NCBI RefSeq assembly: GCF_002868735.1
Contig: NZ_CP025611.1
Span: 738,501 to 802,500 of the forward strand
Length of the DNA stretch: 64,000 bases
Reading direction: 5' to 3'
Source: Niveispirillum cyanobacteriorum
Lineage (GTDB): Bacteria; Pseudomonadota; Alphaproteobacteria; Azospirillales; Azospirillaceae
A model generated the notes under the pieces. It was not told the DNA's origin and did no database searches. It was given only the letters and a program-made list of their open reading frames with translations. Shown here in pieces: positions 1 through 64,000 of this stretch. Within the stretch, counting starts at the first letter, position 1. The number at the start of each line of letters is the position of its first letter. The position numbers and the translations under genes were made by a program.

Positions 1-2
1 CC

Positions 3-239
3 TGGGCCGCGCCTTATCAGGCACGCCAAGTGGATATGCCGGTCCGGATGGTCATGCGGCTTACCCGGTCAATCGGCGCCATGGCTTGTAACAAGAAGGT
101 GCCAGCCCCTACGATCGCGCGCATGCAGAAAGCGCTGGATGCGATCATCGCCGATGGCAGGGCGGGCGCCGTGGAGCGGCGGTACAGTACGCCCGGTTCA
201 TGGGGCGGATGGGGGCAGGACCGTCGCCCGCCCTCCTGA
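3..239 (+). CDS. C-terminal end of a periplasmic solute-binding protein (partial)
   Basis: The reading frame enters open from the left edge and ends in TGA, so only about the last 78 residues are present. The segment with MQKALDAIIADGRAG followed by a basic VERRY resembles the last helix of family-3 extracellular solute-binding proteins, where a pattern like AL..L..DG....I..KY is usual. The preceding stretch (R..RSIGAMACNKKVPAPTIAR) fits the region where these proteins describe a competing strand and hinge. If correct, the protein would bind an amino acid or similar small polar solute in the periplasm. A glycine/arginine-rich tail follows. The family call is inference from this short segment; ligand and start lie outside the window. 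Confidence 0.5.
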   Translation, partial: WAAPYQARQVDMPVRMVMRLTRSIGAMACNKKVPAPTIARMQKALDAIIADGRAGAVERRYSTPGSWGGWGQDRRPPS

Positions 240-251
240 CAACTCTACTGG

Positions 252-713
252 TCAGGTCCAGTCGATACACATCAGAAGCTTGTCCACGCGCCGCCCGTCA
301 CTGGCGAGCGGCAGGCACAGCCAGTGGAAATTGCGGTAGCTGCGGCTCAGCCACCACAGGTTTTCTTCCCCGCTCAAGGGGCGGGCCTGCCGCCGCACCG
401 TCTCCAGCCGGCGGAACCAGCCGGCGAATGCGGAACCCAGCAATTCATCATCTAGAACGCGGCCTGTCAGTTCCTGACCAAGCCCTTCCACGATTGCCGT
501 ACCTGCGAGGCGGCAGCGATACTGACCATTTGTATAGTCAAGGATCAGGATGTAGGGGAGAAGGCCTGGTATATCGCCTGGCTGGATATGTTGACGTCCG
601 GGTATTACTCCCTCTGCGCCAATCCCAGACCAGTAGTCCTGAAATTCACGGAGCCGGCTTGTTGCCGGTATTGGCGGCGGCATGGGGGGTGATCGCTGCA
701 ACAATTTGAACAT
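252..713 (-). CDS. PAS_5 domain protein
   Basis: About 153 residues forming one compact domain. The order FQDYWSGIG, then R..I.PGDIPGLLPYILILDY, then RCRLAGTAIVEGLGQELTGR is the signature of the alphaproteobacterial PAS_5 family: small stand-alone PAS-like proteins of unknown ligand. No kinase, GGDEF or other output domain is attached. I chose the ATG at 713 because the in-frame TTG at 725 has no convincing ribosome binding site, whereas GGGATTGGA lies upstream of 713. The gene is convergent with the truncated solute-binding gene. A sensory or adaptor role is inferred from the fold only. Confidence 0.75.
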   Translation of the reverse strand: MFKLLQRSPPMPPPIPATSRLREFQDYWSGIGAEGVIPGRQHIQPGDIPGLLPYILILDYTNGQYRCRLAGTAIVEGLGQELTGRVLDDELLGSAFAGWFRRLETVRRQARPLSGEENLWWLSRSYRNFHWLCLPLASDGRRVDKLLMCIDWT

Positions 714-938
714 GGCTGTTTCCAATCCCGTTTGGAGGAACCATGACCCTGTTCCACCCCCTGGGCAACTAACCGTAGGGTCAGGAATGGCCCTTTGCCC
801 GGCAAACTATGCGGGAGGATAGGCATGCGTTCCGGGCATGAGATGGGGGGTCAGGAATGCGAACGAAGTGAGAACAAACCCCTTGATGTTCACATTTTGT
901 TCTGACATTGTGGCCTCACGAAAACGAAGGAGGCTCAC

Positions 939-1037
939 ATGAACCGCGTTGCTTACGTTCGTGATTTCCTGGCCATCACCGGCTTCTTCGGCACCATGTA
1001 TGCGTGGTTTGTGGTCGGCGCCGCCCTGGGGGCGTGA
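939..1037 (+). CDS. 32-aa single-span membrane microprotein
   Basis: A 33-codon frame starts at an ATG preceded by AAGGAGG at near-ideal spacing, the best Shine-Dalgarno sequence in this part of the window. The peptide starts MNRVAYVRDF and then carries a hydrophobic stretch from about residue 10 to 31 (LAITGFFGTM, then WFVVGAALGA) that could span the membrane once. A GC-rich hairpin with a short T run follows the stop, so ribosome site, frame and terminator form a complete transcription unit. It is not a known family to me and I assign no function. The main doubt is its length. Confidence 0.6.
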   Translation: MNRVAYVRDFLAITGFFGTMYAWFVVGAALGA

Positions 1038-1046
1038 CGATCCCAT

Positions 1047-1085
1047 CCGGCCCATCACTCATCAATGACGGGGCCGGTGTTTCCC
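1047..1085 (+). terminator. Hairpin after the 32-aa gene
   Basis: CCGGCCC (1047-1053) pairs with GGGCCGG (1071-1077), with an inner TCA/TGA pairing and a short loop, followed by TGTTTCCC. The T run is short, so it is a moderate intrinsic terminator at best. It lies just after the stop codon of the microprotein and before the convergent glycosylase gene. Confidence 0.5.
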
Positions 1086-1107
1086 AATTAGTTTCCTGGA
1101 TGGCGCC

Positions 1108-1806
1108 TTAGCCGTTCTGATCTATATGCTCCCGCACGGCGGAAAACACCGCCTGGAACATCTCCGTCGTCAGACGCCCGGTGTTCGTGTTGTAGCGGGA
1201 GCAGTGATAGCTGTCGAAAAGTACAACCCTGTCCCGCACGTCATGGCGCGCGCCATGGCCGAAGGCGAAGTGTGCCGGTCGGCGTCCTAATGCGGTCAGC
1301 GTGCTGGCGTGAGAGACGGTGCCCAGCGCCACAATGGCGCGCAGGTTCCCCATGGTGGCGATTTCCTCGGACAGGAAGTTCCGGCAGGTGGCAATCTCCG
1401 CCGGTGTCGGCTTGTTCTCTGGCGGGACGCAGCGGGCGGCATTGGTCAGGCGGGTGTCGATCAGTTGCACACCGTCATCGGGCCGCTTGCCATAGGCACC
1501 GGTGGCAAAGCCGAAACGGATCAGCGTGTCGTACAAAAGATCGCCGGCATAATCGCCCGTGAAGGGACGGCCCGTCTGGTTGGCCCCGTGCAGGCCAGGT
1601 GCCAGACCCACGATCAGCAGCCGCCCATCCAGCGTGCCGAAGGCTGGGACTGGCGCATTGTGGTAGGTGGGGAAGGCGGCGCGGTTACGGGCGCGGAATT
1701 CCGCCAGACGCGGGCACAGGCCGCAATCGCGCCCTGGCACCGACGGCTGTCCACCCGTCATCACCATCGCCTTACCCGCCTGCCGTACCGCCATGACCCG
1801 CCCCAT
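1108..1806 (-). CDS. Type-5 uracil-DNA glycosylase (UdgB-like)
   Basis: About 232 residues, typical for family-5 UDGs, which remove uracil and other deaminated bases from DNA. Visible are the paired cysteines CGLC near residue 28, the motif GLAPGLHGANQTGRPFTGD around residue 70 that is diagnostic for this family, and later cysteines in TNAARCVPP and EIATCRNFL that would complete the iron-sulfur cluster. The C-terminal motif FDSYHCSRYNTNTGRL matches the family's second active-site loop, which is HPS-like in other classes. The ATG at 1806 gives the longest frame; ATGs at 1794 and 1764 are possible. Family assignment is firm, exact start is not. Confidence 0.9.
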   Translation of the reverse strand: MGRVMAVRQAGKAMVMTGGQPSVPGRDCGLCPRLAEFRARNRAAFPTYHNAPVPAFGTLDGRLLIVGLAPGLHGANQTGRPFTGDYAGDLLYDTLIRFGFATGAYGKRPDDGVQLIDTRLTNAARCVPPENKPTPAEIATCRNFLSEEIATMGNLRAIVALGTVSHASTLTALGRRPAHFAFGHGARHDVRDRVVLFDSYHCSRYNTNTGRLTTEMFQAVFSAVREHIDQNG

Positions 1807-1860
1807 GAACCCTGTTGATTGCCGCTCTGGGGTTATGGGTTGATTGAGGCCGGGTCAAGG

Positions 1861-1934
1861 GGAACCACGGTTCCATCCCGCCCTGTTCCCCCGCCAATAC
1901 CCGATTTTATGCCGGGCCGCCCTGCGTGCCCGGC
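1861..1934 (+). promoter_or_regulatory. Inverted repeats in the purE leader
   Basis: The roughly 200-bp gap before purE holds two clear symmetries. GGAACC-AC-GGTTCC sits at 1861-1874. GCCGGGC (1911-1917) pairs with GCCCGGC (1928-1934) and is followed by TGTTGTGT. The first could be an operator and the second a hairpin in the leader. I do not recognise either as a known purine regulator site, and no riboswitch core is visible. Confidence 0.3.
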
Positions 1935-2013
1935 TGTTGTGTCATGGGGGCGGGTGCCTATAATCCGGCGCTTTCCGGAAACGTCGCATGGAACGACAGG
2001 GGAGCCGGCAGCC

Positions 2014-2538
2014 GTGACCTTTGATATCACCCGCGACAGCCAGGGCACGCCCGTGCCCGTCGGTATCATCATGGGCAGCCAGTCCGACTGGGCTACCATG
2101 AAGCATGCGGCCATCGTGCTGACGGACCTGGGCGTTCCGTTTGAAACGCGGATCGTGTCGGCCCACCGTACGCCGCAGCGGCTTTATAGTTACGCCACCT
2201 CCGCCAAGCAGCGGGGGATCAAGGTGATCATCGCCGGGGCCGGCGGTGCGGCGCATCTACCGGGCATGGCGGCGGCGATGACGACGCTGCCCGTGTTGGG
2301 CGTACCGGTGGAAAGCCATGCGCTGAAGGGGCAGGACAGCCTTCTGTCCATCGTGCAGATGCCGGGCGGCGTGCCCGTCGGCACGCTGGCCATTGGCAAG
2401 GCCGGGGCCATCAATGCCGGCCTGCTGGCCGCCTCCATCCTGGCCCTGTCGGATGCGCGCCTTGATGCCGCCCTGACCGCGTGGCGTGCCAAGGCGACGG
2501 ATGACGTGGCCCTGGTGCCCGTTGACGAACCCGTCTGA
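2014..2538 (+). CDS. purE: N5-carboxyaminoimidazole ribonucleotide mutase
   Basis: Class I PurE moves the carboxylate of N5-CAIR to give CAIR in de novo purine synthesis. The N-terminus shows [16 protein letters not shown], which forms the nucleotide site, followed by [11 protein letters not shown] and the glycine-rich [16 protein letters not shown] segment with the catalytic histidine. The frame is open to 1819, but the family begins just before GIIMGSQSD. The GTG at 2014, preceded by AGGGGAG, gives the expected 174 residues. purK follows after 32 bp, the usual order, so the two are almost certainly one operon supplying AIR carboxylation. Confidence 0.96.
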
Positions 2539-2570
2539 TCCAACTGGCCTTGCCTGAAGGAACAAAGACC

Positions 2571-3638
2571 ATGACCGTGATCCCCCCCGGCTCCATCATC
2601 GGCATCCTTGGTGCTGGCCAGTTGGGCCGCATGACGGCGCTGGCCGCCGCCCGCCTGGGCTACCGCGTGCATGTCTTCGCGCCGGAAAGCATGGACAGTT
2701 CCTGCGGTCAGGTCGTGGCCTATCACACTCAGGCCGGCTGGCATGACCTGCGCGCTCTGGCCCGCTTTGCGGATGACGTCGATGTCATCACGCTGGAATG
2801 GGAGAATGTGCCCACCTATGCCGTGGACTTCCTTGCCCGCCATGTCGGCGTGCATCCCGGTTCCAACGTTCTGTCGGTGGCCCAGGACCGGGTGGCGGAG
2901 AAAAGCTTCGCCAACAAGCTGGGGATCGGCACCGCTCCCTTCCGCGCCGTTCGCACCCTCGATGAGTTGAAGCAGGCGGTGGTGGAGATCGGTCTGCCTG
3001 CCATCCTGAAATCCACCCGCATGGGCTATGACGGCAAGGGGCAGATGCGCCTGAACCCGGGCGATGACCTTTCCGGCGCTTTTGACGCCATCGGCAGCGA
3101 TGAGGCGATCCTGGAAGGGTTCGTCGATTTCGAGCGCGAGATTTCGGTCATCACGGCGCGCCGCGCCGATGGCACCATGCTCTCATATCTGCCCGTGGAA
3201 AACCGGCACAAGTCGGGCATCCTGGACACCACCATTGTGCCGGCCGGCATCACGCCTGAAATCGCCGCCGAGGCTGTGCGTGTGGCGGAGCTGCTGGCTG
3301 CGGAGCTGCATGTGGTCGGTCTGCTGGCGGTGGAGATGTTCGTGACGCGCGATGGCCGTGTCCTGGTCAATGAAATGGCACCGCGCCCCCATAATTCCGG
3401 CCACTGGACCATCGATTTCGCCGAAACCAGCCAGTTCGAACAGTTGGTCCGCGCCATCTGCGGTCTGCCGCTGGGCGCGGTCGGCGTCACGGCCCCGTGC
3501 GTCATGACCAACCTGATCGGCGATGATATTGACGGGTGGCAGGCGATGCTGGCCGAACCCGGCGCCCGCCTGCATCTCTATGGCAAGGGGGAGGCGCGTC
3601 CCGGCCGCAAGATGGGGCATGTGACGCGGCCGGCCTGA
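2571..3638 (+). CDS. purK: N5-carboxyaminoimidazole ribonucleotide synthase
   Basis: This ATP-grasp enzyme carboxylates AIR to N5-CAIR with ATP and bicarbonate and passes it to PurE just upstream. The N-terminal Rossmann-like motif IIGILGAGQLGRM is at residues 8-20. The ATP-grasp segment STRMGYDGKGQ and the metal-binding EMAPRPHNSGHWT near residue 280 are all present. The ATG at 2571 has AAGGAA eight bases upstream; an in-frame TTG at 2550 is less likely. The 355-residue length is normal. Confidence 0.96.
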   Translation: MTVIPPGSIIGILGAGQLGRMTALAAARLGYRVHVFAPESMDSSCGQVVAYHTQAGWHDLRALARFADDVDVITLEWENVPTYAVDFLARHVGVHPGSNVLSVAQDRVAEKSFANKLGIGTAPFRAVRTLDELKQAVVEIGLPAILKSTRMGYDGKGQMRLNPGDDLSGAFDAIGSDEAILEGFVDFEREISVITARRADGTMLSYLPVENRHKSGILDTTIVPAGITPEIAAEAVRVAELLAAELHVVGLLAVEMFVTRDGRVLVNEMAPRPHNSGHWTIDFAETSQFEQLVRAICGLPLGAVGVTAPCVMTNLIGDDIDGWQAMLAEPGARLHLYGKGEARPGRKMGHVTRPA

Positions 3639-3801
3639 TGGCCGCATCTCCCTGTCTGTGATGGGGCGCACAGCCACCCCGGATATCACCATTGCGGCGA
3701 TCTTCGCGTCCGCAGCAATGTCATAGCAAGAATATGGAATTCATCCCCGCAAACCCTTGTCATGCTGAAAGCTGACCGGATTTGTTGGGGTGGAGGATTC
3801 C

Positions 3802-4980
3802 ATGGGTGGGCACCATGTCGGCCGCGCTGTTCTGCTGGCGGCTGGACTGTCAGGGCTGATTGCGCTGGCCGGGTGTGGGCCGGGTGGACAGCAGGCGGGC
3901 GGGCCGCCATCAGCAGCACCGCAGGTCGTTGTTTCACAGCCCGTGAAGAAGAATGTCCAGGAATGGGATGAGTATACGGGCCGCTTCGCCGCCGTGGAGG
4001 AGGTGGAGATCCGTGCCCGGGTCAGCGGCTATCTGACGGCGGTGAATTTCCAGGATGGGCAGATTGTCTTCAAAGGCGACCCGTTATTCGTGATCGATCC
4101 GCGCCCCTATCAGGCGGCGGCGGATATTGCGCGCGCTGGTGTGGCGCAGGCGCAATCCTCGGTTCAACTGGCGCAGCGGGAGTTGGACCGTGCCCGCGAC
4201 CTGCGTCAGACCCAGGCGGTGTCGCAGGCGGTATTGGATACCCGCTCCCAGCAGCTTCAGAATGCGCAGGCACAGTTGCTGGCAGCACAGGCACAGGTGC
4301 GGGCGGCAGAGCTTGACCTTGAGTTCACAGCAGTGAAGGCGCCCGTCACGGGCCGCGTCTCCAACCACCGCGTCTCGGTCGGCAATCTGGTCAGCGGCGG
4401 GTCGGCGCAATCGACCCTGCTGACCACCATCGTGTCGCTGGACCCGATCCATTTCTACTTTGACGCCGACCAGGCCTCGTACCTGCGCTACACGCGGCAA
4501 TCGCGATCCGGCGAACGGGCCAGCAGCCGCGACAATCCCAACCCCGTCATCCTGGCCCTGCCGGATGAGAAGGATTTCTCGCATAAGGGCCATATTGATT
4601 TCGTCGATAACCAGATCGATGACGGTACCGGCACCATCCGGGCCCGCGCGGTTTTCGACAATCCCGACATGGTGCTGACGCCCGGCATGTTTGCCCGCCT
4701 GCGGCTGGTGGGCCGGCCCAGCTATGATGGACTGTTGCTGCCCGATGCCGCCATCGGCACCGATCAGAACCGGCGCTTCGTCTATGTCCTGGACAAGGAC
4801 AACAAGGCAACTTATCGGGGCGTGACAACCGGTCCCCTGATCGAGGGGCTACGCGTCATCCGCGACGGTCTGGTGGAAACCGACAAGGTGGTGGTCGGCG
4901 GCCTGCAAAGGGTGAAACCCGGTGCCGCCGTCACCCCGGTTGAACAGCCCATCACCGCCCCCACGGGAGGCACGCCATGA
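3802..4980 (+). CDS. RND efflux periplasmic adaptor lipoprotein
   Basis: A membrane fusion protein of the AcrA/MexA type that would connect the pump encoded next to an outer-membrane channel. A signal peptide ends in the lipobox LAGC at about residues 24-27, so it is lipid-anchored. Then come a biotinyl-lipoyl-like half (RARVSGYL..VNFQDGQIVFKGDPLFVIDPRPY), a long Ala/Gln-rich helical hairpin, the returning lipoyl half (APVTGRVSNHRVSVGNLV) and beta-barrel segments. The ATG at 3802 follows GGAGG; an upstream GTG at 3790 overlaps that site. Its stop overlaps the pump's ATG (ATGA). No TetR regulator or outer-membrane factor is adjacent. Confidence 0.93.
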   Translation: MGGHHVGRAVLLAAGLSGLIALAGCGPGGQQAGGPPSAAPQVVVSQPVKKNVQEWDEYTGRFAAVEEVEIRARVSGYLTAVNFQDGQIVFKGDPLFVIDPRPYQAAADIARAGVAQAQSSVQLAQRELDRARDLRQTQAVSQAVLDTRSQQLQNAQAQLLAAQAQVRAAELDLEFTAVKAPVTGRVSNHRVSVGNLVSGGSAQSTLLTTIVSLDPIHFYFDADQASYLRYTRQSRSGERASSRDNPNPVILALPDEKDFSHKGHIDFVDNQIDDGTGTIRARAVFDNPDMVLTPGMFARLRLVGRPSYDGLLLPDAAIGTDQNRRFVYVLDKDNKATYRGVTTGPLIEGLRVIRDGLVETDKVVVGGLQRVKPGAAVTPVEQPITAPTGGTP

Positions 4981-7900
4981 AGATCGGTCGTTTCTTTATC
5001 GACCGGCCGGTCTTTGCCGTCGTCCTGTCGGTCCTGCTGATCGCCGTTGGCGCCATCGCCTATTTCACGCTGCCGGTCACTCAGTATCCGGAGGTCGTGC
5101 CGCCCACGGTCACCGTGAACGCCCGCTATCCCGGTGCCAATGCCCAGACTGTGGCCAATACGGTTGCTGCCCCGATCGAGCAGGAAGTGAACGGGGTGGA
5201 GGGCATGCTGTACATGTCGTCCAACTCCACCAGCGACGGTCAAATGAACCTGACCATTACCTTCAAGCTGGGTACCGATCTCGACAAGGCTCAGGTGCTG
5301 GTTCAGAACCGCGTGGCCGTAGCGGAGCCGCGCCTGCCGGAGGAGGTGCGCCGCAACGGCGTGGTGACGCGCAAGGATAGCCCCGACCTGATGATGGTCG
5401 TGCATCTGCTGTCGCCCGATAACACCTATGACCAGCTCTACATCTCCAACTACGCCCTGTTGCGGGTGCGCGATGTGCTGAACCGGTTGGAAGGCATCGG
5501 CAATATCAACCTGTTTGGCGCCCGCGATTACTCCATGCGCGTCTGGCTGGACCCGCAGAAAATCGCCTCCTTGAACCTGACGGCGGGGGAGGTGGTGGCA
5601 GCCATCCAGCAGCAGAATGTGCAGGTGGCGGGTGGTGGCCTGGGGCAGCCGCCGCTGGATAATCCCCGCGATTATCAGCTCAACATCACCCTTCAGGGCC
5701 GCCTGACCGAACCGCAGGAGTTTGAGGGCATCATCGTCAAGCATGGCGATGATGGTCGTATCGTGCGATTGAAGGACGTGGCGCGCGTGGAACTGGGTGC
5801 CCGCGATTATGTTACCAACTCCTTCCTGGATGGAAAACCGGCGGTGGTGCTGGCCATTTCACAGCTTCCCGGCTCCAACGCCCTGGAAACCGCGGCGCGG
5901 GTGCGCGAAGCGGTCGCGACCTTGGCGAAGGATTTCCCCCCCGGCCTGGAATATCGCATTGTCTATGACACCACCGGTTTCATCGCCGAGAGCATTCATG
6001 AACTGATCAAGACCATCGGCGAAGCCATGGTTCTGGTGGTCCTGGTGGTGATGCTGTTCTTGCAGCGCTGGCGGGCGGCCATCATCCCTGTGCTGGCCAT
6101 CCCGGTATCGCTGATCGGTACGTTCGCCGTCATGTCGGCGCTGGGCTATTCGGTCAACAACCTGACCCTGTTTGGGCTGGTGCTGGCCGTTGGCATCGTG
6201 GTCGATGACGCCATCGTGGTGGTGGAGAATGTGGAGCGCAATCTGGCGCTGGGTCATTCCCCCATCGAAAGTGCGCGCATCACGATGGATGAGGTGGGAG
6301 GGGCGCTGGTTTCCATCGCTCTGGTCCTGTCGGCGGTGTTCATCCCGACCGCCTTTATCGAGGGCATCCAGGGCGCGTTCTACCGGCAGTTCGCGGTGAC
6401 CATCGCGGCGGCCACCATCATTTCCGCCTTCAACTCTTTGACCCTGTCACCGGCGCTTTGCGCCCGGCTGTTGCGGCCTCATACCGAGGGACACCGGGCC
6501 GCAACAGCGCGGCTGGCGGCGGTGTCGGCGTTGATCGACCGCTTCTTCTCGGGTTTTAACCGGATGTTCGACCGGATGGCCGATTTCTATGGCCGGCTGG
6601 TGGCGCGCATCACGCACCTGACCCCCCTGGTCGTGGGTGTCTATGTGCTGCTGATTGCCGCCACCGGTTTTCTGTTCACCCGCATTCCCGGCGGCTTCAT
6701 CCCGGCCCTGGATCAGGGCTATCTGATCATGGCCATTCAGACGCCGGAAGGCACCTCGCTGGCCAATACCACCAAGGTGCTTCAGAAGGCGGCGCAGATT
6801 GCGCGCGAAACGCCGGGCATCGCGCATTCGGTGCAGTTCGCCGGCTTCTCCGGCGCCACCCGCACGATTGCGCCCAATGCCGGCGCCATCTTCACGCCGC
6901 TGGACCCGTTTGAGGAGCGCTTGCCCAAGGGCCAGACGGCGGTGGCCGTGTTGCAGAACCTGCAAAAGCGGGTGGCCATGGCCATTCCCGAGGCGTTGAT
7001 CTTCGTGGTGCCGCCGCCGCCGATCCGCGGTCTGGGCACGTCCGGCGGCTTCACCTTGCGCGTGCAGGACCTGGCCAGCGCCGGGCCGGCGGCCCTGGAA
7101 CAGGCAACCTGGGCCCTGGCCATGGCCGGTAATCAGGTGCCGGGCCTGATCAATGTTTTCACGCCGTTCAGCGCGCGGGCGCCGCAGGTCTATCTGGATG
7201 TTGACCGGGTGAAGGCGCAGATGCTGGGCGTGCCCATGACATCCGTGTTTCAGACCTTGGGCATCTATCTTGGCTCTGCTTATGTCAATGATACCAACCT
7301 GTTCGGGCGAACCTTTCAGGTAACGGCGCAGGCCGATGGCCCCTTCCGTCTGGACCCGGAGAATATCGGCCGGTTGGAGACGCGCAACGATAAGGGCCAG
7401 ATGGTGCAACTGGGGTCTTTTGTCGACTTCCGCTTCGTCACCGGGCCGGACCGTGTGCTGCGCTACAATCTCTATCCGGCAGCGGAGTTGCAGGGTAACA
7501 ACCTGCCGGGCGTCAGTTCCGGTACCGCCATCAAGGCCATGGAGCAGGCGGCGGCAACCGCCCTGCCGCCGGGGTTCAAGGCGGAATGGACCGACTTGTC
7601 ATACCAGGAGAAGAATACGGGCAATTCCGCTCTCTATATCTTCCCGCTCTGCGTCTTCTTCGTCTTCCTGGTGCTGGCGGCGCAGTATGAAAGCTGGTCC
7701 CTGCCGTTCGCCATCCTGCTGATCGTGCCCATGTGCCTTTTGTCGGCGGTAGCAGGGCTGATGATGCGGGGTATGGATAACAATATTCTGGCCCAGATCG
7801 GATTCGTGGTGCTGGTCGGTCTGGCGTCGAAGAACGCCATCCTGATCGTGGAGTTCGCCCGACAGTTGGAAGCGGAAGGACGCAACCGCTATGACGCGGT

Positions 7901-8135
7901 GATCGAGGCTTGCCGTCTGCGTCTGCGCCCCATCCTGATGACGTCGTTCGCCTTCATCCTGGGCGTGGTGCCCCTGATGATTGCGACGGGGGCGGGGGCG
8001 GAGATGCGGCAGAGCCTGGGCACGGCCGTGTTCTTCGGCATGCTGGGCGTCACCTTCTTCGGCCTGCTGTTCACGCCCGTCTTCTATGTCGTCATCCGGC
8101 GTTTCGCGGGGCGGGACAAGGCTGTGACGGTGTAA
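4977..8135 (+). CDS. RND multidrug efflux permease (HAE1 type)
   Basis: A 1052-residue inner-membrane proton antiporter of the AcrB/MexB family. It begins with MKIGRFFIDRPVFAVVLS, typical of the family, with porter domains after TM1. The proton-relay segment VLAVGIVVDDAIVVVENVERN with paired aspartates lies in TM4 at about residue 400. The second half repeats the layout, ending in VLVGLASKNAILIVEFARQ and a final helix bundle. Four-base overlap with the adaptor implies translational coupling. Substrates cannot be read from sequence; aromatic drugs, detergents or solvents are typical. An outer-membrane partner must be encoded elsewhere. Confidence 0.96.
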   Translation: MKIGRFFIDRPVFAVVLSVLLIAVGAIAYFTLPVTQYPEVVPPTVTVNARYPGANAQTVANTVAAPIEQEVNGVEGMLYMSSNSTSDGQMNLTITFKLGTDLDKAQVLVQNRVAVAEPRLPEEVRRNGVVTRKDSPDLMMVVHLLSPDNTYDQLYISNYALLRVRDVLNRLEGIGNINLFGARDYSMRVWLDPQKIASLNLTAGEVVAAIQQQNVQVAGGGLGQPPLDNPRDYQLNITLQGRLTEPQEFEGIIVKHGDDGRIVRLKDVARVELGARDYVTNSFLDGKPAVVLAISQLPGSNALETAARVREAVATLAKDFPPGLEYRIVYDTTGFIAESIHELIKTIGEAMVLVVLVVMLFLQRWRAAIIPVLAIPVSLIGTFAVMSALGYSVNNLTLFGLVLAVGIVVDDAIVVVENVERNLALGHSPIESARITMDEVGGALVSIALVLSAVFIPTAFIEGIQGAFYRQFAVTIAAATIISAFNSLTLSPALCARLLRPHTEGHRAATARLAAVSALIDRFFSGFNRMFDRMADFYGRLVARITHLTPLVVGVYVLLIAATGFLFTRIPGGFIPALDQGYLIMAIQTPEGTSLANTTKVLQKAAQIARETPGIAHSVQFAGFSGATRTIAPNAGAIFTPLDPFEERLPKGQTAVAVLQNLQKRVAMAIPEALIFVVPPPPIRGLGTSGGFTLRVQDLASAGPAALEQATWALAMAGNQVPGLINVFTPFSARAPQVYLDVDRVKAQMLGVPMTSVFQTLGIYLGSAYVNDTNLFGRTFQVTAQADGPFRLDPENIGRLETRNDKGQMVQLGSFVDFRFVTGPDRVLRYNLYPAAELQGNNLPGVSSGTAIKAMEQAAATALPPGFKAEWTDLSYQEKNTGNSALYIFPLCVFFVFLVLAAQYESWSLPFAILLIVPMCLLSAVAGLMMRGMDNNILAQIGFVVLVGLASKNAILIVEFARQLEAEGRNRYDAVIEACRLRLRPILMTSFAFILGVVPLMIATGAGAEMRQSLGTAVFFGMLGVTFFGLLFTPVFYVVIRRFAGRDKAVTV

Positions 8136-8143
8136 AATAAAAA

Positions 8144-8167
8144 GGGGCGTCCAGCGGACGCCCCTTT
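8144..8167. terminator. Bidirectional terminator between RND pump and phaR
   Basis: GGGGCGTCC (8144-8152) and GGACGCCCC (8156-8164) form a perfect 9-bp stem with an AGC loop. It is followed by TTT on the plus strand and flanked by an A-rich stretch on the other side, which reads as U-rich in the opposite direction. It lies between two convergent genes and can stop transcription from both. Confidence 0.85.
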
Positions 8168-8193
8168 CTCATCTTCGCCCGTTAATGCCGACC

Positions 8194-8805
8194 TCAATCC
8201 TTACGCTTGGTCAGGCTTTCCATCTGGGTCTGCAATTCGTCCAGCCGCTTTTGCAGCTCGGAGAACTTGTCCTCCGCCCGGGGCTTGGCCTCCGGTGTGG
8301 CCGCAGGTGCAGCGTCGGTCATCGGAACGCCGCCGCCTTCAGCGTTGAAGGGGCTGAACATACGCATGGCGCGTTCGAACAGGGCGATGTTCTGCTTGCT
8401 CATTTCCTCGAACCCGCCGAAGGGGAACATGCCCCCGAACGTGGTCTGGAAATATTCGCGCATCTTGTCCTGGTTACCCGTGAACGACTTCATCGAGTGT
8501 TCCAGGTAGCGCGGCACAAGCCACTGCATATTGTCGCCATAGAAGCTGATCAGTTGGCGCAGGAACGGAATGGGCAGCAGGTTCTGCCCCTTCGATTCCT
8601 CTTCCACGATGATCTGCGTCAGCACAGAGCGGGTGATGTCATCACCAGTCTTGGCGTCATAGACCACGAAATCGGTCCCGTCCTTCACCATCTGGCAAAG
8701 GTGGTCCAGGGTCACGTAGCTGCTGGTCGCCGTGTTGTACAGCCGGCGGTTGGCGTACTTCTTGATGGTGACCGGTGCGGGCTTGGTGTCTTCTTTTTCA
8801 GCCAT
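8194..8805 (-). CDS. phaR: Polyhydroxyalkanoate synthesis repressor PhaR
   Basis: A 203-residue regulator that binds DNA and PHA granules and represses phasin genes until polymer is made. The N-terminal PHB/PHA accumulation regulator domain is obvious: IKKYANRRLYNTATSSYVTL, then DFVVYDAKTGDDITRSVLTQII. A middle region (FLRQLISFYGDNMQWLVPRYLEHSM) matches the second PhaR repeat. The tail is Ala/Pro-rich and ends with a heptad-like LQKRLDELQTQMESL that could form a coiled coil. It is divergent from the PhaE/PhaC-like pair, supporting a PHA locus. Confidence 0.95.
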   Translation of the reverse strand: MAEKEDTKPAPVTIKKYANRRLYNTATSSYVTLDHLCQMVKDGTDFVVYDAKTGDDITRSVLTQIIVEEESKGQNLLPIPFLRQLISFYGDNMQWLVPRYLEHSMKSFTGNQDKMREYFQTTFGGMFPFGGFEEMSKQNIALFERAMRMFSPFNAEGGGVPMTDAAPAATPEAKPRAEDKFSELQKRLDELQTQMESLTKRKD

Positions 8806-8998
8806 TTGGCGTCGCTTCCCCCGGACAATGCTGCGAACCGTTATATCAAGGAGTACGTCATTACGCGGTCGCAGCGCAAGCCTTCCGCAATGCCGAACGT
8901 TGAAAGCGTAACTATTGTTCTGCGGTCGCTGCGGTATGATCTATGCTGAAGGGCAGGCGGGGACCAATCCGGCCCCCGTGCGCCAAGACGGGAATGCG

Positions 8999-9511
8999 AT
9001 GGTGAGTGAACGCGACGACCCGCCCGCGATGGAGGATCTGGCCCGGCGCTATCTGGACCTTTGGCAGGACCAGTGGGCTGCCGTTTGTGCCGATCCAACT
9101 GTGGCCGACAGCATGGCGCGGACCATGACGGCCTTCGGCCAGACGGCACTGACAATCAATGGCATGTTGGAACAGACCCTGGGATCGGCCAATGCCGTGA
9201 ACCCCTGGGCGGACATGATGAAATCGCTGTGGCCTATGGCGGCGGCGGCGAAGGGGGCGGAAACCCATGACGAACGCCAGGAAAAGGCCCGAACCGCCGG
9301 GACCCAAACCACTGCGCCAGGGGCCGCGTCCCCTGGGCCTGCATCTGGGGATGGGGACGGCGCTGTTGCTGAGCTCGCCGGCCGCATTGCCGCTCTTGAA
9401 CGCGAATTGGCCGCATTGGCACCCGACGGTCCGCCAGACAGCGGAAAATCTGCGCCGCGACCTGCGCCAAAACCTCGCGCAAAGCGCAAACCAGCCGCCA
9501 AACCCGCCTGA
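8999..9511 (+). CDS. PhaE/phasin-like PHA-associated protein
   Basis: About 170 residues. The N-terminal part (LARRYLDLWQDQWAAV, then MTAFGQTALTINGMLEQTLG) is helical and amphipathic as in PhaE-like partners of class III synthases. A Gly/Pro/Ala linker follows, then the heptad segment AVAELAGRIAALERELAAL. It ends in a Pro-Ala-Lys tail, KPRAKRKPAAKPA, like the basic tails that bind DNA or granules in PhaF/PhaM proteins. I chose the ATG at 8999; an ATG at 8939 and a TTG at 8915 are in frame. Its last 245 nt are shared out of phase with the next gene. The PhaE assignment is inference from composition and neighbour. Confidence 0.65.
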   Translation: MVSERDDPPAMEDLARRYLDLWQDQWAAVCADPTVADSMARTMTAFGQTALTINGMLEQTLGSANAVNPWADMMKSLWPMAAAAKGAETHDERQEKARTAGTQTTAPGAASPGPASGDGDGAVAELAGRIAALERELAALAPDGPPDSGKSAPRPAPKPRAKRKPAAKPA

Positions 9512-10589
9512 CGCGCCTCTACCGACAGAGGCCTTCGCGCCCTTCGCGATGGCGGTCGATCGGGAGATGCGGCGGCGACTCGACCGGTTCCTGACCGGGC
9601 TGGAGCGTTACCGCCACCATCCCTATCAGCGTGATATCGACGACGCGCCCACCGTCTGGTGCGAAGGTGCCACCCGCTTGCTGGAAGTGGGACAGACGGG
9701 CAAGCCCGTTCTGTTCGTGCCGTCCCTGGTCAATCGCGGCTACATCCTTGACCTGTCCTGGCGCAAAAGCCTGCTGCGCTGGCTGGCAGGACTGGGGGGC
9801 GATGCGGCGGGTGGCGGCGGCATCCGGCCTTTCCTGCTGGAATGGGGGTATCCCGGTGCCGTGGAGCGGGGATACAGCCTGTCCGACGTGGTGGCGGGTC
9901 GCCTGATCAGGGCACTTGAGGCAACCTGCGCCCGTGCCGGCGGGCCGGTGACCCTGGTCGGATATTGCATGGGCGGGCTCCTGGCGCTGGGGGCGGCCCT
10001 GCGCCGGCCTGACCTGGTGTCGGGTTATGTGGCACTGGCCACGCCGTGGGATTTCCATGCCGATGACGCGGCGGTGGCGCAGCGTACGGCGGCCCTGATC
10101 AACCCGTTTGATCCCGTCATGCGGATGCTGGGCGAACTGCCGGTCGATGCGGTCCAGACCTTGTTCGCCACCCTGGACCCGCTGCTGGCCTATAAAAAGT
10201 TCAGCCGGTTCGCCGCCATGGATATGGCGAGCGACGAAGCGGACGATTTTGTGGCGCTGGAGGATTGGCTGAATGACGGCGTGACCCTGCCATCCGCCAT
10301 CGCGCGCGAATGCCTGACGGGCTGGTACGGGGAGAATACGACCGGCCGGGGCGAATGGCGCGTGGCCGATGCTCCGGTCCAGCCCCAGGCGCTTCGTTGC
10401 CGCTCCCTGGTGATCGTGCCGGCTCGTGACCGGATTGTACCCCCGGCCTCTGCCGCCGCCCTGGGCACGGCCTTGCCCGGTGCCACGGTATGGCAACCAT
10501 CGCTGGGCCATATTGGCATGGTGGTCAGCGGCGGGGCCAAGGCCAAGGTCTGGGCGCCGTTACGGGAGTGGCTTTTGGAGGGAAATTAA
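9267..10589 (+). CDS. PhaC-like poly(hydroxyalkanoate) synthase / alpha-beta hydrolase
   Basis: A 440-residue alpha/beta-hydrolase-fold protein. The nucleophile elbow is VGYCMGGLLAL, a Gly-x-Cys-x-Gly lipase-box variant with cysteine as in PHA synthases, not the serine of lipases. The other triad members appear as Asp in VPARDRIVPP and His in PSLGHIGMV. The ATG at 9267 lies inside the PhaE-like gene, preceded by AAGGGGG. The N-terminal segment RPLGLHLG...SSPAALPLLN looks like part of the protein, so I retain the long form. The pair resembles class III PhaC/PhaE. It could be a depolymerising or accessory hydrolase, but the Cys nucleophile favours synthase ancestry. Confidence 0.82.
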   Translation: MTNARKRPEPPGPKPLRQGPRPLGLHLGMGTALLLSSPAALPLLNANWPHWHPTVRQTAENLRRDLRQNLAQSANQPPNPPDAPLPTEAFAPFAMAVDREMRRRLDRFLTGLERYRHHPYQRDIDDAPTVWCEGATRLLEVGQTGKPVLFVPSLVNRGYILDLSWRKSLLRWLAGLGGDAAGGGGIRPFLLEWGYPGAVERGYSLSDVVAGRLIRALEATCARAGGPVTLVGYCMGGLLALGAALRRPDLVSGYVALATPWDFHADDAAVAQRTAALINPFDPVMRMLGELPVDAVQTLFATLDPLLAYKKFSRFAAMDMASDEADDFVALEDWLNDGVTLPSAIARECLTGWYGENTTGRGEWRVADAPVQPQALRCRSLVIVPARDRIVPPASAAALGTALPGATVWQPSLGHIGMVVSGGAKAKVWAPLREWLLEGN

Positions 10590-10700
10590 GACAGCCATCA
10601 ACGCCCATCGACGCCGCGGTCAGTTCCCCTTACACTGCAAAACGGATGGTGATGGGAATGCGGCAATCTATGAAATTCAAGTGGTTGCTGTAATTTCCTC

Positions 10701-11987
10701 ATGTCAAATCTCGTACCGATTCGGGAACCTGTGTTCTTGTCCCTGCGTTCTGCCCCTGTCCCCCTGCTTCTGCTGCTGCCAGCCTTGCTGGCGGCACCTG
10801 TTCTGGCGCAGGAGAAGAAGCCCGATCCGGCCAAGCAGTTGCAGCAGGTTGAACGCGATCTGAAGGAAGCGGACAAGGCCAAGGCCGAACTGGACGCCAA
10901 GGCAGAACAGTTGGAAAAGGACCTGGCCGACCTGCGCGCCCGTGCCATTGAGGCGGCGGATCAGCAGCGGACTCAGGCCGACGAACTGGCTCGTCTGGAA
11001 GGTGCCCTGGGTGAGTTGGGGACGGAAGAAAAGGCCCGGCTGGAGAAGATTGAGGCCGATCGCGCTGCCCTGGCCGACCTGCTGGGCGCGTTGCAGCGTC
11101 TTTCGCGGCTACCACCGGACACCATGATTGCCGCCCCGCAATCACCCAGTGACACGGTCAAAAGCGCTCTGCTGCTGCGCTCTGCCGTGCCGGAACTGAA
11201 GACCCGCGCCGATGCGCTGGCCAAGGAACTGCAAGGGCTGGTCGATCTGCGCCGGCAGTTGGCCGAACAGAAGGACAAAGCGGCCCGCGCCGCCGAAAGC
11301 CTGACCCTGCGTCAGAAGGATCTGGCCACCCTGGTGGCAAAGCGCGAGGAACTGTCGAAGACCACGGACAGTGAGCGGGCCCGGCTGGCGACCCAGATGG
11401 CGTCCCTGGCAGACAAGGCCGGCGACCTGAAGGAACTGATCGAGAAGATCGAGGCGGAGCGCAAGGCCGCCGCCGCCCGCAAGGCAGAGGCCGAGCGTCA
11501 GCGTCAGGCCAAGCTTGAGGCCGACCGGGAGCAGCGGGCACGCGACAAGGTGGCCGGCCTGAAACGCGCCCCGCAGGAGCCACAATCGGCGGGCATCCTG
11601 GGTGGCTTGGTGGCACCCGTCAGCGGCAAGGTGGTCCGGCGATATGGACAGACCGACGATGTGGGGGCCACCAGCCGGGGCCTGACCTATAGCGGCCGCG
11701 CCGGGGGGCCTGTGGTGGCCCCGGCGGACGGAGCTGTGATGTTCGCAGGACCGTTCAAGGGCTACGGGCTTCTCTTGATCCTTGAACATTCCAACGGATA
11801 TCATTCTCTTCTGTCGGGCCTGGGCCGTATCGATGCCCAGGTTGGACAGCGCGTGCTGGGCGGGGAGCCGGTGGGACTTCTGTCGGGGGATGGGGACCCG
11901 ACATTGTATTATGAGCTGCGGCGCGGTGGTCAGCCGGTCAACCCCGCGCGCGGCCTTGCAGTCTCCGACGGCAAAGGACAAGGTTGA
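10701..11987 (+). CDS. envC: EnvC-like murein hydrolase activator
   Basis: A secreted 428-residue protein: hydrophobic signal region, a long Lys/Glu/Ala-rich coiled coil from about residue 45 to 290, and a C-terminal LytM/M23 domain. The usual metal-binding residues of M23 are replaced: the first His motif reads SRGLTYSGRAG and the final His-x-His reads LYYELR. It is therefore probably an inactive activator of amidases in septal peptidoglycan splitting. The GTG at 10731 would give a more classical signal peptide (MFLSLRSAP...) and is a real alternative start. ctpA begins two bases after the stop. Confidence 0.88.
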   Translation: MSNLVPIREPVFLSLRSAPVPLLLLLPALLAAPVLAQEKKPDPAKQLQQVERDLKEADKAKAELDAKAEQLEKDLADLRARAIEAADQQRTQADELARLEGALGELGTEEKARLEKIEADRAALADLLGALQRLSRLPPDTMIAAPQSPSDTVKSALLLRSAVPELKTRADALAKELQGLVDLRRQLAEQKDKAARAAESLTLRQKDLATLVAKREELSKTTDSERARLATQMASLADKAGDLKELIEKIEAERKAAAARKAEAERQRQAKLEADREQRARDKVAGLKRAPQEPQSAGILGGLVAPVSGKVVRRYGQTDDVGATSRGLTYSGRAGGPVVAPADGAVMFAGPFKGYGLLLILEHSNGYHSLLSGLGRIDAQVGQRVLGGEPVGLLSGDGDPTLYYELRRGGQPVNPARGLAVSDGKGQG

Positions 11988-11989
11988 AC

Positions 11990-13378
11990 ATGAGCAAGCT
12001 CTTCTCCACTGCCGCCATCGCGGCCCTGCTGGCCTTCACTGTCCCCCTTGGCGTGACGGCGGATGCCCTGGCACGTGAGCCGCTGAAGTCGGAAACCTAT
12101 AAGCAGCTGGACCTTTTCGCCGACGTGTTCGAGCGGGTGCGGTCTGAGTATGTGGAGGAGGTGACCGACGAGCAGCTGATTGAGGCGGCCATCGACGGCA
12201 TGCTGACCTCGCTTGATCCGCACTCTTCGTACCTGAACAAGAAGAACTTCGCCGATATGCGGGTGCAGACCCGGGGCGAGTTCGGTGGCCTGGGCATTGA
12301 GGTGACGACGGAGAATGGCTTCGTCAAGGTCATCTCCCCCATGGATGACACTCCCGCCGCCCGCGCCGGCGTGCAGCCCGGCGATTTCATCACCCATCTG
12401 AATGACGAGCCGATTGTCGGCCTGTCCCTGAACGAGGCAGTGGAGAAGATGCGCGGCCCTGTGGGCAGCGACCTCAAGGTGACCATCCGCCGCGCCAGCG
12501 TGGCGGAACCGATCCAACTCAGCCTGACCCGCGCCAGCATCAAGGTACAGTCCGTTCGGTTCCGGGCCGAGGATAATGTCGGCTATATCCGTATCTCCAG
12601 CTTCAACGAGCAGACTCAGCCCGGTCTGGACAAGGCCATGGCCAAGCTGAAGGAACAGTTGGGGCCGAAACTGATCGGCTATGTGCTGGACCTGCGCAAC
12701 AATCCCGGCGGTCTGCTGGATCAGGCTGTTTCGGTGTCCGACACATTCCTGGATAAGGGCCGCGAGATCGTGTCCACCCGTGGACGCGGCGGCAAGGAAG
12801 GCGACCGTTACACGGCCAAGCCCGGTGACGCGGCTGACGGCCTGCCGGTTGTGGTGCTGATCAATGGCGGGTCGGCCTCTGCCTCTGAAATCGTGGCCGG
12901 CGCGCTGCAGGATCATAAACGCGCTATCGTGATGGGTACCCAGAGCTTTGGTAAGGGGTCGGTCCAGACCATCATCCCGTTGCAGGGGCAGCAAAGTGCG
13001 ATGCGCCTGACCACGTCGCGCTACTACACCCCATCGGGCAAATCGATCCAGCAGTTGGGTATCACGCCGGATATCGAGGTGCAGCCCGCCAAAATCGAGG
13101 AACTGGCCGCTGCCGGTCAGCGCCGGCGTGAGGCCGACCTGCCCAACGCCCTGCGCAACACCGATCAGGGTGCTGCGGCAAAGCCGGCACCGGCGCCGGC
13201 CCCTGGTGCAGCGGTACAGCCGCCTGCCACCCCGTCTGCGGGCACGCCGAATCCTGCGGCCACGCCCGTTGCGGCCAATAACAATGCCGACGCGCCGCCC
13301 GTGGATTATCAACTGGCGCGTGCCGTTGATCTGCTGCGGGGGGTGTCGATGTTCAACCAGCCCAAGCACACCAATTAA
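11990..13378 (+). CDS. ctpA: C-terminal processing protease, S41 family
   Basis: A periplasmic serine protease of 462 residues. The signal peptide ends near ADALA. A PDZ domain spans about 85-170 (GGLGIEVTTENGFVKVISPMDDTPA...). The catalytic core shows LINGGSASASEIVAGAL with the nucleophilic Ser and MGTQSFGKGSVQTI with the general-base Lys. The Ala/Pro-rich tail after residue 390 is probably disordered. An in-frame TTG at 11984 is less likely than the ATG at 11990 with AAGG upstream. The order envC, ctpA, divergent deacetylase recurs in alphaproteobacteria and points to envelope remodelling at division. Confidence 0.95.
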   Translation: MSKLFSTAAIAALLAFTVPLGVTADALAREPLKSETYKQLDLFADVFERVRSEYVEEVTDEQLIEAAIDGMLTSLDPHSSYLNKKNFADMRVQTRGEFGGLGIEVTTENGFVKVISPMDDTPAARAGVQPGDFITHLNDEPIVGLSLNEAVEKMRGPVGSDLKVTIRRASVAEPIQLSLTRASIKVQSVRFRAEDNVGYIRISSFNEQTQPGLDKAMAKLKEQLGPKLIGYVLDLRNNPGGLLDQAVSVSDTFLDKGREIVSTRGRGGKEGDRYTAKPGDAADGLPVVVLINGGSASASEIVAGALQDHKRAIVMGTQSFGKGSVQTIIPLQGQQSAMRLTTSRYYTPSGKSIQQLGITPDIEVQPAKIEELAAAGQRRREADLPNALRNTDQGAAAKPAPAPAPGAAVQPPATPSAGTPNPAATPVAANNNADAPPVDYQLARAVDLLRGVSMFNQPKHTN

Positions 13379-13397
13379 CCCGCAAAGCATCTGAACC

Positions 13398-14723
13398 GTG
13401 GCCTTGTTCCCGCTCGCCAGGAAGAAAAAGAAGGATGCCGACCCGGCGGATGGCGGAAGTGCGGCCGTGTTGGCGTCCCGTCTGGGGGCCAAGCGGGAGA
13501 AGCCGGCCAAGGCGCATGACCGGTCGCCAAAGAAGGATCGCAAACGCTGGTCCTTTGGCCGCAAGGGCAAGAAGGTCAAGGGCGGTGACGACCTGGATCT
13601 GTCTTTCATGGCAGATGACAGTGGGTCAGCGGATGATAACGGCGGTGACGCGCCGATAAAGGCCGCCCGGAAGTTGCCGAAACCGTCGCCGCCGGCTGTC
13701 GCCGCGATGGTCGTGGTTCTGGCCCTGGCTGGCACCGCCGGCTGGCTGGCGATTGAGGCCCCGCACACGATGGAGCGGCTAGAGGCGGCCCGCGGTCTGG
13801 GGCGGTCGGTTCCGGTTATGCTGCCGGATGGCAGCCCGCGCTTTGCCGATGCAGCGGAGGCGGCACCGGCAGAGGATGTGCCGCTGGACCCGGTGGATAT
13901 GCCGGTCACCCTGCAACCGTCGCGCAATGATCAGTTGCTGGAACGGCTGCGCGTGGGCCGGGTGCCCCGCGTGGCGGCGGATGGCACCACGCCCTGGCAA
14001 TATTACGCGCGTCCTTTCCCCCAGGATGACAAGCGCCCGCGCATTGCCATCGTCGTGACGGGCCTGGGACAGGCGGCGGCGGCCACGCATGAGGCCATCG
14101 ACCGGCTGCCGGGTGCCGTAACCTTCGCCTTCACCCCATCGGGGGAGAATTTGCAGACGCAAGTGGATGAAGCGCGTGGCAAGGGGCATGAGGTGTTGTT
14201 GTCGGTACCAATGCAGCCGCTGGGTTATCCCGCCAACGATCCCGGCCCCAACACGCTTCTGTCCAACCTGTCGGACGAGGAGAATGCGCGCCGGCTGGAG
14301 GCCAGTCTGGCGGCCTTCACGGGCTATGTCGGCGTGACCTCGAAGACCGACAGCGGCACTGATTTCCTGACCCAGCGGGAGAGCCTGCGCGGCGTACTGT
14401 TGCAGGTGCAACGCCGGGGGCTGGTTTATCTTGACCTTTGGCAGGTATCGGGCAGCAAGGCGGCCTCGGTCGCCAAGGAACTGTCGCTACCTCGCGCCAT
14501 CAGTGATTTGCAGATCGACCGCATCCCGTCCGGTATCGGCATCGATGCGCAACTGGCGCAGTTGGAACGGTTGGCGCAGGCCAATGGCGTTGCCGTGGGA
14601 TTTGTGGAAGTGACAAACCCCGTCAGCCTGGAACGCCTGTCGGCATGGTCCGCCAGTCTGCGCGACCGTGGGATTGTTCTTGCCCCGGTCACAGCCATCG
14701 TGAATCGGCAGGCCGACCGCTAA
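13398..14723 (+). CDS. Divergent polysaccharide deacetylase family protein
   Basis: 441 residues from a GTG start. A very basic cytoplasmic N-terminus (KKKK, KKDRKRW, RKGKKVKG) precedes a single membrane span at about residues 100-120 (VAAMVVVLALAGTAGWLAI). A NodB-like barrel of the divergent polysaccharide deacetylase (YibQ) type follows: IAIVVTGLGQ, FTPSGENL, then PMQPLGYPANDPGPNTLLSNL, which is the family signature. Typical metal-binding His pairs of active deacetylases are not evident. It is probably co-transcribed with envC and ctpA and acts in the periplasm on the cell wall; its substrate is unknown. Confidence 0.9.
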   Translation: MALFPLARKKKKDADPADGGSAAVLASRLGAKREKPAKAHDRSPKKDRKRWSFGRKGKKVKGGDDLDLSFMADDSGSADDNGGDAPIKAARKLPKPSPPAVAAMVVVLALAGTAGWLAIEAPHTMERLEAARGLGRSVPVMLPDGSPRFADAAEAAPAEDVPLDPVDMPVTLQPSRNDQLLERLRVGRVPRVAADGTTPWQYYARPFPQDDKRPRIAIVVTGLGQAAAATHEAIDRLPGAVTFAFTPSGENLQTQVDEARGKGHEVLLSVPMQPLGYPANDPGPNTLLSNLSDEENARRLEASLAAFTGYVGVTSKTDSGTDFLTQRESLRGVLLQVQRRGLVYLDLWQVSGSKAASVAKELSLPRAISDLQIDRIPSGIGIDAQLAQLERLAQANGVAVGFVEVTNPVSLERLSAWSASLRDRGIVLAPVTAIVNRQADR

Positions 14724-14727
14724 GATA

Positions 14728-15078
14728 TCAGGCGCCCGTGGGCCGCTGCATCATCATGGCCTTGGAGACGACCAGGGCAATGTTCTCCCCATCCACCTCA
14801 AACGATTTGTTGGCGGTGCGGGGCAGGGGGATTTTGATCTTGCGGCAGAAAACGATCAGCATTGCCGCGATCTCGTTTTCATCCATTTCCACTTCGCGGT
14901 AGGTGCTGGACCCCATGGCCTGCACCTTGACGCCGAGGATCAGCGGATCCGCGCCACGGATGACAATAGGACCCAGCAACCCAGGCGGCTGCTTGGTGGG
15001 AAACAATTCGCGATAGGTCTTCACGGCTTCCCGAATGGCTTCGGGGGAAAACATGATGTGGCGACTGTCGACGATCAT
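14728..15078 (-). CDS. Small hypothetical protein
   Basis: 116 residues, convergent with the deacetylase gene and only 4 bp from its stop. It is a soluble, mixed alpha/beta sequence without signal or membrane segment: MFSPEAIREAVKTYREL, then IVIRGADPLILGVKVQAMG, then EVEMDENEIAAMLIVFCRKIKIPLP. I do not recognise the family. The ribosome site before 15078 is weak and an internal ATG at 15054 is possible. Codon use and protein-like composition make it a credible gene. Confidence 0.6.
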   Translation of the reverse strand: MIVDSRHIMFSPEAIREAVKTYRELFPTKQPPGLLGPIVIRGADPLILGVKVQAMGSSTYREVEMDENEIAAMLIVFCRKIKIPLPRTANKSFEVDGENIALVVSKAMMMQRPTGA

Positions 15079-15294
15079 GGGGGGCAGTATTTCCGGTCAG
15101 GCAATGAAGGGCACGAATGTCGCAGACCAAGGTCGGGGATGAAACCACACATACGTTCCGGTGATTCTGGGCACAGAATGTGGCGTGGTGATCTCCGGCT
15201 TTTCTATCCCAATCGTACAGGTCGATCCATAAGCGGATGGGAATAGACTATCGGGTGCACTACCCAAAGCGGAAAAATATGGGGAGGCTACAAA

Positions 15295-17193
15295 ATGTCC
15301 GGTCGATATCAGGCCATGCATGAACGGTCCCTGTCAGACCCGACGGGTTTCTGGGCGGATGCTGCACGGGCCATCGATTGGGATACCTTCCCAACCACCA
15401 TCCTGGATGACAGCGACAAGCCTTTCTACCGCTGGTATCGAGGTGGCCGGCTGAATATCTGTCATAATGCCCTGGATCGGCATGTGGCGGGCGGACGGGC
15501 GGAACAAGCCGCCCTGATCTATGACAGCCCGGTGACGGGCGTGAAGCAGACCCTGACCTATGCTCAGCTGCTGGACAAGGTGGCACGCTTTGCCGGCGTG
15601 CTGCGTGATCTGGGCGTGGGGAAGGGCGACCGGGTCATCATCTATATGCCCATGATCCCGGAGGCAGTGGTGGGCATGCTGGCCTGTGCCCGCATAGGGG
15701 CGGTGCATTCGGTGGTGTTTGGCGGCTTTGCCCCGCACGAACTGGCGACGCGCATCAACGATGCCACGCCCAAGGCCATCCTGTCCGCTTCCTGCGGGAT
15801 CGAGGGGACGAAGGTCCTGGCCTATAAGCCCATGCTGGACGCAGCCATCGACCAGGCCAGCCACAAGCCCGACCATTGCGTGATCTTCCAGCGTCCGCAG
15901 GCAGCGGCCAGCCTGATCCCCGGTCGTGACATCGATTGGGATGAAGCTGCCGCCACTGCCGAACCCGCAGACTGCGTGGCGGTGGAGGCGACGGACCCGC
16001 TTTATGTGCTTTATACCTCCGGCACGACGGGGCAGCCCAAGGGGGTGGTGCGGGATACCGGCGGTTATGCCGTCGCCCTGAAATGGACCATGGAGCATTT
16101 CTATGGCGTGAAGCCGGGAGAGGTGTTCTGGGCCGCCAGTGATGTCGGCTGGGTCGTCGGGCACAGCTATATCGTCTATGGCCCGCTGCTGCATGGCTGC
16201 ACCACGCTGGTTTACGAAGGAAAGCCCGTGGGAACCCCAGATGCCGGCGCCTTCTGGCGGGTGATCTCGGAGCATAGGGTGGCGGTACAGTTCACGGCTC
16301 CCACCGCCTTCCGTGCCATCAAGCGTGAGGATCCAAACGGCGAGCTGCTGGGCCAGTATGACATGTCCTGCCTGCGCGCCCTGTTCCTGGCCGGTGAACG
16401 GTCGGACCCGGATACGCTGAACTGGGCCGAAACCCACCTGAAGGTGCCGGTCATCGATCATTGGTGGCAGACGGAAACCGGCTGGCCCGTGGCGGGCAAT
16501 CCGCTGGGTATCGACCTTATGAAGGTGAAATATGGCAGCACCGCTGTCCCACTGCCCGGCTGGGACATCCGTGTGCTGGCACCGGATGGGACGGAGGTGA
16601 AGCGGGGCGATATTGGCGCCATCGTGGCCAAACTGCCCCTGCCGCCAGGCACACTGCCGACCCTGTGGAACGCGCGTGACCGCTTCTTCAAAAGCTATCT
16701 GGCCGACTTCCCTGGATATTACCAGACGTCGGATGCCGGCTTCATCGATGAGGACGGGTATATCTATGTCATGGCCCGTACCGATGACATCATCAATGTC
16801 GCTGGCCATCGCCTCTCGACCGGTGCGATGGAGGAGGTGCTGTCCGGCCATCCGGACGTGGCGGAATGCGCCGTGATCGGCGTGGCCGATGACTTGAAAG
16901 GCCAATTGCCGCTGGGCTTTGTCGTGTTGAAGCGTGGTGTGGACCGGCCCCATGCCGACATCATCAAGGAAGTGGTGAAGAAGGTACGCGACGAAATCGG
17001 CCCCGTTGCCGCCTTCAAACAGGCCCTGGTGGTGGAGCGGTTGCCCAAGACACGGTCGGGCAAGATCCTGCGTGGCACCATGCAGAAGATCGCCGACAGC
17101 GAGACCTGGAAGATGCCGGCCACCATCGATGATCCCGCCATTCTGGGGGAGATCGGCGAGGCGCTGAAATCCGCTGGCTATGCGAAAGGATAG
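15295..17193 (+). CDS. prpE: Propionyl-CoA / short-chain acyl-CoA synthetase
   Basis: A 632-residue ANL-superfamily enzyme that activates propionate (or acetate) through an acyl-adenylate to acyl-CoA. The P-loop-like motif YTSGTTGQPKGVVRD is near residue 240. The motif DHWWQTETGWPV, the hinge motif YVMARTDDIINVAGHRLSTG and the catalytic lysine in LPKTRSGKILRGTM are intact. The N-terminus SDPTGFWADAARAIDW is closer to PrpE than to acetyl-CoA synthetase. A strong GGGGAGG lies upstream of the ATG. No other prp genes are adjacent, so it stands alone here. Confidence 0.9.
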   Translation: MSGRYQAMHERSLSDPTGFWADAARAIDWDTFPTTILDDSDKPFYRWYRGGRLNICHNALDRHVAGGRAEQAALIYDSPVTGVKQTLTYAQLLDKVARFAGVLRDLGVGKGDRVIIYMPMIPEAVVGMLACARIGAVHSVVFGGFAPHELATRINDATPKAILSASCGIEGTKVLAYKPMLDAAIDQASHKPDHCVIFQRPQAAASLIPGRDIDWDEAAATAEPADCVAVEATDPLYVLYTSGTTGQPKGVVRDTGGYAVALKWTMEHFYGVKPGEVFWAASDVGWVVGHSYIVYGPLLHGCTTLVYEGKPVGTPDAGAFWRVISEHRVAVQFTAPTAFRAIKREDPNGELLGQYDMSCLRALFLAGERSDPDTLNWAETHLKVPVIDHWWQTETGWPVAGNPLGIDLMKVKYGSTAVPLPGWDIRVLAPDGTEVKRGDIGAIVAKLPLPPGTLPTLWNARDRFFKSYLADFPGYYQTSDAGFIDEDGYIYVMARTDDIINVAGHRLSTGAMEEVLSGHPDVAECAVIGVADDLKGQLPLGFVVLKRGVDRPHADIIKEVVKKVRDEIGPVAAFKQALVVERLPKTRSGKILRGTMQKIADSETWKMPATIDDPAILGEIGEALKSAGYAKG

Positions 17194-17356
17194 GATAAGG
17201 GGTGCGTTAATTCGGCAACAATGATGACGATTTCTTTACGGTTATCGTTGTCATGCTGACAAGCCCGGTTGACCGGGCCGCCCCACGCACATAGGGTCGG
17301 CTTGCTCGTTCGGCAGAGTTGAACGGGTGGGGCTTCAGGGAAACGGGTAAAAAATA

Positions 17357-17386
17357 GAGGGCCGCCAACGTAGCGGCCCTCTTTTT
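17357..17386. terminator. Bidirectional terminator between prpE and hsp20
   Basis: GAGGGCCGC (17357-17365) and GCGGCCCTC (17373-17381) form a perfect 9-bp stem with a 7-nt loop. TTTTTATTT follows on the plus strand, and an A-rich stretch on the left becomes U-rich on the minus strand. It separates two convergent genes. Confidence 0.88.
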
Positions 17387-17412
17387 ATTTGGCACTGCTA
17401 TCAGCCCTGATC

Positions 17413-17880
17413 TTAGGCCGCAGCCGCCGTCGTGGTGGCCGGGAGGGCGGCGGGCGTCAGGTTGTTGATCTGAATGGTACGGGGCTTCATGGCTTCCGGC
17501 ACCTCACGCACCAATTCGATATGCAGCAGGCCGTTTTCCAGCGCGGCATTGTTCACGCGGATATGGTCGGCAAGCTGGAAACGGCGTTCGAAGGCGCGGC
17601 CCGCGATGCCGCGGTGCAGGAAGGTGCCGGCCTGCTGTTCCTTGGCCTTGCCCTGCACGATCAGCAGATTGGGATGGGCGGTGATCTCCAGATCACCCAT
17701 GCCGAAACCGGCGACCGCCATCGTGATGCGGTAATTATCGTCGCCCAGCTTTTCGATATTGTACGGGGGGTAGGCGTTCTGGCTGTTATCCTCGCCGTTC
17801 AGCGCGCTTTCCAGCAGGCGCGTCACACGGTCGAAACCGACGGTGGAACGGAACAGCGGCGACAGATCATAGCTACGCAT
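17413..17880 (-). CDS. Small heat-shock protein, Hsp20/IbpA family
   Basis: A 155-residue ATP-independent chaperone that holds unfolding proteins. The N-terminal MRSYDLSPLFRSTVGFDRV is typical of class A rhizobial/azospirillal sHsps. The alpha-crystallin domain runs from about residue 40 (YPPYNIEKLGDDNYRITMAVAGF) to 130, with the conserved GIAGRAFERRFQLADHI and NGLLHIEL. A C-terminal Ile-x-Ile-like IQINN is present. The leader carries a hairpin that hides the ribosome site, so translation is probably heat-induced. Confidence 0.95.
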   Translation of the reverse strand: MRSYDLSPLFRSTVGFDRVTRLLESALNGEDNSQNAYPPYNIEKLGDDNYRITMAVAGFGMGDLEITAHPNLLIVQGKAKEQQAGTFLHRGIAGRAFERRFQLADHIRVNNAALENGLLHIELVREVPEAMKPRTIQINNLTPAALPATTTAAAA

Positions 17881-17940
17881 AGGTATCCTCCAAGAGCGAT
17901 ACGTTTAAGGTACGGGGTTCCCGACATCGGCCAACCCCTT
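17881..17940 (-). promoter_or_regulatory. ROSE-type RNA thermometer in the hsp20 leader
   Basis: Read on the minus strand, the bases before the start codon are GTATCGCTCTTGGAGGATAC (17902 to 17883). GTATC pairs with GATAC and CTC with GAG, leaving one unpaired G opposite the ribosome site and a UUG loop. The GGAGG is therefore fully buried two bases before ATG. The UYGCU...GGAGGAU arrangement with a bulged G is the hallmark of ROSE elements. A second hairpin (AACCCC/GGGGTT with inner CGG/CCG, 17914-17938) lies just upstream, as expected for multi-hairpin ROSE leaders. Confidence 0.8.
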
Positions 17941-18176
17941 GGTTCAGTGAGAATTTCCGACCCCGTTCGCGGGCGCCGTCCTCACACTGCAAGACTTAAG
18001 AAACGTCCAGCCCGCCTTCAAGGGGCCATGTCCCAAAAAATGGTCACATGCCGGAAAGGCGCGAAGAAGGCCCCGGCACCTACTTTCGCCGCAATTGTCA
18101 GCCGGGATGGATGGCCCCACACTGAAGCAACGACAGAGGCCGGTCCCGTGAGCGGACGGCCTGGAAGGAGCCGCGG

Positions 18177-18578
18177 GTGAACGGACCAACAGCTTTCTTT
18201 AACCGCGCGTACGACGAGACCATGTCTCTTCTGGTCGAGGCGCGGAACTATGTCGCCTATCAGGAGGCAGCAGACCAGCGCGGTCTGCCGCCAACCGTCC
18301 GTCTTCAGGTATCCTATGAAAGCATGCGGGTGACCAGCCGCCTGACCCAGGTCATGGCCTGGATGCTGGCGCAGAAGGCGGTGCATGCGGGCGAAATAAC
18401 CCCGGCACAGGCGGTGGGCGATGATTACGCCCTGTCAGGCGGGGCCGTTTGTGCCGACCCGTCGGGGCCGGAAAATCTGTTGCTGCCATCGGCCCTGCGC
18501 TCCCTGCTGGAACGCAGCCATAGTCTTTACATGCGCACGACGCGCCTGGAAGAAATGGTCCGTCGCGCCGTGGCGTGA
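18177..18578 (+). CDS. DUF1465 family protein, RcdA-like
   Basis: 133 residues from a GTG start preceded by AAGGAG. The sequence (FFNRAYDETMSLLVEARNYVAY, then SYESMRVTSRLTQVMAWMLAQKAVHAGEI, then SLLERSHSLYMRTTRLEEMV) matches the DUF1465 family. Its characterised member is Caulobacter RcdA, an adaptor needed for ClpXP degradation of CtrA. The fold would be a three-helix bundle. It is shorter than Caulobacter RcdA, mainly in the tail, so adaptor function here is inference. It is convergent with cheZ. Confidence 0.82.
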   Translation: MNGPTAFFNRAYDETMSLLVEARNYVAYQEAADQRGLPPTVRLQVSYESMRVTSRLTQVMAWMLAQKAVHAGEITPAQAVGDDYALSGGAVCADPSGPENLLLPSALRSLLERSHSLYMRTTRLEEMVRRAVA

Positions 18579-18614
18579 AGAGGCGGCCTGTTGGCCGCCG
18601 CCCTGTGCCTTGTC

Positions 18615-19352
18615 TTAATCGAACAGCGCGTCGATATCGGCCTGCGAGATGCTGGCCTTCGTATTTTCCTGCGGACCATGCAGGGCCAGACCATCATCAT
18701 GCTTTGAGATGTTCGGCGGAAGGGGCAGGGCCTCGAATTCCTTGCTGTTCCAGACCGACATCATGCCATCGATACGTTCTTCGATGAAGGCCAGCGCCTG
18801 CACCACCTTGGTGATGCGCTGGCCCGTCAGATCCTGGAAGTTACAGGCTTCGAAGATGCGCAGGGTGACGTCGTTCAGATCCTTCAGGCGGCTGTTCTGA
18901 TAGCCTTCGGGCAACTGCGACCGCACCTCGTTGACGATATCCTCGATCTCCTCGGCGGCGGAGATGATGCTGTTCGTCGCGGTTTCCGTGGAGCGGACCA
19001 CGGCGGACAGTTGTTCACTGGCCTCCATGAACGTGTCCTGGTTGGACAGCGGGTGACGCAGCGCCGCCATCTCCACCTTCGTGGCCTTGATGCGGCCTGC
19101 GATGTCGGAGATTTCAATCTGGATCTTTTCGATCTGGGTATGATCGACGGTCAGGAAACGGTCCAGCTTGGCGCCCAGGGCGCCGATGGCCGCCATCACC
19201 TCGCTATTGTCCATTTCGACATGAACGGGTGCCGGCGGGGGCGGGGGAAGGGCGGGGCCAGCGGCTGCCACCTCACCGCCACGGTTTGGCGCCCTCTTGG
19301 CCATCTGGATTTCCGCCATGAAGGGCCGTCGCGGCGTCTGCACCATTCCCAT
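18615..19352 (-). CDS. cheZ: Chemotaxis protein phosphatase CheZ
   Basis: About 245 residues. The long helical hairpin carries NFQDLTGQRITKVVQAL, whose DLTGQ glutamine corresponds to the catalytic residue that orients water for CheY-P dephosphorylation. The extreme C-terminus ISQADIDALFD is the CheY-binding peptide. A Pro-rich stretch (PPPPPAP) precedes the helical part. I used the ATG at 19352 after GGGGGAG; 19346 and 19322 are alternatives, and the open frame to 19580 is probably not translated. CheZ shortens CheY-P lifetime at the flagellar motor; a chemoreceptor gene lies at 57.8 kb. Confidence 0.88.
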   Translation of the reverse strand: MGMVQTPRRPFMAEIQMAKRAPNRGGEVAAAGPALPPPPPAPVHVEMDNSEVMAAIGALGAKLDRFLTVDHTQIEKIQIEISDIAGRIKATKVEMAALRHPLSNQDTFMEASEQLSAVVRSTETATNSIISAAEEIEDIVNEVRSQLPEGYQNSRLKDLNDVTLRIFEACNFQDLTGQRITKVVQALAFIEERIDGMMSVWNSKEFEALPLPPNISKHDDGLALHGPQENTKASISQADIDALFD

Positions 19353-19503
19353 CTCTCCCCCGTCACACAAGAACGCCGTCACCCGACCTGTCCAAAAGGC
19401 TTCATACCATCGGGTGCGGTAAACGCTTCCGCACTGTGACCGATGCGGCGAGCGCCTGCAAGACGCGATCAATGACCAAAAGATGAAGAGAGTGAACCGG
19501 CAC

Positions 19504-20367
19504 TCACGCCGTTTTTCCGCTCTCGTCGCGGATCCAGCGGCAACCTGTAGGGCCGTTGCCCGCCGCCAGCGCCGTGCCAAGTGCCGGTAGCAATTCGGAC
19601 AGTGCTTCTTGCGTCTTCCAGGGCGGGTTCACCAGAATCAGGCCAGAGCCATTCAGGCGGCCAGACTGGTCATCGTCGGACCAGCAAAGTTCAGCGGCCA
19701 GCATCTTTGGAATGCCGGTATCTTCCAGCATCTGATGCAACTTCCAGACGGCGGCCCTGTCCTTCACCGGGTACCAGAGTAGATACTGTCCCGTGGCCCA
19801 GCGGCGATGGGCAAGGGCCAGGGCCGCCACCATCCGCTCATATTCGTCCGGGGCCTCGAATGGTGGGTCGATGATGACCAGACCGCGCCGTTCCTTGGGC
19901 GGTAGATGCGCCTTCAGCGAAAGCCACCCATCCATGTGATGCACCGCCACCTGCGCATCACCCCGGAACAGGTTCCGCAGCGTCTGCACGTCCTCGGCAT
20001 GTAGTTCGGCCAGCAGCAGCCGGTCTTGTTCCCGCATCATCATGCGGGTGATCAGGGGGGAGCCGGGATAGGTGCGGATCGGCGACACGCCGTCATTCAA
20101 GCGGTTCAGCAGGTCGAGATAAGGCTTCGCCGCCTCCGGTAACCGATCGGCGCCGCCATCGGCCAATACACGGCGGATGCCGCGCAGTGCCTCGCCGGTG
20201 CGGGTCGCGGCCTGGTCATCCAGATCGTAACGGCCGATGCCCGCATGGGTATCCAGCACGAAGAAAGGCGCATCCTTGGTCCGCAGCCGGTCCAGCACCC
20301 AGGCGAGGACGGCATGCTTCATCACATCAGCGGCATTGCCGGCATGGAAGGCGTGGCGGTAATTCAT
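19504..20367 (-). CDS. rlmJ: 23S rRNA (adenine-2030-N6)-methyltransferase
   Basis: A 287-residue Rossmann methyltransferase that modifies A2030 of 23S rRNA. It begins with the characteristic MNYRHAFHAGNAADVMKHAVL. DTHAGIGRYDL is the SAM site, and LVIIDPPFEAPDEYERM contains the DPPF form of the catalytic motif. WYPVKDR and GSGLILVNPPW are further family motifs. The transporter gene upstream ends 2 bp before it, so the two are probably co-transcribed. Confidence 0.94.
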   Translation of the reverse strand: MNYRHAFHAGNAADVMKHAVLAWVLDRLRTKDAPFFVLDTHAGIGRYDLDDQAATRTGEALRGIRRVLADGGADRLPEAAKPYLDLLNRLNDGVSPIRTYPGSPLITRMMMREQDRLLLAELHAEDVQTLRNLFRGDAQVAVHHMDGWLSLKAHLPPKERRGLVIIDPPFEAPDEYERMVAALALAHRRWATGQYLLWYPVKDRAAVWKLHQMLEDTGIPKMLAAELCWSDDDQSGRLNGSGLILVNPPWKTQEALSELLPALGTALAAGNGPTGCRWIRDESGKTA

Positions 20368-20368
20368 C

Positions 20369-21310
20369 TCAGGCGTTCTTCGTGATCGTCTGTGCCTTGA
20401 CGGGATTGGTCACGCCCAGGCGGGTTTCGCGAACCGTGATGTAGACGCCACTGGCGATCACGATCAAGGCCCCAACCGCCACCGCCGGGTGCGGAACCTC
20501 ACCCCAGATCAGGAAGCCATAGCCGGTTGCCCACAACATGGCAGTGTAATCGAACGGTGCGATCACCGCCACCGGTGCCCCACGATAGGCGGTGGTCAGT
20601 AGCACCTGGGCCAGCCCGCCGATAATGCCCAGCAGGGCCAGCATGGCGGCATCACGCGGTGTCGGCATCACGAATTCCCGCGACATGGCGATGCCGGCCA
20701 CAATGATGCCGGTGGCCATGAAATAGAACACGATGCTGGTGCTGGGCTCCGTTGCCGACAGCCGCCGCACCGAAATCATGGCGCATGCTGCCAGGAAGGA
20801 GGAAGCGAGGCCGAACAGGCTGCCGATCGCCTGCGTGCCGCCGGTCATGATGCCCTGAAACAGGGCGGCGTCTGGCCGGACCATGATCAGCACACCTGAA
20901 AAACCGACGATCAGCGCCAGTGCCCGCCGCCACCGCACCTTCTCACCCAACACCAGAACGCCCAATGTCGTGGTCCAGAGAGGGGCCGTGAAGGCCAGGG
21001 CCGAGGCATTGGCCAGGGGCAGATAAGTGATGGCGGTGAATCCGCAGGTCATGGAAATGACGCCGATGACACTGCGCGCCAGATGGCCCAGCGGCCTTTT
21101 CGTCCGCAGCGACATCAGCCCACCCGCGCGCCAGATCAGCGGCAGCAGAACCACCATGGCGAACAGCGCCCGGAAGAAGATGATCTGGCTGACCGGATAG
21201 CGACCACCCAGCCATTTGATGCTGGCATTCATGGCGCTGAACAGGGTGACAGCAGCAATCATCGCCAGGATAGCGCGGGCGACAGGCGGCAATGTGGAAA
21301 GACGCGGCAT
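20369..21310 (-). CDS. DMT-superfamily transporter (EamA)
   Basis: A 313-residue inner-membrane protein with about ten hydrophobic spans arranged as two EamA repeats. The first repeat shows AVTLFSAMNASIKWLGGRYPVSQIIFFRALFA, and the second includes a GxxxAxxxG-rich helix near GIIGGLAQVLLTTAYRGAPVAVIAPFDYTAML. Such carriers export small metabolites, but the substrate cannot be deduced. It sits immediately upstream of rlmJ on the same strand. Confidence 0.88.
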   Translation of the reverse strand: MPRLSTLPPVARAILAMIAAVTLFSAMNASIKWLGGRYPVSQIIFFRALFAMVVLLPLIWRAGGLMSLRTKRPLGHLARSVIGVISMTCGFTAITYLPLANASALAFTAPLWTTTLGVLVLGEKVRWRRALALIVGFSGVLIMVRPDAALFQGIMTGGTQAIGSLFGLASSFLAACAMISVRRLSATEPSTSIVFYFMATGIIVAGIAMSREFVMPTPRDAAMLALLGIIGGLAQVLLTTAYRGAPVAVIAPFDYTAMLWATGYGFLIWGEVPHPAVAVGALIVIASGVYITVRETRLGVTNPVKAQTITKNA

Positions 21311-21463
21311 GGACAGGCGGTTTCAGCGACCGTGATGGCAGAACATCATGGGTGCGCCAAACCAGGGCCAGAGACCAGCCAATCGTTCACATGGCTGACA
21401 TGGGCAGCCGTGTTGATTTTATTTTAAAGATTCAAAGGCGTGTGGATGCGCCGTTCCCGGAGA

Positions 21464-22132
21464 TCAGCCGACGGGCGTGTTCTCGTCGTGCTTTTCAAAC
21501 GCCCGGCGGGTGCGCGGACCCACCGCCGGCGGGTCGCTGACATCGCACTTGCCAGTGGTGCTGATCAGTTCAGCACTGCCCTGCGCCCCCAGGCTGACCA
21601 GCTGATTCTTGATCTTGCACTGGTAGGAAGCAGCCTTGACGCCCGACGACCCGTTATAGCGGGTGACGGCGGCAGCCCAGCTGCCAGTCTCACGGCGGAG
21701 GCTGACCAGATACTTCGCTGCATAACGGACATTGGCTTCCGGGTTCACGATCTTTTCGACCGGGCGGAAGGCCTGCTTATGATGGGCCAGCGAAAGCTGC
21801 ATGCAGCCGGCATAGACATTGCCGCGCAGGTTACCCTGATTGTCGCGCAGATAGGTGGCGGCTTCTGCCTCCGTCCGCGGGAACATCACGCGGCCACGCA
21901 CATTCATGATGAACGGGCTGGGCGTGCCGCCACCGCCGCTTTCAACCAGCGAAACGGCCAGCAGGATACCCTTGGGGATATTGAATTCCTTCTCCGCATC
22001 GACGATGTGGTCAAGACAGCCAGCGCGGGCCGGTATCGCCAGGATCATCAAAGCGATCAGGAAGGTAAAGGCGAGGAGCAGGCGGGAGTCCGGGCGGGAG
22101 CGGGTGGCAACGCGGGATTGGCGCATCGTCAT
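21464..22132 (-). CDS. Secreted lytic transglycosylase (SLT domain)
   Basis: 222 residues with an N-terminal signal peptide (LLLAFTFLIALMILAIPARA) and a compact SLT domain. The probable catalytic glutamate is in LLAVSLVESGG, and MQLSLAHHKQAF with YAAKYLVSLRRETGSW and VTRYNGS follow in the order of the family. Two cysteines, in SYQCK and GKCDV, could form a disulfide. It would cleave peptidoglycan in the periplasm, possibly to allow assembly of an envelope machine, but no secretion or flagellar genes are adjacent. Confidence 0.88.
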   Translation of the reverse strand: MTMRQSRVATRSRPDSRLLLAFTFLIALMILAIPARAGCLDHIVDAEKEFNIPKGILLAVSLVESGGGGTPSPFIMNVRGRVMFPRTEAEAATYLRDNQGNLRGNVYAGCMQLSLAHHKQAFRPVEKIVNPEANVRYAAKYLVSLRRETGSWAAAVTRYNGSSGVKAASYQCKIKNQLVSLGAQGSAELISTTGKCDVSDPPAVGPRTRRAFEKHDENTPVG

Positions 22133-22459
22133 CTCAATCGTCCCCTTTGGTTCCGGTCTTCCGTGGCGGGTTGCCCCGCCGGTTAATCCCGCTTGCGTGC
22201 GGGCCCTGCAATCAGACCACCGTTACTGGAATGCGGTGGTCGCTCCCTCAAAGTCACCGGCTTCATGCGCCGTCCGCATACCAATCCCAGAATTGACGCA
22301 TTGGGTCAACCAAGAATCGTCCTGATTGATGCGTCTTTGTCACAGATCAAAGAAAATTGGGCCTTTAGCGCCTCCGGAAGCCGTCTCTCATGGAACGACA
22401 CTCATGCTATAGGGCGGGTGAACAGGTTTCACCACGCCTTGCCCGTCCCAGGATTCGCC
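22133..22459. promoter_or_regulatory. Divergent intergenic region with a TTGAC-N7-GTCAA repeat
   Basis: This 327-bp gap separates the divergent transglycosylase and TPR-methyltransferase genes and must hold both promoters. I see a short hairpin CCCGC/GCGGG near 22186-22201 and a perfect inverted repeat TTGAC (22293-22297) - 7 bp - GTCAA (22305-22309) that could be an operator. No coding frame with a ribosome site is convincing here. Confidence 0.4.
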
Positions 22460-23737
22460 ATGTCGGATACCGTCGCCCGCGCCTATGAATTGCTGCATGC
22501 CCAGGACCGCGCGGGGGCCATGGCCCTGCTGCGGGAGGATAATGGTCTTGAGGCCGCGGGCCTGTTGGGAGAGCTTTTGCTGGAGGATGGGCAGGCGGGG
22601 GAGGCGGCGGGCGCTCTGTCGCGTGCGGTGGCTGCTGATCCAGACCACATTCCCTGGCGCCGTGCCCTGGTTACTGCCCTGATGATGGCGGGCCGGGAGG
22701 AAGAGGCGTTATCCCAATGCCGCGACCTGCTGACCCGCCGCCCCGACGATGCCGTGGGACAGGTTCGGATGGCCCGCCTGCTGCTGGATGGGGGTGAACG
22801 GGATGCCGCCCTTGGCCATGCGCGCGAGGCGCGGTTCCTGGCCAAGGGCGATCTGGACATCACGACCGCGACCGCCGCTATTCTGACCGATGCCGATGAG
22901 GCATTGGCTGCCGTAGAGATCCTGGATGCCGCCCTGCGTCAGGCCCACCCCGCAGACCCGGCCCAGCCCTTCGGATGGGTGGCGTTGGGCAAGGCATGGC
23001 TGCATCTGGGGGAACCGGAGAAAGCGGCCAAGGCATGGCAGCATGCATTGGAGATGGATGAGGCTGACCCCGCCGGCGCCACCCCGCTGCTTGCGGGTGT
23101 GGCCGGGGCCGGGGCGCAAACCTCCCTACCGCCGGCCTTCGTGCGCGCGTTGTTCGATACCTATGCCGACCGGTTCGACCGCGAACTGGTGGGCAAGCTG
23201 CGGTACGACGCACCGCAGGCCCTGCGGCAGTTGCTGCTGGATCAGGGGGGGCTGACGGGCTTGCGCGTGCTCGATGCCGGCTGCGGCACCGGTTTGGCTG
23301 GCGTTGCGGTTCGGGACATGGCCTCTTACCTGGCGGGATTTGACCTGTCACCCCGCATGGTTGACAAGGCCCGCACGCGGGATGTCTATGACGCCCTATG
23401 GGTGGGGGAACTGGTGGGGTCCATGGCGGAGCGGCCAGAGGCGTTCGATCTGGTCCTGGCGGCGGATGTGCTTGTCTATATCGGTGATCTGGCGCCGGTG
23501 ATGGATGCCGCCGCCACGACCCTGGTTTCCGGGGGCCGGTTCGCCTTCACCTGTGAGCGCAGCGACGGGCCGGGATTCCAACTGCACGAAGGCCGGCGTT
23601 TCGCCCATGGGGAGGCACATATTAGAGATGCTGTGGCTGCCGCTGGTCTGACCCTGACGCATCTGGCCTATCACAGTACCCGTATTGACCGTGGACAGCC
23701 GGTTCCGGGCTGGATCGCGCTGGCAGCGAAGGCCTGA
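22460..23737 (+). CDS. TPR-repeat SAM-dependent methyltransferase
   Basis: 425 residues. The first 220 form degenerate tetratricopeptide repeats (Ala-rich helices with LGEPEKAAKAWQHALEMDEADP as the clearest unit). The C-terminal class I methyltransferase shows the SAM motif LRVLDAGCGTGLAGVAV, followed by LAGFDLSPRMVDKAR and FDLVLAADVLVYIGD. The frame is open from 22193, but the ATG at 22460 with AGGA upstream matches the start of recognisable protein. Such TPR-methyltransferases are common in Rhodospirillales; the methyl acceptor is unknown. Confidence 0.87.
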   Translation: MSDTVARAYELLHAQDRAGAMALLREDNGLEAAGLLGELLLEDGQAGEAAGALSRAVAADPDHIPWRRALVTALMMAGREEEALSQCRDLLTRRPDDAVGQVRMARLLLDGGERDAALGHAREARFLAKGDLDITTATAAILTDADEALAAVEILDAALRQAHPADPAQPFGWVALGKAWLHLGEPEKAAKAWQHALEMDEADPAGATPLLAGVAGAGAQTSLPPAFVRALFDTYADRFDRELVGKLRYDAPQALRQLLLDQGGLTGLRVLDAGCGTGLAGVAVRDMASYLAGFDLSPRMVDKARTRDVYDALWVGELVGSMAERPEAFDLVLAADVLVYIGDLAPVMDAAATTLVSGGRFAFTCERSDGPGFQLHEGRRFAHGEAHIRDAVAAAGLTLTHLAYHSTRIDRGQPVPGWIALAAKA

Positions 23738-25312
23738 TCAGGCGACGGTTACGGTCCAGGGATCGTCACGGCCCTCGATATGCCATTCAGCCAAAAGGTC
23801 GCCATTGTCCTGGCTCGTCAAGGTCAGGTAATTGCGCTTGGCCAGCAGGCGGCGTCCGTCCGCATCCATTGGCTCCATGGACAGGGTCAGCCGATCGAAC
23901 AGGCTTTCCCGCCGCCCGGCCAGCCGTTCTATGACGCTGACGCCAATCCCTTCGGGTGGCGGATGCACGATGCCGGAGCTGACAAGCTGTCGGATGCGTA
24001 GGCCGGGGCTGGTCAGCATTCCATGGGCCGCCAGATGCACCTCCCCCGACAGGATGGTGACGCGTACGCCGCTGCGCCGCGCGAAATCGGTGAGCATCCG
24101 CAGAACCCGCAGCCATTCCTCACGATGTGCGGGGCTGCGCCACTGATCGCGCAGATCATCCTCCATCGCCTGCCGCCCCGGCAGCAGGTTCAAGAACCGT
24201 TCGGCCAGTCCGAAACCGGGAAAGATCAGCGGAACCGACGACATCAGCAGCAGGTGGCGGCAGGACGCAAACCGATCCAGCCATTCCGGCAGGGCGGCCA
24301 GAGTCTGCGGCGACATGACCTGATCCTCCGTCCGCTCGCTGCGCAGATCGGGGGCCAGCACGCCGACACCGTTCAACATCAGGGCCTGACTGAACGAGGG
24401 TGGTCCATCGGCCAGCAGCGTGTCGGCGGGGTCATCATCGCCCATACCGATCTGGAACAGGCGGAAAGCGCGGCGGGCCGCCTCGTAAATCGCCCGATAG
24501 GCTGGGCTGTCCAGCAGTTCGGGCGGGTGGGAGCCCCAGCCATCGATAATGTCATGGTCGTCCCACATGCACAGCGATGCGACGCCGCTTTGCAGGGCCG
24601 CCGGTTCGGCTTGAGTCCAAGCATGCAGGTATGTCGCCAGATACCAGGCATCCAGCTGTGCGGCCAGATCCGGGCCGGCGGACAGGCCCAGGCGCTTCAT
24701 CAGCTTGGCTTCCGACAATGTGCGCAGGGCCGGCACCCGTTCCCAAAGGCCATCGGCATAGACCTGATCGCCGCCCATCAGCAGAAGATGCAAGGGGCTG
24801 GACCGATGCCGGCCCAGCAGGCGTGCCCAAAGGGCATTGCGCCGCAGTCCGGCGGCCTCAATGCTGTCCTCATCCTCGCAGCCACCGCAACTCACAAAGC
24901 CGATGCGCGGCGCGATGGCGGTGCCGGGCACCGACAGCATCCATCGCCGCTCATCCTCCGCAAAGCCATAGGTGGCGCGGCCATCCTGCAGCCCGCGCGG
25001 TACCGCGAAATCATAACGCCAGAGGCGCAGCGTGCCGGGCGGGCAGGGGACACCCACTGGCCCCACTGGCGGCATGTCCTTCCATTCATGCAGGAAGCGC
25101 GGGGGTACGGCCAGGCCGACGCCCTCCACCCGCAGATCGGGCGGTTCCGCCTCACCCGCCAGCAGGAAGACCGCAGACACGCGCCAGCGCTGCCCCGACC
25201 CCGTGGCCCCCTGGGCGCCACGGGCGCGCAGCAAGGGGCCCATCAGGATGACGGGCGGTTCCGTCTTCTGTCGGGAACGCCGGGGTGAAGGAGGGGGCGG
25301 GGAACTCATCAT
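23738..25312 (-). CDS. PhoD-like phosphatase / metallophosphoesterase
   Basis: 524 residues of the alkaline phosphatase D family. Metal-site motifs are present: FVSCGGCEDED, LLLMGGDQVYADGLW, MWDDHDIIDGWGSHP and, near the C-terminus, ILSGEVHLAAHG. These are the usual order of Ca/Fe-dependent PhoD-like enzymes. There is no Tat or Sec signal: the N-terminus is Pro/Arg-rich and the protein may be cytoplasmic, unlike classical secreted PhoD. Tandem ATGs at 25312 and 25309 are the likeliest starts. The stop codon abuts that of the convergent methyltransferase. Confidence 0.85.
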   Translation of the reverse strand: MMSSPPPPSPRRSRQKTEPPVILMGPLLRARGAQGATGSGQRWRVSAVFLLAGEAEPPDLRVEGVGLAVPPRFLHEWKDMPPVGPVGVPCPPGTLRLWRYDFAVPRGLQDGRATYGFAEDERRWMLSVPGTAIAPRIGFVSCGGCEDEDSIEAAGLRRNALWARLLGRHRSSPLHLLLMGGDQVYADGLWERVPALRTLSEAKLMKRLGLSAGPDLAAQLDAWYLATYLHAWTQAEPAALQSGVASLCMWDDHDIIDGWGSHPPELLDSPAYRAIYEAARRAFRLFQIGMGDDDPADTLLADGPPSFSQALMLNGVGVLAPDLRSERTEDQVMSPQTLAALPEWLDRFASCRHLLLMSSVPLIFPGFGLAERFLNLLPGRQAMEDDLRDQWRSPAHREEWLRVLRMLTDFARRSGVRVTILSGEVHLAAHGMLTSPGLRIRQLVSSGIVHPPPEGIGVSVIERLAGRRESLFDRLTLSMEPMDADGRRLLAKRNYLTLTSQDNGDLLAEWHIEGRDDPWTVTVA

Positions 25313-25474
25313 CCTCGAAATGCGGTGGCGGGCGTGAAAGGTCAAGCCTGTAACAGTTTGACAAGGTTGATGGCCCAAGGGCCGGTCACCGCTTTTTCCC
25401 ATTGCCAAGCGGTCGGCGGCAAGGCGGAATGGTGACATCTTTCTGTCATTGCCGTTGTTGAAAGCCTGCCCACC

Positions 25475-27958
25475 ATGGATGCCCGTTACCGTTCCCGCGA
25501 AATTGGCCGCAAGGCCGAAGATGTCGACGCGCTGAAACGCTCTTTCCTGGAATGGCTGGTCTATTCGGTGGGCAAGGATGCCAAGACGGCGACGCGCCGC
25601 GACTGGTTCACGTCGGGCGCCTTGTCGGTGCGCGACCGTGTCGTCGATCGCTGGATGGACACGACGCGCGGGGTTTATGCCGCTGATGCCAAACGTATCT
25701 ATTACTTCTCCATGGAATTCCTGATTGGCCGGCTTCTGTCCAACAATTTGGACAATCTAGGCCTGACGGAGGTCTGTCGGGAGGCGGTGGACCGGCTGGG
25801 CCTGCGCCTGGAAGAAGTGCTGGATGCCGAACCCGACCCGGCGCTGGGCAATGGCGGTCTGGGCCGCCTCGCCGCCTGCTTCCTGGACAGCATGGCGACG
25901 CAGCATCTGCCGGCCTATGGCTATGGTATCCGCTATGAATATGGGCTGTTCGAACAGCGGTTCGATCAGGGTTTTCAGGTGGAGTTCCCGGACAATTGGC
26001 TGCGTTTCGGTAACCCGTGGGAGTTTGCGCGGCCGGAGGTGCTGTACCCGATCCATTTCCATGGCCGGGTCGAAACCTATCTTGACGGGGCCGGCGTGGA
26101 GCGCCGCCGCTGGGTCGACACCGAAACCGTCCATGCCATGGCGTTTGACACGCCCGTCGTCGGTTACGGTGGCGAAACGATTAACACACTGCGCCTCTGG
26201 TCCGCCCGCGCCACCCGTGATTTCAACTTCCACCATTTCAATGATGGCGACTATCTGAAGGCTGTGGAAGGCAAGGTCCTGTCGGAGAACCTGTCGCGCG
26301 TCCTCTACCCCAACGACGCGACCGAGGTGGGGCGCGAACTGCGGTTCAAGCAAGAATATTTCTTCACCAGCGCGTCCATACAGGACATCCTGCGCCGCTA
26401 CATGCAGCATCATAAGGATTTCGATGCGCTGCCGGAAAAGGCGGCCATTCAGCTGAATGACACGCATCCGGCCATCGGTATCGCCGAACTGATGCGTATC
26501 CTGATCGATATCCATGGGCTGGATTGGGATAAGGCCTGGGACATCACCCGCCGTACCTTCAGCTATACCAACCACACCCTGCTGCCTGAGGCGCTGGAAA
26601 GCTGGCCGGTTGGCATGATGGAACATGTGCTGCCCCGGCACATGCAGATTATCTACGATATCAATGCCAAGTTCCTGCAAGGGGTTTGGTCTCGTTGCGA
26701 TATCGATACAATCCGTCGCCTGTCGCTTATCGACGAGAATGGCGGGCGGCGGGTGCGCATGGGCGGGCTTGCCTTCCTGGGCAGTCACAAGGTGAACGGC
26801 GTGTCGGCCCTGCATACCGATCTGATGAAGCAGACGGTGTTTGCCGACTATCACCGTCTGTTCCCCGACCGCATCACCAACAAGACCAACGGCATCACCC
26901 CGCGCCGCTGGTTGCATCAGGCCAACCCCGCTTTGTCCCGCCTGATCAGCAGCCGCATCGGCGATGGCTGGATCACTGATCTGGGGCAGTTGGCCGCCCT
27001 GAAGGACAGGGCAGGGGACGAGATATTCCAGGAGGAATTCAGACGCGCCAAACGTCAGAACAAGAAGCGTCTGGCCGCCTATATCGCCCGACACCTGCGC
27101 ATTGATGTCGATGTCGACAGCCTGTTCGACGTGCAGGTGAAGCGCATCCATGAATATAAGCGGCAGTTGCTGAACCTGCTGCAGACGGTGGCGCTCTATA
27201 ATGAGATCCGGGACAATCCCAACCGGGACTTTACCCCCGTCACCAAAATCCTGGCTGGCAAGGCAGCACCCGCCTATCACCAGGCCAAGCTGATCATCAA
27301 ACTGGCGAATGACATTGCCAAGGTCGTGAATAATGACCCGCTGGTGCGCGGGCGTCTGAAACTGGTGATGCTGCCTAATTACAATGTCAGCCAGGCGGAA
27401 ATCATCATGCCGGCCGCCGACCTGTCGGAGCAGATTTCAACGGCGGGGATGGAGGCGTCGGGCACCGGCAATATGAAGCTGGCGCTGAACGGTGCCCTGA
27501 CCATTGGTACCCTGGACGGGGCCAATGTCGAAATCCGCGACCATGTCGGCGCCGACAACATCTTCATCTTCGGAATGACCGCGCAGGAGGTACAGGATCT
27601 GCGGTCGGGTGGCGGATTTGACCCGCGGGCCGTCGTGGGAGCCAACCCGCATTTGAAGCGTGCGCTGGACATGATCGGCAATGGTGCCTTCAGCCCCGAT
27701 GACCCTGGACGTTTCCGCCCCATTGTCGATGCATTGCTGTACGGCGACCATTTCCTGGTCACCGCCGATTTCGAGGATTACCGCAACGCCCACGCCGCCG
27801 CCCGCGCGCTCTATCGCGACAAGGCGGAATGGACGGCCAAGTCCATTTTGAATACCGCCGGTATGGGCTGGTTCTCTTCCGACCGCACCATCATGGAATA
27901 TGCGACAGAGATCTGGGGCGTGGCACCGGTGCCGCCGGTTGGGGAGGCAGCGGATTGA
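25475..27958 (+). CDS. glgP: Glycogen/alpha-glucan phosphorylase
   Basis: An 827-residue GT35 enzyme that releases glucose-1-phosphate from glycogen or maltodextrin. The N-terminal catalytic region shows YYFSMEFLIGRLLSNNL and PALGNGGLGRLAACFLDS. The pyridoxal-phosphate lysine lies in EASGTGNMKLALNGALTIGTLDGANVE. QLNDTHPAIGIAELMR and the C-terminal region are intact, and length is normal. The ribosome site before 25475 is weak. No other glg genes are adjacent. Confidence 0.96.
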   Translation: MDARYRSREIGRKAEDVDALKRSFLEWLVYSVGKDAKTATRRDWFTSGALSVRDRVVDRWMDTTRGVYAADAKRIYYFSMEFLIGRLLSNNLDNLGLTEVCREAVDRLGLRLEEVLDAEPDPALGNGGLGRLAACFLDSMATQHLPAYGYGIRYEYGLFEQRFDQGFQVEFPDNWLRFGNPWEFARPEVLYPIHFHGRVETYLDGAGVERRRWVDTETVHAMAFDTPVVGYGGETINTLRLWSARATRDFNFHHFNDGDYLKAVEGKVLSENLSRVLYPNDATEVGRELRFKQEYFFTSASIQDILRRYMQHHKDFDALPEKAAIQLNDTHPAIGIAELMRILIDIHGLDWDKAWDITRRTFSYTNHTLLPEALESWPVGMMEHVLPRHMQIIYDINAKFLQGVWSRCDIDTIRRLSLIDENGGRRVRMGGLAFLGSHKVNGVSALHTDLMKQTVFADYHRLFPDRITNKTNGITPRRWLHQANPALSRLISSRIGDGWITDLGQLAALKDRAGDEIFQEEFRRAKRQNKKRLAAYIARHLRIDVDVDSLFDVQVKRIHEYKRQLLNLLQTVALYNEIRDNPNRDFTPVTKILAGKAAPAYHQAKLIIKLANDIAKVVNNDPLVRGRLKLVMLPNYNVSQAEIIMPAADLSEQISTAGMEASGTGNMKLALNGALTIGTLDGANVEIRDHVGADNIFIFGMTAQEVQDLRSGGGFDPRAVVGANPHLKRALDMIGNGAFSPDDPGRFRPIVDALLYGDHFLVTADFEDYRNAHAAARALYRDKAEWTAKSILNTAGMGWFSSDRTIMEYATEIWGVAPVPPVGEAAD

Positions 27959-27967
27959 CCGCAAGTG

Positions 27968-27997
27968 CCGGGGTGTCCGTCCGGATACCCCGGTCTT
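27968..27997. terminator. Hairpin after glgP
   Basis: CCGGGGT (27968-27974) pairs with ACCCCGG (27987-27993), extended by an inner TCC/GGA pairing, then TCTT. It sits between glgP and the convergent TPR-TonB_C gene and probably ends transcription of at least glgP. Confidence 0.55.
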
Positions 27998-28003
27998 CAC
28001 GCA

Positions 28004-29110
28004 TCAGTTCCGCCGCTTGAACCGTGACCCGATCTCGGCCTCTTCGTTTTCATACTGATAACCGAAGGTCTGCTTCTGACGGATCAGGGTGCCGGGATCG
28101 CCCACCGGCACTGTCGGCTGGTAACGCCATGTGCGAACGGCCTTTTCAACCGATGTCGCATATTGCGGGTTACCGGACTTCTCCAGAATCTTGGTTTCCT
28201 TCACCCTGCCATCGGCGGTTGACACCAAGAATTCGATGGTCACCTGACCTGAGACGGAGATGCGGTTGTCCGGTGTGTCCGGCACCTCCCGGAACAGCGG
28301 TTTCACCTCACCCTCCGGCACCGGCAACCCGCGCGTCGCCTCGACCCACTTGTCCTCCGTCACGCTGTCCCCACGCTTGAAGGCCATATAGGCCAGCATG
28401 CCATAGGTGGGGCGCAGAACCGCCTTCACCGCCGCGTCTTCCTGACCAATACCCCTGTCCGCAACGGAGATGAACATGGCCTCGGCCTCATCCTTGCGAC
28501 CGGTTTCCATGGTCAGCAGGGCATGTTCATAATCCACCATCAGGCGGACGACATGATTGGCCGGCACGGCCTGGGCCACGGCGGAGGCGCGATCCAGGTA
28601 CTTGCGGACATCAACGATGTCCATGGCACCCTTCAACTGCCGCGCCTGGGTCAACAGGGCGTTGACATGCCCCACCGATTCCGCGCCGAAATTCTTGGCA
28701 TACAGGTTGATGACCTGATCCTGTGCATCGCGCGCCGCCTCGAAATCCCCGGCACGGATCAGCGCCAGCGACAATTGCTCATGCACGGCGATCAGGGTTC
28801 CATCCTCCGGACCGACATGGCGTTTCAGAGCCACGATGGCTTTGCGGATAGTGCTGGGGGCAGCCCTATCCTTGCCGGTACGCAGGAATATATCGATGGC
28901 ATTCAGCAACAGCCGTTCATGGCTGGCCGCCTTATAGGTGGGGGATTGCTCATAGAGTTCGGCTGCCTGCCAGGCCAGATCGAAGGCCTCGTTCAGCTTG
29001 CCCTCATTCATCATCGCCACGGAGGCCTTGTTCGCCTCCTGCCATGTCATGGCCGATGCCGGCAAGGATGAAAGCAACAGGGCACAGACAGCCAGACTGG
29101 CAATACGCAC
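28004..29110 (-). CDS. Secreted TPR protein with TonB C-terminal domain (paralogue A)
   Basis: 368 residues. A cleavable-looking signal (MRIASLAVCALLLSSLPASA) is followed by helical TPR-like repeats from about residue 22 to 250 (EANKASVAMMNEGKLNEAFDLAWQAAELYEQ and later helices). A TonB_C-like module ends the protein (SGQVTIEFLVSTADGRVKE, then YATSVEKAVRTWRYQP). There is no N-terminal anchor like true TonB, so it cannot couple to ExbBD in the usual way. It is a close paralogue of the gene just upstream at 29226-30293; the pair is a tandem duplication. Function unknown; periplasmic scaffold is inference. Confidence 0.82.
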   Translation of the reverse strand: MRIASLAVCALLLSSLPASAMTWQEANKASVAMMNEGKLNEAFDLAWQAAELYEQSPTYKAASHERLLLNAIDIFLRTGKDRAAPSTIRKAIVALKRHVGPEDGTLIAVHEQLSLALIRAGDFEAARDAQDQVINLYAKNFGAESVGHVNALLTQARQLKGAMDIVDVRKYLDRASAVAQAVPANHVVRLMVDYEHALLTMETGRKDEAEAMFISVADRGIGQEDAAVKAVLRPTYGMLAYMAFKRGDSVTEDKWVEATRGLPVPEGEVKPLFREVPDTPDNRISVSGQVTIEFLVSTADGRVKETKILEKSGNPQYATSVEKAVRTWRYQPTVPVGDPGTLIRQKQTFGYQYENEEAEIGSRFKRRN

Positions 29111-29176
29111 GGAAACCCCCGGAAAGACATTGCGGGCTGCACGATATCTTTCCGAGGGCTGGCATTCAACGCAGTA

Positions 29177-29204
29177 GATTGCATGATTTAAAATTCATGC
29201 AATC
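29177..29204. promoter_or_regulatory. Perfect 10-bp inverted repeat between the TPR-TonB_C paralogues
   Basis: GATTGCATGA (29177-29186), 8 A/T-only bases, then TCATGCAATC (29195-29204). It lies 67-94 bp upstream of the start of paralogue A and just past the stop of paralogue B. No T run follows on the relevant strand, so an operator is as likely as a terminator. Its half-site resembles TTGCAT/ATGCAA seen near 38.1-38.2 kb. Confidence 0.5.
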
Positions 29205-29225
29205 GTATGGTGTGCTTTTGACCTG

Positions 29226-30293
29226 TCAGCTTGCCGCGTTGCTGACGCTCTGCCGCACGGTGACCAGCGATCCGGCTGACCCTTCGGTCGCGGTGGGCTG
29301 GAACCGCCAGTTCAGAATGGACTTGCTCATGACGGATACATATTTCGGATCGCCGGAGCTTTCCAGAACGCGCACTTCCTTGACCTTGCCGTCGGCGGTG
29401 GACACGCGCAGTTCCATGGTGGCGGACCCTGTCAAGCCGCTTTCGATGCTTTCCGGGATGGACCGGAACAGCGGCTGCGGACCGCCGGCATGCTGCGGCA
29501 GGCCACGCGTGGCTTCCACCATGCGGTCCTCGGTCTGCGGATCGCCTTCGCGCTGCGCAATGAAGGCCAGCATGCCATAGGCATCACGGGCCAGGCTGCG
29601 CATGGCGACATTCTCCGATGCCCGCGCCTGCTTCACGATGGAACGCAGTTGCGCGCCGGCAGCACTGTCGCGACCAGCATCAATGGCACCCATGGCCTGC
29701 TCAAACTCCACTTGCAGGCGGATGGGGTGATCGGCAGGCAGGCTCTTCGTCAGACCGTCGATCCGGTCCAGATAGCGCTGGGCCGTGGCCGCATCGCGGG
29801 CCGCCTTGGCAGTACGGACCAGTTCCAGCTGCGCATTCACGCTGCCCACGCTGTCGGCGCCATAGTTCTTTTCATAAAGCGTGGCCACGCGCTCATAGAT
29901 CAGCTTGGCCTTGGCCTTGTCGCCCAGCGCCAGATAGGATTTGGCCAGTTGTTCATTCAGCGCGATGGTTTCCGGTGCCCCCTCGGGCACATGCCGGCCA
30001 ATGGCCGTCAGTGCCTTCTGCAGCATTTCCGGTGTCTTGGCCGGATTCTGGATCTGCAGGAAAATGTCGGCGGCGTTCAGCAGCAGCCGTTCATGGTTGC
30101 TGGGCTTGTAGTTGGGGGCCTTCTCATACAGTTCTGCGGCCTGCCACGCCAAGTCGAAGGCTGGCTGCAACTTGCCTTCCACCATCAACGCCACAGAAGC
30201 CTTGTTGGCTTCCTGCCAGCTGGATGCGGCCTGTACTGGGCCAGCCAGCAATAGCGCGCACGCTGCGACGGGGATCAATTTCGTTGCAAACAT
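29226..30293 (-). CDS. Secreted TPR protein with TonB C-terminal domain (paralogue B)
   Basis: 355 residues from an ATG at 30293 preceded by AGGAGG; the frame is open to 30749 but that part is not protein-like. The signal peptide (LIPVAACALLLAGPVQAA) is followed by helical repeats nearly parallel to paralogue A, including EANKASVALMVEGKLQPAFDLAWQAAELYEK. The C-terminal TonB_C-like fold shows GSATMELRVSTADGKVKEVRV and SKSILNWRFQP. A 6-bp inverted repeat (GTTGCA-AACA-TGCAAC, 30283-30298) spans the start codon and could influence translation or bind a regulator. Confidence 0.83.
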   Translation of the reverse strand: MFATKLIPVAACALLLAGPVQAASSWQEANKASVALMVEGKLQPAFDLAWQAAELYEKAPNYKPSNHERLLLNAADIFLQIQNPAKTPEMLQKALTAIGRHVPEGAPETIALNEQLAKSYLALGDKAKAKLIYERVATLYEKNYGADSVGSVNAQLELVRTAKAARDAATAQRYLDRIDGLTKSLPADHPIRLQVEFEQAMGAIDAGRDSAAGAQLRSIVKQARASENVAMRSLARDAYGMLAFIAQREGDPQTEDRMVEATRGLPQHAGGPQPLFRSIPESIESGLTGSATMELRVSTADGKVKEVRVLESSGDPKYVSVMSKSILNWRFQPTATEGSAGSLVTVRQSVSNAAS

Positions 30294-30754
30294 GCAACCT
30301 CCTGGGAATGTCAAGTAAAAAGTTAAATGTAACTTACGATGCTTTGCATCTCCGCTCAAGCGGGGAAAGTTTGGCTCGTGCAATGTTTCTGCCTTTGCGT
30401 TCGCCCTGCGTCGCGCGCTGCCCAGCCTTGTGATGGGGCTGCACGGATTTCGCTGGTGCAACAGCGTGGTTTCCGTCATGGTCCGTGCCGTAACCGAGTG
30501 GCTGTGGGGCCCCCGGTGGCCACCCATGCCACCAACAAGATACGCCCCGAATGATGAGAGTCGGGTCGTGTCGCTGCCCATCGCCCTGATGGTGCCGCCC
30601 TTCGCTTTCCGAACCAGCAGAAGCCGCTCCGAAGCGCAACCGCCAGCGCCGGGATGACCCGACGTTTGGCATCCCTTGCGCTCCAACCCGCGTCCGGACC
30701 CGTGAAGGGCCGGCGGTGCGGAGCGTTTGGCTTTGTCCGAAGAAAGCACGTTCC
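30294..30754 (+). promoter_or_regulatory. Long leader / divergent intergenic region before the DEAD-box helicase
   Basis: About 460 bp without a supported gene. The left end must carry the promoter of paralogue B, including an AT-rich stretch near 30310-30340. The rest is GC-rich and leads to the helicase. Open frames exist on both strands but lack ribosome sites and have arginine/proline-biased composition typical of chance frames. The structured-looking segment near 30500-30540 (GGGGCCCCC followed by GGTGGCCACC) could fold. RNA helicase genes often have long regulated leaders, so this one may be post-transcriptionally controlled. Confidence 0.4.
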
Positions 30755-32533
30755 TTGACCATTACCTTTTCCGATCTCGCTCTTCCCGCTTCCCTGATGC
30801 AGGCCGTGGCCGAGCTGGGCTATGTCAACCCGACCCCGATCCAGGCGCAGGCCATTCCCGCCGCGCTGGAGGGCCAGGATGTCGTGGCATCCGCCAACAC
30901 CGGCACCGGCAAGACCGCGGCGTTCGTGCTGCCGGCGTTGGCCCGTATCGCCGCGTCGGAGCGTCAGGCCGGTTCCTGGGGCCCGCGCGTCCTGGTGCTG
31001 ACCCCGACCCGTGAACTGGCCAGCCAGGTGCTGGAGCAGGTTCGCCTTCTGTCCAAGTTCGGTCGTATCCAGACGGGCACCGTGCTGGGCGGCATGCCCT
31101 ATCGCGCCCAGATCGAAATGCTGCGCCGCCGCGCCGACCTGATCGTCGCCACGCCCGGCCGCCTGATCGACCATCTGGAAAACGGCAAGGTTGATCTGTC
31201 CTGCATCGAAATGCTGGTGCTGGACGAAGCCGACCGCATGCTGGACATGGGCTTCCGCGACGCGGTGGAGCAGATTGCCGGCGCCTGCCCCGAAGGCCGC
31301 CAGACCCTGCTGTTCACCGCCACGCTGGACCGTACCGCTGAAAAGCTGGCTGCCAGCCTGACCAAGAACCCGGTGCGGGTCGATGTGGCCGGCAAGGCCG
31401 TCACCAACACCTCCATCGAGCAGCGCTGGCTGCGCGCCGACGGGCTGGACCACAAGCACAAGCTGCTGGCCCGCCTGCTGGAGGATGAGGCCTTCGGCAA
31501 GGGCATCATCTTCATGGCCACCAAGGCCGATTGCGATGTGATGGCCGACCGCCTGTCCGAACAGGGCCATCGCGCCATGCCGCTGCATGGCGACATGCAG
31601 CAGCGCGAGCGTAACCGCGTGGTGCAGTGGCTGCGCGACAGCCGCATCAATGTGCTGGTCGCCACCGACGTTGCCGCCCGCGGCATCGATATTTCCGATC
31701 TGTCCCACGTCATCAATTTCGACCTACCCCGCGTGGCCGAAGATTACGTGCACCGTATCGGCCGTACCGGCCGGGCCGGCGCCACAGGCGTGTCCTACAG
31801 CCTGTTCACCCGCCATGACCGCAACCTGGTCCGCGCGATTGAGCAGTACACCGGCCAGCCGCATATCCAGACCACCCTGCCGGGCCTGGAGCCGATGCCC
31901 GAGCCGGAGCGCAGCAAGTTCCGTCCCGGCGGTTCCGGTCCCAAGCCCTATGGCGCCCGCAGCAACCAGGCTGGCAAGCCCTATGGCAACAAGGGCGGCT
32001 ATGGCGGCCAGCGCCGCGAAGGCGGCTGGGGCGGTGAGCGTCGTGACGGTGGCTATCAAGGCGGTGGTGAACGTCGTGACGGCTTCCAGGGCGGTGAGCG
32101 CCGTGAAGGCGGTTTCCGCGCTGAACGCCAGGATGGCGGTTACCAGGGCGGCGAACAGCGCTCGCAGAGCGAGCGTCTGGGCGGCTGGCAGGGCGAACGC
32201 CGCGAAGGCGGCTTCCAGGGTGAGCGTCGTGAACGCCGCGACTTCCAGGGCGAAGGCCAGCATCAGGGCGGCGAGCGCCCGCAGCGCGCCTGGACCCCGG
32301 ACACCACCCCCGTCGCTGGTGAGGGCCGTGGCCCCCACCCCCACAAGGCCAACCCCTACAAGCCCCATGCCGGCAAGGGCCGTCCCCATGGCCATGGCGG
32401 CGAAGGCCGCGCTGACTTCCGCGACGCGGGCCAGGGCGGTGAAAAGCGCCGCGAATTCCGCGGCGAACGCCAGGGTGAAGCCCGCGCCGAGGGTGGCAAC
32501 GCCCCCACGCGTCGCCCCTTCCGCCAGGGTTGA
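30755..32533 (+). CDS. DEAD-box RNA helicase with RGG-like tail (RhlE type)
   Basis: About 592 residues from TTG (MTITFSDLALP fits the family start); an in-frame GTG at 30716 with AAGGG upstream is possible. All helicase motifs are present: PTPIQAQAIP (Q motif), ANTGTGKTAAF, PTRELASQV, TPGRLIDH, LDEADRMLDMGF, FTATLD (SAT-like variant), DVAARGIDI and HRIGRTGRAG. From about residue 380 a tail of repeated R-R-E/D-G-G-F/Y/W-Q-G-G units is disordered and RNA-binding in character. It probably remodels rRNA or mRNA structure, often cold-induced in relatives. A strong terminator follows. Confidence 0.94.
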   Translation: MTITFSDLALPASLMQAVAELGYVNPTPIQAQAIPAALEGQDVVASANTGTGKTAAFVLPALARIAASERQAGSWGPRVLVLTPTRELASQVLEQVRLLSKFGRIQTGTVLGGMPYRAQIEMLRRRADLIVATPGRLIDHLENGKVDLSCIEMLVLDEADRMLDMGFRDAVEQIAGACPEGRQTLLFTATLDRTAEKLAASLTKNPVRVDVAGKAVTNTSIEQRWLRADGLDHKHKLLARLLEDEAFGKGIIFMATKADCDVMADRLSEQGHRAMPLHGDMQQRERNRVVQWLRDSRINVLVATDVAARGIDISDLSHVINFDLPRVAEDYVHRIGRTGRAGATGVSYSLFTRHDRNLVRAIEQYTGQPHIQTTLPGLEPMPEPERSKFRPGGSGPKPYGARSNQAGKPYGNKGGYGGQRREGGWGGERRDGGYQGGGERRDGFQGGERREGGFRAERQDGGYQGGEQRSQSERLGGWQGERREGGFQGERRERRDFQGEGQHQGGERPQRAWTPDTTPVAGEGRGPHPHKANPYKPHAGKGRPHGHGGEGRADFRDAGQGGEKRREFRGERQGEARAEGGNAPTRRPFRQG

Positions 32534-32577
32534 TGCAAGGGCTTCCCTGTCTCACCATCTCTGCTATTCAAATGCAA

Positions 32578-32613
32578 ACGCCCCCATCCGGACCGGATGG
32601 GGGCGTTTTGTTT
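32578..32613 (+). terminator. Strong terminator after the helicase gene
   Basis: ACGCCCCCATCCG (32578-32590) pairs perfectly over 13 bp with CGGATGGGGGCGT (32594-32606), loop GAC, followed by TTTTGTTT. It is one of the strongest intrinsic terminators in the window and marks the left boundary of the AT-richer cassette. Confidence 0.92.
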
Positions 32614-32753
32614 GGGCGGCTCTCGCGTGAAATGTATTGTGGTCGGCAGATACCGGTGAACGGTGACGCTTGCCTGTGCATCATATTGAAACAAGTGGCA
32701 AAATCGGTATGATTCTGTATTGATTGTGACGTGTAATCCCTTAAAGGGCTCAA

Positions 32754-33647
32754 ATGTCCAAAATACTCCTAATCGGCGGTTCCGGATATATTGGGACATT
32801 TTTGTTACCGCGCCTTATTGCGCGGGGGTTCTGCGTCGATGTGTGTGACATGGGGCTACGTGGTCATCCGCCTGGTCCGGTCCGCTATCCTTTTCCATAT
32901 GCACAACTTACGGCCCAGGATCTGGAGCCATACGCGAATGTCCTGTGGTTCGCCGGTCATTCCAGCGTCATGACAGCGATCAACGATCCCTGGGGTGCAT
33001 TGCTCAACAATTGCCTTGAATTGGTGGCGTTGCGATCAAAACTGCCGCCGGATTCAAGGTTGATCTATGCCAGTTCAGCAAGCCTCTATTCAGCAGCCGT
33101 CAGTGATCAAGGGCCGGATTTGCCGCTTTCGCGTGAGGATCGCGATCTTGTTGTTAATATTAACGCTTATGATATGTCTAAATTTGTCTTTGACTATATT
33201 GCCAAGGGATTTCTGAAGAATTTCATTGGGCTGCGTTTGGGAACAGTTTCTGGCTGCTCGCCGAATATGCGCCCTGAATTGCTGTTCAATGCCATGAATA
33301 TCTCGGCGCTGAAGGAACGGCGTGTCCGTGTCGCCAACCCGCATGCGTTTCGCAGCATCCTGTTTCTCGACGATCTTTTTGCAGCAGTTCATGCATGCCT
33401 GTTACGTCCCGCGCTTCAGGACGGCTTCATCAATCTGGCAAGTGCAACCATGACTGTCGGAGATCTGGGGGGGCAGATCGCTGAATTTCATGGAGCAGCG
33501 ATTGAGATGATGCCATCGTCGCCGACTTATTCCTTCAAGCTTGATACAAGTAAGGCGCAGGAACAACTCGGCATTATGTTCGACGGTGACATTGCAAAAC
33601 GATGCGTCCAGTTTACTGCTGAAATGATACCGGCTCGCCCGGTTTAG
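32754..33647 (+). CDS. NAD-dependent epimerase/dehydratase (SDR)
   Basis: 297 residues of the extended short-chain dehydrogenase family. The nucleotide-binding motif is IGGSGYIGTFLLPRL at the N-terminus. The catalytic pair is YDMSK with a serine in YASSASLYS. Such enzymes act on nucleotide-activated sugars, for example epimerising or dehydrating UDP/dTDP-sugars; the exact reaction cannot be told. Base composition is visibly more AT-rich than flanking genes, with codons such as TTA, ATA and AAT, suggesting acquisition by transfer. It is the first gene of a three-gene cassette. Confidence 0.82.
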   Translation: MSKILLIGGSGYIGTFLLPRLIARGFCVDVCDMGLRGHPPGPVRYPFPYAQLTAQDLEPYANVLWFAGHSSVMTAINDPWGALLNNCLELVALRSKLPPDSRLIYASSASLYSAAVSDQGPDLPLSREDRDLVVNINAYDMSKFVFDYIAKGFLKNFIGLRLGTVSGCSPNMRPELLFNAMNISALKERRVRVANPHAFRSILFLDDLFAAVHACLLRPALQDGFINLASATMTVGDLGGQIAEFHGAAIEMMPSSPTYSFKLDTSKAQEQLGIMFDGDIAKRCVQFTAEMIPARPV

Positions 33648-33669
33648 CTTTTGCGCCTGTGAGGATGGA

Positions 33670-34890
33670 ATGCGTTGTCTTGCCTGCGACAGCAAAAATA
33701 TTGCTCCGGCACTTGATTTGGGGCAACAGCCGTTGGCCAATCACCTGCTTAAACACGCTGATGAGCCGTTCACCATCCATCCGCTGGGACTGGTTTATTG
33801 TCAGGAATGTGGTCACGGGCAGTTGTCCCATTTCGTCCCACCTGAAGATCTCTTCGTGGATTATCTCTACGCAAGCGGCACCAGTGGCTCATTAGGCCGG
33901 TATTTCGATTGGTTTTGTGACCGCGCCGCGGCCGAATTCGCGGCGTCAGACAGCGACGTGCTGGAGGTGGCATGCAATGATGGATCGCTCCTAGCCCGCC
34001 TCGCAGACCGGGGTTTCAGAACCCTTGGCGTCGATCCAGCGGCCAATCTGGCAGAGGAGGGGAGGAAAAACGGGCTGGAGATCGTGACCGCGTTCTGGCC
34101 GTGCCCGAAACTGATTGGCGACCGCAAGTTCGATTTGATTATCGGTATGAATGTGTTGGCGCATACGCCGACCCCGTTCGCCTTCCTTCAGGGTGTTGAA
34201 CAAGCATTGAAGGATGATGGCCTCTGCGTCATTCAGACATCGCAGGCTAAAATGCTGATCAATGGTGAATTCGACACCATCTATCATGAGCATTTTTCCT
34301 TCTTTACTCCACATTCCATGGAAGTATTGGCAAAGCGGGCTGGCCTTGAAGTTCGGGCCGTCGATTTGGTCGATGTGCACGGAACCAGTTTTGCGTTCGT
34401 GTTGGCTAAGCCCGGATGCACCCGGGATGCTGCACGGCTGCTGGCGTCCGGTGCCTATATGGTGGAGCATGGTCAGCCGTTGGGACCGGTTGCCGGCACG
34501 ATTACCGGCTCGGTCCAGCAGTACAAGGCGTTTGCTGATGCGGCGCATGCCCGTATGGCACGGATTCGTGATATCGTTCTTGCGCACAGGCAGGAAGGTG
34601 GAGAAGTCTGCTTTGTCGGTGCCGCAGCAAAGGCGATCACCTTTATGCACGCGGCGGGTATTCGACCGGATCATCTGTATGACGAGGCACCTTTGAAAAT
34701 TGGGCGCACGGTTCCAGGCATTGATCGTGTCATCAAGCCACTCACGGCCATCATTGAAGCCAGAAATCCACTCGTCGTCATTTCTGCATGGAATTTTTGG
34801 GAAGAGCTGTCGATGAAGGTCAAGAGGATCGCCGGGCAGAAGAACATGAAGTTCCTGGTTCATTTTCCGGAGGTCAGGGAGTATAAATGA
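33670..34890 (+). CDS. Zinc-binding NDP-sugar C-methyltransferase-like protein
   Basis: 406 residues with the three-part layout of sugar C-methyltransferases. An N-terminal zinc ribbon has CLAC and CQEC. The SAM domain shows VLEVACNDGSLLARL and LIIGMNVLAHTPTP, then the active-site segment YHEHFSFFTPHSM. The C-terminal Rossmann-like domain (GEVCFVGAAAKAITFMHAAGI) completes the family. Known relatives such as TylC3/TcaB9 methylate C-3 of dTDP-keto-deoxysugars to make branched sugars. The substrate here is inferred only. The stop overlaps the next start by four bases (ATGA). Confidence 0.87.
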   Translation: MRCLACDSKNIAPALDLGQQPLANHLLKHADEPFTIHPLGLVYCQECGHGQLSHFVPPEDLFVDYLYASGTSGSLGRYFDWFCDRAAAEFAASDSDVLEVACNDGSLLARLADRGFRTLGVDPAANLAEEGRKNGLEIVTAFWPCPKLIGDRKFDLIIGMNVLAHTPTPFAFLQGVEQALKDDGLCVIQTSQAKMLINGEFDTIYHEHFSFFTPHSMEVLAKRAGLEVRAVDLVDVHGTSFAFVLAKPGCTRDAARLLASGAYMVEHGQPLGPVAGTITGSVQQYKAFADAAHARMARIRDIVLAHRQEGGEVCFVGAAAKAITFMHAAGIRPDHLYDEAPLKIGRTVPGIDRVIKPLTAIIEARNPLVVISAWNFWEELSMKVKRIAGQKNMKFLVHFPEVREYK

Positions 34891-35630
34891 GAACGCTGAT
34901 ATCCCATTTTTATAATGAAGAGTATCTTTTGCCGTGGTGGCTGAAGCATCATGTAGAGATGTTTGACCAGGGCATTCTCATTGATTACAGTTCGACCGAT
35001 AATTCAATAGATATCTGTCGAACGCTGGCCCCGCATTGGCGTGTCGTGCGTTCACGGAATATTCAGTTTGACGCCATCGCCATCGATTTTGAAGTCCAGC
35101 AGTATGAAGCCGGACTGCCGGGCTGGAAGCTTGTGTTGAATACGACAGAGTTCCTTGTGGGGGTTAACTTTCCGCATTTGGAGGAACTCATCAAGCAACA
35201 GCAATTGACCGGCTGTTACTTCGAAAGCGCCGTGATGGTGGACCCATTTCCGGATCAGGTGCCGGTCCACCATTTGCCGCTTGTTGAACAGAAGTTTCAT
35301 GGCTACATGAACACGGACCCTGCCAATAATCATGGCCGCCTGTACCATCGTGGCATGATTGGCGCGTACATGCCGGGGCGTCACCAGTCACACTTGCCGC
35401 ATCTGGCTAAGGCCAATGGGCTGGGAACAGTCTTTTGGTATTCAATGTCGCCGTGGTGTGAGCCTTTCCAACGTCGCAAGCTGCAGATCAAGACACGTCT
35501 TTCGGATCATGATCAACGGGCGAATTGGGGTAATCACCATCTGATTGATGCTGATGGTCTCAATCAGAAATGGGCCAGCCAAGTGCCCAATGCAGTCGAT
35601 CTCAGCCATCTTGTGAGGCAGGGTCTGTAG
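34887..35630 (+). CDS. Family-2-like glycosyltransferase
   Basis: 247 residues beginning MRTLISHFYNEEYLLPWWLKHH, the start pattern of the Glyco_tranf_2_4 group. DYSSTDNSIDICRTL stands where the first nucleotide-sugar-binding loop occurs. No membrane segment is present. It shares AT-rich composition and operon structure with the epimerase and methyltransferase, so it may attach the modified sugar to a glycan or protein. Acceptor unknown. The gene ends about 120 bp before prfC, where base composition returns to the chromosomal norm. Confidence 0.8.
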   Translation: MRTLISHFYNEEYLLPWWLKHHVEMFDQGILIDYSSTDNSIDICRTLAPHWRVVRSRNIQFDAIAIDFEVQQYEAGLPGWKLVLNTTEFLVGVNFPHLEELIKQQQLTGCYFESAVMVDPFPDQVPVHHLPLVEQKFHGYMNTDPANNHGRLYHRGMIGAYMPGRHQSHLPHLAKANGLGTVFWYSMSPWCEPFQRRKLQIKTRLSDHDQRANWGNHHLIDADGLNQKWASQVPNAVDLSHLVRQGL

Positions 35631-35748
35631 ACCTCAATCGATAAGGTGGCGCTATCACGGGTCGCCTGCAAAAGATTCCAACCTGTTTTGGCGTGATTTG
35701 AGCTATTGAGGGCGTGCTCCGTTTCTGGTCGTCTAGAGTGTTGCCCCC

Positions 35749-37365
<1,617 letters not shown>

Positions 37366-37389
37366 CCGGGCCGCCACCTGTCCGCGCGG

Positions 37390-37467
37390 CTAAATCACGC
37401 CAACCAGATACAGAATGATGATGACGGGGATCGGGATGCCGAGGACCCAAAGCAGAATGCCGCGCAT
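37390..37467 (-). CDS. 25-aa hydrophobic membrane microprotein
   Basis: A 26-codon frame with AGAGGAGGGG directly upstream of its ATG, an excellent ribosome site. The peptide starts MRGILLWVLGIPIPV and is almost entirely hydrophobic: one transmembrane helix with a conserved-looking Gly-Ile-Pro-Ile-Pro bend. I recall near-identical tiny proteins in other proteobacteria, usually unannotated; this memory is not checked. Function unknown. Confidence 0.65.
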   Translation of the reverse strand: MRGILLWVLGIPIPVIIILYLVGVI

Positions 37468-37532
37468 ATTCCCCTCCTCTGACCATGCGGTTCATGGAGA
37501 GGGAACGGCGTTACGGTGCGGATGGTTCCGTC

Positions 37533-38009
37533 TTACCGGGCCGCAATCGCCACCGTGATCGTGTCGGCATAGGTGCCGGCGATGGCCTGCGGGTTGGCGG
37601 GGATGTTGACCTTGAAGCTTTTGGTGGACACCGTCTTCTTGGCGCTGGTCCGCGTCAGGACGACGGGGTTGGCCAGCGACTTCACGCCCGAATTGTCATA
37701 CTGCACCGTATAGGCGGCGCGTGCGCCGGTGGCATTGACCAGGGCGCCGGCATTGGCGGATGAGATGGTGACGGTAAAGCCGTTTCCACGGTTGCACTTT
37801 TCACCCACAGTGCCGATGGTCAGATTGCTGGTGCCTTTGATCAGGTCGACGCTGCTGGTGTTTGTCTGATTGATCTGCACGAAGCAGATAGTTTCCATGG
37901 TGCCACGCAGGCCAATGCTGCCGTTGGACTGCGCCAGTGCCGGAAGGGCACTGGAAGCCAAAAGCAGGGTGGCGGCAAATGCCGCGCATGCGTGGTCTTT
38001 GCGGACCAT
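37533..38009 (-). CDS. Secreted spore-coat-U-like beta-sandwich protein
   Basis: 158 residues. A signal peptide (AAFAATLLLASSALPALAQ) is followed by a small beta-rich domain with two cysteines (TICFVQ and EKCNRG), and ends with the strand-like pattern AGTYADTITVAIAAR. This pattern (G.Y.D.ITV) is characteristic of spore coat U/CsuA-type and fimbrial subunits. No chaperone or usher gene is adjacent, so it may be a free secreted protein or an orphan pilin-like subunit. The frame upstream of 38009 is open but not protein-like. The promoter region is shared with the 3-keto-sugar operon. Confidence 0.72.
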   Translation of the reverse strand: MVRKDHACAAFAATLLLASSALPALAQSNGSIGLRGTMETICFVQINQTNTSSVDLIKGTSNLTIGTVGEKCNRGNGFTVTISSANAGALVNATGARAAYTVQYDNSGVKSLANPVVLTRTSAKKTVSTKSFKVNIPANPQAIAGTYADTITVAIAAR

Positions 38010-38122
38010 GTGACAACCTCGGTTCTGGCCTTGGGGCCTTTGAATGCCGGCTGGTGCCGGTCGTTCCTGTACCAAAGCAAGACTGATTCCAGGCAGTGCC
38101 GGGCCACAATGTAAGGTTTTCG

Positions 38123-38200
38123 TTGCATTATGCAATGATCTGGTGGTTGGGTAACACCTATTATTGCATTATGCAAAGCATGCGTTTTTGCATAATGCAA
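38123..38200. promoter_or_regulatory. Three copies of a 13-bp palindrome (operator cluster)
   Basis: TTGCATTATGCAA occurs at 38123-38135 and 38164-38176, and its reverse-complement form TTGCATAATGCAA at 38188-38200. Each has perfect 6-bp arms around one central base. Centres are 41 and 24 bp apart. They sit between the divergent secreted protein (start 38009) and the sugar operon (start 38302). Repetition with intact symmetry indicates a dimeric regulator; the regulator gene is not next to it and I cannot name the family. Confidence 0.75.
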
Positions 38201-38301
38201 TAAAGAAGACACTTTCCCATCGTTCTGTGATCCGTTATGACAAGGTTGTCACATAGCTGGACGATAGAATGATCCGGCGGGTGAAGCAGGGAGGATCGAT
38301 A

Positions 38302-39573
38302 ATGGCCCTTACGCGTCGTGCGGTATTGGGGATGCTGGCCGGGACCGCATCCGCCCCCCTGGCCCCGTCTTGGGCGTCCAGCCCACCACCCTGGTATTCC
38401 TTGATCCCGCCAGCGGTCGCCCCGGATGGTTCGATCCCCGGCTGGCGTTCCCTGGGTGGACGCGCCACCTACCGGCTGGAGGCAGGGGAGATTGTCGGGA
38501 CATCTGTGGAGAAATCGCCCAATACCTTCCTTTGTACCGAGGAACTGTTCGGCGATTTCATCCTGGAGTTCGAGGTGAAGACCGATCCGCGCCTGAATAC
38601 CGGCGTGATGATCCGGGCTGAGTCCAAACCGGATTATCGCAATGGCGTCGTCCATGGCTATCAGGTGGAAATCGACCATGCCGCCCGCCGCTGGACCGGC
38701 GGGCTGTATGATGAACAGCGCCGGCTTTGGCTGGCGACACCGGCCCATCGGCCTGAAACCCAGGCCAGCTTCAAATCTGGCGGCTGGAACCATCTGCGGG
38801 TGGAGGCGGTGGGCACCCGTTTTCGCACCTGGCTGAACGGTCTGCCCGCCATTGTCATGGTCGATGACATGACGCCGCGCGGTTTCATCGGGTTGCAGGT
38901 GCATGATGTCGGCCCCGATCCCGCCAATGCAGGGCTGGAGGTGCGGTTCCGCAACCTGCGCATCATCACCGACGATCCTGCCCGTTATATGCGCAGGCCG
39001 CTGGACGTGACGGATGAGCAGGACTTCATCGCCAACCATATCAGCGCCGAACGCGCTGCCCTGGGCTGGCGGCTGCTGTGGAACGGACAGGATGGGGCGG
39101 GCTGGTCCGGCCTGTCTGCGGCGGGCTGGCGCATTGAGCAGGGGGTGATCATCCGCGACAGTGCCGCCACCCCCCTGGTCACCGCCGACCGGTTTGCGGA
39201 TTTCGATCTGGAAATGGATGTGCGCGCGACCGATGGCGCCGATGGCGCCGTCACCTATCTGGGCAGTGCCGAATACCGTCTGGCACAGGGGCCGCAGGGG
39301 CAGGGGGATTCCGCCAGCGGCACCCTGATCGGCAAGGTGCCGGCCCGCAACCTGACCGATCCCAATCCCGACAAGCCCTCCATGAAGCCTGCCGGCCACT
39401 GGAACCGTGTCCGTATCCTGGCGCGCGGCGACCGGATTGAACATTGGCTGAATGGATCAAAGCTGGTGGAGGGTAGCCGGGCGGCCCTGGGCCTGCCAAC
39501 GTCAGGCCCTGTCCTGCTGCGTCCTGGACAGGGTCGTCTGGAATTTCGTTCCGTCCGTATCCATCCCCTGTAA
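38302..39573 (+). CDS. Exported twin-DUF1080 protein (3-keto-glycoside hydrolase-like)
   Basis: 423 residues from an ATG preceded by GGGAGG; an ATG at 38269 is in frame but lacks a site. The N-terminus LTRRAVLGMLAG is a twin-arginine-like signal. Two concanavalin-like DUF1080 domains follow: one from about residue 45 (GWRSLGGRATYRLEAGEIVG, then DFILEFEVKTDPRLNTGV) and one from about residue 250 (GWRLLWNGQDGAGW, then DFDLEMDVRATDG). Members of this family hydrolyse 3-keto-disaccharides. Location before a dehydrogenase of matching type supports that role. Substrate unknown. Confidence 0.83.
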   Translation: MALTRRAVLGMLAGTASAPLAPSWASSPPPWYSLIPPAVAPDGSIPGWRSLGGRATYRLEAGEIVGTSVEKSPNTFLCTEELFGDFILEFEVKTDPRLNTGVMIRAESKPDYRNGVVHGYQVEIDHAARRWTGGLYDEQRRLWLATPAHRPETQASFKSGGWNHLRVEAVGTRFRTWLNGLPAIVMVDDMTPRGFIGLQVHDVGPDPANAGLEVRFRNLRIITDDPARYMRRPLDVTDEQDFIANHISAERAALGWRLLWNGQDGAGWSGLSAAGWRIEQGVIIRDSAATPLVTADRFADFDLEMDVRATDGADGAVTYLGSAEYRLAQGPQGQGDSASGTLIGKVPARNLTDPNPDKPSMKPAGHWNRVRILARGDRIEHWLNGSKLVEGSRAALGLPTSGPVLLRPGQGRLEFRSVRIHPL

Positions 39574-39585
39574 GGAACGTCGCAT

Positions 39586-40134
39586 ATGAACCGGCGACAG
39601 GCCCTGCTGGCCGCCATCACATTGTTAGGCGGCACCTTCCTGGACGGCGCGCTTCCCGTCTGGGCCTATGAGGGGACGAGGGTGGCCAAGGGCCAGCCGG
39701 GCCGTTTCTTCAATGTCCGCGAAATGGCGCTGCTGACCGATGTGGCGGAGATCATGATCCCCGCTACCGATACACCCGGCGCCATGGCCGCCAATGTCCA
39801 TGGTGTGATTGACGGGCTGATGCTGGATTGGGCGGTGCCGGCGACGCGGGCGCAGTTCCGTCAGGCCCTGGCCGATATTGATGCCAGGGCGGCACCCCAT
39901 GGCTTCATGGCCCGCCCGCCTGCCGAACGCGCCGCCCTGCTGACCAGCATCGACATCGCCGCCTTTCGGGGGCAGGGGTTGGCGGATCAGGCCTATCGCC
40001 GGCTGAAGCAACTGATCTGGTACGCCTATTTCACGTCCGAAGGGGCCGACCCCGACTATGTCGCCGTTCCCGGCCAGTATCGGGGCGACCTGACGCGGAC
40101 GGAGATGAAACAACTGGTGGCGGGGGCGCGCTGA
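39586..40134 (+). CDS. Gluconate 2-dehydrogenase subunit 3-type protein (LacC-like)
   Basis: 182 residues. The N-terminus MNRRQALLAAITLLGGTF is a twin-arginine-like signal. The body carries FFNVREMALLTDVAEIMIPATDTPGAMAANV, the signature of the gluconate 2-dehydrogenase subunit 3 family, the small partner that escorts GMC dehydrogenases through Tat. Its TGA overlaps the next ATG (TGATG), so the two are translationally coupled. In Caulobacter the analogous pair is LacC/LacA of glucoside 3-dehydrogenase. Confidence 0.88.
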   Translation: MNRRQALLAAITLLGGTFLDGALPVWAYEGTRVAKGQPGRFFNVREMALLTDVAEIMIPATDTPGAMAANVHGVIDGLMLDWAVPATRAQFRQALADIDARAAPHGFMARPPAERAALLTSIDIAAFRGQGLADQAYRRLKQLIWYAYFTSEGADPDYVAVPGQYRGDLTRTEMKQLVAGAR

Positions 40135-41840
40135 TGGAATGGGACGCCATTGTCGTCGGCTCCGGCATCACTGGCGGCTGGGCGGCCAAGGAACTGTGTG
40201 AAAAGGGGTTGAAGACCCTGGTCCTCGAACGCGGTCGGCATATCGACCATGGCGGACCCGACTATACCGACATGGAGGCCCCATGGGAGGTGGAGTTCCG
40301 CAATCTGGTGCCGGAGGATTGGCCGGACAAGGGCTGGCATTACATGAAGGATAAGGGTGACTGGATCTATAAGATGCAGCACCTGCAATTCTTTGCCGAT
40401 ACCAAGACCTATCCCTTCTCCTATCCCGAAGACCGGCCCTTCATGTGGACGCGGGGCTATCAGTTGGGGGGACGGTCGCTGACCTGGTATCGGCAATCCT
40501 ATCGCTGGGGGGAAGCGGATTTCACCGCCAACCTGCGCGACGGACACGGCGTGGACTGGCCCATCCGCTATGCTGATCTGGCGCCCTGGTATGATCATGT
40601 CGAACGGTTTGCAGGCATTTCCGGCAGCCTTGAGGGGCTGGACGAGGTGCCCGACGGGGTGTTTCAGCCGCCATTTGAGATGAACTGTGCCGAACGCCGG
40701 GTGTCGGAGAGGCTGAAACGCCAGCGGCCCGATCTGCATATGATCATGGGCCGGACCGCCAACCTGACGGCACCGACGGCGGAGCAGGAGGCGTTGGGCC
40801 GCTCGCGCTGTCAGGCGCGGTCACATTGCAGCCGGGGCTGCTCCTTCGGCGCCTATTTCAGCAGCCTGTCCGCCACCCTGCCGGCGGCCAAGAATACCGG
40901 CAACCTGACCATTCTGACCGATCAGATCTGCCACAGCCTGGAACATGATCCGGCCACGGGCCGCGTGACGGGCGTGCGGGTGATTGATGCCAACAGCATG
41001 ACCACCAGCACTCACCGCGCGCGGCTGGTGTTCCTGTGTGCCTCGGCCATCGGGTCCGCTCATATCATGCTGAATTCCCGCAGCGAGGCGCATCCGCGTG
41101 GGCTGGCCAATGGCAGTGACGCGCTGGGCCGTTACCTGATGGATCATGTCGGCGGTGCCTGGGCGGCAGGCCGGGTGCCAGGAATGCTGGATCGGTATGA
41201 GTACGGTCGGCGTCCGAATAATATCTATATCCCCAACGTCCGGGCCCGGGGGCAGAAGCCGGGTGACGGCTTCATCCGCGGCTTCGGATTTCAGGGTGGG
41301 GCCACACGTGGCCGCGCTATGGACGGGGCAGGGCGACGGGCGGGGTTCGGGGCCAAAGTGAAGGATGCCGCCACAGACTATGGCCCCTGGACCATCCGCA
41401 TCGACATGTTCGGGGAAATGCTGCCCCACGCCGATAACCGCCTGACCTTGCACCCGACCAAGACGGACCGCTGGGGCATTCCGCTGGCGCATCTGGACTG
41501 CACCCTGCGCGAAAATGAACTGGCCATGATCGCCAGGGGCAGGGACGAGGCAGCGGAAATCCTGCGTGCCGGCGGCTGCGAGGATGTGACAGCGGGCGCC
41601 CGCTTCGACCATCCGGTGGGTTTCAAGACGCATGAGATGGGCACGGCCCGCATGGGCCGCGATCCCGCCACCTCTGTCCTCAACGCCTGGAACCAGGCGC
41701 ATGAGGTGGCAAACCTGTTCGTTACCGACGGGGCCTGCATGGCGTCGAACGGCACACAGAATCCCTCGTTGACTTACATGGCCCTGACGGCGCGTGCCGC
41801 CAGCCATGCGGTGGAACTGTTGCGAGAGGGGGCTATCTGA
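40134..41840 (+). CDS. GMC-family sugar/glucoside dehydrogenase, large subunit
   Basis: 568 residues. The FAD-binding motif IVVGSGITGGWAAKELCEKG is at the N-terminus. The middle region has HCSRGCSFGAYFSS, a Cys-containing stretch typical of membrane-linked sugar dehydrogenases. The C-terminus holds THEMGTARMG with a probable catalytic His, and MASNGTQNPSLT with the second active-site residue (Asn). It lacks its own signal and is probably co-exported with subunit 3. The match to LacA-type glucoside 3-dehydrogenase is inference; gluconate or related 2-dehydrogenation is the alternative. No cytochrome subunit follows. Confidence 0.88.
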   Translation: MEWDAIVVGSGITGGWAAKELCEKGLKTLVLERGRHIDHGGPDYTDMEAPWEVEFRNLVPEDWPDKGWHYMKDKGDWIYKMQHLQFFADTKTYPFSYPEDRPFMWTRGYQLGGRSLTWYRQSYRWGEADFTANLRDGHGVDWPIRYADLAPWYDHVERFAGISGSLEGLDEVPDGVFQPPFEMNCAERRVSERLKRQRPDLHMIMGRTANLTAPTAEQEALGRSRCQARSHCSRGCSFGAYFSSLSATLPAAKNTGNLTILTDQICHSLEHDPATGRVTGVRVIDANSMTTSTHRARLVFLCASAIGSAHIMLNSRSEAHPRGLANGSDALGRYLMDHVGGAWAAGRVPGMLDRYEYGRRPNNIYIPNVRARGQKPGDGFIRGFGFQGGATRGRAMDGAGRRAGFGAKVKDAATDYGPWTIRIDMFGEMLPHADNRLTLHPTKTDRWGIPLAHLDCTLRENELAMIARGRDEAAEILRAGGCEDVTAGARFDHPVGFKTHEMGTARMGRDPATSVLNAWNQAHEVANLFVTDGACMASNGTQNPSLTYMALTARAASHAVELLREGAI

Positions 41841-41863
41841 CGCCCCTTCCCGTCAGCGATTGA

Positions 41864-42274
41864 TCAATCCTTGGCCTTCAGCAGGTCGCGGATTTCGGTC
41901 AGCAGGACCTCGCTCTTGGTCGGCTCCACGGGCTTGGCCTCTTCCTTCTTCTTGAAGCGGTTTACCTGCTTGACCAGGATGAACACGGCCCAGGCCACGA
42001 TGAAGAATTTGATCACGGCATTGATAAACAGGCCGTAATTGATGGTGGTGACGCCGGCATCCTTGGCGGCCTTCAGGGATGGATAGTCCCCGCCCGACAG
42101 ACTGATGAAATAATCGGAGAAGTCGATTCCCCCCAGGAGATATCCCAGCGGCGGCATCAGGATATCGTTCACCAGCGAGGTGACGATGGCGGTGAAAGCC
42201 GCACCGATAATGATACCGACGGCCAGATCCACGACATTGCCGCGGCTGATGAAGGTCTTGAATTCGTTCAGCAT
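41864..42274 (-). CDS. mscL: Large-conductance mechanosensitive channel
   Basis: 136 residues, normal length. TM1 is in [34 protein letters not shown], including the glycine-rich gate. A short periplasmic loop follows, then TM2 ([24 protein letters not shown]) and a basic/acidic cytoplasmic helix ending [13 protein letters not shown]. It opens on hypo-osmotic shock. The frame is open far upstream to 43009, but that part is antisense to the next gene. The GMC gene is convergent, 23 bp away. Confidence 0.96.
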
Positions 42275-42436
42275 GGGTTCCCCGTTCCCATCGGCAACGG
42301 CCCCTGCGGCCGTGCCAGCCGGATGAGCATCCTGCATCGTGCCCGGAATGGAAAGCCCCCATGTGCCCCGCGCACTTGTTCCCACCCGTCCCGGCCCTGA
42401 CACTGGGCTTGTTCTCACGACCAAAGGTCTCGCGCC

Positions 42437-43075
42437 ATGCCGCATCCCGCCCCCCCGAACCCGCCCGGACTTGTCAGCGATATCTCGGTGCTGGAAGGGT
42501 TGTATGGTTCGCCGGGCGCGCCGTCGCTGGCCAAAGTTTCGGACCGGTTGACGCCGGCTTACCGCGCTTGGCTGTCGGCAGCACCCTTCTTCGCGCTGGG
42601 GTCCGTGGGGGCGGGTGGGCTTGACGTGTCGCCGCGCGGGGATGCGGGTACGGCGGTCACCATCCTGGATGACCGAACCCTGTTGATCCTCGACCGGCGC
42701 GGCAATAACCGCATCGACAGCCTGCGCAATATCATCGCCGATCCGCGCGTGGCCTGCATGTTCATGATCCCCGGTGTCAATGAATGCCTGCGCATCAATG
42801 GCCGCGCCGCCATCAGCATTGATGCCGACCTTTGCCAGCGTCTTGCCATGGAGGGGCAGTTGCCCCGGTCCGTGATCTGGGTGGAAATCGACGAGGTCTA
42901 TTTCCAATGCGCCCGCGCCCTGATCCGTTCTGACCTCTGGGCACGGGGTGCGCGGGGCCGCCCGGATGGCGTTCCCACGGCCGGGCAGATGACGGCCGAC
43001 GCCAGTCACGGTGCCGAAGGCGGCCCCGCCTATGACGCCGCCCTTCCCGAACGGCAGCGCCGCACATTATGGTGA
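42437..43075 (+). CDS. Pyridoxamine 5'-phosphate oxidase-like flavin-binding protein (MSMEG_1061 type)
   Basis: 212 residues. A split-barrel flavin fold is indicated by [21 protein letters not shown], then [43 protein letters not shown]. The sequence order fits the MSMEG_1061 group of PNPOx-like proteins, which are not true PdxH enzymes. A conserved C-terminal [11 protein letters not shown] is present. Flavin use is inferred from family; the reaction is unknown. Its start is divergent from mscL. Confidence 0.85.
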
Positions 43076-43108
43076 GAGGCTGAAACCGGGGATAAGGGAT
43101 GGACGGGA

Positions 43109-43387
43109 ATGTGGGGTCTGCTGCGCTTTATCGCCACGCTGATCGGTGTGGTCCTGTTTTTGACCCTGCCCATGGTCTTCCGGGATAGCATTCCCGACGG
43201 GCTGTTCGATGCCTGGGACAGCCTGTTACGCCCCCTGCGTGACCCGGTTACCCAATTCTGGTGGCAATATTTCAACCGCCTGGATCAGCAGCCGCTGTTC
43301 CAACTGTCGACCCTGCTGACCCAGGCGCTTGTTATCACCCTGGTGATTACCGCCATCCGCTGGATATGGCGCCGCCGCACGGCGTGA
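43109..43387 (+). CDS. Small two-span inner-membrane protein
   Basis: 92 residues with a hydrophobic segment at about 3-24 (LLRFIATLIGVVLFLTLPMVF), a soluble central part with WDSLLRPLRDPVTQFWWQYF, and a second span at about 68-86 (LLTQALVITLVITAIRWIW) followed by a basic end RRRTA. I do not recognise the family. It begins 33 bp after the PNPOx-like gene, so co-transcription is likely. Confidence 0.6.
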   Translation: MWGLLRFIATLIGVVLFLTLPMVFRDSIPDGLFDAWDSLLRPLRDPVTQFWWQYFNRLDQQPLFQLSTLLTQALVITLVITAIRWIWRRRTA

Positions 43388-43397
43388 GCCTTGTCTG

Positions 43398-44666
43398 CTA
43401 TAACCAATCCTGAAGCCGATACCAGAGCATGCCCAGCACCAGGGCAGGCATTTTCAGGCCCGGCGGTCCCGGAAAGGCCCGGTGCGGCACACGAGCGAAA
43501 ATGTCGAAGCGGCCCGCCTGACCGGCAATCGCCTCCGCAATCACACGACCGGCAATCGCGGTCAGGGCCACGCCATGGCCACTATATCCTTGCGCGAAGT
43601 AGGTCGTGGGGCTGACCCTGCCCAGATGCGGCATGCGGTTCATGGTGATGGCGACATGGCCGCCCCAGCAGAACTCCACGCCGACATCGGCCAGTTGCGG
43701 GAAATATTTCAGCATGGTCCGGCGCAGCGACTGTTTCAGGTCGGGCCGGTCAAACCCGGAATAGCTGACGCCCCCGCCAAACAGGAACCGGTTATCCGGG
43801 CTGCGCCGGTAATAGTTCAGCACGAAATTCACGTCCGCGATGGCGATGCCTGACGGGATCAGTGCCTGCGCCCGCTCCGCCTCCATCTTCTCGGTCCCGA
43901 TGATGTAGGTGCCCGCCGGCATCACTTTGGCGCGGATGGGGGGGCTTAAGTCCCCCAGATAGGCATTGCCGGCCAGGACCAGGAACTTGGCCGACACCGA
44001 TCCTGTTGCCGTGAACGCCTTTGGCGCCGCCCCGGTATCGATGCGCACCACCCGGCTGCCTTCATGGATACGCACGCCCAGCCCTTCGGCGGCAACCGCC
44101 AGCCCCAGCGCATAGTTCAACGGGTGCAACTGCCCGCTGCCGCCATCGAACAACCCGCCCAGATAGGCATCGGTCGCCACCATGGAGCGGATTTCATCGC
44201 GCCCCACCATGCGCGTCTTGTCGTAACCCAGCCCCTCCAGTTCCCCCTGATGCTCCGCCAGACTTGTCATATGCCGGGGTTTCAGGGCCGCCAGCAGATA
44301 GCCCCATTTCAGGTCACAATCGATGCCGTACCGGTCGATAAGGTCGGACAGCATGGTCTTGGCTTCTTCCGACAGGTCCCACAGGTGCCGCGCATCCTGC
44401 TTGCCGACCCAGCCCTCGATATCGCCGATCCCCTTGTTGAAACCGGTGACGATCTGTCCGCCATTGCGACCGGATGCGCCCCAGCCGACGGATTCGGCCT
44501 CCAGGATCGTGACGGACATGCCCTTGGCCGCCAGCTCAATGGCGGTCACCAGACCCGTATAGCCACCCCCGACGATACAGACATCGCTGGAGACATCACC
44601 CACCAGCGGCGGGCGGGCGGGGGCAGGGTGGGCTGTGGCGGCGTACCAGGAAGGGGCGTGGGGCAT
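43398..44666 (-). CDS. FAD-dependent amine oxidase-like protein (PuuB/DAO family)
   Basis: 422 residues. The dinucleotide-binding motif CIVGGGYTGLVTAIELAAKG is near residue 30. Further signatures are ESVGWGASGRNGGQIVTG and, near the end, YFAQGYSGHGVALTAIAGRVIAEAI. The overall pattern is that of gamma-glutamylputrescine oxidoreductase (PuuB/OrdL) and related D-amino-acid oxidases, which oxidise a secondary amine. No Puu neighbours are present, so the substrate remains open. Confidence 0.85.
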   Translation of the reverse strand: MPHAPSWYAATAHPAPARPPLVGDVSSDVCIVGGGYTGLVTAIELAAKGMSVTILEAESVGWGASGRNGGQIVTGFNKGIGDIEGWVGKQDARHLWDLSEEAKTMLSDLIDRYGIDCDLKWGYLLAALKPRHMTSLAEHQGELEGLGYDKTRMVGRDEIRSMVATDAYLGGLFDGGSGQLHPLNYALGLAVAAEGLGVRIHEGSRVVRIDTGAAPKAFTATGSVSAKFLVLAGNAYLGDLSPPIRAKVMPAGTYIIGTEKMEAERAQALIPSGIAIADVNFVLNYYRRSPDNRFLFGGGVSYSGFDRPDLKQSLRRTMLKYFPQLADVGVEFCWGGHVAITMNRMPHLGRVSPTTYFAQGYSGHGVALTAIAGRVIAEAIAGQAGRFDIFARVPHRAFPGPPGLKMPALVLGMLWYRLQDWL

Positions 44667-44759
44667 GTCGGACCGGGGTGCCGTGGATGGTGTCGATCAT
44701 TCTACAGATGGGGGTGGGGAACTGCACTTCCATCCTTCCACAACCATCCGCACGCCAGC

Positions 44760-46373
44760 CTATGGCTTATCCCGCAGATCGAGGACATAGGCCAGGACAA
44801 CCCCCATGCGCTCCACCCGCAGCAACTCACGACCCTCTGGAACGGGGCCGCATTGGCCGCGTGTGAAGGCGATATAGAAATCGGCCTCCCCCTGGCCATC
44901 CTTCGGCGCTTTCCAGGTGGGGGGCAGGTAATGCAGGGCGCTGTCATGCGGGCCGCAGATGCGGATACGGTAGGGATGGGCAACGGCGCCGCCGCCTTCC
45001 TGTCCTACAACCAAGTTGCGCAGCCGGTCTGCGGCTTCTGACAGGGGGCTGCCCCAGTAATCCAGTTCAAACCGGCCCTCGGCTCCGCGCACCCCACCGA
45101 CCAGCGCGTTGTACCAGATGGCCTCATACGGGTGCAGACGAGTGATGGTCAGCGTCTGCCATCCCGCCCAGAGGACCAGCATGCCACCCGCGATGCGGCT
45201 GGCCATGGGCAGGCGGTCAGTGACCGTCGGTGTTGTCAAATAGCCAGCCAGCCGGTCCAGCCCGATGGCAGCCGCCACCGACAGGGGCGGCAACAAAAAC
45301 AGCAGATGCCGGATACCATCATAAAGCACGGCACCTGTAACGATCACGATCAAAGGCGGCAGCAGGATCGCCGCTACCAGCCCGATCCGTTCCGGCAAAA
45401 TGGCCAGGGGCCGGCGCAGGGCACGGACCGCCATGACAGCTGCGACCGCAATGCCTGCCAAAGTGATTTCCGGCAGCTTCACAGCAAAGGCCACCGGCAC
45501 ATACCACCAGGGCAGGTCGGTCGTAACCAGCGTCCGTCCCGCGAACGGGAAGCTGAATTCTAACGGAAAGTGCGAGAAGCCGGCCAAGGCCTCCAGCGGG
45601 CGCGATATCGGGTCCAGCTGTGCCCAGGGCCAGAAGGCCAGCATGATCATCCAGGCCAGCGCAAAGGCCGGCAGCAGCCGCGCCGCCGCCGTCACCCCTT
45701 CCCACAGGGCCGTACCCAGTGGCCGTTCCCGCAGGCGCAGAAACAGCCAGTACAGGCAGGCGATGCCCAACGGCCCGATCAACACAATCCCGCCCACACG
45801 GATACCCAGCGCGGCCCCGAACGCGATGCCATAGGCAAGCAGCGTGCGCATCTGTTGCCTGGGCAGGTCGCGGATCAGGCGGATCTGGTAAAGGCCCATC
45901 CAGGCGGCGGCGGTGGCAAAGGGCACGTCCTTGGGATTGGCAAAGGATTGCCCCATCCATTCCGGCGTCAGCGCCAGAAGCAGGACGGCCAGTGCGCCGG
46001 CGCGTGGCCCCGCCAGCGTCCTTGCCTGTGCCCGAACCGCGGCCAGCCCCGCCACCCCCACGAGCCCGCCGACCAGCCGCCGCGTCTCATAGGCATCGAA
46101 GGGCAGCAGGATGCCGGCAACCGCCGTCACCGTGTCATACAGGGCACCGTAGAGATAAAGATTCTGGAACCCCAGCACCCGCTGGTCTTCCCCCAGCGAT
46201 AGGTACCAGTCCAGCGCGCGGCGCCCGTTTTCCAGGTGCAGCGGCTCATCCCAGGTGATGCCATATTGCTTGAAGGTGGAGGCAACGAACAACAAGGCGC
46301 CAGCCAAGATGAGCTGCGCCACAATATCCCAGAAATTGGAAGGGCCTTCGTCCCTTGCGCCGGATGGGCCCAT
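44760..46373 (-). CDS. GT39/ArnT-type membrane glycosyltransferase
   Basis: 537 residues with about 10-12 hydrophobic segments. The ITWDEPLHLENGRRALDWYLS loop after the first membrane span carries the acidic residues expected at the catalytic site of GT-C enzymes. Such proteins transfer a sugar from a polyprenyl phosphate carrier to lipid or protein in the periplasm. It starts 6 bp after the GT2 gene that precedes it and is probably co-expressed; the GT2 would load the lipid carrier. I chose ATG at 46373 over the GTG at 46376. Confidence 0.83.
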   Translation of the reverse strand: MGPSGARDEGPSNFWDIVAQLILAGALLFVASTFKQYGITWDEPLHLENGRRALDWYLSLGEDQRVLGFQNLYLYGALYDTVTAVAGILLPFDAYETRRLVGGLVGVAGLAAVRAQARTLAGPRAGALAVLLLALTPEWMGQSFANPKDVPFATAAAWMGLYQIRLIRDLPRQQMRTLLAYGIAFGAALGIRVGGIVLIGPLGIACLYWLFLRLRERPLGTALWEGVTAAARLLPAFALAWMIMLAFWPWAQLDPISRPLEALAGFSHFPLEFSFPFAGRTLVTTDLPWWYVPVAFAVKLPEITLAGIAVAAVMAVRALRRPLAILPERIGLVAAILLPPLIVIVTGAVLYDGIRHLLFLLPPLSVAAAIGLDRLAGYLTTPTVTDRLPMASRIAGGMLVLWAGWQTLTITRLHPYEAIWYNALVGGVRGAEGRFELDYWGSPLSEAADRLRNLVVGQEGGGAVAHPYRIRICGPHDSALHYLPPTWKAPKDGQGEADFYIAFTRGQCGPVPEGRELLRVERMGVVLAYVLDLRDKP

Positions 46374-46379
46374 CACAGG

Positions 46380-47444
46380 TCAGTTCGCGCCGCTGCGCCG
46401 GTCGGGCAGGCTCGCCGCCGGATGGCGGTGATCGGCTGTCTCTGCCGCGGCACCGGTCGCAAAGCCGACGCTGTCCGACACAAGATAGAGCGGCCGCCCC
46501 TTCACTTCGGTAAAGACCCGGCCCAGATAATCGCCCAGCACGCCCAGGCAGATCAACTGCACCCCGCCAATGAACAGGGTCGCCACCATCAACGAGGCAT
46601 AGCCCGGAACATCGATCCCGAAGATCATGGTCTTCAGCAGGATGACGGCACCATACAACACCGCGATGGCCGCCACCGCCAGCCCCAGCCATGACCAGAT
46701 GCGCAGCGGCAGGGTGGAGAAGGAAACGATGCCATCCATAGCGAAACGGAACAGCTTCCAGGTGCTGAAGGTCGTCGTGCCGGCATGGCGCGGTGCCGTT
46801 TCGAACGGAACCGCCACCTGCCGGAAGCCGACCCAGGAATAAAGCCCCTTCATGAAACGCGTACGCTCGCCCATCTGGTTCAGCGCATCGACCACGGCGC
46901 GGTCCATCAGACGGAAGTCGCCAGCATCGCGGGGCAGGGGCACTTCCGACATGCCATCCAGCATGCGATAGAAGCGGCGGGTCAGAAAACGGCGCAACGG
47001 CGGATCGGTATCGCGCGAGCGGCGCACGCCATAGACCACCTGTGCACCGGCCTGCCAATGGGCATAGAACTCTTCGATCACTTCGGGCGGGTGCTGCAGG
47101 TCGCTGTCCATCAGAACGACGGCCCGGCCCGACGCATGGCGAAGCCCGGCCGTCATGGCCATTTCCTTGCCGAAATTGCGGCTGAACCTGACCAGACGGA
47201 TACGCGGATTGGCGGCGTGTGCGGCCTGCAACCGGACCCAGGTGTCATCGCGGGAGCCGTCATCCACGCACACCACCTCATACGGCACGCCTAGCCGTTC
47301 CATCACCGGCGCAAGCCGGGCAAACAGCGCGTCGATATTCTCCCCCTCATTATGCATGGGCAGAACGACGGACAGCACCGTGGCCTCGTTCAAGGGCCGC
47401 AGCGGGGTAGGGGACTTGGACGGCTCGTGGGTGGGCGTCAACAT
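46380..47444 (-). CDS. Polyprenyl-phosphate glycosyltransferase, GtrB/DPM1-like
   Basis: 354 residues. The GT2 domain begins LSVVLPMHNEGENIDALF, with VCVDDGSRDDTW and VVLMDSDLQHPPEVI containing the metal-binding acidic motif. RFSRNFGKEMAMTAGL is typical of undecaprenyl-phosphate sugar transferases. Two C-terminal transmembrane helices follow (IWSWLGLAVAAIAVLYGAVIL and ASLMVATLFIGGVQLICLGVLG). The ATG at 47444 follows AAGGA. With the GT39 gene it forms a lipid-carrier-dependent glycosylation pair; no flippase gene is adjacent. Confidence 0.92.
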   Translation of the reverse strand: MLTPTHEPSKSPTPLRPLNEATVLSVVLPMHNEGENIDALFARLAPVMERLGVPYEVVCVDDGSRDDTWVRLQAAHAANPRIRLVRFSRNFGKEMAMTAGLRHASGRAVVLMDSDLQHPPEVIEEFYAHWQAGAQVVYGVRRSRDTDPPLRRFLTRRFYRMLDGMSEVPLPRDAGDFRLMDRAVVDALNQMGERTRFMKGLYSWVGFRQVAVPFETAPRHAGTTTFSTWKLFRFAMDGIVSFSTLPLRIWSWLGLAVAAIAVLYGAVILLKTMIFGIDVPGYASLMVATLFIGGVQLICLGVLGDYLGRVFTEVKGRPLYLVSDSVGFATGAAAETADHRHPAASLPDRRSGAN

Positions 47445-47882
47445 GACGGGTCCTTGGCAGGGCACGTGGCAGCGGCGATGACGGCTGTCACCGGCCATTG
47501 CCGCTTCAGACGCGAACACTAAGCCTTAACCAACCAAACCGCCAGCCAACCGGATGGTTAGGCACTGGCCAGCCGGTCGATGCAGCCATGTTCCACCTGT
47601 CCGGTGGATATAGCGTATCCGCACCGTTTTTCCAACCGGGCGTCATTTCAGTAGCGGATGGACTATATCCAACCGGCTCTGACTAAAGAGATCACAGCTT
47701 AGACCCCGGCTGCCACAATCATGACACGGTCTGGATAAAAATTACTTAAATCACGAAGGGGAAAATACAGATTAACAAATCGCCCCTGACTTTGGTCGTG
47801 CCAATAAAAAGTCGAATATAGTTCGATATTCGACCCATGGCGAAGCAGACCTTGGTTCCAGCCTTGGACGATGGAGATGAAC
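47445..47882. promoter_or_regulatory. AT-rich intergenic region before the ECF sigma factor
   Basis: A 438-bp gap between the divergent GT2 and sigma-factor genes. The left half repeats short CCAACCGG-like words and has an imperfect hairpin around GGATA-TAGCG-TATCC (47606-47620). The right half is AT-rich (47690-47830) with a perfect 9-bp inverted repeat described separately. A minus-strand open frame across 47699-47911 has no ribosome site and I do not call it. Confidence 0.4.
47811..47834. promoter_or_regulatory. 9-bp inverted repeat upstream of the ECF sigma gene
   Basis: GTCGAATAT (47811-47819), spacer AGTTCG, ATATTCGAC (47826-47834). The symmetry is perfect and lies 48-72 bp before the ATG, where it would overlap a promoter. 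It is probably an operator controlling the sigma factor; I cannot name the binding protein. Confidence 0.6.
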
Positions 47883-48422
47883 ATGGCCAGCAGCCAGTAC
47901 AATATCACCACTGCCTCCGCCCGCCCCGACCTCGCGTCACAGGTGGCAGCCGAGCGTGAATATCTGCGCCGCTATGCGTTGGGATTGTGCCGCGATGGCG
48001 CATTGGCCGACGATCTGGCCCAGGAGTGCATGGAACGCGCCCTGACGCGCCTGCACCTTTGGGAAGAGGGCACGAACCTGCGGGCGTGGCTGTCCACGAT
48101 GCTGCGCAACCTGCATATCAACGGTCTGCGCCGGAACAGGCAGCATGTGGCTCTAGATGATTGTGACGGCGCCGAACTGGGTGGTACGCCCGCCCGGCAG
48201 ATGGGCCGCATGCAGGTCCGCGACCTGCGCCGCGCCATGGCACGGTTGCCGTCCGACCAGCGCGACATGGTCGTGATGGTGGCACTGCGCGGGGTCAGCT
48301 ATGAACAGGCGGCGCTGAATGCCAACGTCTCGGTCGGGACCGTGAAGTCCCGCCTGTCGCGGGCACGGGGTACCCTGCGCCGCCTGATGGATGGTGAGAT
48401 GGTCGTGGAAGGCCGCGCTTAA
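47883..48422 (+). CDS. ECF-type RNA polymerase sigma factor
   Basis: 179 residues. Region 2 is YLRRYALGLCRDGALADDLAQECMERAL followed by NLRAWLSTMLRNLHINGLRR. Region 4 is RLPSDQRDMVVMVALRGVSYEQAALNANVSVGTVKSRLSRARGTLRRLM. Regions 1.1 and 3 are missing, as in the ECF class. I chose the third ATG (47883) because GGAG precedes it; ATGs at 47871 and 47877 are alternatives. No anti-sigma factor is adjacent, unlike many ECFs; control may be by transcription through the operator upstream. Confidence 0.88.
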   Translation: MASSQYNITTASARPDLASQVAAEREYLRRYALGLCRDGALADDLAQECMERALTRLHLWEEGTNLRAWLSTMLRNLHINGLRRNRQHVALDDCDGAELGGTPARQMGRMQVRDLRRAMARLPSDQRDMVVMVALRGVSYEQAALNANVSVGTVKSRLSRARGTLRRLMDGEMVVEGRA

Positions 48423-48435
48423 GGTCGATACGCGA

Positions 48436-48642
48436 TCAGGTCGCCGATGGCCGGCCCCGGCGGCGACGCTTCTTGGGCTCCGGTGCCGCAGGCTTGGGTG
48501 GGGCGATGCAGCGGTGCAGCCCCTGGTACGCCAGTCGGATCACGCCTGTAAGCTGATCCGGCGCCTGCGGGTTGGCCTGTATGTACGCGGTCGCAATCTT
48601 GGCGGCCAGCAGGCGCAGCTCGTCCGTCGGCGTCTCGGTCAT
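48436..48642 (-). CDS. MucR-like N-terminal domain with AT-hook tail
   Basis: 68 residues with GGAGG eight bases before ATG. The segment DELRLLAAKIATAYIQANPQAPDQLTGVIRLAYQGLHRC follows the pattern of the MucR/Ros oligomerisation region (L.A.IV.AYV.NNP....LP.LI). Where MucR has its zinc finger, this protein instead ends in PKKRRRRGRPSAT, a classic AT-hook with an RGRP core. It could bind the minor groove of AT-rich DNA as a small nucleoid-type protein, or interfere with full-length MucR. The stop is 14 bp from the end of the convergent sigma gene. Confidence 0.68.
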   Translation of the reverse strand: MTETPTDELRLLAAKIATAYIQANPQAPDQLTGVIRLAYQGLHRCIAPPKPAAPEPKKRRRRGRPSAT

Positions 48643-48760
48643 CGGGGTTTCCTCCAGCCCTTAATCGATAAGGCACTGTGGAACCGGGACCCCCTTTAAG
48701 TCCATTTGACGCAAAAGCCTAGACACGCAAACGTTGGGCCTATGCCCTTCGTCGGAATGC

Positions 48761-48785
48761 GTGGGTGGCAACCCGTGCCACCCAC
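48761..48785 (-). terminator. Hairpin beyond the acyl-CoA dehydrogenase gene
   Basis: GTGGGTGGCA (48761-48770) and TGCCACCCAC (48776-48785) form a perfect 10-bp stem with a 5-nt loop just after the stop codon of the dehydrogenase gene (minus strand). No T run follows, so it may protect the mRNA 3' end or act as a Rho-assisted stop. Confidence 0.45.
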
Positions 48786-48796
48786 GCCAGTGATGA

Positions 48797-50593
48797 TCAG
48801 AACTGGTCGTCCGACAGGCCCATGACAGCGCGGTGACCCTGGGTCACAACGGTCAGCAGACCGCGTGCCTGGGGCAGGATCTGGTCCGCATAGAAGCGGC
48901 CCGTGATGATCTTGGCATCCAGGAACTTGGCATCGGCACCGGGTTCCCGCATCAGGCCATTGGCCGCCATCATGGCCTTGGCCGTCAGGTAGCCACCGAT
49001 GGTGACACCGAACATGCGCAGATAGCTGACGGCGCCTGACGCAACGGCGGTCATGTCGGCCTTGCCCGTTTCGACGACCCATTTGGTCGCTGTTTCCACA
49101 GCGTCGATGGCGTCGGACAGGTTGGCACCCATGGTGGCCATGTCGTCGCCCGACTGCGCAGCGATGGCGGTGGCAGTGGCACGCATTTCGGCGATCAGGG
49201 CGAAGGCCGCTTGCCCACCATCGCGCAGCACCTTGCGGAAAGCCAGATCGTTGGCCTGGATGCCGTTCGTGCCCTCATAAATGGGGGCAATGCGGGCGTC
49301 GCGGTAATGCTGGGCGGCACCGGTTTCCTCGATGAAGCCCATGCCGCCATGGATTTGCACGCCCAGGCTGGTCAGTTCCACACCCAGGTCGGTACACCAG
49401 GCCTTGGTGATGGGCGTCAGCAGGTCGTTCAGGGCGTTGGCGGCCTTCGCAGCGTCGGCATCCGGGTTGCGATGCGCATTGTCCAGCGCCGACGCCGTCA
49501 GGTAGACGAGCGCGCGGGCCGCCTCGATCTGCGACTTCATGCACATCAGCATGCGGCGCACATCGGGATGCTTGATGATGGCGACGGGGGCAGGGTCCTT
49601 GCCGGTCAAGGCGCGGCTCTGCACGCGGCCCTTGGCATAGTCAACCGCCTGTTGATAGGCGCGTTCGGCAATGGCCATGCCCTGCAAGCCAACGCCCAGG
49701 CGGGCATTGTTCATCATGGTGAACATGTACTCGATGCCGCGATTTTCCTCGCCCACCAGGAAGCCGACAGCGCCGCCATTATCGCCATAGGCCATGACGG
49801 CGGTGGGGCTGGCATGGATACCCATCTTATGCTCCAGCCCGGCGCAGCGCAGGTCGTTGCGGGCACCCAGGCTGCCATCCTCGTTCACCATGAACTTTGG
49901 CACGACAAACAGGCTGATGCCCTTAACGCCGGCCGGGGCTGTGGGGGTGCGGGCCAGGACCAGATGGATGATATTGTCGGTGAAGTCATGCTCACCATAG
50001 GTGATGAATATCTTCTGACCGGTGATCAGCCAGGTCCCGTCCTCATTCGGTACGGCCTTGGTCCGCACGGCACCGACATCGGAACCGGCCTGCGGCTCCG
50101 TCAGGTTCATGGTGCCGGTCCATTCGCCGCTGATCAGCTTTTCCAGATACAGCTTCTTCTGCTGTTCCGACCCGTGGGCCTGAAGTAGCTCCACCGCACC
50201 CTGGTTCAGCATGGGGCAGAGCGAGAAGGACATGTTGGCCGAGGTCCACATTTCCTGGATCGGCAGGGCGAGCGTCCAGGGCAGACCCTGACCACCGAAA
50301 TCCGGATCGAACGGGACCGCGTTCCAACCACCCTCAGCATATTTCCAGTAGGCGTCGCGGAAGCCGGGCGCCGTGGTGACCACGCCGTTTTCCAGCTTCG
50401 ACCCGTTCTGGTCGCCGACCCAGTTCAGCGGCGCCAGCACATCGCGCGCCAGCTTGCCGGCCTCGTCCAGGACCTGATCCACCAGATCGGGCGTCACCAC
50501 GTCATAACCGGGCAGGCCGGCCACCTGCGACAGGCCAACCACATGGTTCAGCGTGAAGCGCATGTCCTGGATGGGTGCGTTGTAAGCGGTCAT
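48797..50593 (-). CDS. Acyl-CoA dehydrogenase (598-aa, C-terminal extended type)
   Basis: 598 residues of the long acyl-CoA dehydrogenase class with an extra C-terminal domain, the group that includes DmdC and FadE-like enzymes. The N-terminus matches that class (YNAPIQDMRFTLNHVVGL). FAD- and substrate-binding segments are GTMNLTEPQAGSDVGAVRTKAV and LITGQKIFITYGEHDF. QIHGGMGFIEETGAAQHYRDARI is the signature near the catalytic base. It removes electrons from an acyl-CoA to ETF. A palindrome like LiuR sites stands 125 bp before the start, suggesting control by branched-chain or fatty acids. Confidence 0.93.
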   Translation of the reverse strand: MTAYNAPIQDMRFTLNHVVGLSQVAGLPGYDVVTPDLVDQVLDEAGKLARDVLAPLNWVGDQNGSKLENGVVTTAPGFRDAYWKYAEGGWNAVPFDPDFGGQGLPWTLALPIQEMWTSANMSFSLCPMLNQGAVELLQAHGSEQQKKLYLEKLISGEWTGTMNLTEPQAGSDVGAVRTKAVPNEDGTWLITGQKIFITYGEHDFTDNIIHLVLARTPTAPAGVKGISLFVVPKFMVNEDGSLGARNDLRCAGLEHKMGIHASPTAVMAYGDNGGAVGFLVGEENRGIEYMFTMMNNARLGVGLQGMAIAERAYQQAVDYAKGRVQSRALTGKDPAPVAIIKHPDVRRMLMCMKSQIEAARALVYLTASALDNAHRNPDADAAKAANALNDLLTPITKAWCTDLGVELTSLGVQIHGGMGFIEETGAAQHYRDARIAPIYEGTNGIQANDLAFRKVLRDGGQAAFALIAEMRATATAIAAQSGDDMATMGANLSDAIDAVETATKWVVETGKADMTAVASGAVSYLRMFGVTIGGYLTAKAMMAANGLMREPGADAKFLDAKIITGRFYADQILPQARGLLTVVTQGHRAVMGLSDDQF

Positions 50594-50717
50594 TTCGCCT
50601 TATCCTCCCGGCTTAACATATGGGCAGGTTCCAGCGCCCCACCCGGTTCATGATGAAACATCGCGCGAACACATCCACCCGGCAAGTCCCGCCGGCTGGA
50701 TGTTCGGCTGTCGGTGC

Positions 50718-50731
50718 TTACGTTAACGTAA
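50718..50731. promoter_or_regulatory. LiuR-like palindrome TTACGTTAACGTAA
   Basis: A perfect 14-bp palindrome, 125 bp upstream of the acyl-CoA dehydrogenase start and 97 bp upstream of the divergent transglycosylase start. From memory of published regulon work, MerR-family LiuR regulators of branched-chain amino-acid and acyl-CoA catabolism recognise sites built from ACGT half-sites of this kind. The match is by eye and no regulator gene is in the window. Confidence 0.6.
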
Positions 50732-50827
50732 AAGGCAGGCGCTTGTCATCAGGGTTTGGGGCGCTTTTTGGGCTTGGCACGCTGATTGCTTTACCACTGA
50801 CAACACCCGTACCCGTGGAGCCGTCCC

Positions 50828-51766
50828 GTGAATAGCAACCTCAACCTCCTGAACCAGGGCAGCGTCGCTGAAACCAAGGGAAATGCGCGTAATGCGCCGG
50901 CCCATGTGGTTCGCGCCGTACAGCAGGCCAGTGCGGCCACCGGGGTTGATTTTGCCTATCTGATGGATAAGGCCGGGGTCGAAAGCGGCTACCGCACGGA
51001 TATCAAGGCATCGACCAGTAGCGCCACCGGCCTGTTCCAGTTCACGGAAGGAACCTGGCTGAACATGGTGGAACAGCATGGGGCTAAGTACGGGTTGGGT
51101 GTTTATGCGGACAAGATCAATAATGGCTCCGTCTCCGACCCCCAGACGCGCAAGGAAATCCTGAATCTGCGCAAGGATCCGCGCCTGTCAGCCATCTTTG
51201 CCGCCGAATTGGCCAATGATAACAAGACCCATCTGGAAAATGAACTGGGCCGCCCGGTGGGCAATACGGAACTATACATGGCCCATTTCCTGGGCGCCGG
51301 CGGGGCTGCCAAGTTCCTGAAGGCCATGGACAAGAACCCCAACCAGCCGGCGGCCAATCTGCTGCCCGATGCCGCCAAGGCCAATTTGAACGTCTTCTAT
51401 GACGGCACCCGGCCCAAGTCGGTTGGTCAGATATTCGACAATTTTGCCGCCAAGTTCGATGATGCCCCGGCACAATTTGCCGGGTCCACGACGTTGGGCA
51501 CCATTCAGCCGGCGGATACTTCCTCTCAGCCCTGGCTGACGGGCATGCGCTCTGCCGTATCGGGTAAGGAACCGATCTCCACCTTCACCATCATGATGCT
51601 GGACAGCCTTGCCGTCCCGTCGGATGACGAGGAGGAGAAGAAGCGTTCCACCGGTTCTGGTGCCCGCGACAGCGATGAAGGCGATCAGAGCAGCGGCAAG
51701 GCCACCAACGGCTATGGCATGAAGGTTGGCCCGAACCTGTCTGCCGGCAGTCTGATTGCCGCGTAA
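50828..51766 (+). CDS. SLT-domain transglycosylase without signal peptide
   Basis: 312 residues from a GTG start. The SLT domain lies near the N-terminus: VVRAVQQASAATGVDFAYLMDKAGVESGYRTDIKA, with the catalytic Glu in VESGY, then SATGLFQFTEGTWLNMV and LYMAHFLGAGGAAKFL. No signal peptide or membrane segment precedes it. The C-terminal 90 residues are acidic and low-complexity (DDEEEKKRST, SDEGDQSSG). It may leave the cell through a flagellar or other non-Sec route, as with some flagellar muramidases. It is divergent from the acyl-CoA dehydrogenase. Confidence 0.85.
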   Translation: MNSNLNLLNQGSVAETKGNARNAPAHVVRAVQQASAATGVDFAYLMDKAGVESGYRTDIKASTSSATGLFQFTEGTWLNMVEQHGAKYGLGVYADKINNGSVSDPQTRKEILNLRKDPRLSAIFAAELANDNKTHLENELGRPVGNTELYMAHFLGAGGAAKFLKAMDKNPNQPAANLLPDAAKANLNVFYDGTRPKSVGQIFDNFAAKFDDAPAQFAGSTTLGTIQPADTSSQPWLTGMRSAVSGKEPISTFTIMMLDSLAVPSDDEEEKKRSTGSGARDSDEGDQSSGKATNGYGMKVGPNLSAGSLIAA

Positions 51767-51767
51767 A

Positions 51768-52052
51768 TTAGACCGCCCGGCTGCCGCCACCGAACAGAAT
51801 GCCGGAGCCGACAACGAATCCGAAATCGTACCAAAGCCCATCATTGGGGAAGGCGTACATCCGCATGTCCAGGAACAGGCTGCCGATAAAGGAAATCGGG
51901 GCCAGGAAGCCATGCACCAGACCCCAGAGCAAACCGGGCAGGGGATGGGTCACCTCCGGTGTCGGCTGGTTGGCGCAGGCCGCGACCGACAGGGCCAGCA
52001 ACAGCAACATGGCGCCACGCAGCGCCCCCTTGTGATCAAAGGATTTCAGCAT
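51768..52052 (-). CDS. Small lipoprotein, hypothetical
   Basis: 94 residues. The signal region MLLLLALSVAAC ends in a lipobox (VAAC, Cys at about residue 26). After it comes NQPTPEVTHPLPGLLWGLVHGFLAPISFIGSLFLDMRMYAFPNDG, then a C-terminal hydrophobic stretch WYDFGFVVGSGILFGGGSRAV. It is a small membrane lipoprotein of unknown function, and similar short proteins with PNDG and WYDFGF-type motifs occur in bacteria. Convergent with the transglycosylase, stops 1 bp apart. Confidence 0.7.
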   Translation of the reverse strand: MLKSFDHKGALRGAMLLLLALSVAACANQPTPEVTHPLPGLLWGLVHGFLAPISFIGSLFLDMRMYAFPNDGLWYDFGFVVGSGILFGGGSRAV

Positions 52053-52123
52053 GCGGTCGGCCCTTTTCGGCTGACTGAGAGCGGGAAGAGGATCGTATCA
52101 CCGCAAAGCCAGAAAAGCGAAAA

Positions 52124-52149
52124 CCCCGCCAGAGGTATCTCTGACGGGG
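52124..52149 (-). terminator. Terminator of the tRNA-Met gene
   Basis: Read on the minus strand, CCCCGTCAGAG and CTCTGGCGGGG form an 11-bp stem with one G-U pair and an ATAC loop, followed by TTTT (plus positions 52120-52123). It lies just downstream of the tRNA. Confidence 0.88.
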
Positions 52150-52157
52150 TGTTGAAA

Positions 52158-52232
52158 TGGTGGCACCGGCGTGATTTGAACACGCGACCAAGGGCTTATG
52201 AGTCCCCTGCTCTACCGCTGAGCTACGGTGCC
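52158..52232 (-). tRNA. tRNA-Met (anticodon CAT)
   Basis: The minus strand gives a 75-nt cloverleaf including an encoded CCA. The acceptor stem is GGCACCG paired with CGGTGCC, the D arm is AGCTCAGCGGTAGAGC, and the anticodon loop is CTCATAA with the CAT at 52200-52198. The T arm is CGTGTTCAAATCACG. The anticodon stem has one A-G mismatch next to the loop. GG at the 5' end and full acceptor pairing indicate an elongator-type tRNA, not the initiator. A tRNA-Ile modified at the CAT wobble position cannot be excluded by eye. Confidence 0.93.
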
Positions 52233-52308
52233 GAAGCTCGTCCGTCCGGGTGGTCCCGAACGGGAGCCGCTATTTATGAAACTGCGCTGGGCCTGTCAAT
52301 ATCTGTTT

Positions 52309-52515
52309 TCAAAAATCTTCATCATAAAGCAGGTGCCGTTTCAGCTGTGCCCGGTAGCGGCCCATACGCGACCCGTCATGGCCGGGCCAGCCGGCGCGCA
52401 GGGCCGACAATTCCGCCTCCCGCTCATTGACGGCCCAGCAGGACAGCTCCGTATCCCTGCCGGCCTCATTGCGCCAGCGGAAGACGAACAGCTGTGGCGT
52501 TGCGGTTGGCGGCAT
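52309..52515 (-). CDS. 68-aa hypothetical protein
   Basis: A short soluble frame upstream of the tRNA on the same strand. The sequence (PQLFVFRWRNEAGRDTELSCWAVNEREAELSALRAGWPGHD, ending HLLYDEDF) looks like a small folded domain with strands followed by a helix. The ribosome site before its ATG is weak. I do not recognise it. The overlapping plus-strand frame is less protein-like. Confidence 0.42.
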   Translation of the reverse strand: MPPTATPQLFVFRWRNEAGRDTELSCWAVNEREAELSALRAGWPGHDGSRMGRYRAQLKRHLLYDEDF

Positions 52516-52681
52516 GGGGCAGGGGACCTGTCGGCGGCTTTAAGGGACGCAGGATGCGTCGGGATGGCCTCTCTGTCCACCCTATCCAAGTTTGGTGGTC
52601 GACCTGTGCATCGACCACAAGACTTTGGGGGTGATGCCGCTGTAGGATGCGGCACCCGCCAACCCGTGCCGGTTATCCGCC

Positions 52682-54370
52682 ATGTTGCGTTTTATGCTGA
52701 CCCCGCTTCGCTGGTTTTTCCGCTTCGTACTCTATACCAGCGTAATTCTGACCCTCCTGGTGCTGCTGGCACCCTTTGCCTTTGACATTCCGGGGCGGGC
52801 GGAAAAGGTGCTGGCCACCATGAATGCCGGCAACCTGCGTGGCATGCGGGTGCAGGCGCTGCCGGAATCGGTGCGGGGATTTCCGCCGGAACTGGAAATC
52901 AGAGACCTGCGCGTGACGGTTCCAGGGCCACAGGGCGTGGCGGCCACAGCCATGACGGCGGCCAAGGTCCGCGTCGTTGTCAATGTTATGGAAAGCATGC
53001 TGCGTGGACGCGTGGTCCTGGCGGCCATGGTGGAAAATCCTGTCATCTATGCTAACCAGCCCCTAAACCTGGGCGCCATCGCAACCGCCATCAGCGTCGC
53101 TACGGGCCTGCATACCCAGATCCAGCTGGTCGGCGGTGAAGTGATCAATCCCGGCAGCCGGACGGTGGTGGCACTTGGCGATGACACGCTGACCAATATC
53201 AATTCACGCTCCAGCGAGGATCAGCAGGTGGCGGAGGTTGTCCCCCAGGATGATCGGGGGGCTGCGTCCAACCTTGGGGGCGGTGGCGGCGGTGCGGGTG
53301 GCACCACGGGGGCAACGGCTGCCGGTGCTGGTGTTGGCGCCGGTGCTGTGGCTCCGGGGGTTGTTGCTGGTGTTGCGGCCGGTGTCGGTGGCAGCGTCGT
53401 GGCGGGTACGAGCGGCGGCGGTGGTCGGGGTCCGGGAACCACCCCAGGGGGCGGCGGCACAAATCCCGGCGGTGGCGGTACTGACCCTGGTGGCGGCACG
53501 AATCCTGGCGGTGGTGGCACCAATCCCGGTGGTGGTGGCACCAATCCGGGAGGGGGCGGTACGAACCCTGGTGGTGGTGGGACCAACCCAGGCGGCGGCG
53601 GAATTGATCCCGGTGGTGGCACATTGCCTGGCGGTGGTGGGATCAACCCCGGCGGTGGCGGCACCAATCCCGGTGGTGGTGGTACGAACCCCGGCGGCGG
53701 CGGTAGCAATCCGGGCGGTGGTGGCACTGATCCCGGTGGCGGTACGAACCCTGGCGGTGGCGGCACGAACCCCGGCGGTGGTGGCTCCGATCCTGGTGGC
53801 GGCGGTACGAACCCCGGCGGTGGTGGCACCAATCCTGGCGGCGGCGGTACGAACCCCGGCGGCGGCGGCACGAACCCTGGCGGCGGCGGTACGAACCCCG
53901 GCGGTGGTGGCACCAATCCTGGCGGCGGCGGCACGAACCCCGGCGGCGGCGGCACGAACCCCGGCGGTGGTGGCACCAATCCTGGTGGCGGCGGCACCAA
54001 TCCCGGTGGTGGCGGCACCAATCCTGGCGGCGGCGGCACGAACCCCGGCGGTGGTGGCACCAATCCTGGCGGCGGCGGCACGAACCCCGGCGGTGGTGGC
54101 ACCAATCCTGGCGGCGGCGGCACGAACCCCGGCGGTGGTGGCACCAATCCTGGCGGCGGCGGCACGAACCCCGGCGGCGGTGGCACCGATCCTGGTGGCG
54201 GTGGCACCAATCCCGGTGGTGGTGGCACCAATCCTGGCGGCGGCGGCACCAACCCTGGTGGCGGTGGCACCAATCCTGGCGGGGGTGGCACAAACCCCGG
54301 CGGCGGGGGCACCAATCCTGGCGGTGGCGGTACAAACCCGCCGATGTGTACCTGCCCCTGTGGCTTTTAA
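52682..54370 (+). CDS. AsmA-like membrane-anchored N-terminus fused to glycine-rich heptapeptide repeats
   Basis: 562 residues. A membrane anchor at about 10-36 (LRWFFRFVLYTSVILTLLVLLAPF) precedes about 150 residues resembling the start of AsmA/YhdP-type bridge proteins: PPELEIRDLRVTVPG, then AKVRVVVNVMESMLRGRVVL and ENPVIYANQPL. A Gly/Ala/Val linker leads to about 43 heptads, mainly TNPGGGG. The protein ends in PPMCTCPCGF with three Cys in five residues. The core protein-like part is firm; the AsmA resemblance is inference from pattern. It is probably inner-membrane-anchored with the repeat tail in the periplasm. I know of no such fusion. Confidence 0.78.
   Translation: MLRFMLTPLRWFFRFVLYTSVILTLLVLLAPFAFDIPGRAEKVLATMNAGNLRGMRVQALPESVRGFPPELEIRDLRVTVPGPQGVAATAMTAAKVRVVVNVMESMLRGRVVLAAMVENPVIYANQPLNLGAIATAISVATGLHTQIQLVGGEVINPGSRTVVALGDDTLTNINSRSSEDQQVAEVVPQDDRGAASNLGGGGGGAGGTTGATAAGAGVGAGAVAPGVVAGVAAGVGGSVVAGTSGGGGRGPGTTPGGGGTNPGGGGTDPGGGTNPGGGGTNPGGGGTNPGGGGTNPGGGGTNPGGGGIDPGGGTLPGGGGINPGGGGTNPGGGGTNPGGGGSNPGGGGTDPGGGTNPGGGGTNPGGGGSDPGGGGTNPGGGGTNPGGGGTNPGGGGTNPGGGGTNPGGGGTNPGGGGTNPGGGGTNPGGGGTNPGGGGTNPGGGGTNPGGGGTNPGGGGTNPGGGGTNPGGGGTNPGGGGTNPGGGGTNPGGGGTNPGGGGTDPGGGGTNPGGGGTNPGGGGTNPGGGGTNPGGGGTNPGGGGTNPGGGGTNPPMCTCPCGF
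53450..54340 (+). repeat. 21-bp minisatellite with a 42-bp higher-order period
   Basis: About 43 tandem units of 21 bp, three of them shortened to 18 bp, encode the heptapeptide tail. From about 54020 to 54190 synonymous forms alternate (ACG AAC CCC with ACC AAT CCT), giving an exact 42-bp period: AAT codons at 54020, 54062, 54104 and 54146, then GAT at 54188. Each unit contains GGCGG(T/C)GG(T/C)GG, four GG runs on the plus strand, so short G-quadruplexes are possible. Because the unit has no stop, several frames on both strands are open through it. Confidence 0.95.
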
Positions 54371-54409
54371 GTGAGGGTTCCGGGTGGGGGCATCCCCACC
54401 CGGCTTCGG

Positions 54410-55762
54410 TCATGTCTGCCGCTGCCGGCTGGCGGCACGGTCCAAGAACAGGCACAGCGCCACCACGGGAATACCGATGGCGGCGGTACCGGCAAAGAAC
54501 AGGGCGTAGGCCCCCATCTGTCCGGCAATCGGCTCCAGCCCCAGCACCATCTGTCCGGAGAAGCCCTTCAGCACCTTGCCCAGCACCGTATAGAGTGAGG
54601 ACAGCAGCGCATATTGAGTGGCGGTGTAGCCCAGGCTTGTCAGGCTCGACATATAGGCGGTCAGGGCCACGCCCGCGAAGCCGGTCGCGACATTGTCAAC
54701 GATGATAGCCGCCGTAAACACGCCGATATCCGGCCCGCTGAGCGCCATGACGGAGAAGGCAAGGTTGGAAAAGGGGCCGAGGACCGCGCCAAAGATCAAG
54801 GTTCGCCGGAAGCCCAGCCTCACGGACGCAAGGCCGCCCAATGCAATGCCCGCGATGGAGGCCCAAAGCCCGACAGAGGCGCGAACGGTGCCCACCACTT
54901 CCTTGGTCAGGCCCAGATCGACATAGAACGGGTTGATCATCGGCCCGATCATGAAATCGCCCAGCCGGAAGGTCATCACCACCAGCAGCATCAGCACCGA
55001 CAAGGCACCATAGGTGCGCAAAAAGCTGAGCAGCGGCCCGACAATCGCATCAAACAGGCCCACCGGCGTCCAGAGCGGGGCCGACGCCATGCCGCCCGTC
55101 GGGGCGTGACGCATCGGCTCCGTCGCCATCAGGGTGGCGACAACGCCAACCGCCATCACGGCACCCGCAACGCCATAAGATGCCTGCCAGCCGATCCCGG
55201 CGGCCAGCAGCAGGATCAGGCTGTCGGTGGCCAGCATGGCGGCCCGATACCCGGTCTGATAGGCAGCGGACAGCAGGCCCTGTTCGGCCCCGTCTTCGGC
55301 ACTTTCAATGCGCCAGGCATCGACCACGATATCCTGCGTGGCCGAAGCAAAGGCTGCCAGCAGGGCAAAGGCACCCAGCTTCCAAAGGTTTGCCCCGTCC
55401 GGCCCCACGGCAGCCATGCCGAACAGCCCGGCCCCGATCAGCAATTGCGACAGCACTATCCAGCCGCGCCGCCGGCCCAGCCGCCCCAGGATTGGCGCAT
55501 CCAGCCGGTCTACCAGGGGCGCCCACAGCATCTTCAATGAATAGGCCAGCCCGATCCAGGACAGAAAGCCGATGGTGGCCAGATCGGCCCCGCCTTCGCG
55601 CAGCCAGAATCCCAATGTATTGCCTGTCAGCAGGAAGGGCAGGCCCGAGGAAAAGCCCAGCAGCAGCATGACCAGCACCTTGCGCTGGCCCAGCGATCGC
55701 AGCACCTGTCGCCAGCCGATGGGGGCCTTCTTCTGCTCCGGGCTTGCTGCATCGGCCGTCAT
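54410..55762 (-). CDS. ampG: AmpG-like muropeptide MFS permease
   Basis: 450 residues, about 12 membrane spans. It starts with a short cytoplasmic segment and VLRSLGQRKVLVMLLLGFSSGLPFLLTGNTLGFWLREGG, the AmpG signature. LSWIGLAYSLKMLWAPLVDR and TQDIVVDAWRIES follow; both are strongly conserved in AmpG. It would import anhydromuropeptides for cell-wall recycling. The frame is open upstream to 56071 but the ATG at 55762 is the family start. It is convergent with the repeat protein gene. Confidence 0.92.
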   Translation of the reverse strand: MTADAASPEQKKAPIGWRQVLRSLGQRKVLVMLLLGFSSGLPFLLTGNTLGFWLREGGADLATIGFLSWIGLAYSLKMLWAPLVDRLDAPILGRLGRRRGWIVLSQLLIGAGLFGMAAVGPDGANLWKLGAFALLAAFASATQDIVVDAWRIESAEDGAEQGLLSAAYQTGYRAAMLATDSLILLLAAGIGWQASYGVAGAVMAVGVVATLMATEPMRHAPTGGMASAPLWTPVGLFDAIVGPLLSFLRTYGALSVLMLLVVMTFRLGDFMIGPMINPFYVDLGLTKEVVGTVRASVGLWASIAGIALGGLASVRLGFRRTLIFGAVLGPFSNLAFSVMALSGPDIGVFTAAIIVDNVATGFAGVALTAYMSSLTSLGYTATQYALLSSLYTVLGKVLKGFSGQMVLGLEPIAGQMGAYALFFAGTAAIGIPVVALCLFLDRAASRQRQT

Positions 55763-56006
55763 GGGCGGGTCCTGTCCTGTCTGCGGGTAATCTGTTTGTG
55801 AGTATAGGCAAGGGCTTGCCGGCCTGCGCGGCCTATTTGCGCACGAACATTGCGCAGAATGCAGGTCGTTTGGACTGGAAAATACCAACGCGAGTCGCTT
55901 ACAAAGTTCGACCCACCGGTGAAATCCGATGCTGGGTAACCCATATGCACATCCCGCCGCCGGGAAGAGGCCGGTGCGGCGATGGCTGTAGAAGGAAGAG
56001 CAGGAC

Positions 56007-57416
56007 ATGTCGACGGATACGCAGAAGGTGGGGACCGCTGGGCGCTGGACGCCTGACAGCTGGCGCGCCAAGCCGATCCGGCAGGTCCCGTCTTATCCCG
56101 ACGAAACCAGGTTGAAGGCCGTCGAAGCCAAGCTGGCGGCCTATCCGCCGCTGGTTTTTGCGGGCGAGGCGCGGCGGCTGAAGGATCATCTGGGCAAGGT
56201 GGCGCGCGGGGAGGCATTCCTGCTGCAGGGTGGCGATTGCGCCGAAAGCTTTGCCGAGTTCCATCCCAACAATATCCGCGACACGTTCCGCGTGCTGTTG
56301 CAGATGGCGGTCGTGCTGACCTTCGGTGCCGCGACGCCTGTCGTGAAGGTGGGGCGATTGGCCGGGCAGTTCGCCAAGCCGCGTTCCGCCGATACAGAGG
56401 TGATCGATGGCGTTGAGCTGCCCAGCTATCGCGGCGACATCATCAACGGCTTCGACTTCACGCCCGATGCCCGCATCCCCGATCCCGAGCGGATGGTCCA
56501 GGCTTACAATCAGTCTGCCAGCACCCTGAACCTGCTGCGTGCCTTCGCCCAGGGTGGCTATGCCGATCTGCACAAGGTGCATCAGTGGAACTTGGGCTTT
56601 GTGGAGAAAAGTCCGCAGGGCGAGCGTTATCAGGACTTGGCCAACCGTCTGGACGAGACGCTGTCCTTCATGGCTGCCTGCGGCATCACAGGTGAAACCA
56701 CGCCGCAGATCCGTGAGACGGAACTGTTTACCAGCCATGAGGCGTTGCTGCTGCCTTATGAGCAGGCGCTGACCCGCATCGACAGCACGACCGGCGATTG
56801 GTACGACGTGTCGGCCCATATGCTGTGGATCGGCGACCGCACGCGCCAGCATGATGGCGCACATGTGGAGTTCCTGCGGGGGGTGAAGAACCCGGTCGGC
56901 CTGAAATGCGGCCCGACCATGGACCCGGATGACCTGATCCGCCTGATCGACATCCTGAACCCGGCGGATGAGGCGGGGCGCCTGACCCTGATCGTGCGCA
57001 TGGGCTCCGATAAGGTGGCGGACAAGCTGGCGCCGCTGGTCCGCAAGGTGCAGCGGGAGGGTCGGACCGTCGTCTGGTCTTGCGACCCGATGCATGGCAA
57101 CACCGTCAAGTCCTCCACCGGCTTCAAAACCCGTCCGTTCGACCGGGTCCTGGGCGAGGTGCGGGGCTTCATGGAGGTCATCCGGTCCGAAGGTGCGCAT
57201 CCCGGCGGTGTGCATTTCGAAATGACCGGTCAGGACGTGACGGAATGCACGGGCGGCGCCCAGGCCATTACCGACCATGCCTTGGCACTGCGTTACCACA
57301 CCGCCTGCGATCCGCGCCTGAATGCCAGTCAGTCGCTGGAACTGGCCTTCCTGATCGCGGAAACGCTGAAGGCTGTGCGTGACGGTCAGCCGCGTACCCG
57401 TGTGGCGGCCGAATAA
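56007..57416 (+). CDS. Class II 3-deoxy-7-phosphoheptulonate synthase (DAHP synthase)
   Basis: 469 residues of the plant/Mycobacterium-type enzyme that joins phosphoenolpyruvate and erythrose-4-phosphate, the first step of the shikimate pathway. Conserved motifs are [25 protein letters not shown] with a metal-binding Cys, the substrate-site motif [34 protein letters not shown] and [25 protein letters not shown] precedes the ATG. A strong terminator follows. Confidence 0.95.
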
Positions 57417-57478
57417 AAACTATCCCTGCGGTTGTGGCATGCGCTGCAATCATAGGTCTGCTTTGTGTCAGGAGTCTG

Positions 57479-57520
57479 AGGCCCCAAAACGCCAGTTTCG
57501 GATGTTTTGGGGCCTTATCT
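57479..57520 (+). terminator. Terminator after the DAHP synthase gene
   Basis: AGGCCCCAAAAC (57479-57490) pairs with GTTTTGGGGCCT (57504-57515), a perfect 12-bp stem with a 13-nt loop, followed by TATCTTGTT. The paired sequence is long and clearly deliberate; the T run is moderate. Confidence 0.8.
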
Positions 57521-57642
57521 TGTTGTAATTTAACGATTTTTTTAAATTATGTGTGGTTGTAACAGTTGGTAGCCGCATTGCGCTGCTTATTCTATATCCA
57601 TGAACGGTAAGCCGCCTTGGTAGAGTTGTCCTGTTGGAAATT

Positions 57643-57674
57643 GGCGGAAATCCGCCATTGCTATCGATAGCAAT
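57643..57674. promoter_or_regulatory. Adjacent palindromes upstream of the chemoreceptor gene
   Basis: GGCGGA-AA-TCCGCC (57643-57656) is immediately followed by the perfect 18-bp palindrome ATTGCTATC-GATAGCAAT (57657-57674). Both lie in the 365-bp, AT-rich gap before the chemoreceptor (start 57782). They are probably regulator sites; the rest of the gap holds the terminator above and no supported gene. Confidence 0.5.
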
Positions 57675-57781
57675 CATGGTGTTTCGTCGTTAATCCATAC
57701 AGTGGCAACCGGTCGAAACATTTAAAGAAAATTTTAATTATCGGAGCAGTTAATGCCCCCATCGAATGACAGGGGGGCGTT

Positions 57782-59860
57782 ATGTTCAAGAAACTTCCGT
57801 TGGTAACGAAGTTGATCCTGGCGATCATCCTCGTCCTTGTTGCCGGCCTTGGCGTGGGCATTGTTGCCATTACGGAAAGCAGCGGGGAGAGCACCGACAC
57901 CCTGTCATTGGAGGTTGGGCAGCGGCTGGGCCAATATCATGGTGCCCTGGTTGAACGTCGCCTGAACGATGCCATGGATGTCAGCCGTTTTGTGGCGACC
58001 TCCATGCTCAGCATGAAGCAGGCCGGGATTGTTAACCGGGCCCAGTTGAACACCTGGCTGAAGGCGCAGTTGGAAGCCAATCCAGGTGTGCTGGCTGTCT
58101 GGGTTGGCATGGAGCCCAACGCCCTGGATGGCAAGGATGCCGCTGCTGCGAACACGCCGGGCAGCGATGCCGCCGGCCGCTTTGTCCCCTATTGGAACCG
58201 TGGTTCCGGGAAGGTGGACCTGGAACCACTGGTCGATTTTGATACCGACGGGGCCGGCGATTACTATCAGCTGCCCAAGCGTCTGATGCGCGAGGTGGCG
58301 ATTGAGCCCTACACCTATACGGTCGCTGGGAAGTCCACCTTGATCATGTCACTGGCTGTGCCGATCATTGAGAACGGCACGTTCATAGGCGTGGCGGGTG
58401 TCGATATCGCGACCGATGGTATCGGTGATGAACTGAAATCAGTGAAACCGTTTGATACGGGCAGCGTCTCTCTGATTTCAAACGGGGGGCTGTGGGTTGG
58501 CTATGCCAACCGCGATCATCTGGGCAAGCCCATCGGGCAGACTAACGAGAAGCTGAAGGAAGCGCTGCCTGCTATCAAGGAAGGCCGGGCCCATTCGCAC
58601 CTTTCTTTCTCGAAAAGCCTGAATACCGAGGTGACGCAGCTGTTCGTGCCGATCCAGATCGGCACCACCCGTACGCCGTGGTCCATCATGGTCAATCTGC
58701 CCATGGACAAGATTGAGGCACCGAAGGTTCAGCTGCGCAACGCCATCCTGATCGGTGCCCTGGTCCTGACGGCGATTCTGGTCCTGGCGCTGTGGTATTC
58801 CACCCGCCAAATCGTCGGCACGCCGCTGCGCCGGATCATAAATACCGTGCAGGCGCTGACCAGTGGCAACCATGCGGTGGAGGTGACTGACCGTGACCGT
58901 GGGGATGAGATTGGCGCCATCAACACGGCCCTGCAGCTGTTCAAGGAAAATGCCGGCCGCGTGGCGGAGATGGAGGAACAGCGGCGTCAGGACGAACAGG
59001 CCGCCGCTGAAAGCCGCCGTCAGGAATTGAACCGTCTGGCCGATGAATTTGAAAGCTCCGTCGGGCATGTCGTATCGGCCGTGGCCGAACAGTCCGACAG
59101 CATCCGCAGTGATGCCGAGGCCCTGTCCGCCATCGCCACCCAGACCAATTCCCAGGCGACCGTCGTGTCAAACTCCGCCGATATCGCCAATGCCAATGTG
59201 CAGACGGTGGCGGCAGCGGCAGAGGAACTGGCCTATTCGATCGAAGAGATCAACCAACGCATCGCTGATAGCTCCCGTCGCGCGACAGAGGCTGTGGGCG
59301 AGGTCGAGCGGACCAACGGCACCGTTGCCGGTCTGGCCGAGGCAGCCCAGAAAATCGGCGATGTCGTTAACCTGATTCAGTCCATTGCGGCCCAGACCAA
59401 CCTGCTGGCCCTGAATGCCACGATCGAGGCGGCCCGCGCCGGGGAGGCCGGCAAAGGCTTCGCTGTCGTTGCCTCGGAGGTGAAAAGCCTGGCCAACCAG
59501 ACAGCCAAGGCGACGGAGGAAATCGCGGGGCAGGTTGCCGCCATCCAGTCTGTCAGCGGCACCGCCGTCAGCGCCATCCAGTCCATTGGCCGCACCATCG
59601 TCAGCATCAGCGAGACGGTGACCACCATCGCTGCGGCTGCCGAAGAACAGGGTGCCGCCACCCGTGAAATCAGCCGGAATGTGCAGGAAGCGGCCACCGG
59701 TACGCGGGAGGTGACATCCAATATCGAGGGCGTGACCCAGGCCGCCGCCGAAACCGGGCGGATGGCAGCCCAGGCGCGCAACGCGTCGGACAGCTTGTCT
59801 CAGGAAGCCACGCTGCTGCGTCAGGAGGTTCAGCGTTTCGTCAGTGGTATTCGCGCCTGA
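57782..59860 (+). CDS. Methyl-accepting chemotaxis protein with dCache-type sensor
   Basis: 692 residues. TM1 is at about 8-29 ([24 protein letters not shown]). The periplasmic part up to about 315 has the layout of a double-Cache sensor, with [40 protein letters not shown] and [23 protein letters not shown]2 ([17 protein letters not shown]) and a HAMP domain follow, then the signalling hairpin around [39 protein letters not shown]. Ligand is not predictable, though dCache receptors often bind amino acids. It has no C-terminal pentapeptide. Spaced from the AGGGGGG ribosome site normally. Confidence 0.95.
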
Positions 59861-59880
59861 TACAGGCTGGCTTAATTTAT

Positions 59881-59926
59881 GCGGCCCCTTGTGTTACGCC
59901 TTTGGCAACTGACAATAAGGGGCCGC
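59881..59926 (+). promoter_or_regulatory. 10-bp inverted repeat covering a ribosome binding site
   Basis: GCGGCCCCTT (59881-59890) is complementary to AAGGGGCCGC (59917-59926), with a 26-nt loop. The right arm contains AAGGGG, the likely Shine-Dalgarno of the amidohydrolase gene starting at 59933. Folding would hide the site. The same hairpin could also weakly terminate the chemoreceptor transcript, but no T run follows. Confidence 0.55.
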
Positions 59927-59932
59927 GATCCC

Positions 59933-61228
59933 ATGGCAATCTCTCTCTCCCGTTCGCTTTCCGCTCTGCTTCTGGCCGCCACCGCATTGGGCGGGGTGTT
60001 GTCCGCGCAGGCTGCCACCACCTATATCCAGGCTGACCGAATGGTCGATGTCGTGTCCGGAAAGCTGGTGGAGAAACCGGCCCTGGTTATCACCGATGGC
60101 CGTATCACGAGCGTGGGGACGCAAGGGTCGGTGGCGGTGCCGGATGGGGCGGCACGTCTGGACCTGACGGGCATGACCATTCTGCCCGGCCTGATCGACA
60201 TGCATGTGCATCTGACGGGCCGGCATGACATGCACGGCTATGAGGGGCTGGCGGAATCGACGGGGGATGAAACGATCAATGGCGTCATCCACGCGGAAAA
60301 GACCCTGATGGCCGGCTTCACGGCGGCGCGTAACCTCGGTGCCGCCGGTTATTCCGACGTCGCCCTGCGCCGGGCCCTGGCGGCCAACCGTCTGAACGGC
60401 CCCCGTCTCTACGTCTCCGGTCCCTCCATCGGGGCCACGGGCGGCCATTGCGACAACAACCTGCTGCCGCCCGAATATGACGCGCACAGCCAGGGTGCCG
60501 CCGACGGCCCCTGGGGCGTGGTCAAGAAGGTGCGCGAGGTGAAGAAATACGGCGCCGACCTGATCAAGATCTGCGCCACCGGTGGTGTCCTGTCCAAGGG
60601 TACGCAGGTCGGCGCCCAGCAACTGGCGCAGGAAGAAATGGACGCCATCGTGGCGGAGGCTAAGCGCCTGGGACTGAAAGTCGCCGCCCATGCCCATGGC
60701 ACAGCCGGCATCAAGGCCGCCATCCGCGCCGGTGTGGACACGGTCGAACATGCCAGCTTCATTGATGATGAAGGCATCAAGCTGGCGAAGGAGCGCGGCA
60801 CCTACCTGTCCATGGATATCTACAACACCGAATATATCCTGTCGGCGGGGGAGGCGGCGGGCTTCCTGCCGGAAAGCCTGGCCAAGGAACGGGTGGTCGG
60901 CAAGACCCAGCGTGAAAGCTTCAGCCGCGCCGTGAAGGCCGGGGTAAAGATGGTTTTCGGCTCCGACGCCGGCGTCTATCCCCATGGCGACAATGGCAAG
61001 CAGTTCAGCCGCATGGTGCAGTTCGGGATGACGCCGCTGCAGGCCATTCAGGCCGCCACGGTCAATGCCGCCGATGCGCTGGGTGCGTCCGCCGATGTCG
61101 GCACCCTGGCCGTTGGCCGCTATGGCGACCTGATCGCGGTCAAGGGCGATCCGCTGGCCGATATCTCGATCCTGGAAAAGGTCGATGTGGTGGTGAAGGG
61201 CGGGGATGTGGTGAAGGGTAAGCCCTGA
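59933..61228 (+). CDS. Secreted amidohydrolase (Xaa-Pro dipeptidase-like)
   Basis: 431 residues of the metal-dependent amidohydrolase superfamily. A signal peptide (LSRSLSALLLAATALGGVLSAQA) indicates periplasmic location. Metal-site motifs are LPGLIDMHVHLTGRHD, the lysine region KYGADLIKICATGG, KVAAHAHGTAGIKAAIRAGVDTVEHASF and MVFGSDAGVYPHG. This subgroup includes prolidase-like and imidazolonepropionase-like enzymes that cleave peptide-like substrates. The frame is open from 59879, but the ATG at 59933 begins the signal peptide. Confidence 0.9.
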   Translation: MAISLSRSLSALLLAATALGGVLSAQAATTYIQADRMVDVVSGKLVEKPALVITDGRITSVGTQGSVAVPDGAARLDLTGMTILPGLIDMHVHLTGRHDMHGYEGLAESTGDETINGVIHAEKTLMAGFTAARNLGAAGYSDVALRRALAANRLNGPRLYVSGPSIGATGGHCDNNLLPPEYDAHSQGAADGPWGVVKKVREVKKYGADLIKICATGGVLSKGTQVGAQQLAQEEMDAIVAEAKRLGLKVAAHAHGTAGIKAAIRAGVDTVEHASFIDDEGIKLAKERGTYLSMDIYNTEYILSAGEAAGFLPESLAKERVVGKTQRESFSRAVKAGVKMVFGSDAGVYPHGDNGKQFSRMVQFGMTPLQAIQAATVNAADALGASADVGTLAVGRYGDLIAVKGDPLADISILEKVDVVVKGGDVVKGKP

Positions 61229-61232
61229 ACCA

Positions 61233-62489
61233 TTATTGCGCCGCCATCGCTGCGGCCCGGTGTCCCGACTGTACCGCCCCCTCGATGGTGGCGGGAAGAC
61301 CGGTATCGGTCCAGTCGCCGGCCAGCAGCAGATTGGCCGACAGTTGCGGCCCCGGACGGCGGCGCTGCTGATCCGGCGTGGCGGCAAACGTGGCGCGCTT
61401 TTCCTTGACGATCCGGCCCGATGCCGGGCGGTCGGGATCAAGCCCCGTCGCCGCCGCCACATCCCGCCAGATCAGGCGAAGCAGATCGTCAGCATCGCGG
61501 TCCATAAGGGCATCCGCCGCGCTGATGGTCACCGACAGCACGTCGCCGCGCAGGAACAGCCATTCCGCCACCCCGCCGACCAGACCGATCAGGGGCAGGC
61601 CACCGGGCAGCGTAACCGGGCTTTGCAGCCGGTAATGGGCATTCAGGATGGCGTGATACCGGTCAGGCACCGACAAATCGGGCAGAAGGCGTGCGGCGAC
61701 CTCCGGCGGTACGGCCAGGACCACCTTGTCATGGGCCGCCAGAACAATCCGTTCCGACCCGAAATCCAGGGCAGATACAAGGCCATCCGCTGTCCGCTCC
61801 AGTGCTTTCAGACGAGCCCCAAACCGTGCTGCCGCACCAGATCGGGCGAGATAGGCCAGCGCCGGATCGACCAGGGCGCCTGATAACCCGGCCGGCCCCG
61901 CGATCCAGGGGCGGCAGGCCTCTGCCCCGCGCAGCAGGGTGCGGCGGAACACGGACCAGAGCAGGCGGGCAGACCCTGTGTCGTACGGTGTGTTCAGAAT
62001 GCTGACGGCAAGCGGCTTCCACAGCCGCTCCGTCAACGGCGTCCCCGCTGGCAGTACATCCGCTACCGGCGCATCCGGGCTGACAAAGGCCAGTTTGAAC
62101 GCAGCCAGATAGTCCAGCAGCCTACTGTCAGGCACCCGCCGGGCAGGATTGGTAAGCCAAAGGGGAAGCGGGCCGTTGCCGGGGCGCAGGGTCCAGGACC
62201 GCCTATCCCGCAGGTCCAGAAAGGGCAGGGCGACCGGATCAACCGTAATCAAGCCCGCCCGCCCCCCAATCCGGTCCAGATAGGCGAAGCATTCGGGATT
62301 GGCGCCCAGGATCAGGTGATTGCCATTATCGATCACCCTATCCAGCAAACCGTCATGCCAGGACCGGCAGCGGCCACCGGCATGATCGGTTGCTTCGTAA
62401 AGGATGACGTCGCGACCAGAACCGGCCAGTGCCGTGGCACAGGCCAGCCCCGCCAGCCCGGCCCCGACCACATGGACCGTGCCGGTCAC
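61233..62489 (-). CDS. hpnE: Hydroxysqualene dehydroxylase
   Basis: 418 residues from a GTG that overlaps the stop of the preceding gene (GTGA). The FAD/NAD site TVHVVGAGLAGLACATALAGSGRDV and EATDHAGGRCRSW are at the N-terminus. DRVIDNGNHLILGANPEC and the C-terminal LLLAGDWTDTGLPATIEGAVQSGHRAA are characteristic of HpnE. The enzyme reduces hydroxysqualene to squalene, the last step of the HpnC-HpnD-HpnE route that feeds hopanoid synthesis. Direct overlap with hpnD supports one operon. Confidence 0.93.
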   Translation of the reverse strand: MTGTVHVVGAGLAGLACATALAGSGRDVILYEATDHAGGRCRSWHDGLLDRVIDNGNHLILGANPECFAYLDRIGGRAGLITVDPVALPFLDLRDRRSWTLRPGNGPLPLWLTNPARRVPDSRLLDYLAAFKLAFVSPDAPVADVLPAGTPLTERLWKPLAVSILNTPYDTGSARLLWSVFRRTLLRGAEACRPWIAGPAGLSGALVDPALAYLARSGAAARFGARLKALERTADGLVSALDFGSERIVLAAHDKVVLAVPPEVAARLLPDLSVPDRYHAILNAHYRLQSPVTLPGGLPLIGLVGGVAEWLFLRGDVLSVTISAADALMDRDADDLLRLIWRDVAAATGLDPDRPASGRIVKEKRATFAATPDQQRRRPGPQLSANLLLAGDWTDTGLPATIEGAVQSGHRAAAMAAQ

Positions 62490-64000
62490 AGGCGGGGGGC
62501 GCGGCCCAGGGCGCAGGACAGCGCCACGCTGATCTTTTCCCACTTGCCCAGGCGCGGGCGGCGGGACAGGGCGTCAGGTGACCAGCCCCGCTGACGCAGG
62601 CGCAACAGAATGCGGTGATACAGCACCATCATGGCGGCGGCCGGCCACAGCTTGCGATGCGGCTGCTTCAACAGGCCGTTGGCCTGATGGAAAGCGGCTT
62701 CCGCACGGGCGGCCAGCGCCTCGCAGACCTGCGGCAATGCCGGGTCAGTTAGCAGGGAGACGGGATCGGACTGCACGGCATAAATGTCGATGCCCGCATC
62801 CTCCAGCATCTCCTCCGGCAGGTAGCAGCGGCCATCGCGCGCATCCTCCTCCACATCCCGCAGGATGTTGGTGAGCTGCAACGCCTCGCCCAGCGCCAGA
62901 GCAAAGGCATCGGCGCTTGCATCGCCCTTGCCAAAGACGCGCACGGACAACAGGCCCACAGCCCCCGCCACGCGCCGGCAATATTGCGCCAGCATGCCAA
63001 GCGAGGGGGCGCGGATGGGCCCATCCACATCCATCATCATGCCGTCAATCACGGCCTGGAATTCGGCCTGGGGCAGGTTATAGCGCCGCACGGCAGAAGC
63101 CAGATCGCGCAGCCGGCCATGATGGCGGCCCGGGCTGGGCATGCCATACATGGCGTCGATGCGCCGCTGCCAGTCGGTCAGGGCGCCGCGCTTGACCTCG
63201 TTATTCTCCTTGCCGTCGGCAATGTCGTCCACGGCGCGGCAGAAGCCATAGATGGCGAACATCGCCCGGCGCTTGCGCTGCCCCAGCAGCCGCAGCGGCC
63301 AGTAGAAGGTGGAGGTGCCGCAACTGCCGGCCTTGGCCAGCCCGCTTTCGGGTGACAGGCGCGGCGGGCGGCGCGACATGCCGCGCAACACACCCAGCAG
63401 CACCGCGCCCAGCCGGCTGAACGCCGACAATTGCACCTTGCCGGCCAGCGGGTCACGCCGACGCAACTGCTTCGACAGGGCCACCGCCATCTCGATAATG
63501 ACCGCCGATTCCATGCGCAGGCCCGGATTGGCGATCAGGCGGGGCAGGGCACCGGCCCGGCGTAGCAGCGAATCGACATTGTCGAGCGTCCGGTCGATCA
63601 CGGCACGAACGGGGGGCGTCGCCTCCGTCTCGACCAGATGTTCGACCGATCCACCGGCCTCCTTGAACCAGGCGGTGGGCAGGTAGCAGCGGCCTAACTC
63701 CACCCAGTCATGCCGGCAATCCTGGATATGGTTCAGGATCTGCAGCGCGGTGCACAGTGCGTCCGAGGCGGGGGCGGCATTGATCCCCTCCCCATGCAGT
63801 TCCAGCAGGAAGCGGCCCACGGGGTTCGCGGAATAACGGCAGTAAAGGACAAGGTCCTGCCATGTCTTGCAATGGCTGCCCGTGGCATCACGGCGGAAGG
63901 CTTGCAACAACTGCCGGGCATGCAGGCCCGATACGCCAGTGGCCGTCTGCGTTGCCTTCAGCGTCAGGGCAGGGGCCAGCCACGGCTGGTTGCCGATGCC
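62486..64000 (-). CDS. hpnD: Fused HpnC-HpnD squalene/presqualene synthase (partial, runs off the window)
   Basis: One uninterrupted frame of at least 504 residues continues past position 64000. The first part is HpnC (hydroxysqualene synthase): LVLYCRYSANPVGRFLLELHGE, ALQILNHIQDCRHDWVELGR and CYLP. From about 63380 downward comes HpnD (presqualene diphosphate synthase): GTSTFYWPLRLL, MFAIYGFCRAVDDIADG with its DDxxD motif, and LTNILRDVEEDARDGRCYLP. These are normally two separate genes. The first Asp-rich motif of HpnC is beyond the window. The join at SRRPPRLSPESGLAKAG has no stop. Confidence 0.88.
   Translation of the reverse strand, partial: GIGNQPWLAPALTLKATQTATGVSGLHARQLLQAFRRDATGSHCKTWQDLVLYCRYSANPVGRFLLELHGEGINAAPASDALCTALQILNHIQDCRHDWVELGRCYLPTAWFKEAGGSVEHLVETEATPPVRAVIDRTLDNVDSLLRRAGALPRLIANPGLRMESAVIIEMAVALSKQLRRRDPLAGKVQLSAFSRLGAVLLGVLRGMSRRPPRLSPESGLAKAGSCGTSTFYWPLRLLGQRKRRAMFAIYGFCRAVDDIADGKENNEVKRGALTDWQRRIDAMYGMPSPGRHHGRLRDLASAVRRYNLPQAEFQAVIDGMMMDVDGPIRAPSLGMLAQYCRRVAGAVGLLSVRVFGKGDASADAFALALGEALQLTNILRDVEEDARDGRCYLPEEMLEDAGIDIYAVQSDPVSLLTDPALPQVCEALAARAEAAFHQANGLLKQPHRKLWPAAAMMVLYHRILLRLRQRGWSPDALSRRPRLGKWEKISVALSCALGRAPRL

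What the first reader, a model, noticed from the sequence alone, without database searches (positions are those of the whole stretch)
52682..54370. AsmA-like bridge-protein N-terminus fused to glycine repeats and a CTCPCGF tail
A membrane anchor and about 150 AsmA/YhdP-like residues are followed by about 43 TNPGGGG-type heptads and a terminal Cys-rich motif. AsmA-like proteins form lipid-transfer bridges across the periplasm; here the bridge body appears replaced by a flexible, extensible, possibly wall-penetrating tail with a reactive or metal-binding tip. I know of no described protein with this design.
Basis: partly seen in the sequence, partly recalled or inferred. Interest (0 to 1): 0.75.

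Follow-up and report, generated by a model that had tools for sequence, protein, structure and literature searches.

The report
Membrane protein with cysteine-tipped glycine arm
A bacterial membrane protein carries a small domain related to lipid-transfer proteins, then a long glycine-rich arm of variable length that ends in a conserved three-cysteine tip; the design looks real and selected, but its job is not yet known.

Summary
In detail: ORF 52682-54370 (+), 562 aa, has a TM helix, about 135 conserved residues, a linker, 43 contiguous Pro-Gly units (34 exactly TNPGGGG) and a terminal MCTCPCGF. The N-domain is related to the AsmA/YhdP N-terminal (Chorein-N) cap: outside its own family the profile hit three proteins in 385 genomes at E <= 0.001, all AsmA N-termini, and profile comparison beat 200 of 200 shuffles. 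With the TM removed the signal is weak. No AsmA groove follows. Homologues occur in 15 of 82 family genomes (3 of 13 genera), beside a convergent ampG-like gene in 11 of 11 loci examined. The arm varies (167-416 residues in five complete proteins; three lack the heptad array). The C-x-C-P-C tip is present in 8 of 8 genomes whose 3' end is held, holds the only cysteines in 5 of 5 complete proteins, and differs mostly synonymously. Seven homologues in one genus lack arm and tip, so the cap is the constant part. Most likely it is an inner-membrane cap presenting a periplasmic soft-metal or thiol tip on a flexible tether; function and topology are inferred. A new variant of the AsmA/Chorein-N kind.

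The parts
52682..54370 (+). whole ORF, 562 aa
   Evidence: M1 invariant in a 10-row alignment
52682..52786 (+). residues 1-35: Arg-containing start and single TM helix; N-in/C-out is inferred from the positive-inside rule
   Evidence: sequence; helix 2-49 in the model, pLDDT 75-86 over residues 1-30
52787..53191 (+). residues 36-170: AsmA/YhdP N-terminal (Chorein-N-like) cap
   Evidence: strands and helices at low confidence
53192..53437 (+). residues 171-252: poorly conserved linker, rich in Gly, Ala and Val in its second part
   Evidence: sequence
53438..54331 (+). residues 253-550: 43 contiguous xxPGGG(G) units, presumed flexible arm
   Evidence: flexibility is inference
54332..54370 (+). 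residues 551-562 and stop: TNPPMCTCPCGF tip, three cysteines
54410..55918 (-). convergent AmpG-family MFS gene, the constant neighbour (39 nt between the stops)
   Evidence: TIGR00901 E 6e-131; synteny

Best explanation
This is an inner-membrane protein made of a TM anchor and a stand-alone AsmA-type (Chorein-N) cap, with a disordered Gly/Pro arm reaching into the periplasm and a C-x-C-P-C thiol tip at its end. The arm is a flexible spacer: length and composition may drift as long as it stays soluble and unstructured. The work is done at the two ends. The cap sits on the periplasmic face of the inner membrane, where AsmA caps sit; the tip binds a soft metal such as Cu(I) or Zn(II), or forms a disulfide with a partner further out in the periplasm or at the outer membrane, so that the two are tethered. 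Shown here: the architecture, the AsmA kinship of the cap, selection on cap and tip, variability of the arm. Inferred: topology, disorder, tethering, and the metal or disulfide chemistry of the tip. There is no groove, so it is not itself a lipid bridge.
For: Cap: profile A1 found 3 proteins outside the family in 385 genomes at E <= 0.001 (at most 9 candidates scored per genome), each a Pfam AsmA protein (E 7e-28, 1.8e-35, 5.3e-39) matched near its N-terminus. hhalign against 13 AsmA N-termini picked by Pfam alone: score 44.9, E 2.3e-6, probability 89; with the TM kept and the rest shuffled, mean 22.4, max 33.3 of 200. 8 of 10 members match Pfam YhdP at E <= 1, best 0.0015. The four best PDB matches of the model are the Atg2 N-domain, none significant; Levine 2019 (PMC6791001, passages read) assigns AsmA/TamB N-termini to Chorein-N. 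Tip: present in 8 of 8 genomes whose 3' end is held (G000, G001, G003, G004, G006, G008, G010, G012); only Cys in 5 of 5 complete proteins; 26 synonymous against 4 non-synonymous codon differences over all pairs of 5 tips, pairs not independent. Arm: 167-416 residues between residue 170 and the tip, 28-51% Gly after residue 170. CFC/CYC in the G004 and G012 tips resembles Cox11's CFCF copper site, as described in PMC9172173 (passages read).
Against: With the TM cut off hhalign gives only 5% probability (E 0.0075), though its score of 22.4 beats the best of 200 shuffles (19.4); the tail-less rows alone scored 13.7, within the range of those shuffles (which were made on all rows). The window's own fragment in A1 had no YhdP match at E <= 1 and its longer form only E 0.03. 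The model has pLDDT 56 and no PDB match is significant; unrelated N-myristoyltransferases follow Atg2 in the list. Seven tail-less homologues show that the cap can persist without arm or tip. In G012 the tip codons overlap ampG's 3' end by 25 nt, so conservation there is not independent. For G003, G006 and G010 the tip lies on another contig than the N-domain, and G003's N-domain was not found. The only gene found beside it in every locus compared was the ampG-like one; nothing nearby was shown to concern metals or thiols, and the other neighbours of distant relatives were not annotated. G002, G007 and G009 of the same genus lack the gene at this locus, so it is dispensable there.
Confidence: 0.4

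Rival explanations
1. Disulfide tether: the odd number of cysteines in the tip makes an inter-molecular disulfide, either in a homodimer or to a periplasmic or outer-membrane protein, so the protein is a covalent tether with no metal involved.
For: Three Cys only, all terminal, none in cap or arm, in 5 of 5 complete proteins; long low-complexity arm; periplasmic side inferred from the TM.
Against: No partner identified; C-x-C spacing also suits a metal; tail-less homologues exist.
Confidence: 0.25
2. Soft-metal tip: C-x-C-P-C binds Cu(I) or Zn(II), and the arm lets it pick up or hand over metal through the periplasm.
For: C-[TSFY]-C-P-C pattern with M, V or L before it; resemblance of CFC/CYC to the Cox11 CFCF copper site, which also follows a single TM with the N-terminus inside (passages of PMC9172173).
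Against: No copper or zinc gene was seen among the window's neighbours used, but neighbours were not searched systematically; a three-Cys linear motif is too short to assign a metal.
Confidence: 0.3
3. Peptidoglycan-linked protein: the arm threads the cell wall and the function is coupled to muropeptide recycling through the neighbouring ampG-like gene.
For: An ampG-like gene is convergent with it and next to it in 11 of 11 loci examined at that end, in three genera; an SLT-like gene lies upstream in the closest relatives.
Against: Convergent genes are not co-transcribed and can stay together by descent; an ampG-like gene persists beside DAHP synthase in genomes without this gene; SLT was not found within the fetched loci of G001, G004, G012 or g2; the g2 neighbours are only about 33% identical to the window's AmpG and were not scanned against families.
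Confidence: 0.15
4. The arm is neutral repeat expansion on a cap protein, and the tip is a relic or by-product of the 3' overlap with ampG.
For: The array differs by one heptad between strains with identical N-domains; three complete tails of five have no T[ND]PGGGG unit; in G012 and in g2 the 3' end overlaps ampG.
Against: In the six other loci measured the tip does not overlap ampG beyond at most the stop codon (gaps 39, 39, 10, -4, and 38 and 37 in G003 and G010), yet it is kept, with 26:4 synonymous to non-synonymous differences over pairs of five tips.
Confidence: 0.15

Closest known systems
AsmA-like proteins (AsmA, YhdP, TamB, YdbH; clan CL0401 as cited in PMC8593681)
   Same: Single N-terminal TM anchor followed by a Chorein-N-type cap; profile kinship tested.
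   Different: No beta-taco/AsmA region; below every Pfam cut-off; the body is a Gly-rich arm or, in g2, nothing.
Chorein-N domain of Atg2/Vps13
   Same: Best Foldseek matches of the model, not significant; fold expected from Levine 2019 (passages).
   Different: Those are the entry caps of long bridges; here the cap stands alone.
TonB/TolA-type periplasm-spanning arms (recalled, not tested)
   Same: Inner-membrane anchor, extended arm, functional C-terminal end.
   Different: The end is a 7-8 residue Cys motif, not a folded domain; the arm is Gly-rich.
Cox11/CtaG copper chaperone
   Same: Single N-terminal TM and a C-x-C motif, with an aromatic middle residue in two relatives (G004, G012).
   Different: No Cox11/CtaG match in Pfam or NCBIfam; motif at the extreme C-terminus of a low-complexity arm; no homology claimed.

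Membership tests
AsmA-like family | single N-terminal inner-membrane TM helix | tested here: met
   sequence; helix in the model; topology itself not measured
AsmA-like family | Chorein-N-like cap after the TM | tested here: met
   weak when the TM is excluded; structure of low confidence, fold match not significant
AsmA-like family | long AsmA/beta-taco region (ca. 425-1,125 aa in E. coli proteins, PMC8593681) | tested here: not met
   residues 171-562 are linker, Gly array and tip; g2 homologues end at 189-199 aa
AsmA-like family | Pfam AsmA/YhdP score over the curated cut-off | tested here: not met
   YhdP 12.6 bits against 46; no AsmA match at E <= 10
AsmA-like family | lipid transfer activity | not testable with these tools
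   needs biochemistry or genetics
Cox11/CtaG | CFCF motif in an Ig-like domain | tested here: not met
   only C-[TSFY]-C-P-C at the extreme C-terminus; no CtaG match
Sortase-type C-terminal sorting signals (recalled) | motif followed by a C-terminal TM helix and basic residues | tested here: not met
   the protein ends 2-3 residues after the last Cys

The most novel reading that the evidence does not exclude
A new class of envelope protein: a stand-alone Chorein-N cap on the inner membrane that holds, on a disordered arm of freely varying length, a C-x-C-P-C thiol or copper tip able to reach across the periplasm; a cap on a tether in which only the two ends are under constraint.
Probability: 0.3. 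Interest if true: 0.75.

Novelty: new variant of a known kind. Interest (0 to 1): 0.55.

Why it matters
AsmA-like caps are known as the entry of lipid bridges. A family in which the cap stands alone (about 190 aa in one genus) or carries a low-complexity arm with a conserved cysteine tip separates the cap from the bridge. It offers a small natural system for asking what the cap does by itself, and possibly a new way to reach across the periplasm. The fixed tip on a drifting spacer makes predictions that a few point mutants would test.

Tried and rejected
Pfam, NCBIfam and PDB sequence searches with the protein or with A1 gave nothing over a cut-off; PDB sequence hits such as UBE2S, antibody chains and MreB (best E 0.09) were rejected as chance. 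A first hhalign run (E 3.4e-9) included three AsmA proteins found by the query itself (L077-L079) and one wrongly chosen frame (L106); these 4 of 17 rows were dropped and only one search is relied on. The per-position diversity of units selected by the pattern PGGGG is circular for codon positions 1 and 2 and is not used; the contiguous-array count replaces it. dN/dS at larger distances (0.14, 0.38, 0.40, 0.66 for L019, L020, L021, L026) has dS of 0.94-1.30 and is not used. The shared ending GR[DG]P of the g2 homologues overlaps ampG's 3' end by 29-31 nt in the 4 loci measured, so it is not counted as evidence. An overlap artefact for the Cys tip was tested and rejected for the loci measured except G012. 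A tip shared by other proteins: a pattern search of 82 family genomes gave 15 matches, 6 of them this gene; in the other 9 the first Cys lies 14 or more residues before the end of its frame. That pattern by its letters misses the tips of G003 and G004, so it is not exhaustive; the pattern covers only TAA and TGA stops and so misses G001. The DAHP-synthase tree of 15 rows (midpoint root) does not make tail bearers one clade: G012 falls away from g1, so tail and tip are old with losses, or were transferred; undecided. No plasmid match. Promoter scan: none found, but 0.4 expected, so uninformative. Literature, open-licence PMC only: no paper holding Niveispirillum with AmpG or with glycine-rich; none for CTCPCGF or CXCPC; none for 'AsmA family protein' with 'glycine-rich repeat', for chorein with cysteine-rich, C-terminal tail and periplasm, or for periplasm-spanning with glycine-rich, inner membrane and cysteine; 10 of 498 papers listed, none on this subject; 15 of 45 listed, none of the 15 holding 'glycine-rich'.

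Full report
Observation. It has a TM helix at about residues 11-33, a conserved region to about residue 170, a poorly conserved linker, a contiguous array at residues 253-550 of 43 xxPGGG(G) units (34 TNPGGGG, 3 hexads; 40 xxPGGGG), and the ending TNPPMCTCPCGF. Tandem Repeats Finder reports one 21-nt array of 42.2 copies. No sigma-70-like promoter was found in 51700-54600 (0.4 expected by chance), and no ribosome-binding site is obvious to the eye.

It is a real, selected gene. Residues 1-170 differ from the copy in alphaproteobacterium AAP38 by 30 synonymous and 0 non-synonymous changes, and from a Niveispirillum MAG (L017) by 31 and 0; against N. lacus dN/dS is about 0.11 with dS 1.06. In the contiguous array 43 Pro and 169 Gly residues are kept although four Gly and four Pro codons are used. 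The AAP38 copy has one heptad more before the IDPGGG landmark, so the array length is labile while the frame holds; array lengths rest on public assemblies, several of which break there.

Relatives. A protein search of 59 genomes, the window's own included, gave 12 with a match; a 10-row alignment A1 was made (two hits with N-domains identical to the window's, L004 and L005, left out). In the bacterial family, 15 of 82 genomes and 3 of 13 genera match: 7 of 11 in the window's genus g1, 7 of 7 in g2, 1 of 1 in g3 (the order search, covered the same 82 genomes). G003 adds an eighth g1 genome by its tip, on a contig that starts inside the array; its N-domain was not found. In G002 and G009 other genes follow ampG and no match exists at E <= 10; the same holds for G007. 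The G003 case shows that such a negative is not proof in a fragmented assembly. Named relatives are Niveispirillum lacus, two Niveispirillum MAGs and AAP38. No plasmid record matches.

Tails. Among five complete tail-bearing proteins, those of the window and G008 (N. lacus) have the heptads. Those of G001, G004 and G012 have unlike Gly/Pro/Ser-rich tails with 0 T[ND]PGGGG units (G001 has 5 looser xxPGGGG). The residues between 170 and the tip number 385, 416, 231, 291 and 167 (window, G008, G001, G004, G012). The tips read MCTCPCGF in the window, G008 and G001, VCFCPCRGG in G004 and LCYCPCTLP in G012; G003 has MCSCPCGF, and G010 and G006 have MCTCPCGF. So the tip is present in 8 of 8 genomes where the end is held; in G003, G006 and G010 it lies on a different contig from the N-domain. 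G005's contig ends in the array and is not counted. The five complete proteins hold no other Cys. Over all pairs of five 7-residue tips there are 26 synonymous and 4 non-synonymous codon differences, pairs not being independent. A pattern search of 82 genomes (15 matches, 6 this gene) showed no other protein ending this way, but its letters miss the G003 and G004 tips, so it is not exhaustive.

Tail-less homologues. All 7 in g2 are 189-199 aa, with no Cys and no tail. Their 3' ends overlap the ampG-like gene by 29-31 nt in the 4 loci measured. A DAHP-synthase tree of 15 rows puts G012 (tail) with other genera rather than with g1, so tail bearers are not one clade. Whether the arm was added to a stand-alone cap, lost in g2, or transferred is open.

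AsmA kinship. The class-wide profile search of 385 genomes (at most 9 candidates scored per genome) found 2 g1 members and 3 others at E 1.0e-4 to 8.4e-4. All three are AsmA proteins (Pfam AsmA E 7e-28, 1.8e-35, 5.3e-39), each matched near the start of its frame. Profile comparison with 13 AsmA N-termini chosen by Pfam alone gives score 44.9, E 2.3e-6, probability 89; shuffling the columns after the TM gives mean 22.4, sd 1.8, max 33.3 in 200 trials. With the TM removed the score is 22.4 against mean 12.0, sd 2.1, max 19.4, but hhalign's own probability is then only 5%. The tail-bearing rows alone score 20.1 and the tail-less rows alone 13.7, the latter within the range of the all-row shuffles. 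Pfam YhdP matches 8 of 10 members at E <= 1 (best 0.0015). The window's own fragment is not among the matches shown there; its longer form matches YhdP positions 8-110 at E 0.03. The AlphaFold2 model from 3 sequences has mean pLDDT 56 and pTM 0.39. Its four best PDB matches are the Atg2 N-domain (E 0.069-0.58, none significant), followed by N-myristoyltransferases; LPD-3 is rank 9 and Vps13's N-domain rank 39. That fits Levine's assignment of AsmA/TamB N-termini to Chorein-N (PMC6791001, passages read) and the domain scheme of PMC8593681 (passages read). I take the cap as related to AsmA, with moderate to good confidence, and the groove as absent.

Neighbours. An ampG-like gene is convergent with and next to this gene in 11 of 11 loci examined at that end: window, G008, G001, G004, G012, G003, G010 and four g2; G003 and G010 are placed by the tip alone, and G006's tip was not examined for this. 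Stops are 39, 39, 10, -4 and -25 nt apart in the first five, 38 and 37 in G003 and G010, and -29 to -31 in g2. The window's neighbour is an AmpG-family MFS protein (TIGR00901, E 6e-131); the g2 neighbours are about 33% identical to it and were not scanned against families. A functional link is possible; simple descent of a convergent pair explains the order as well. The other neighbours of the distant relatives were compared only with the window's genes, not annotated.

Mechanism. The pattern is two constrained ends and one free middle. The cap would sit at the inner membrane surface as in AsmA proteins. The arm, 167-416 residues, has a contour of roughly 60-145 nm and, as a random coil, a root-mean-square reach of about 7-12 nm (estimate from recalled polymer parameters, not a tool result), enough for the tip to sample much of the periplasm. 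The tip has three alternating cysteines with Pro between the second and third and M, V or L before the first. This suits a soft metal or a disulfide; the CFC/CYC forms resemble Cox11's CFCF, described as its copper ligand in PMC9172173 (passages read). Topology, disorder, metal and disulfide chemistry are all untested.

Verdict. I file it as a new variant of the AsmA/Chorein-N kind, not as a member of the AsmA bridge proteins, because the groove and the Pfam cut-offs were tested and not met.

Noticed in passing
window 50828-51766 (+): Lytic-transglycosylase-like gene (weak SLT Pfam match, E 0.011, below cut-off), conserved at 92-99% identity beside this locus in close relatives.
   Followed up: partly
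window 52158-52232 (-): tRNA-Met gene in the gap upstream of the ORF; the mechanical ORF over it (51756-52430) is not evidence of a protein.
   Followed up: no
L026 11013-11037 and loci L025, L027-L029: Antisense 3' overlap of this gene with the ampG-like gene by 25-31 nt, which confounds conservation of the C-terminus there.
   Followed up: yes
L067 4856-5176 and 5291-5758 (-): Where the gene is missing in G007, two similar small ORFs follow ampG that look like Nif11-type leader peptides (recalled, not scanned).
   Followed up: no
window 61233-63910 (-): Two ORFs resembling the hopanoid squalene-synthesis genes hpnE and hpnD (names recalled, not scanned).
   Followed up: no
window 53221-54315 (-): A 364-aa antisense PPPPGFV-repeat ORF, a mechanical mirror of the Gly array.
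   Followed up: no
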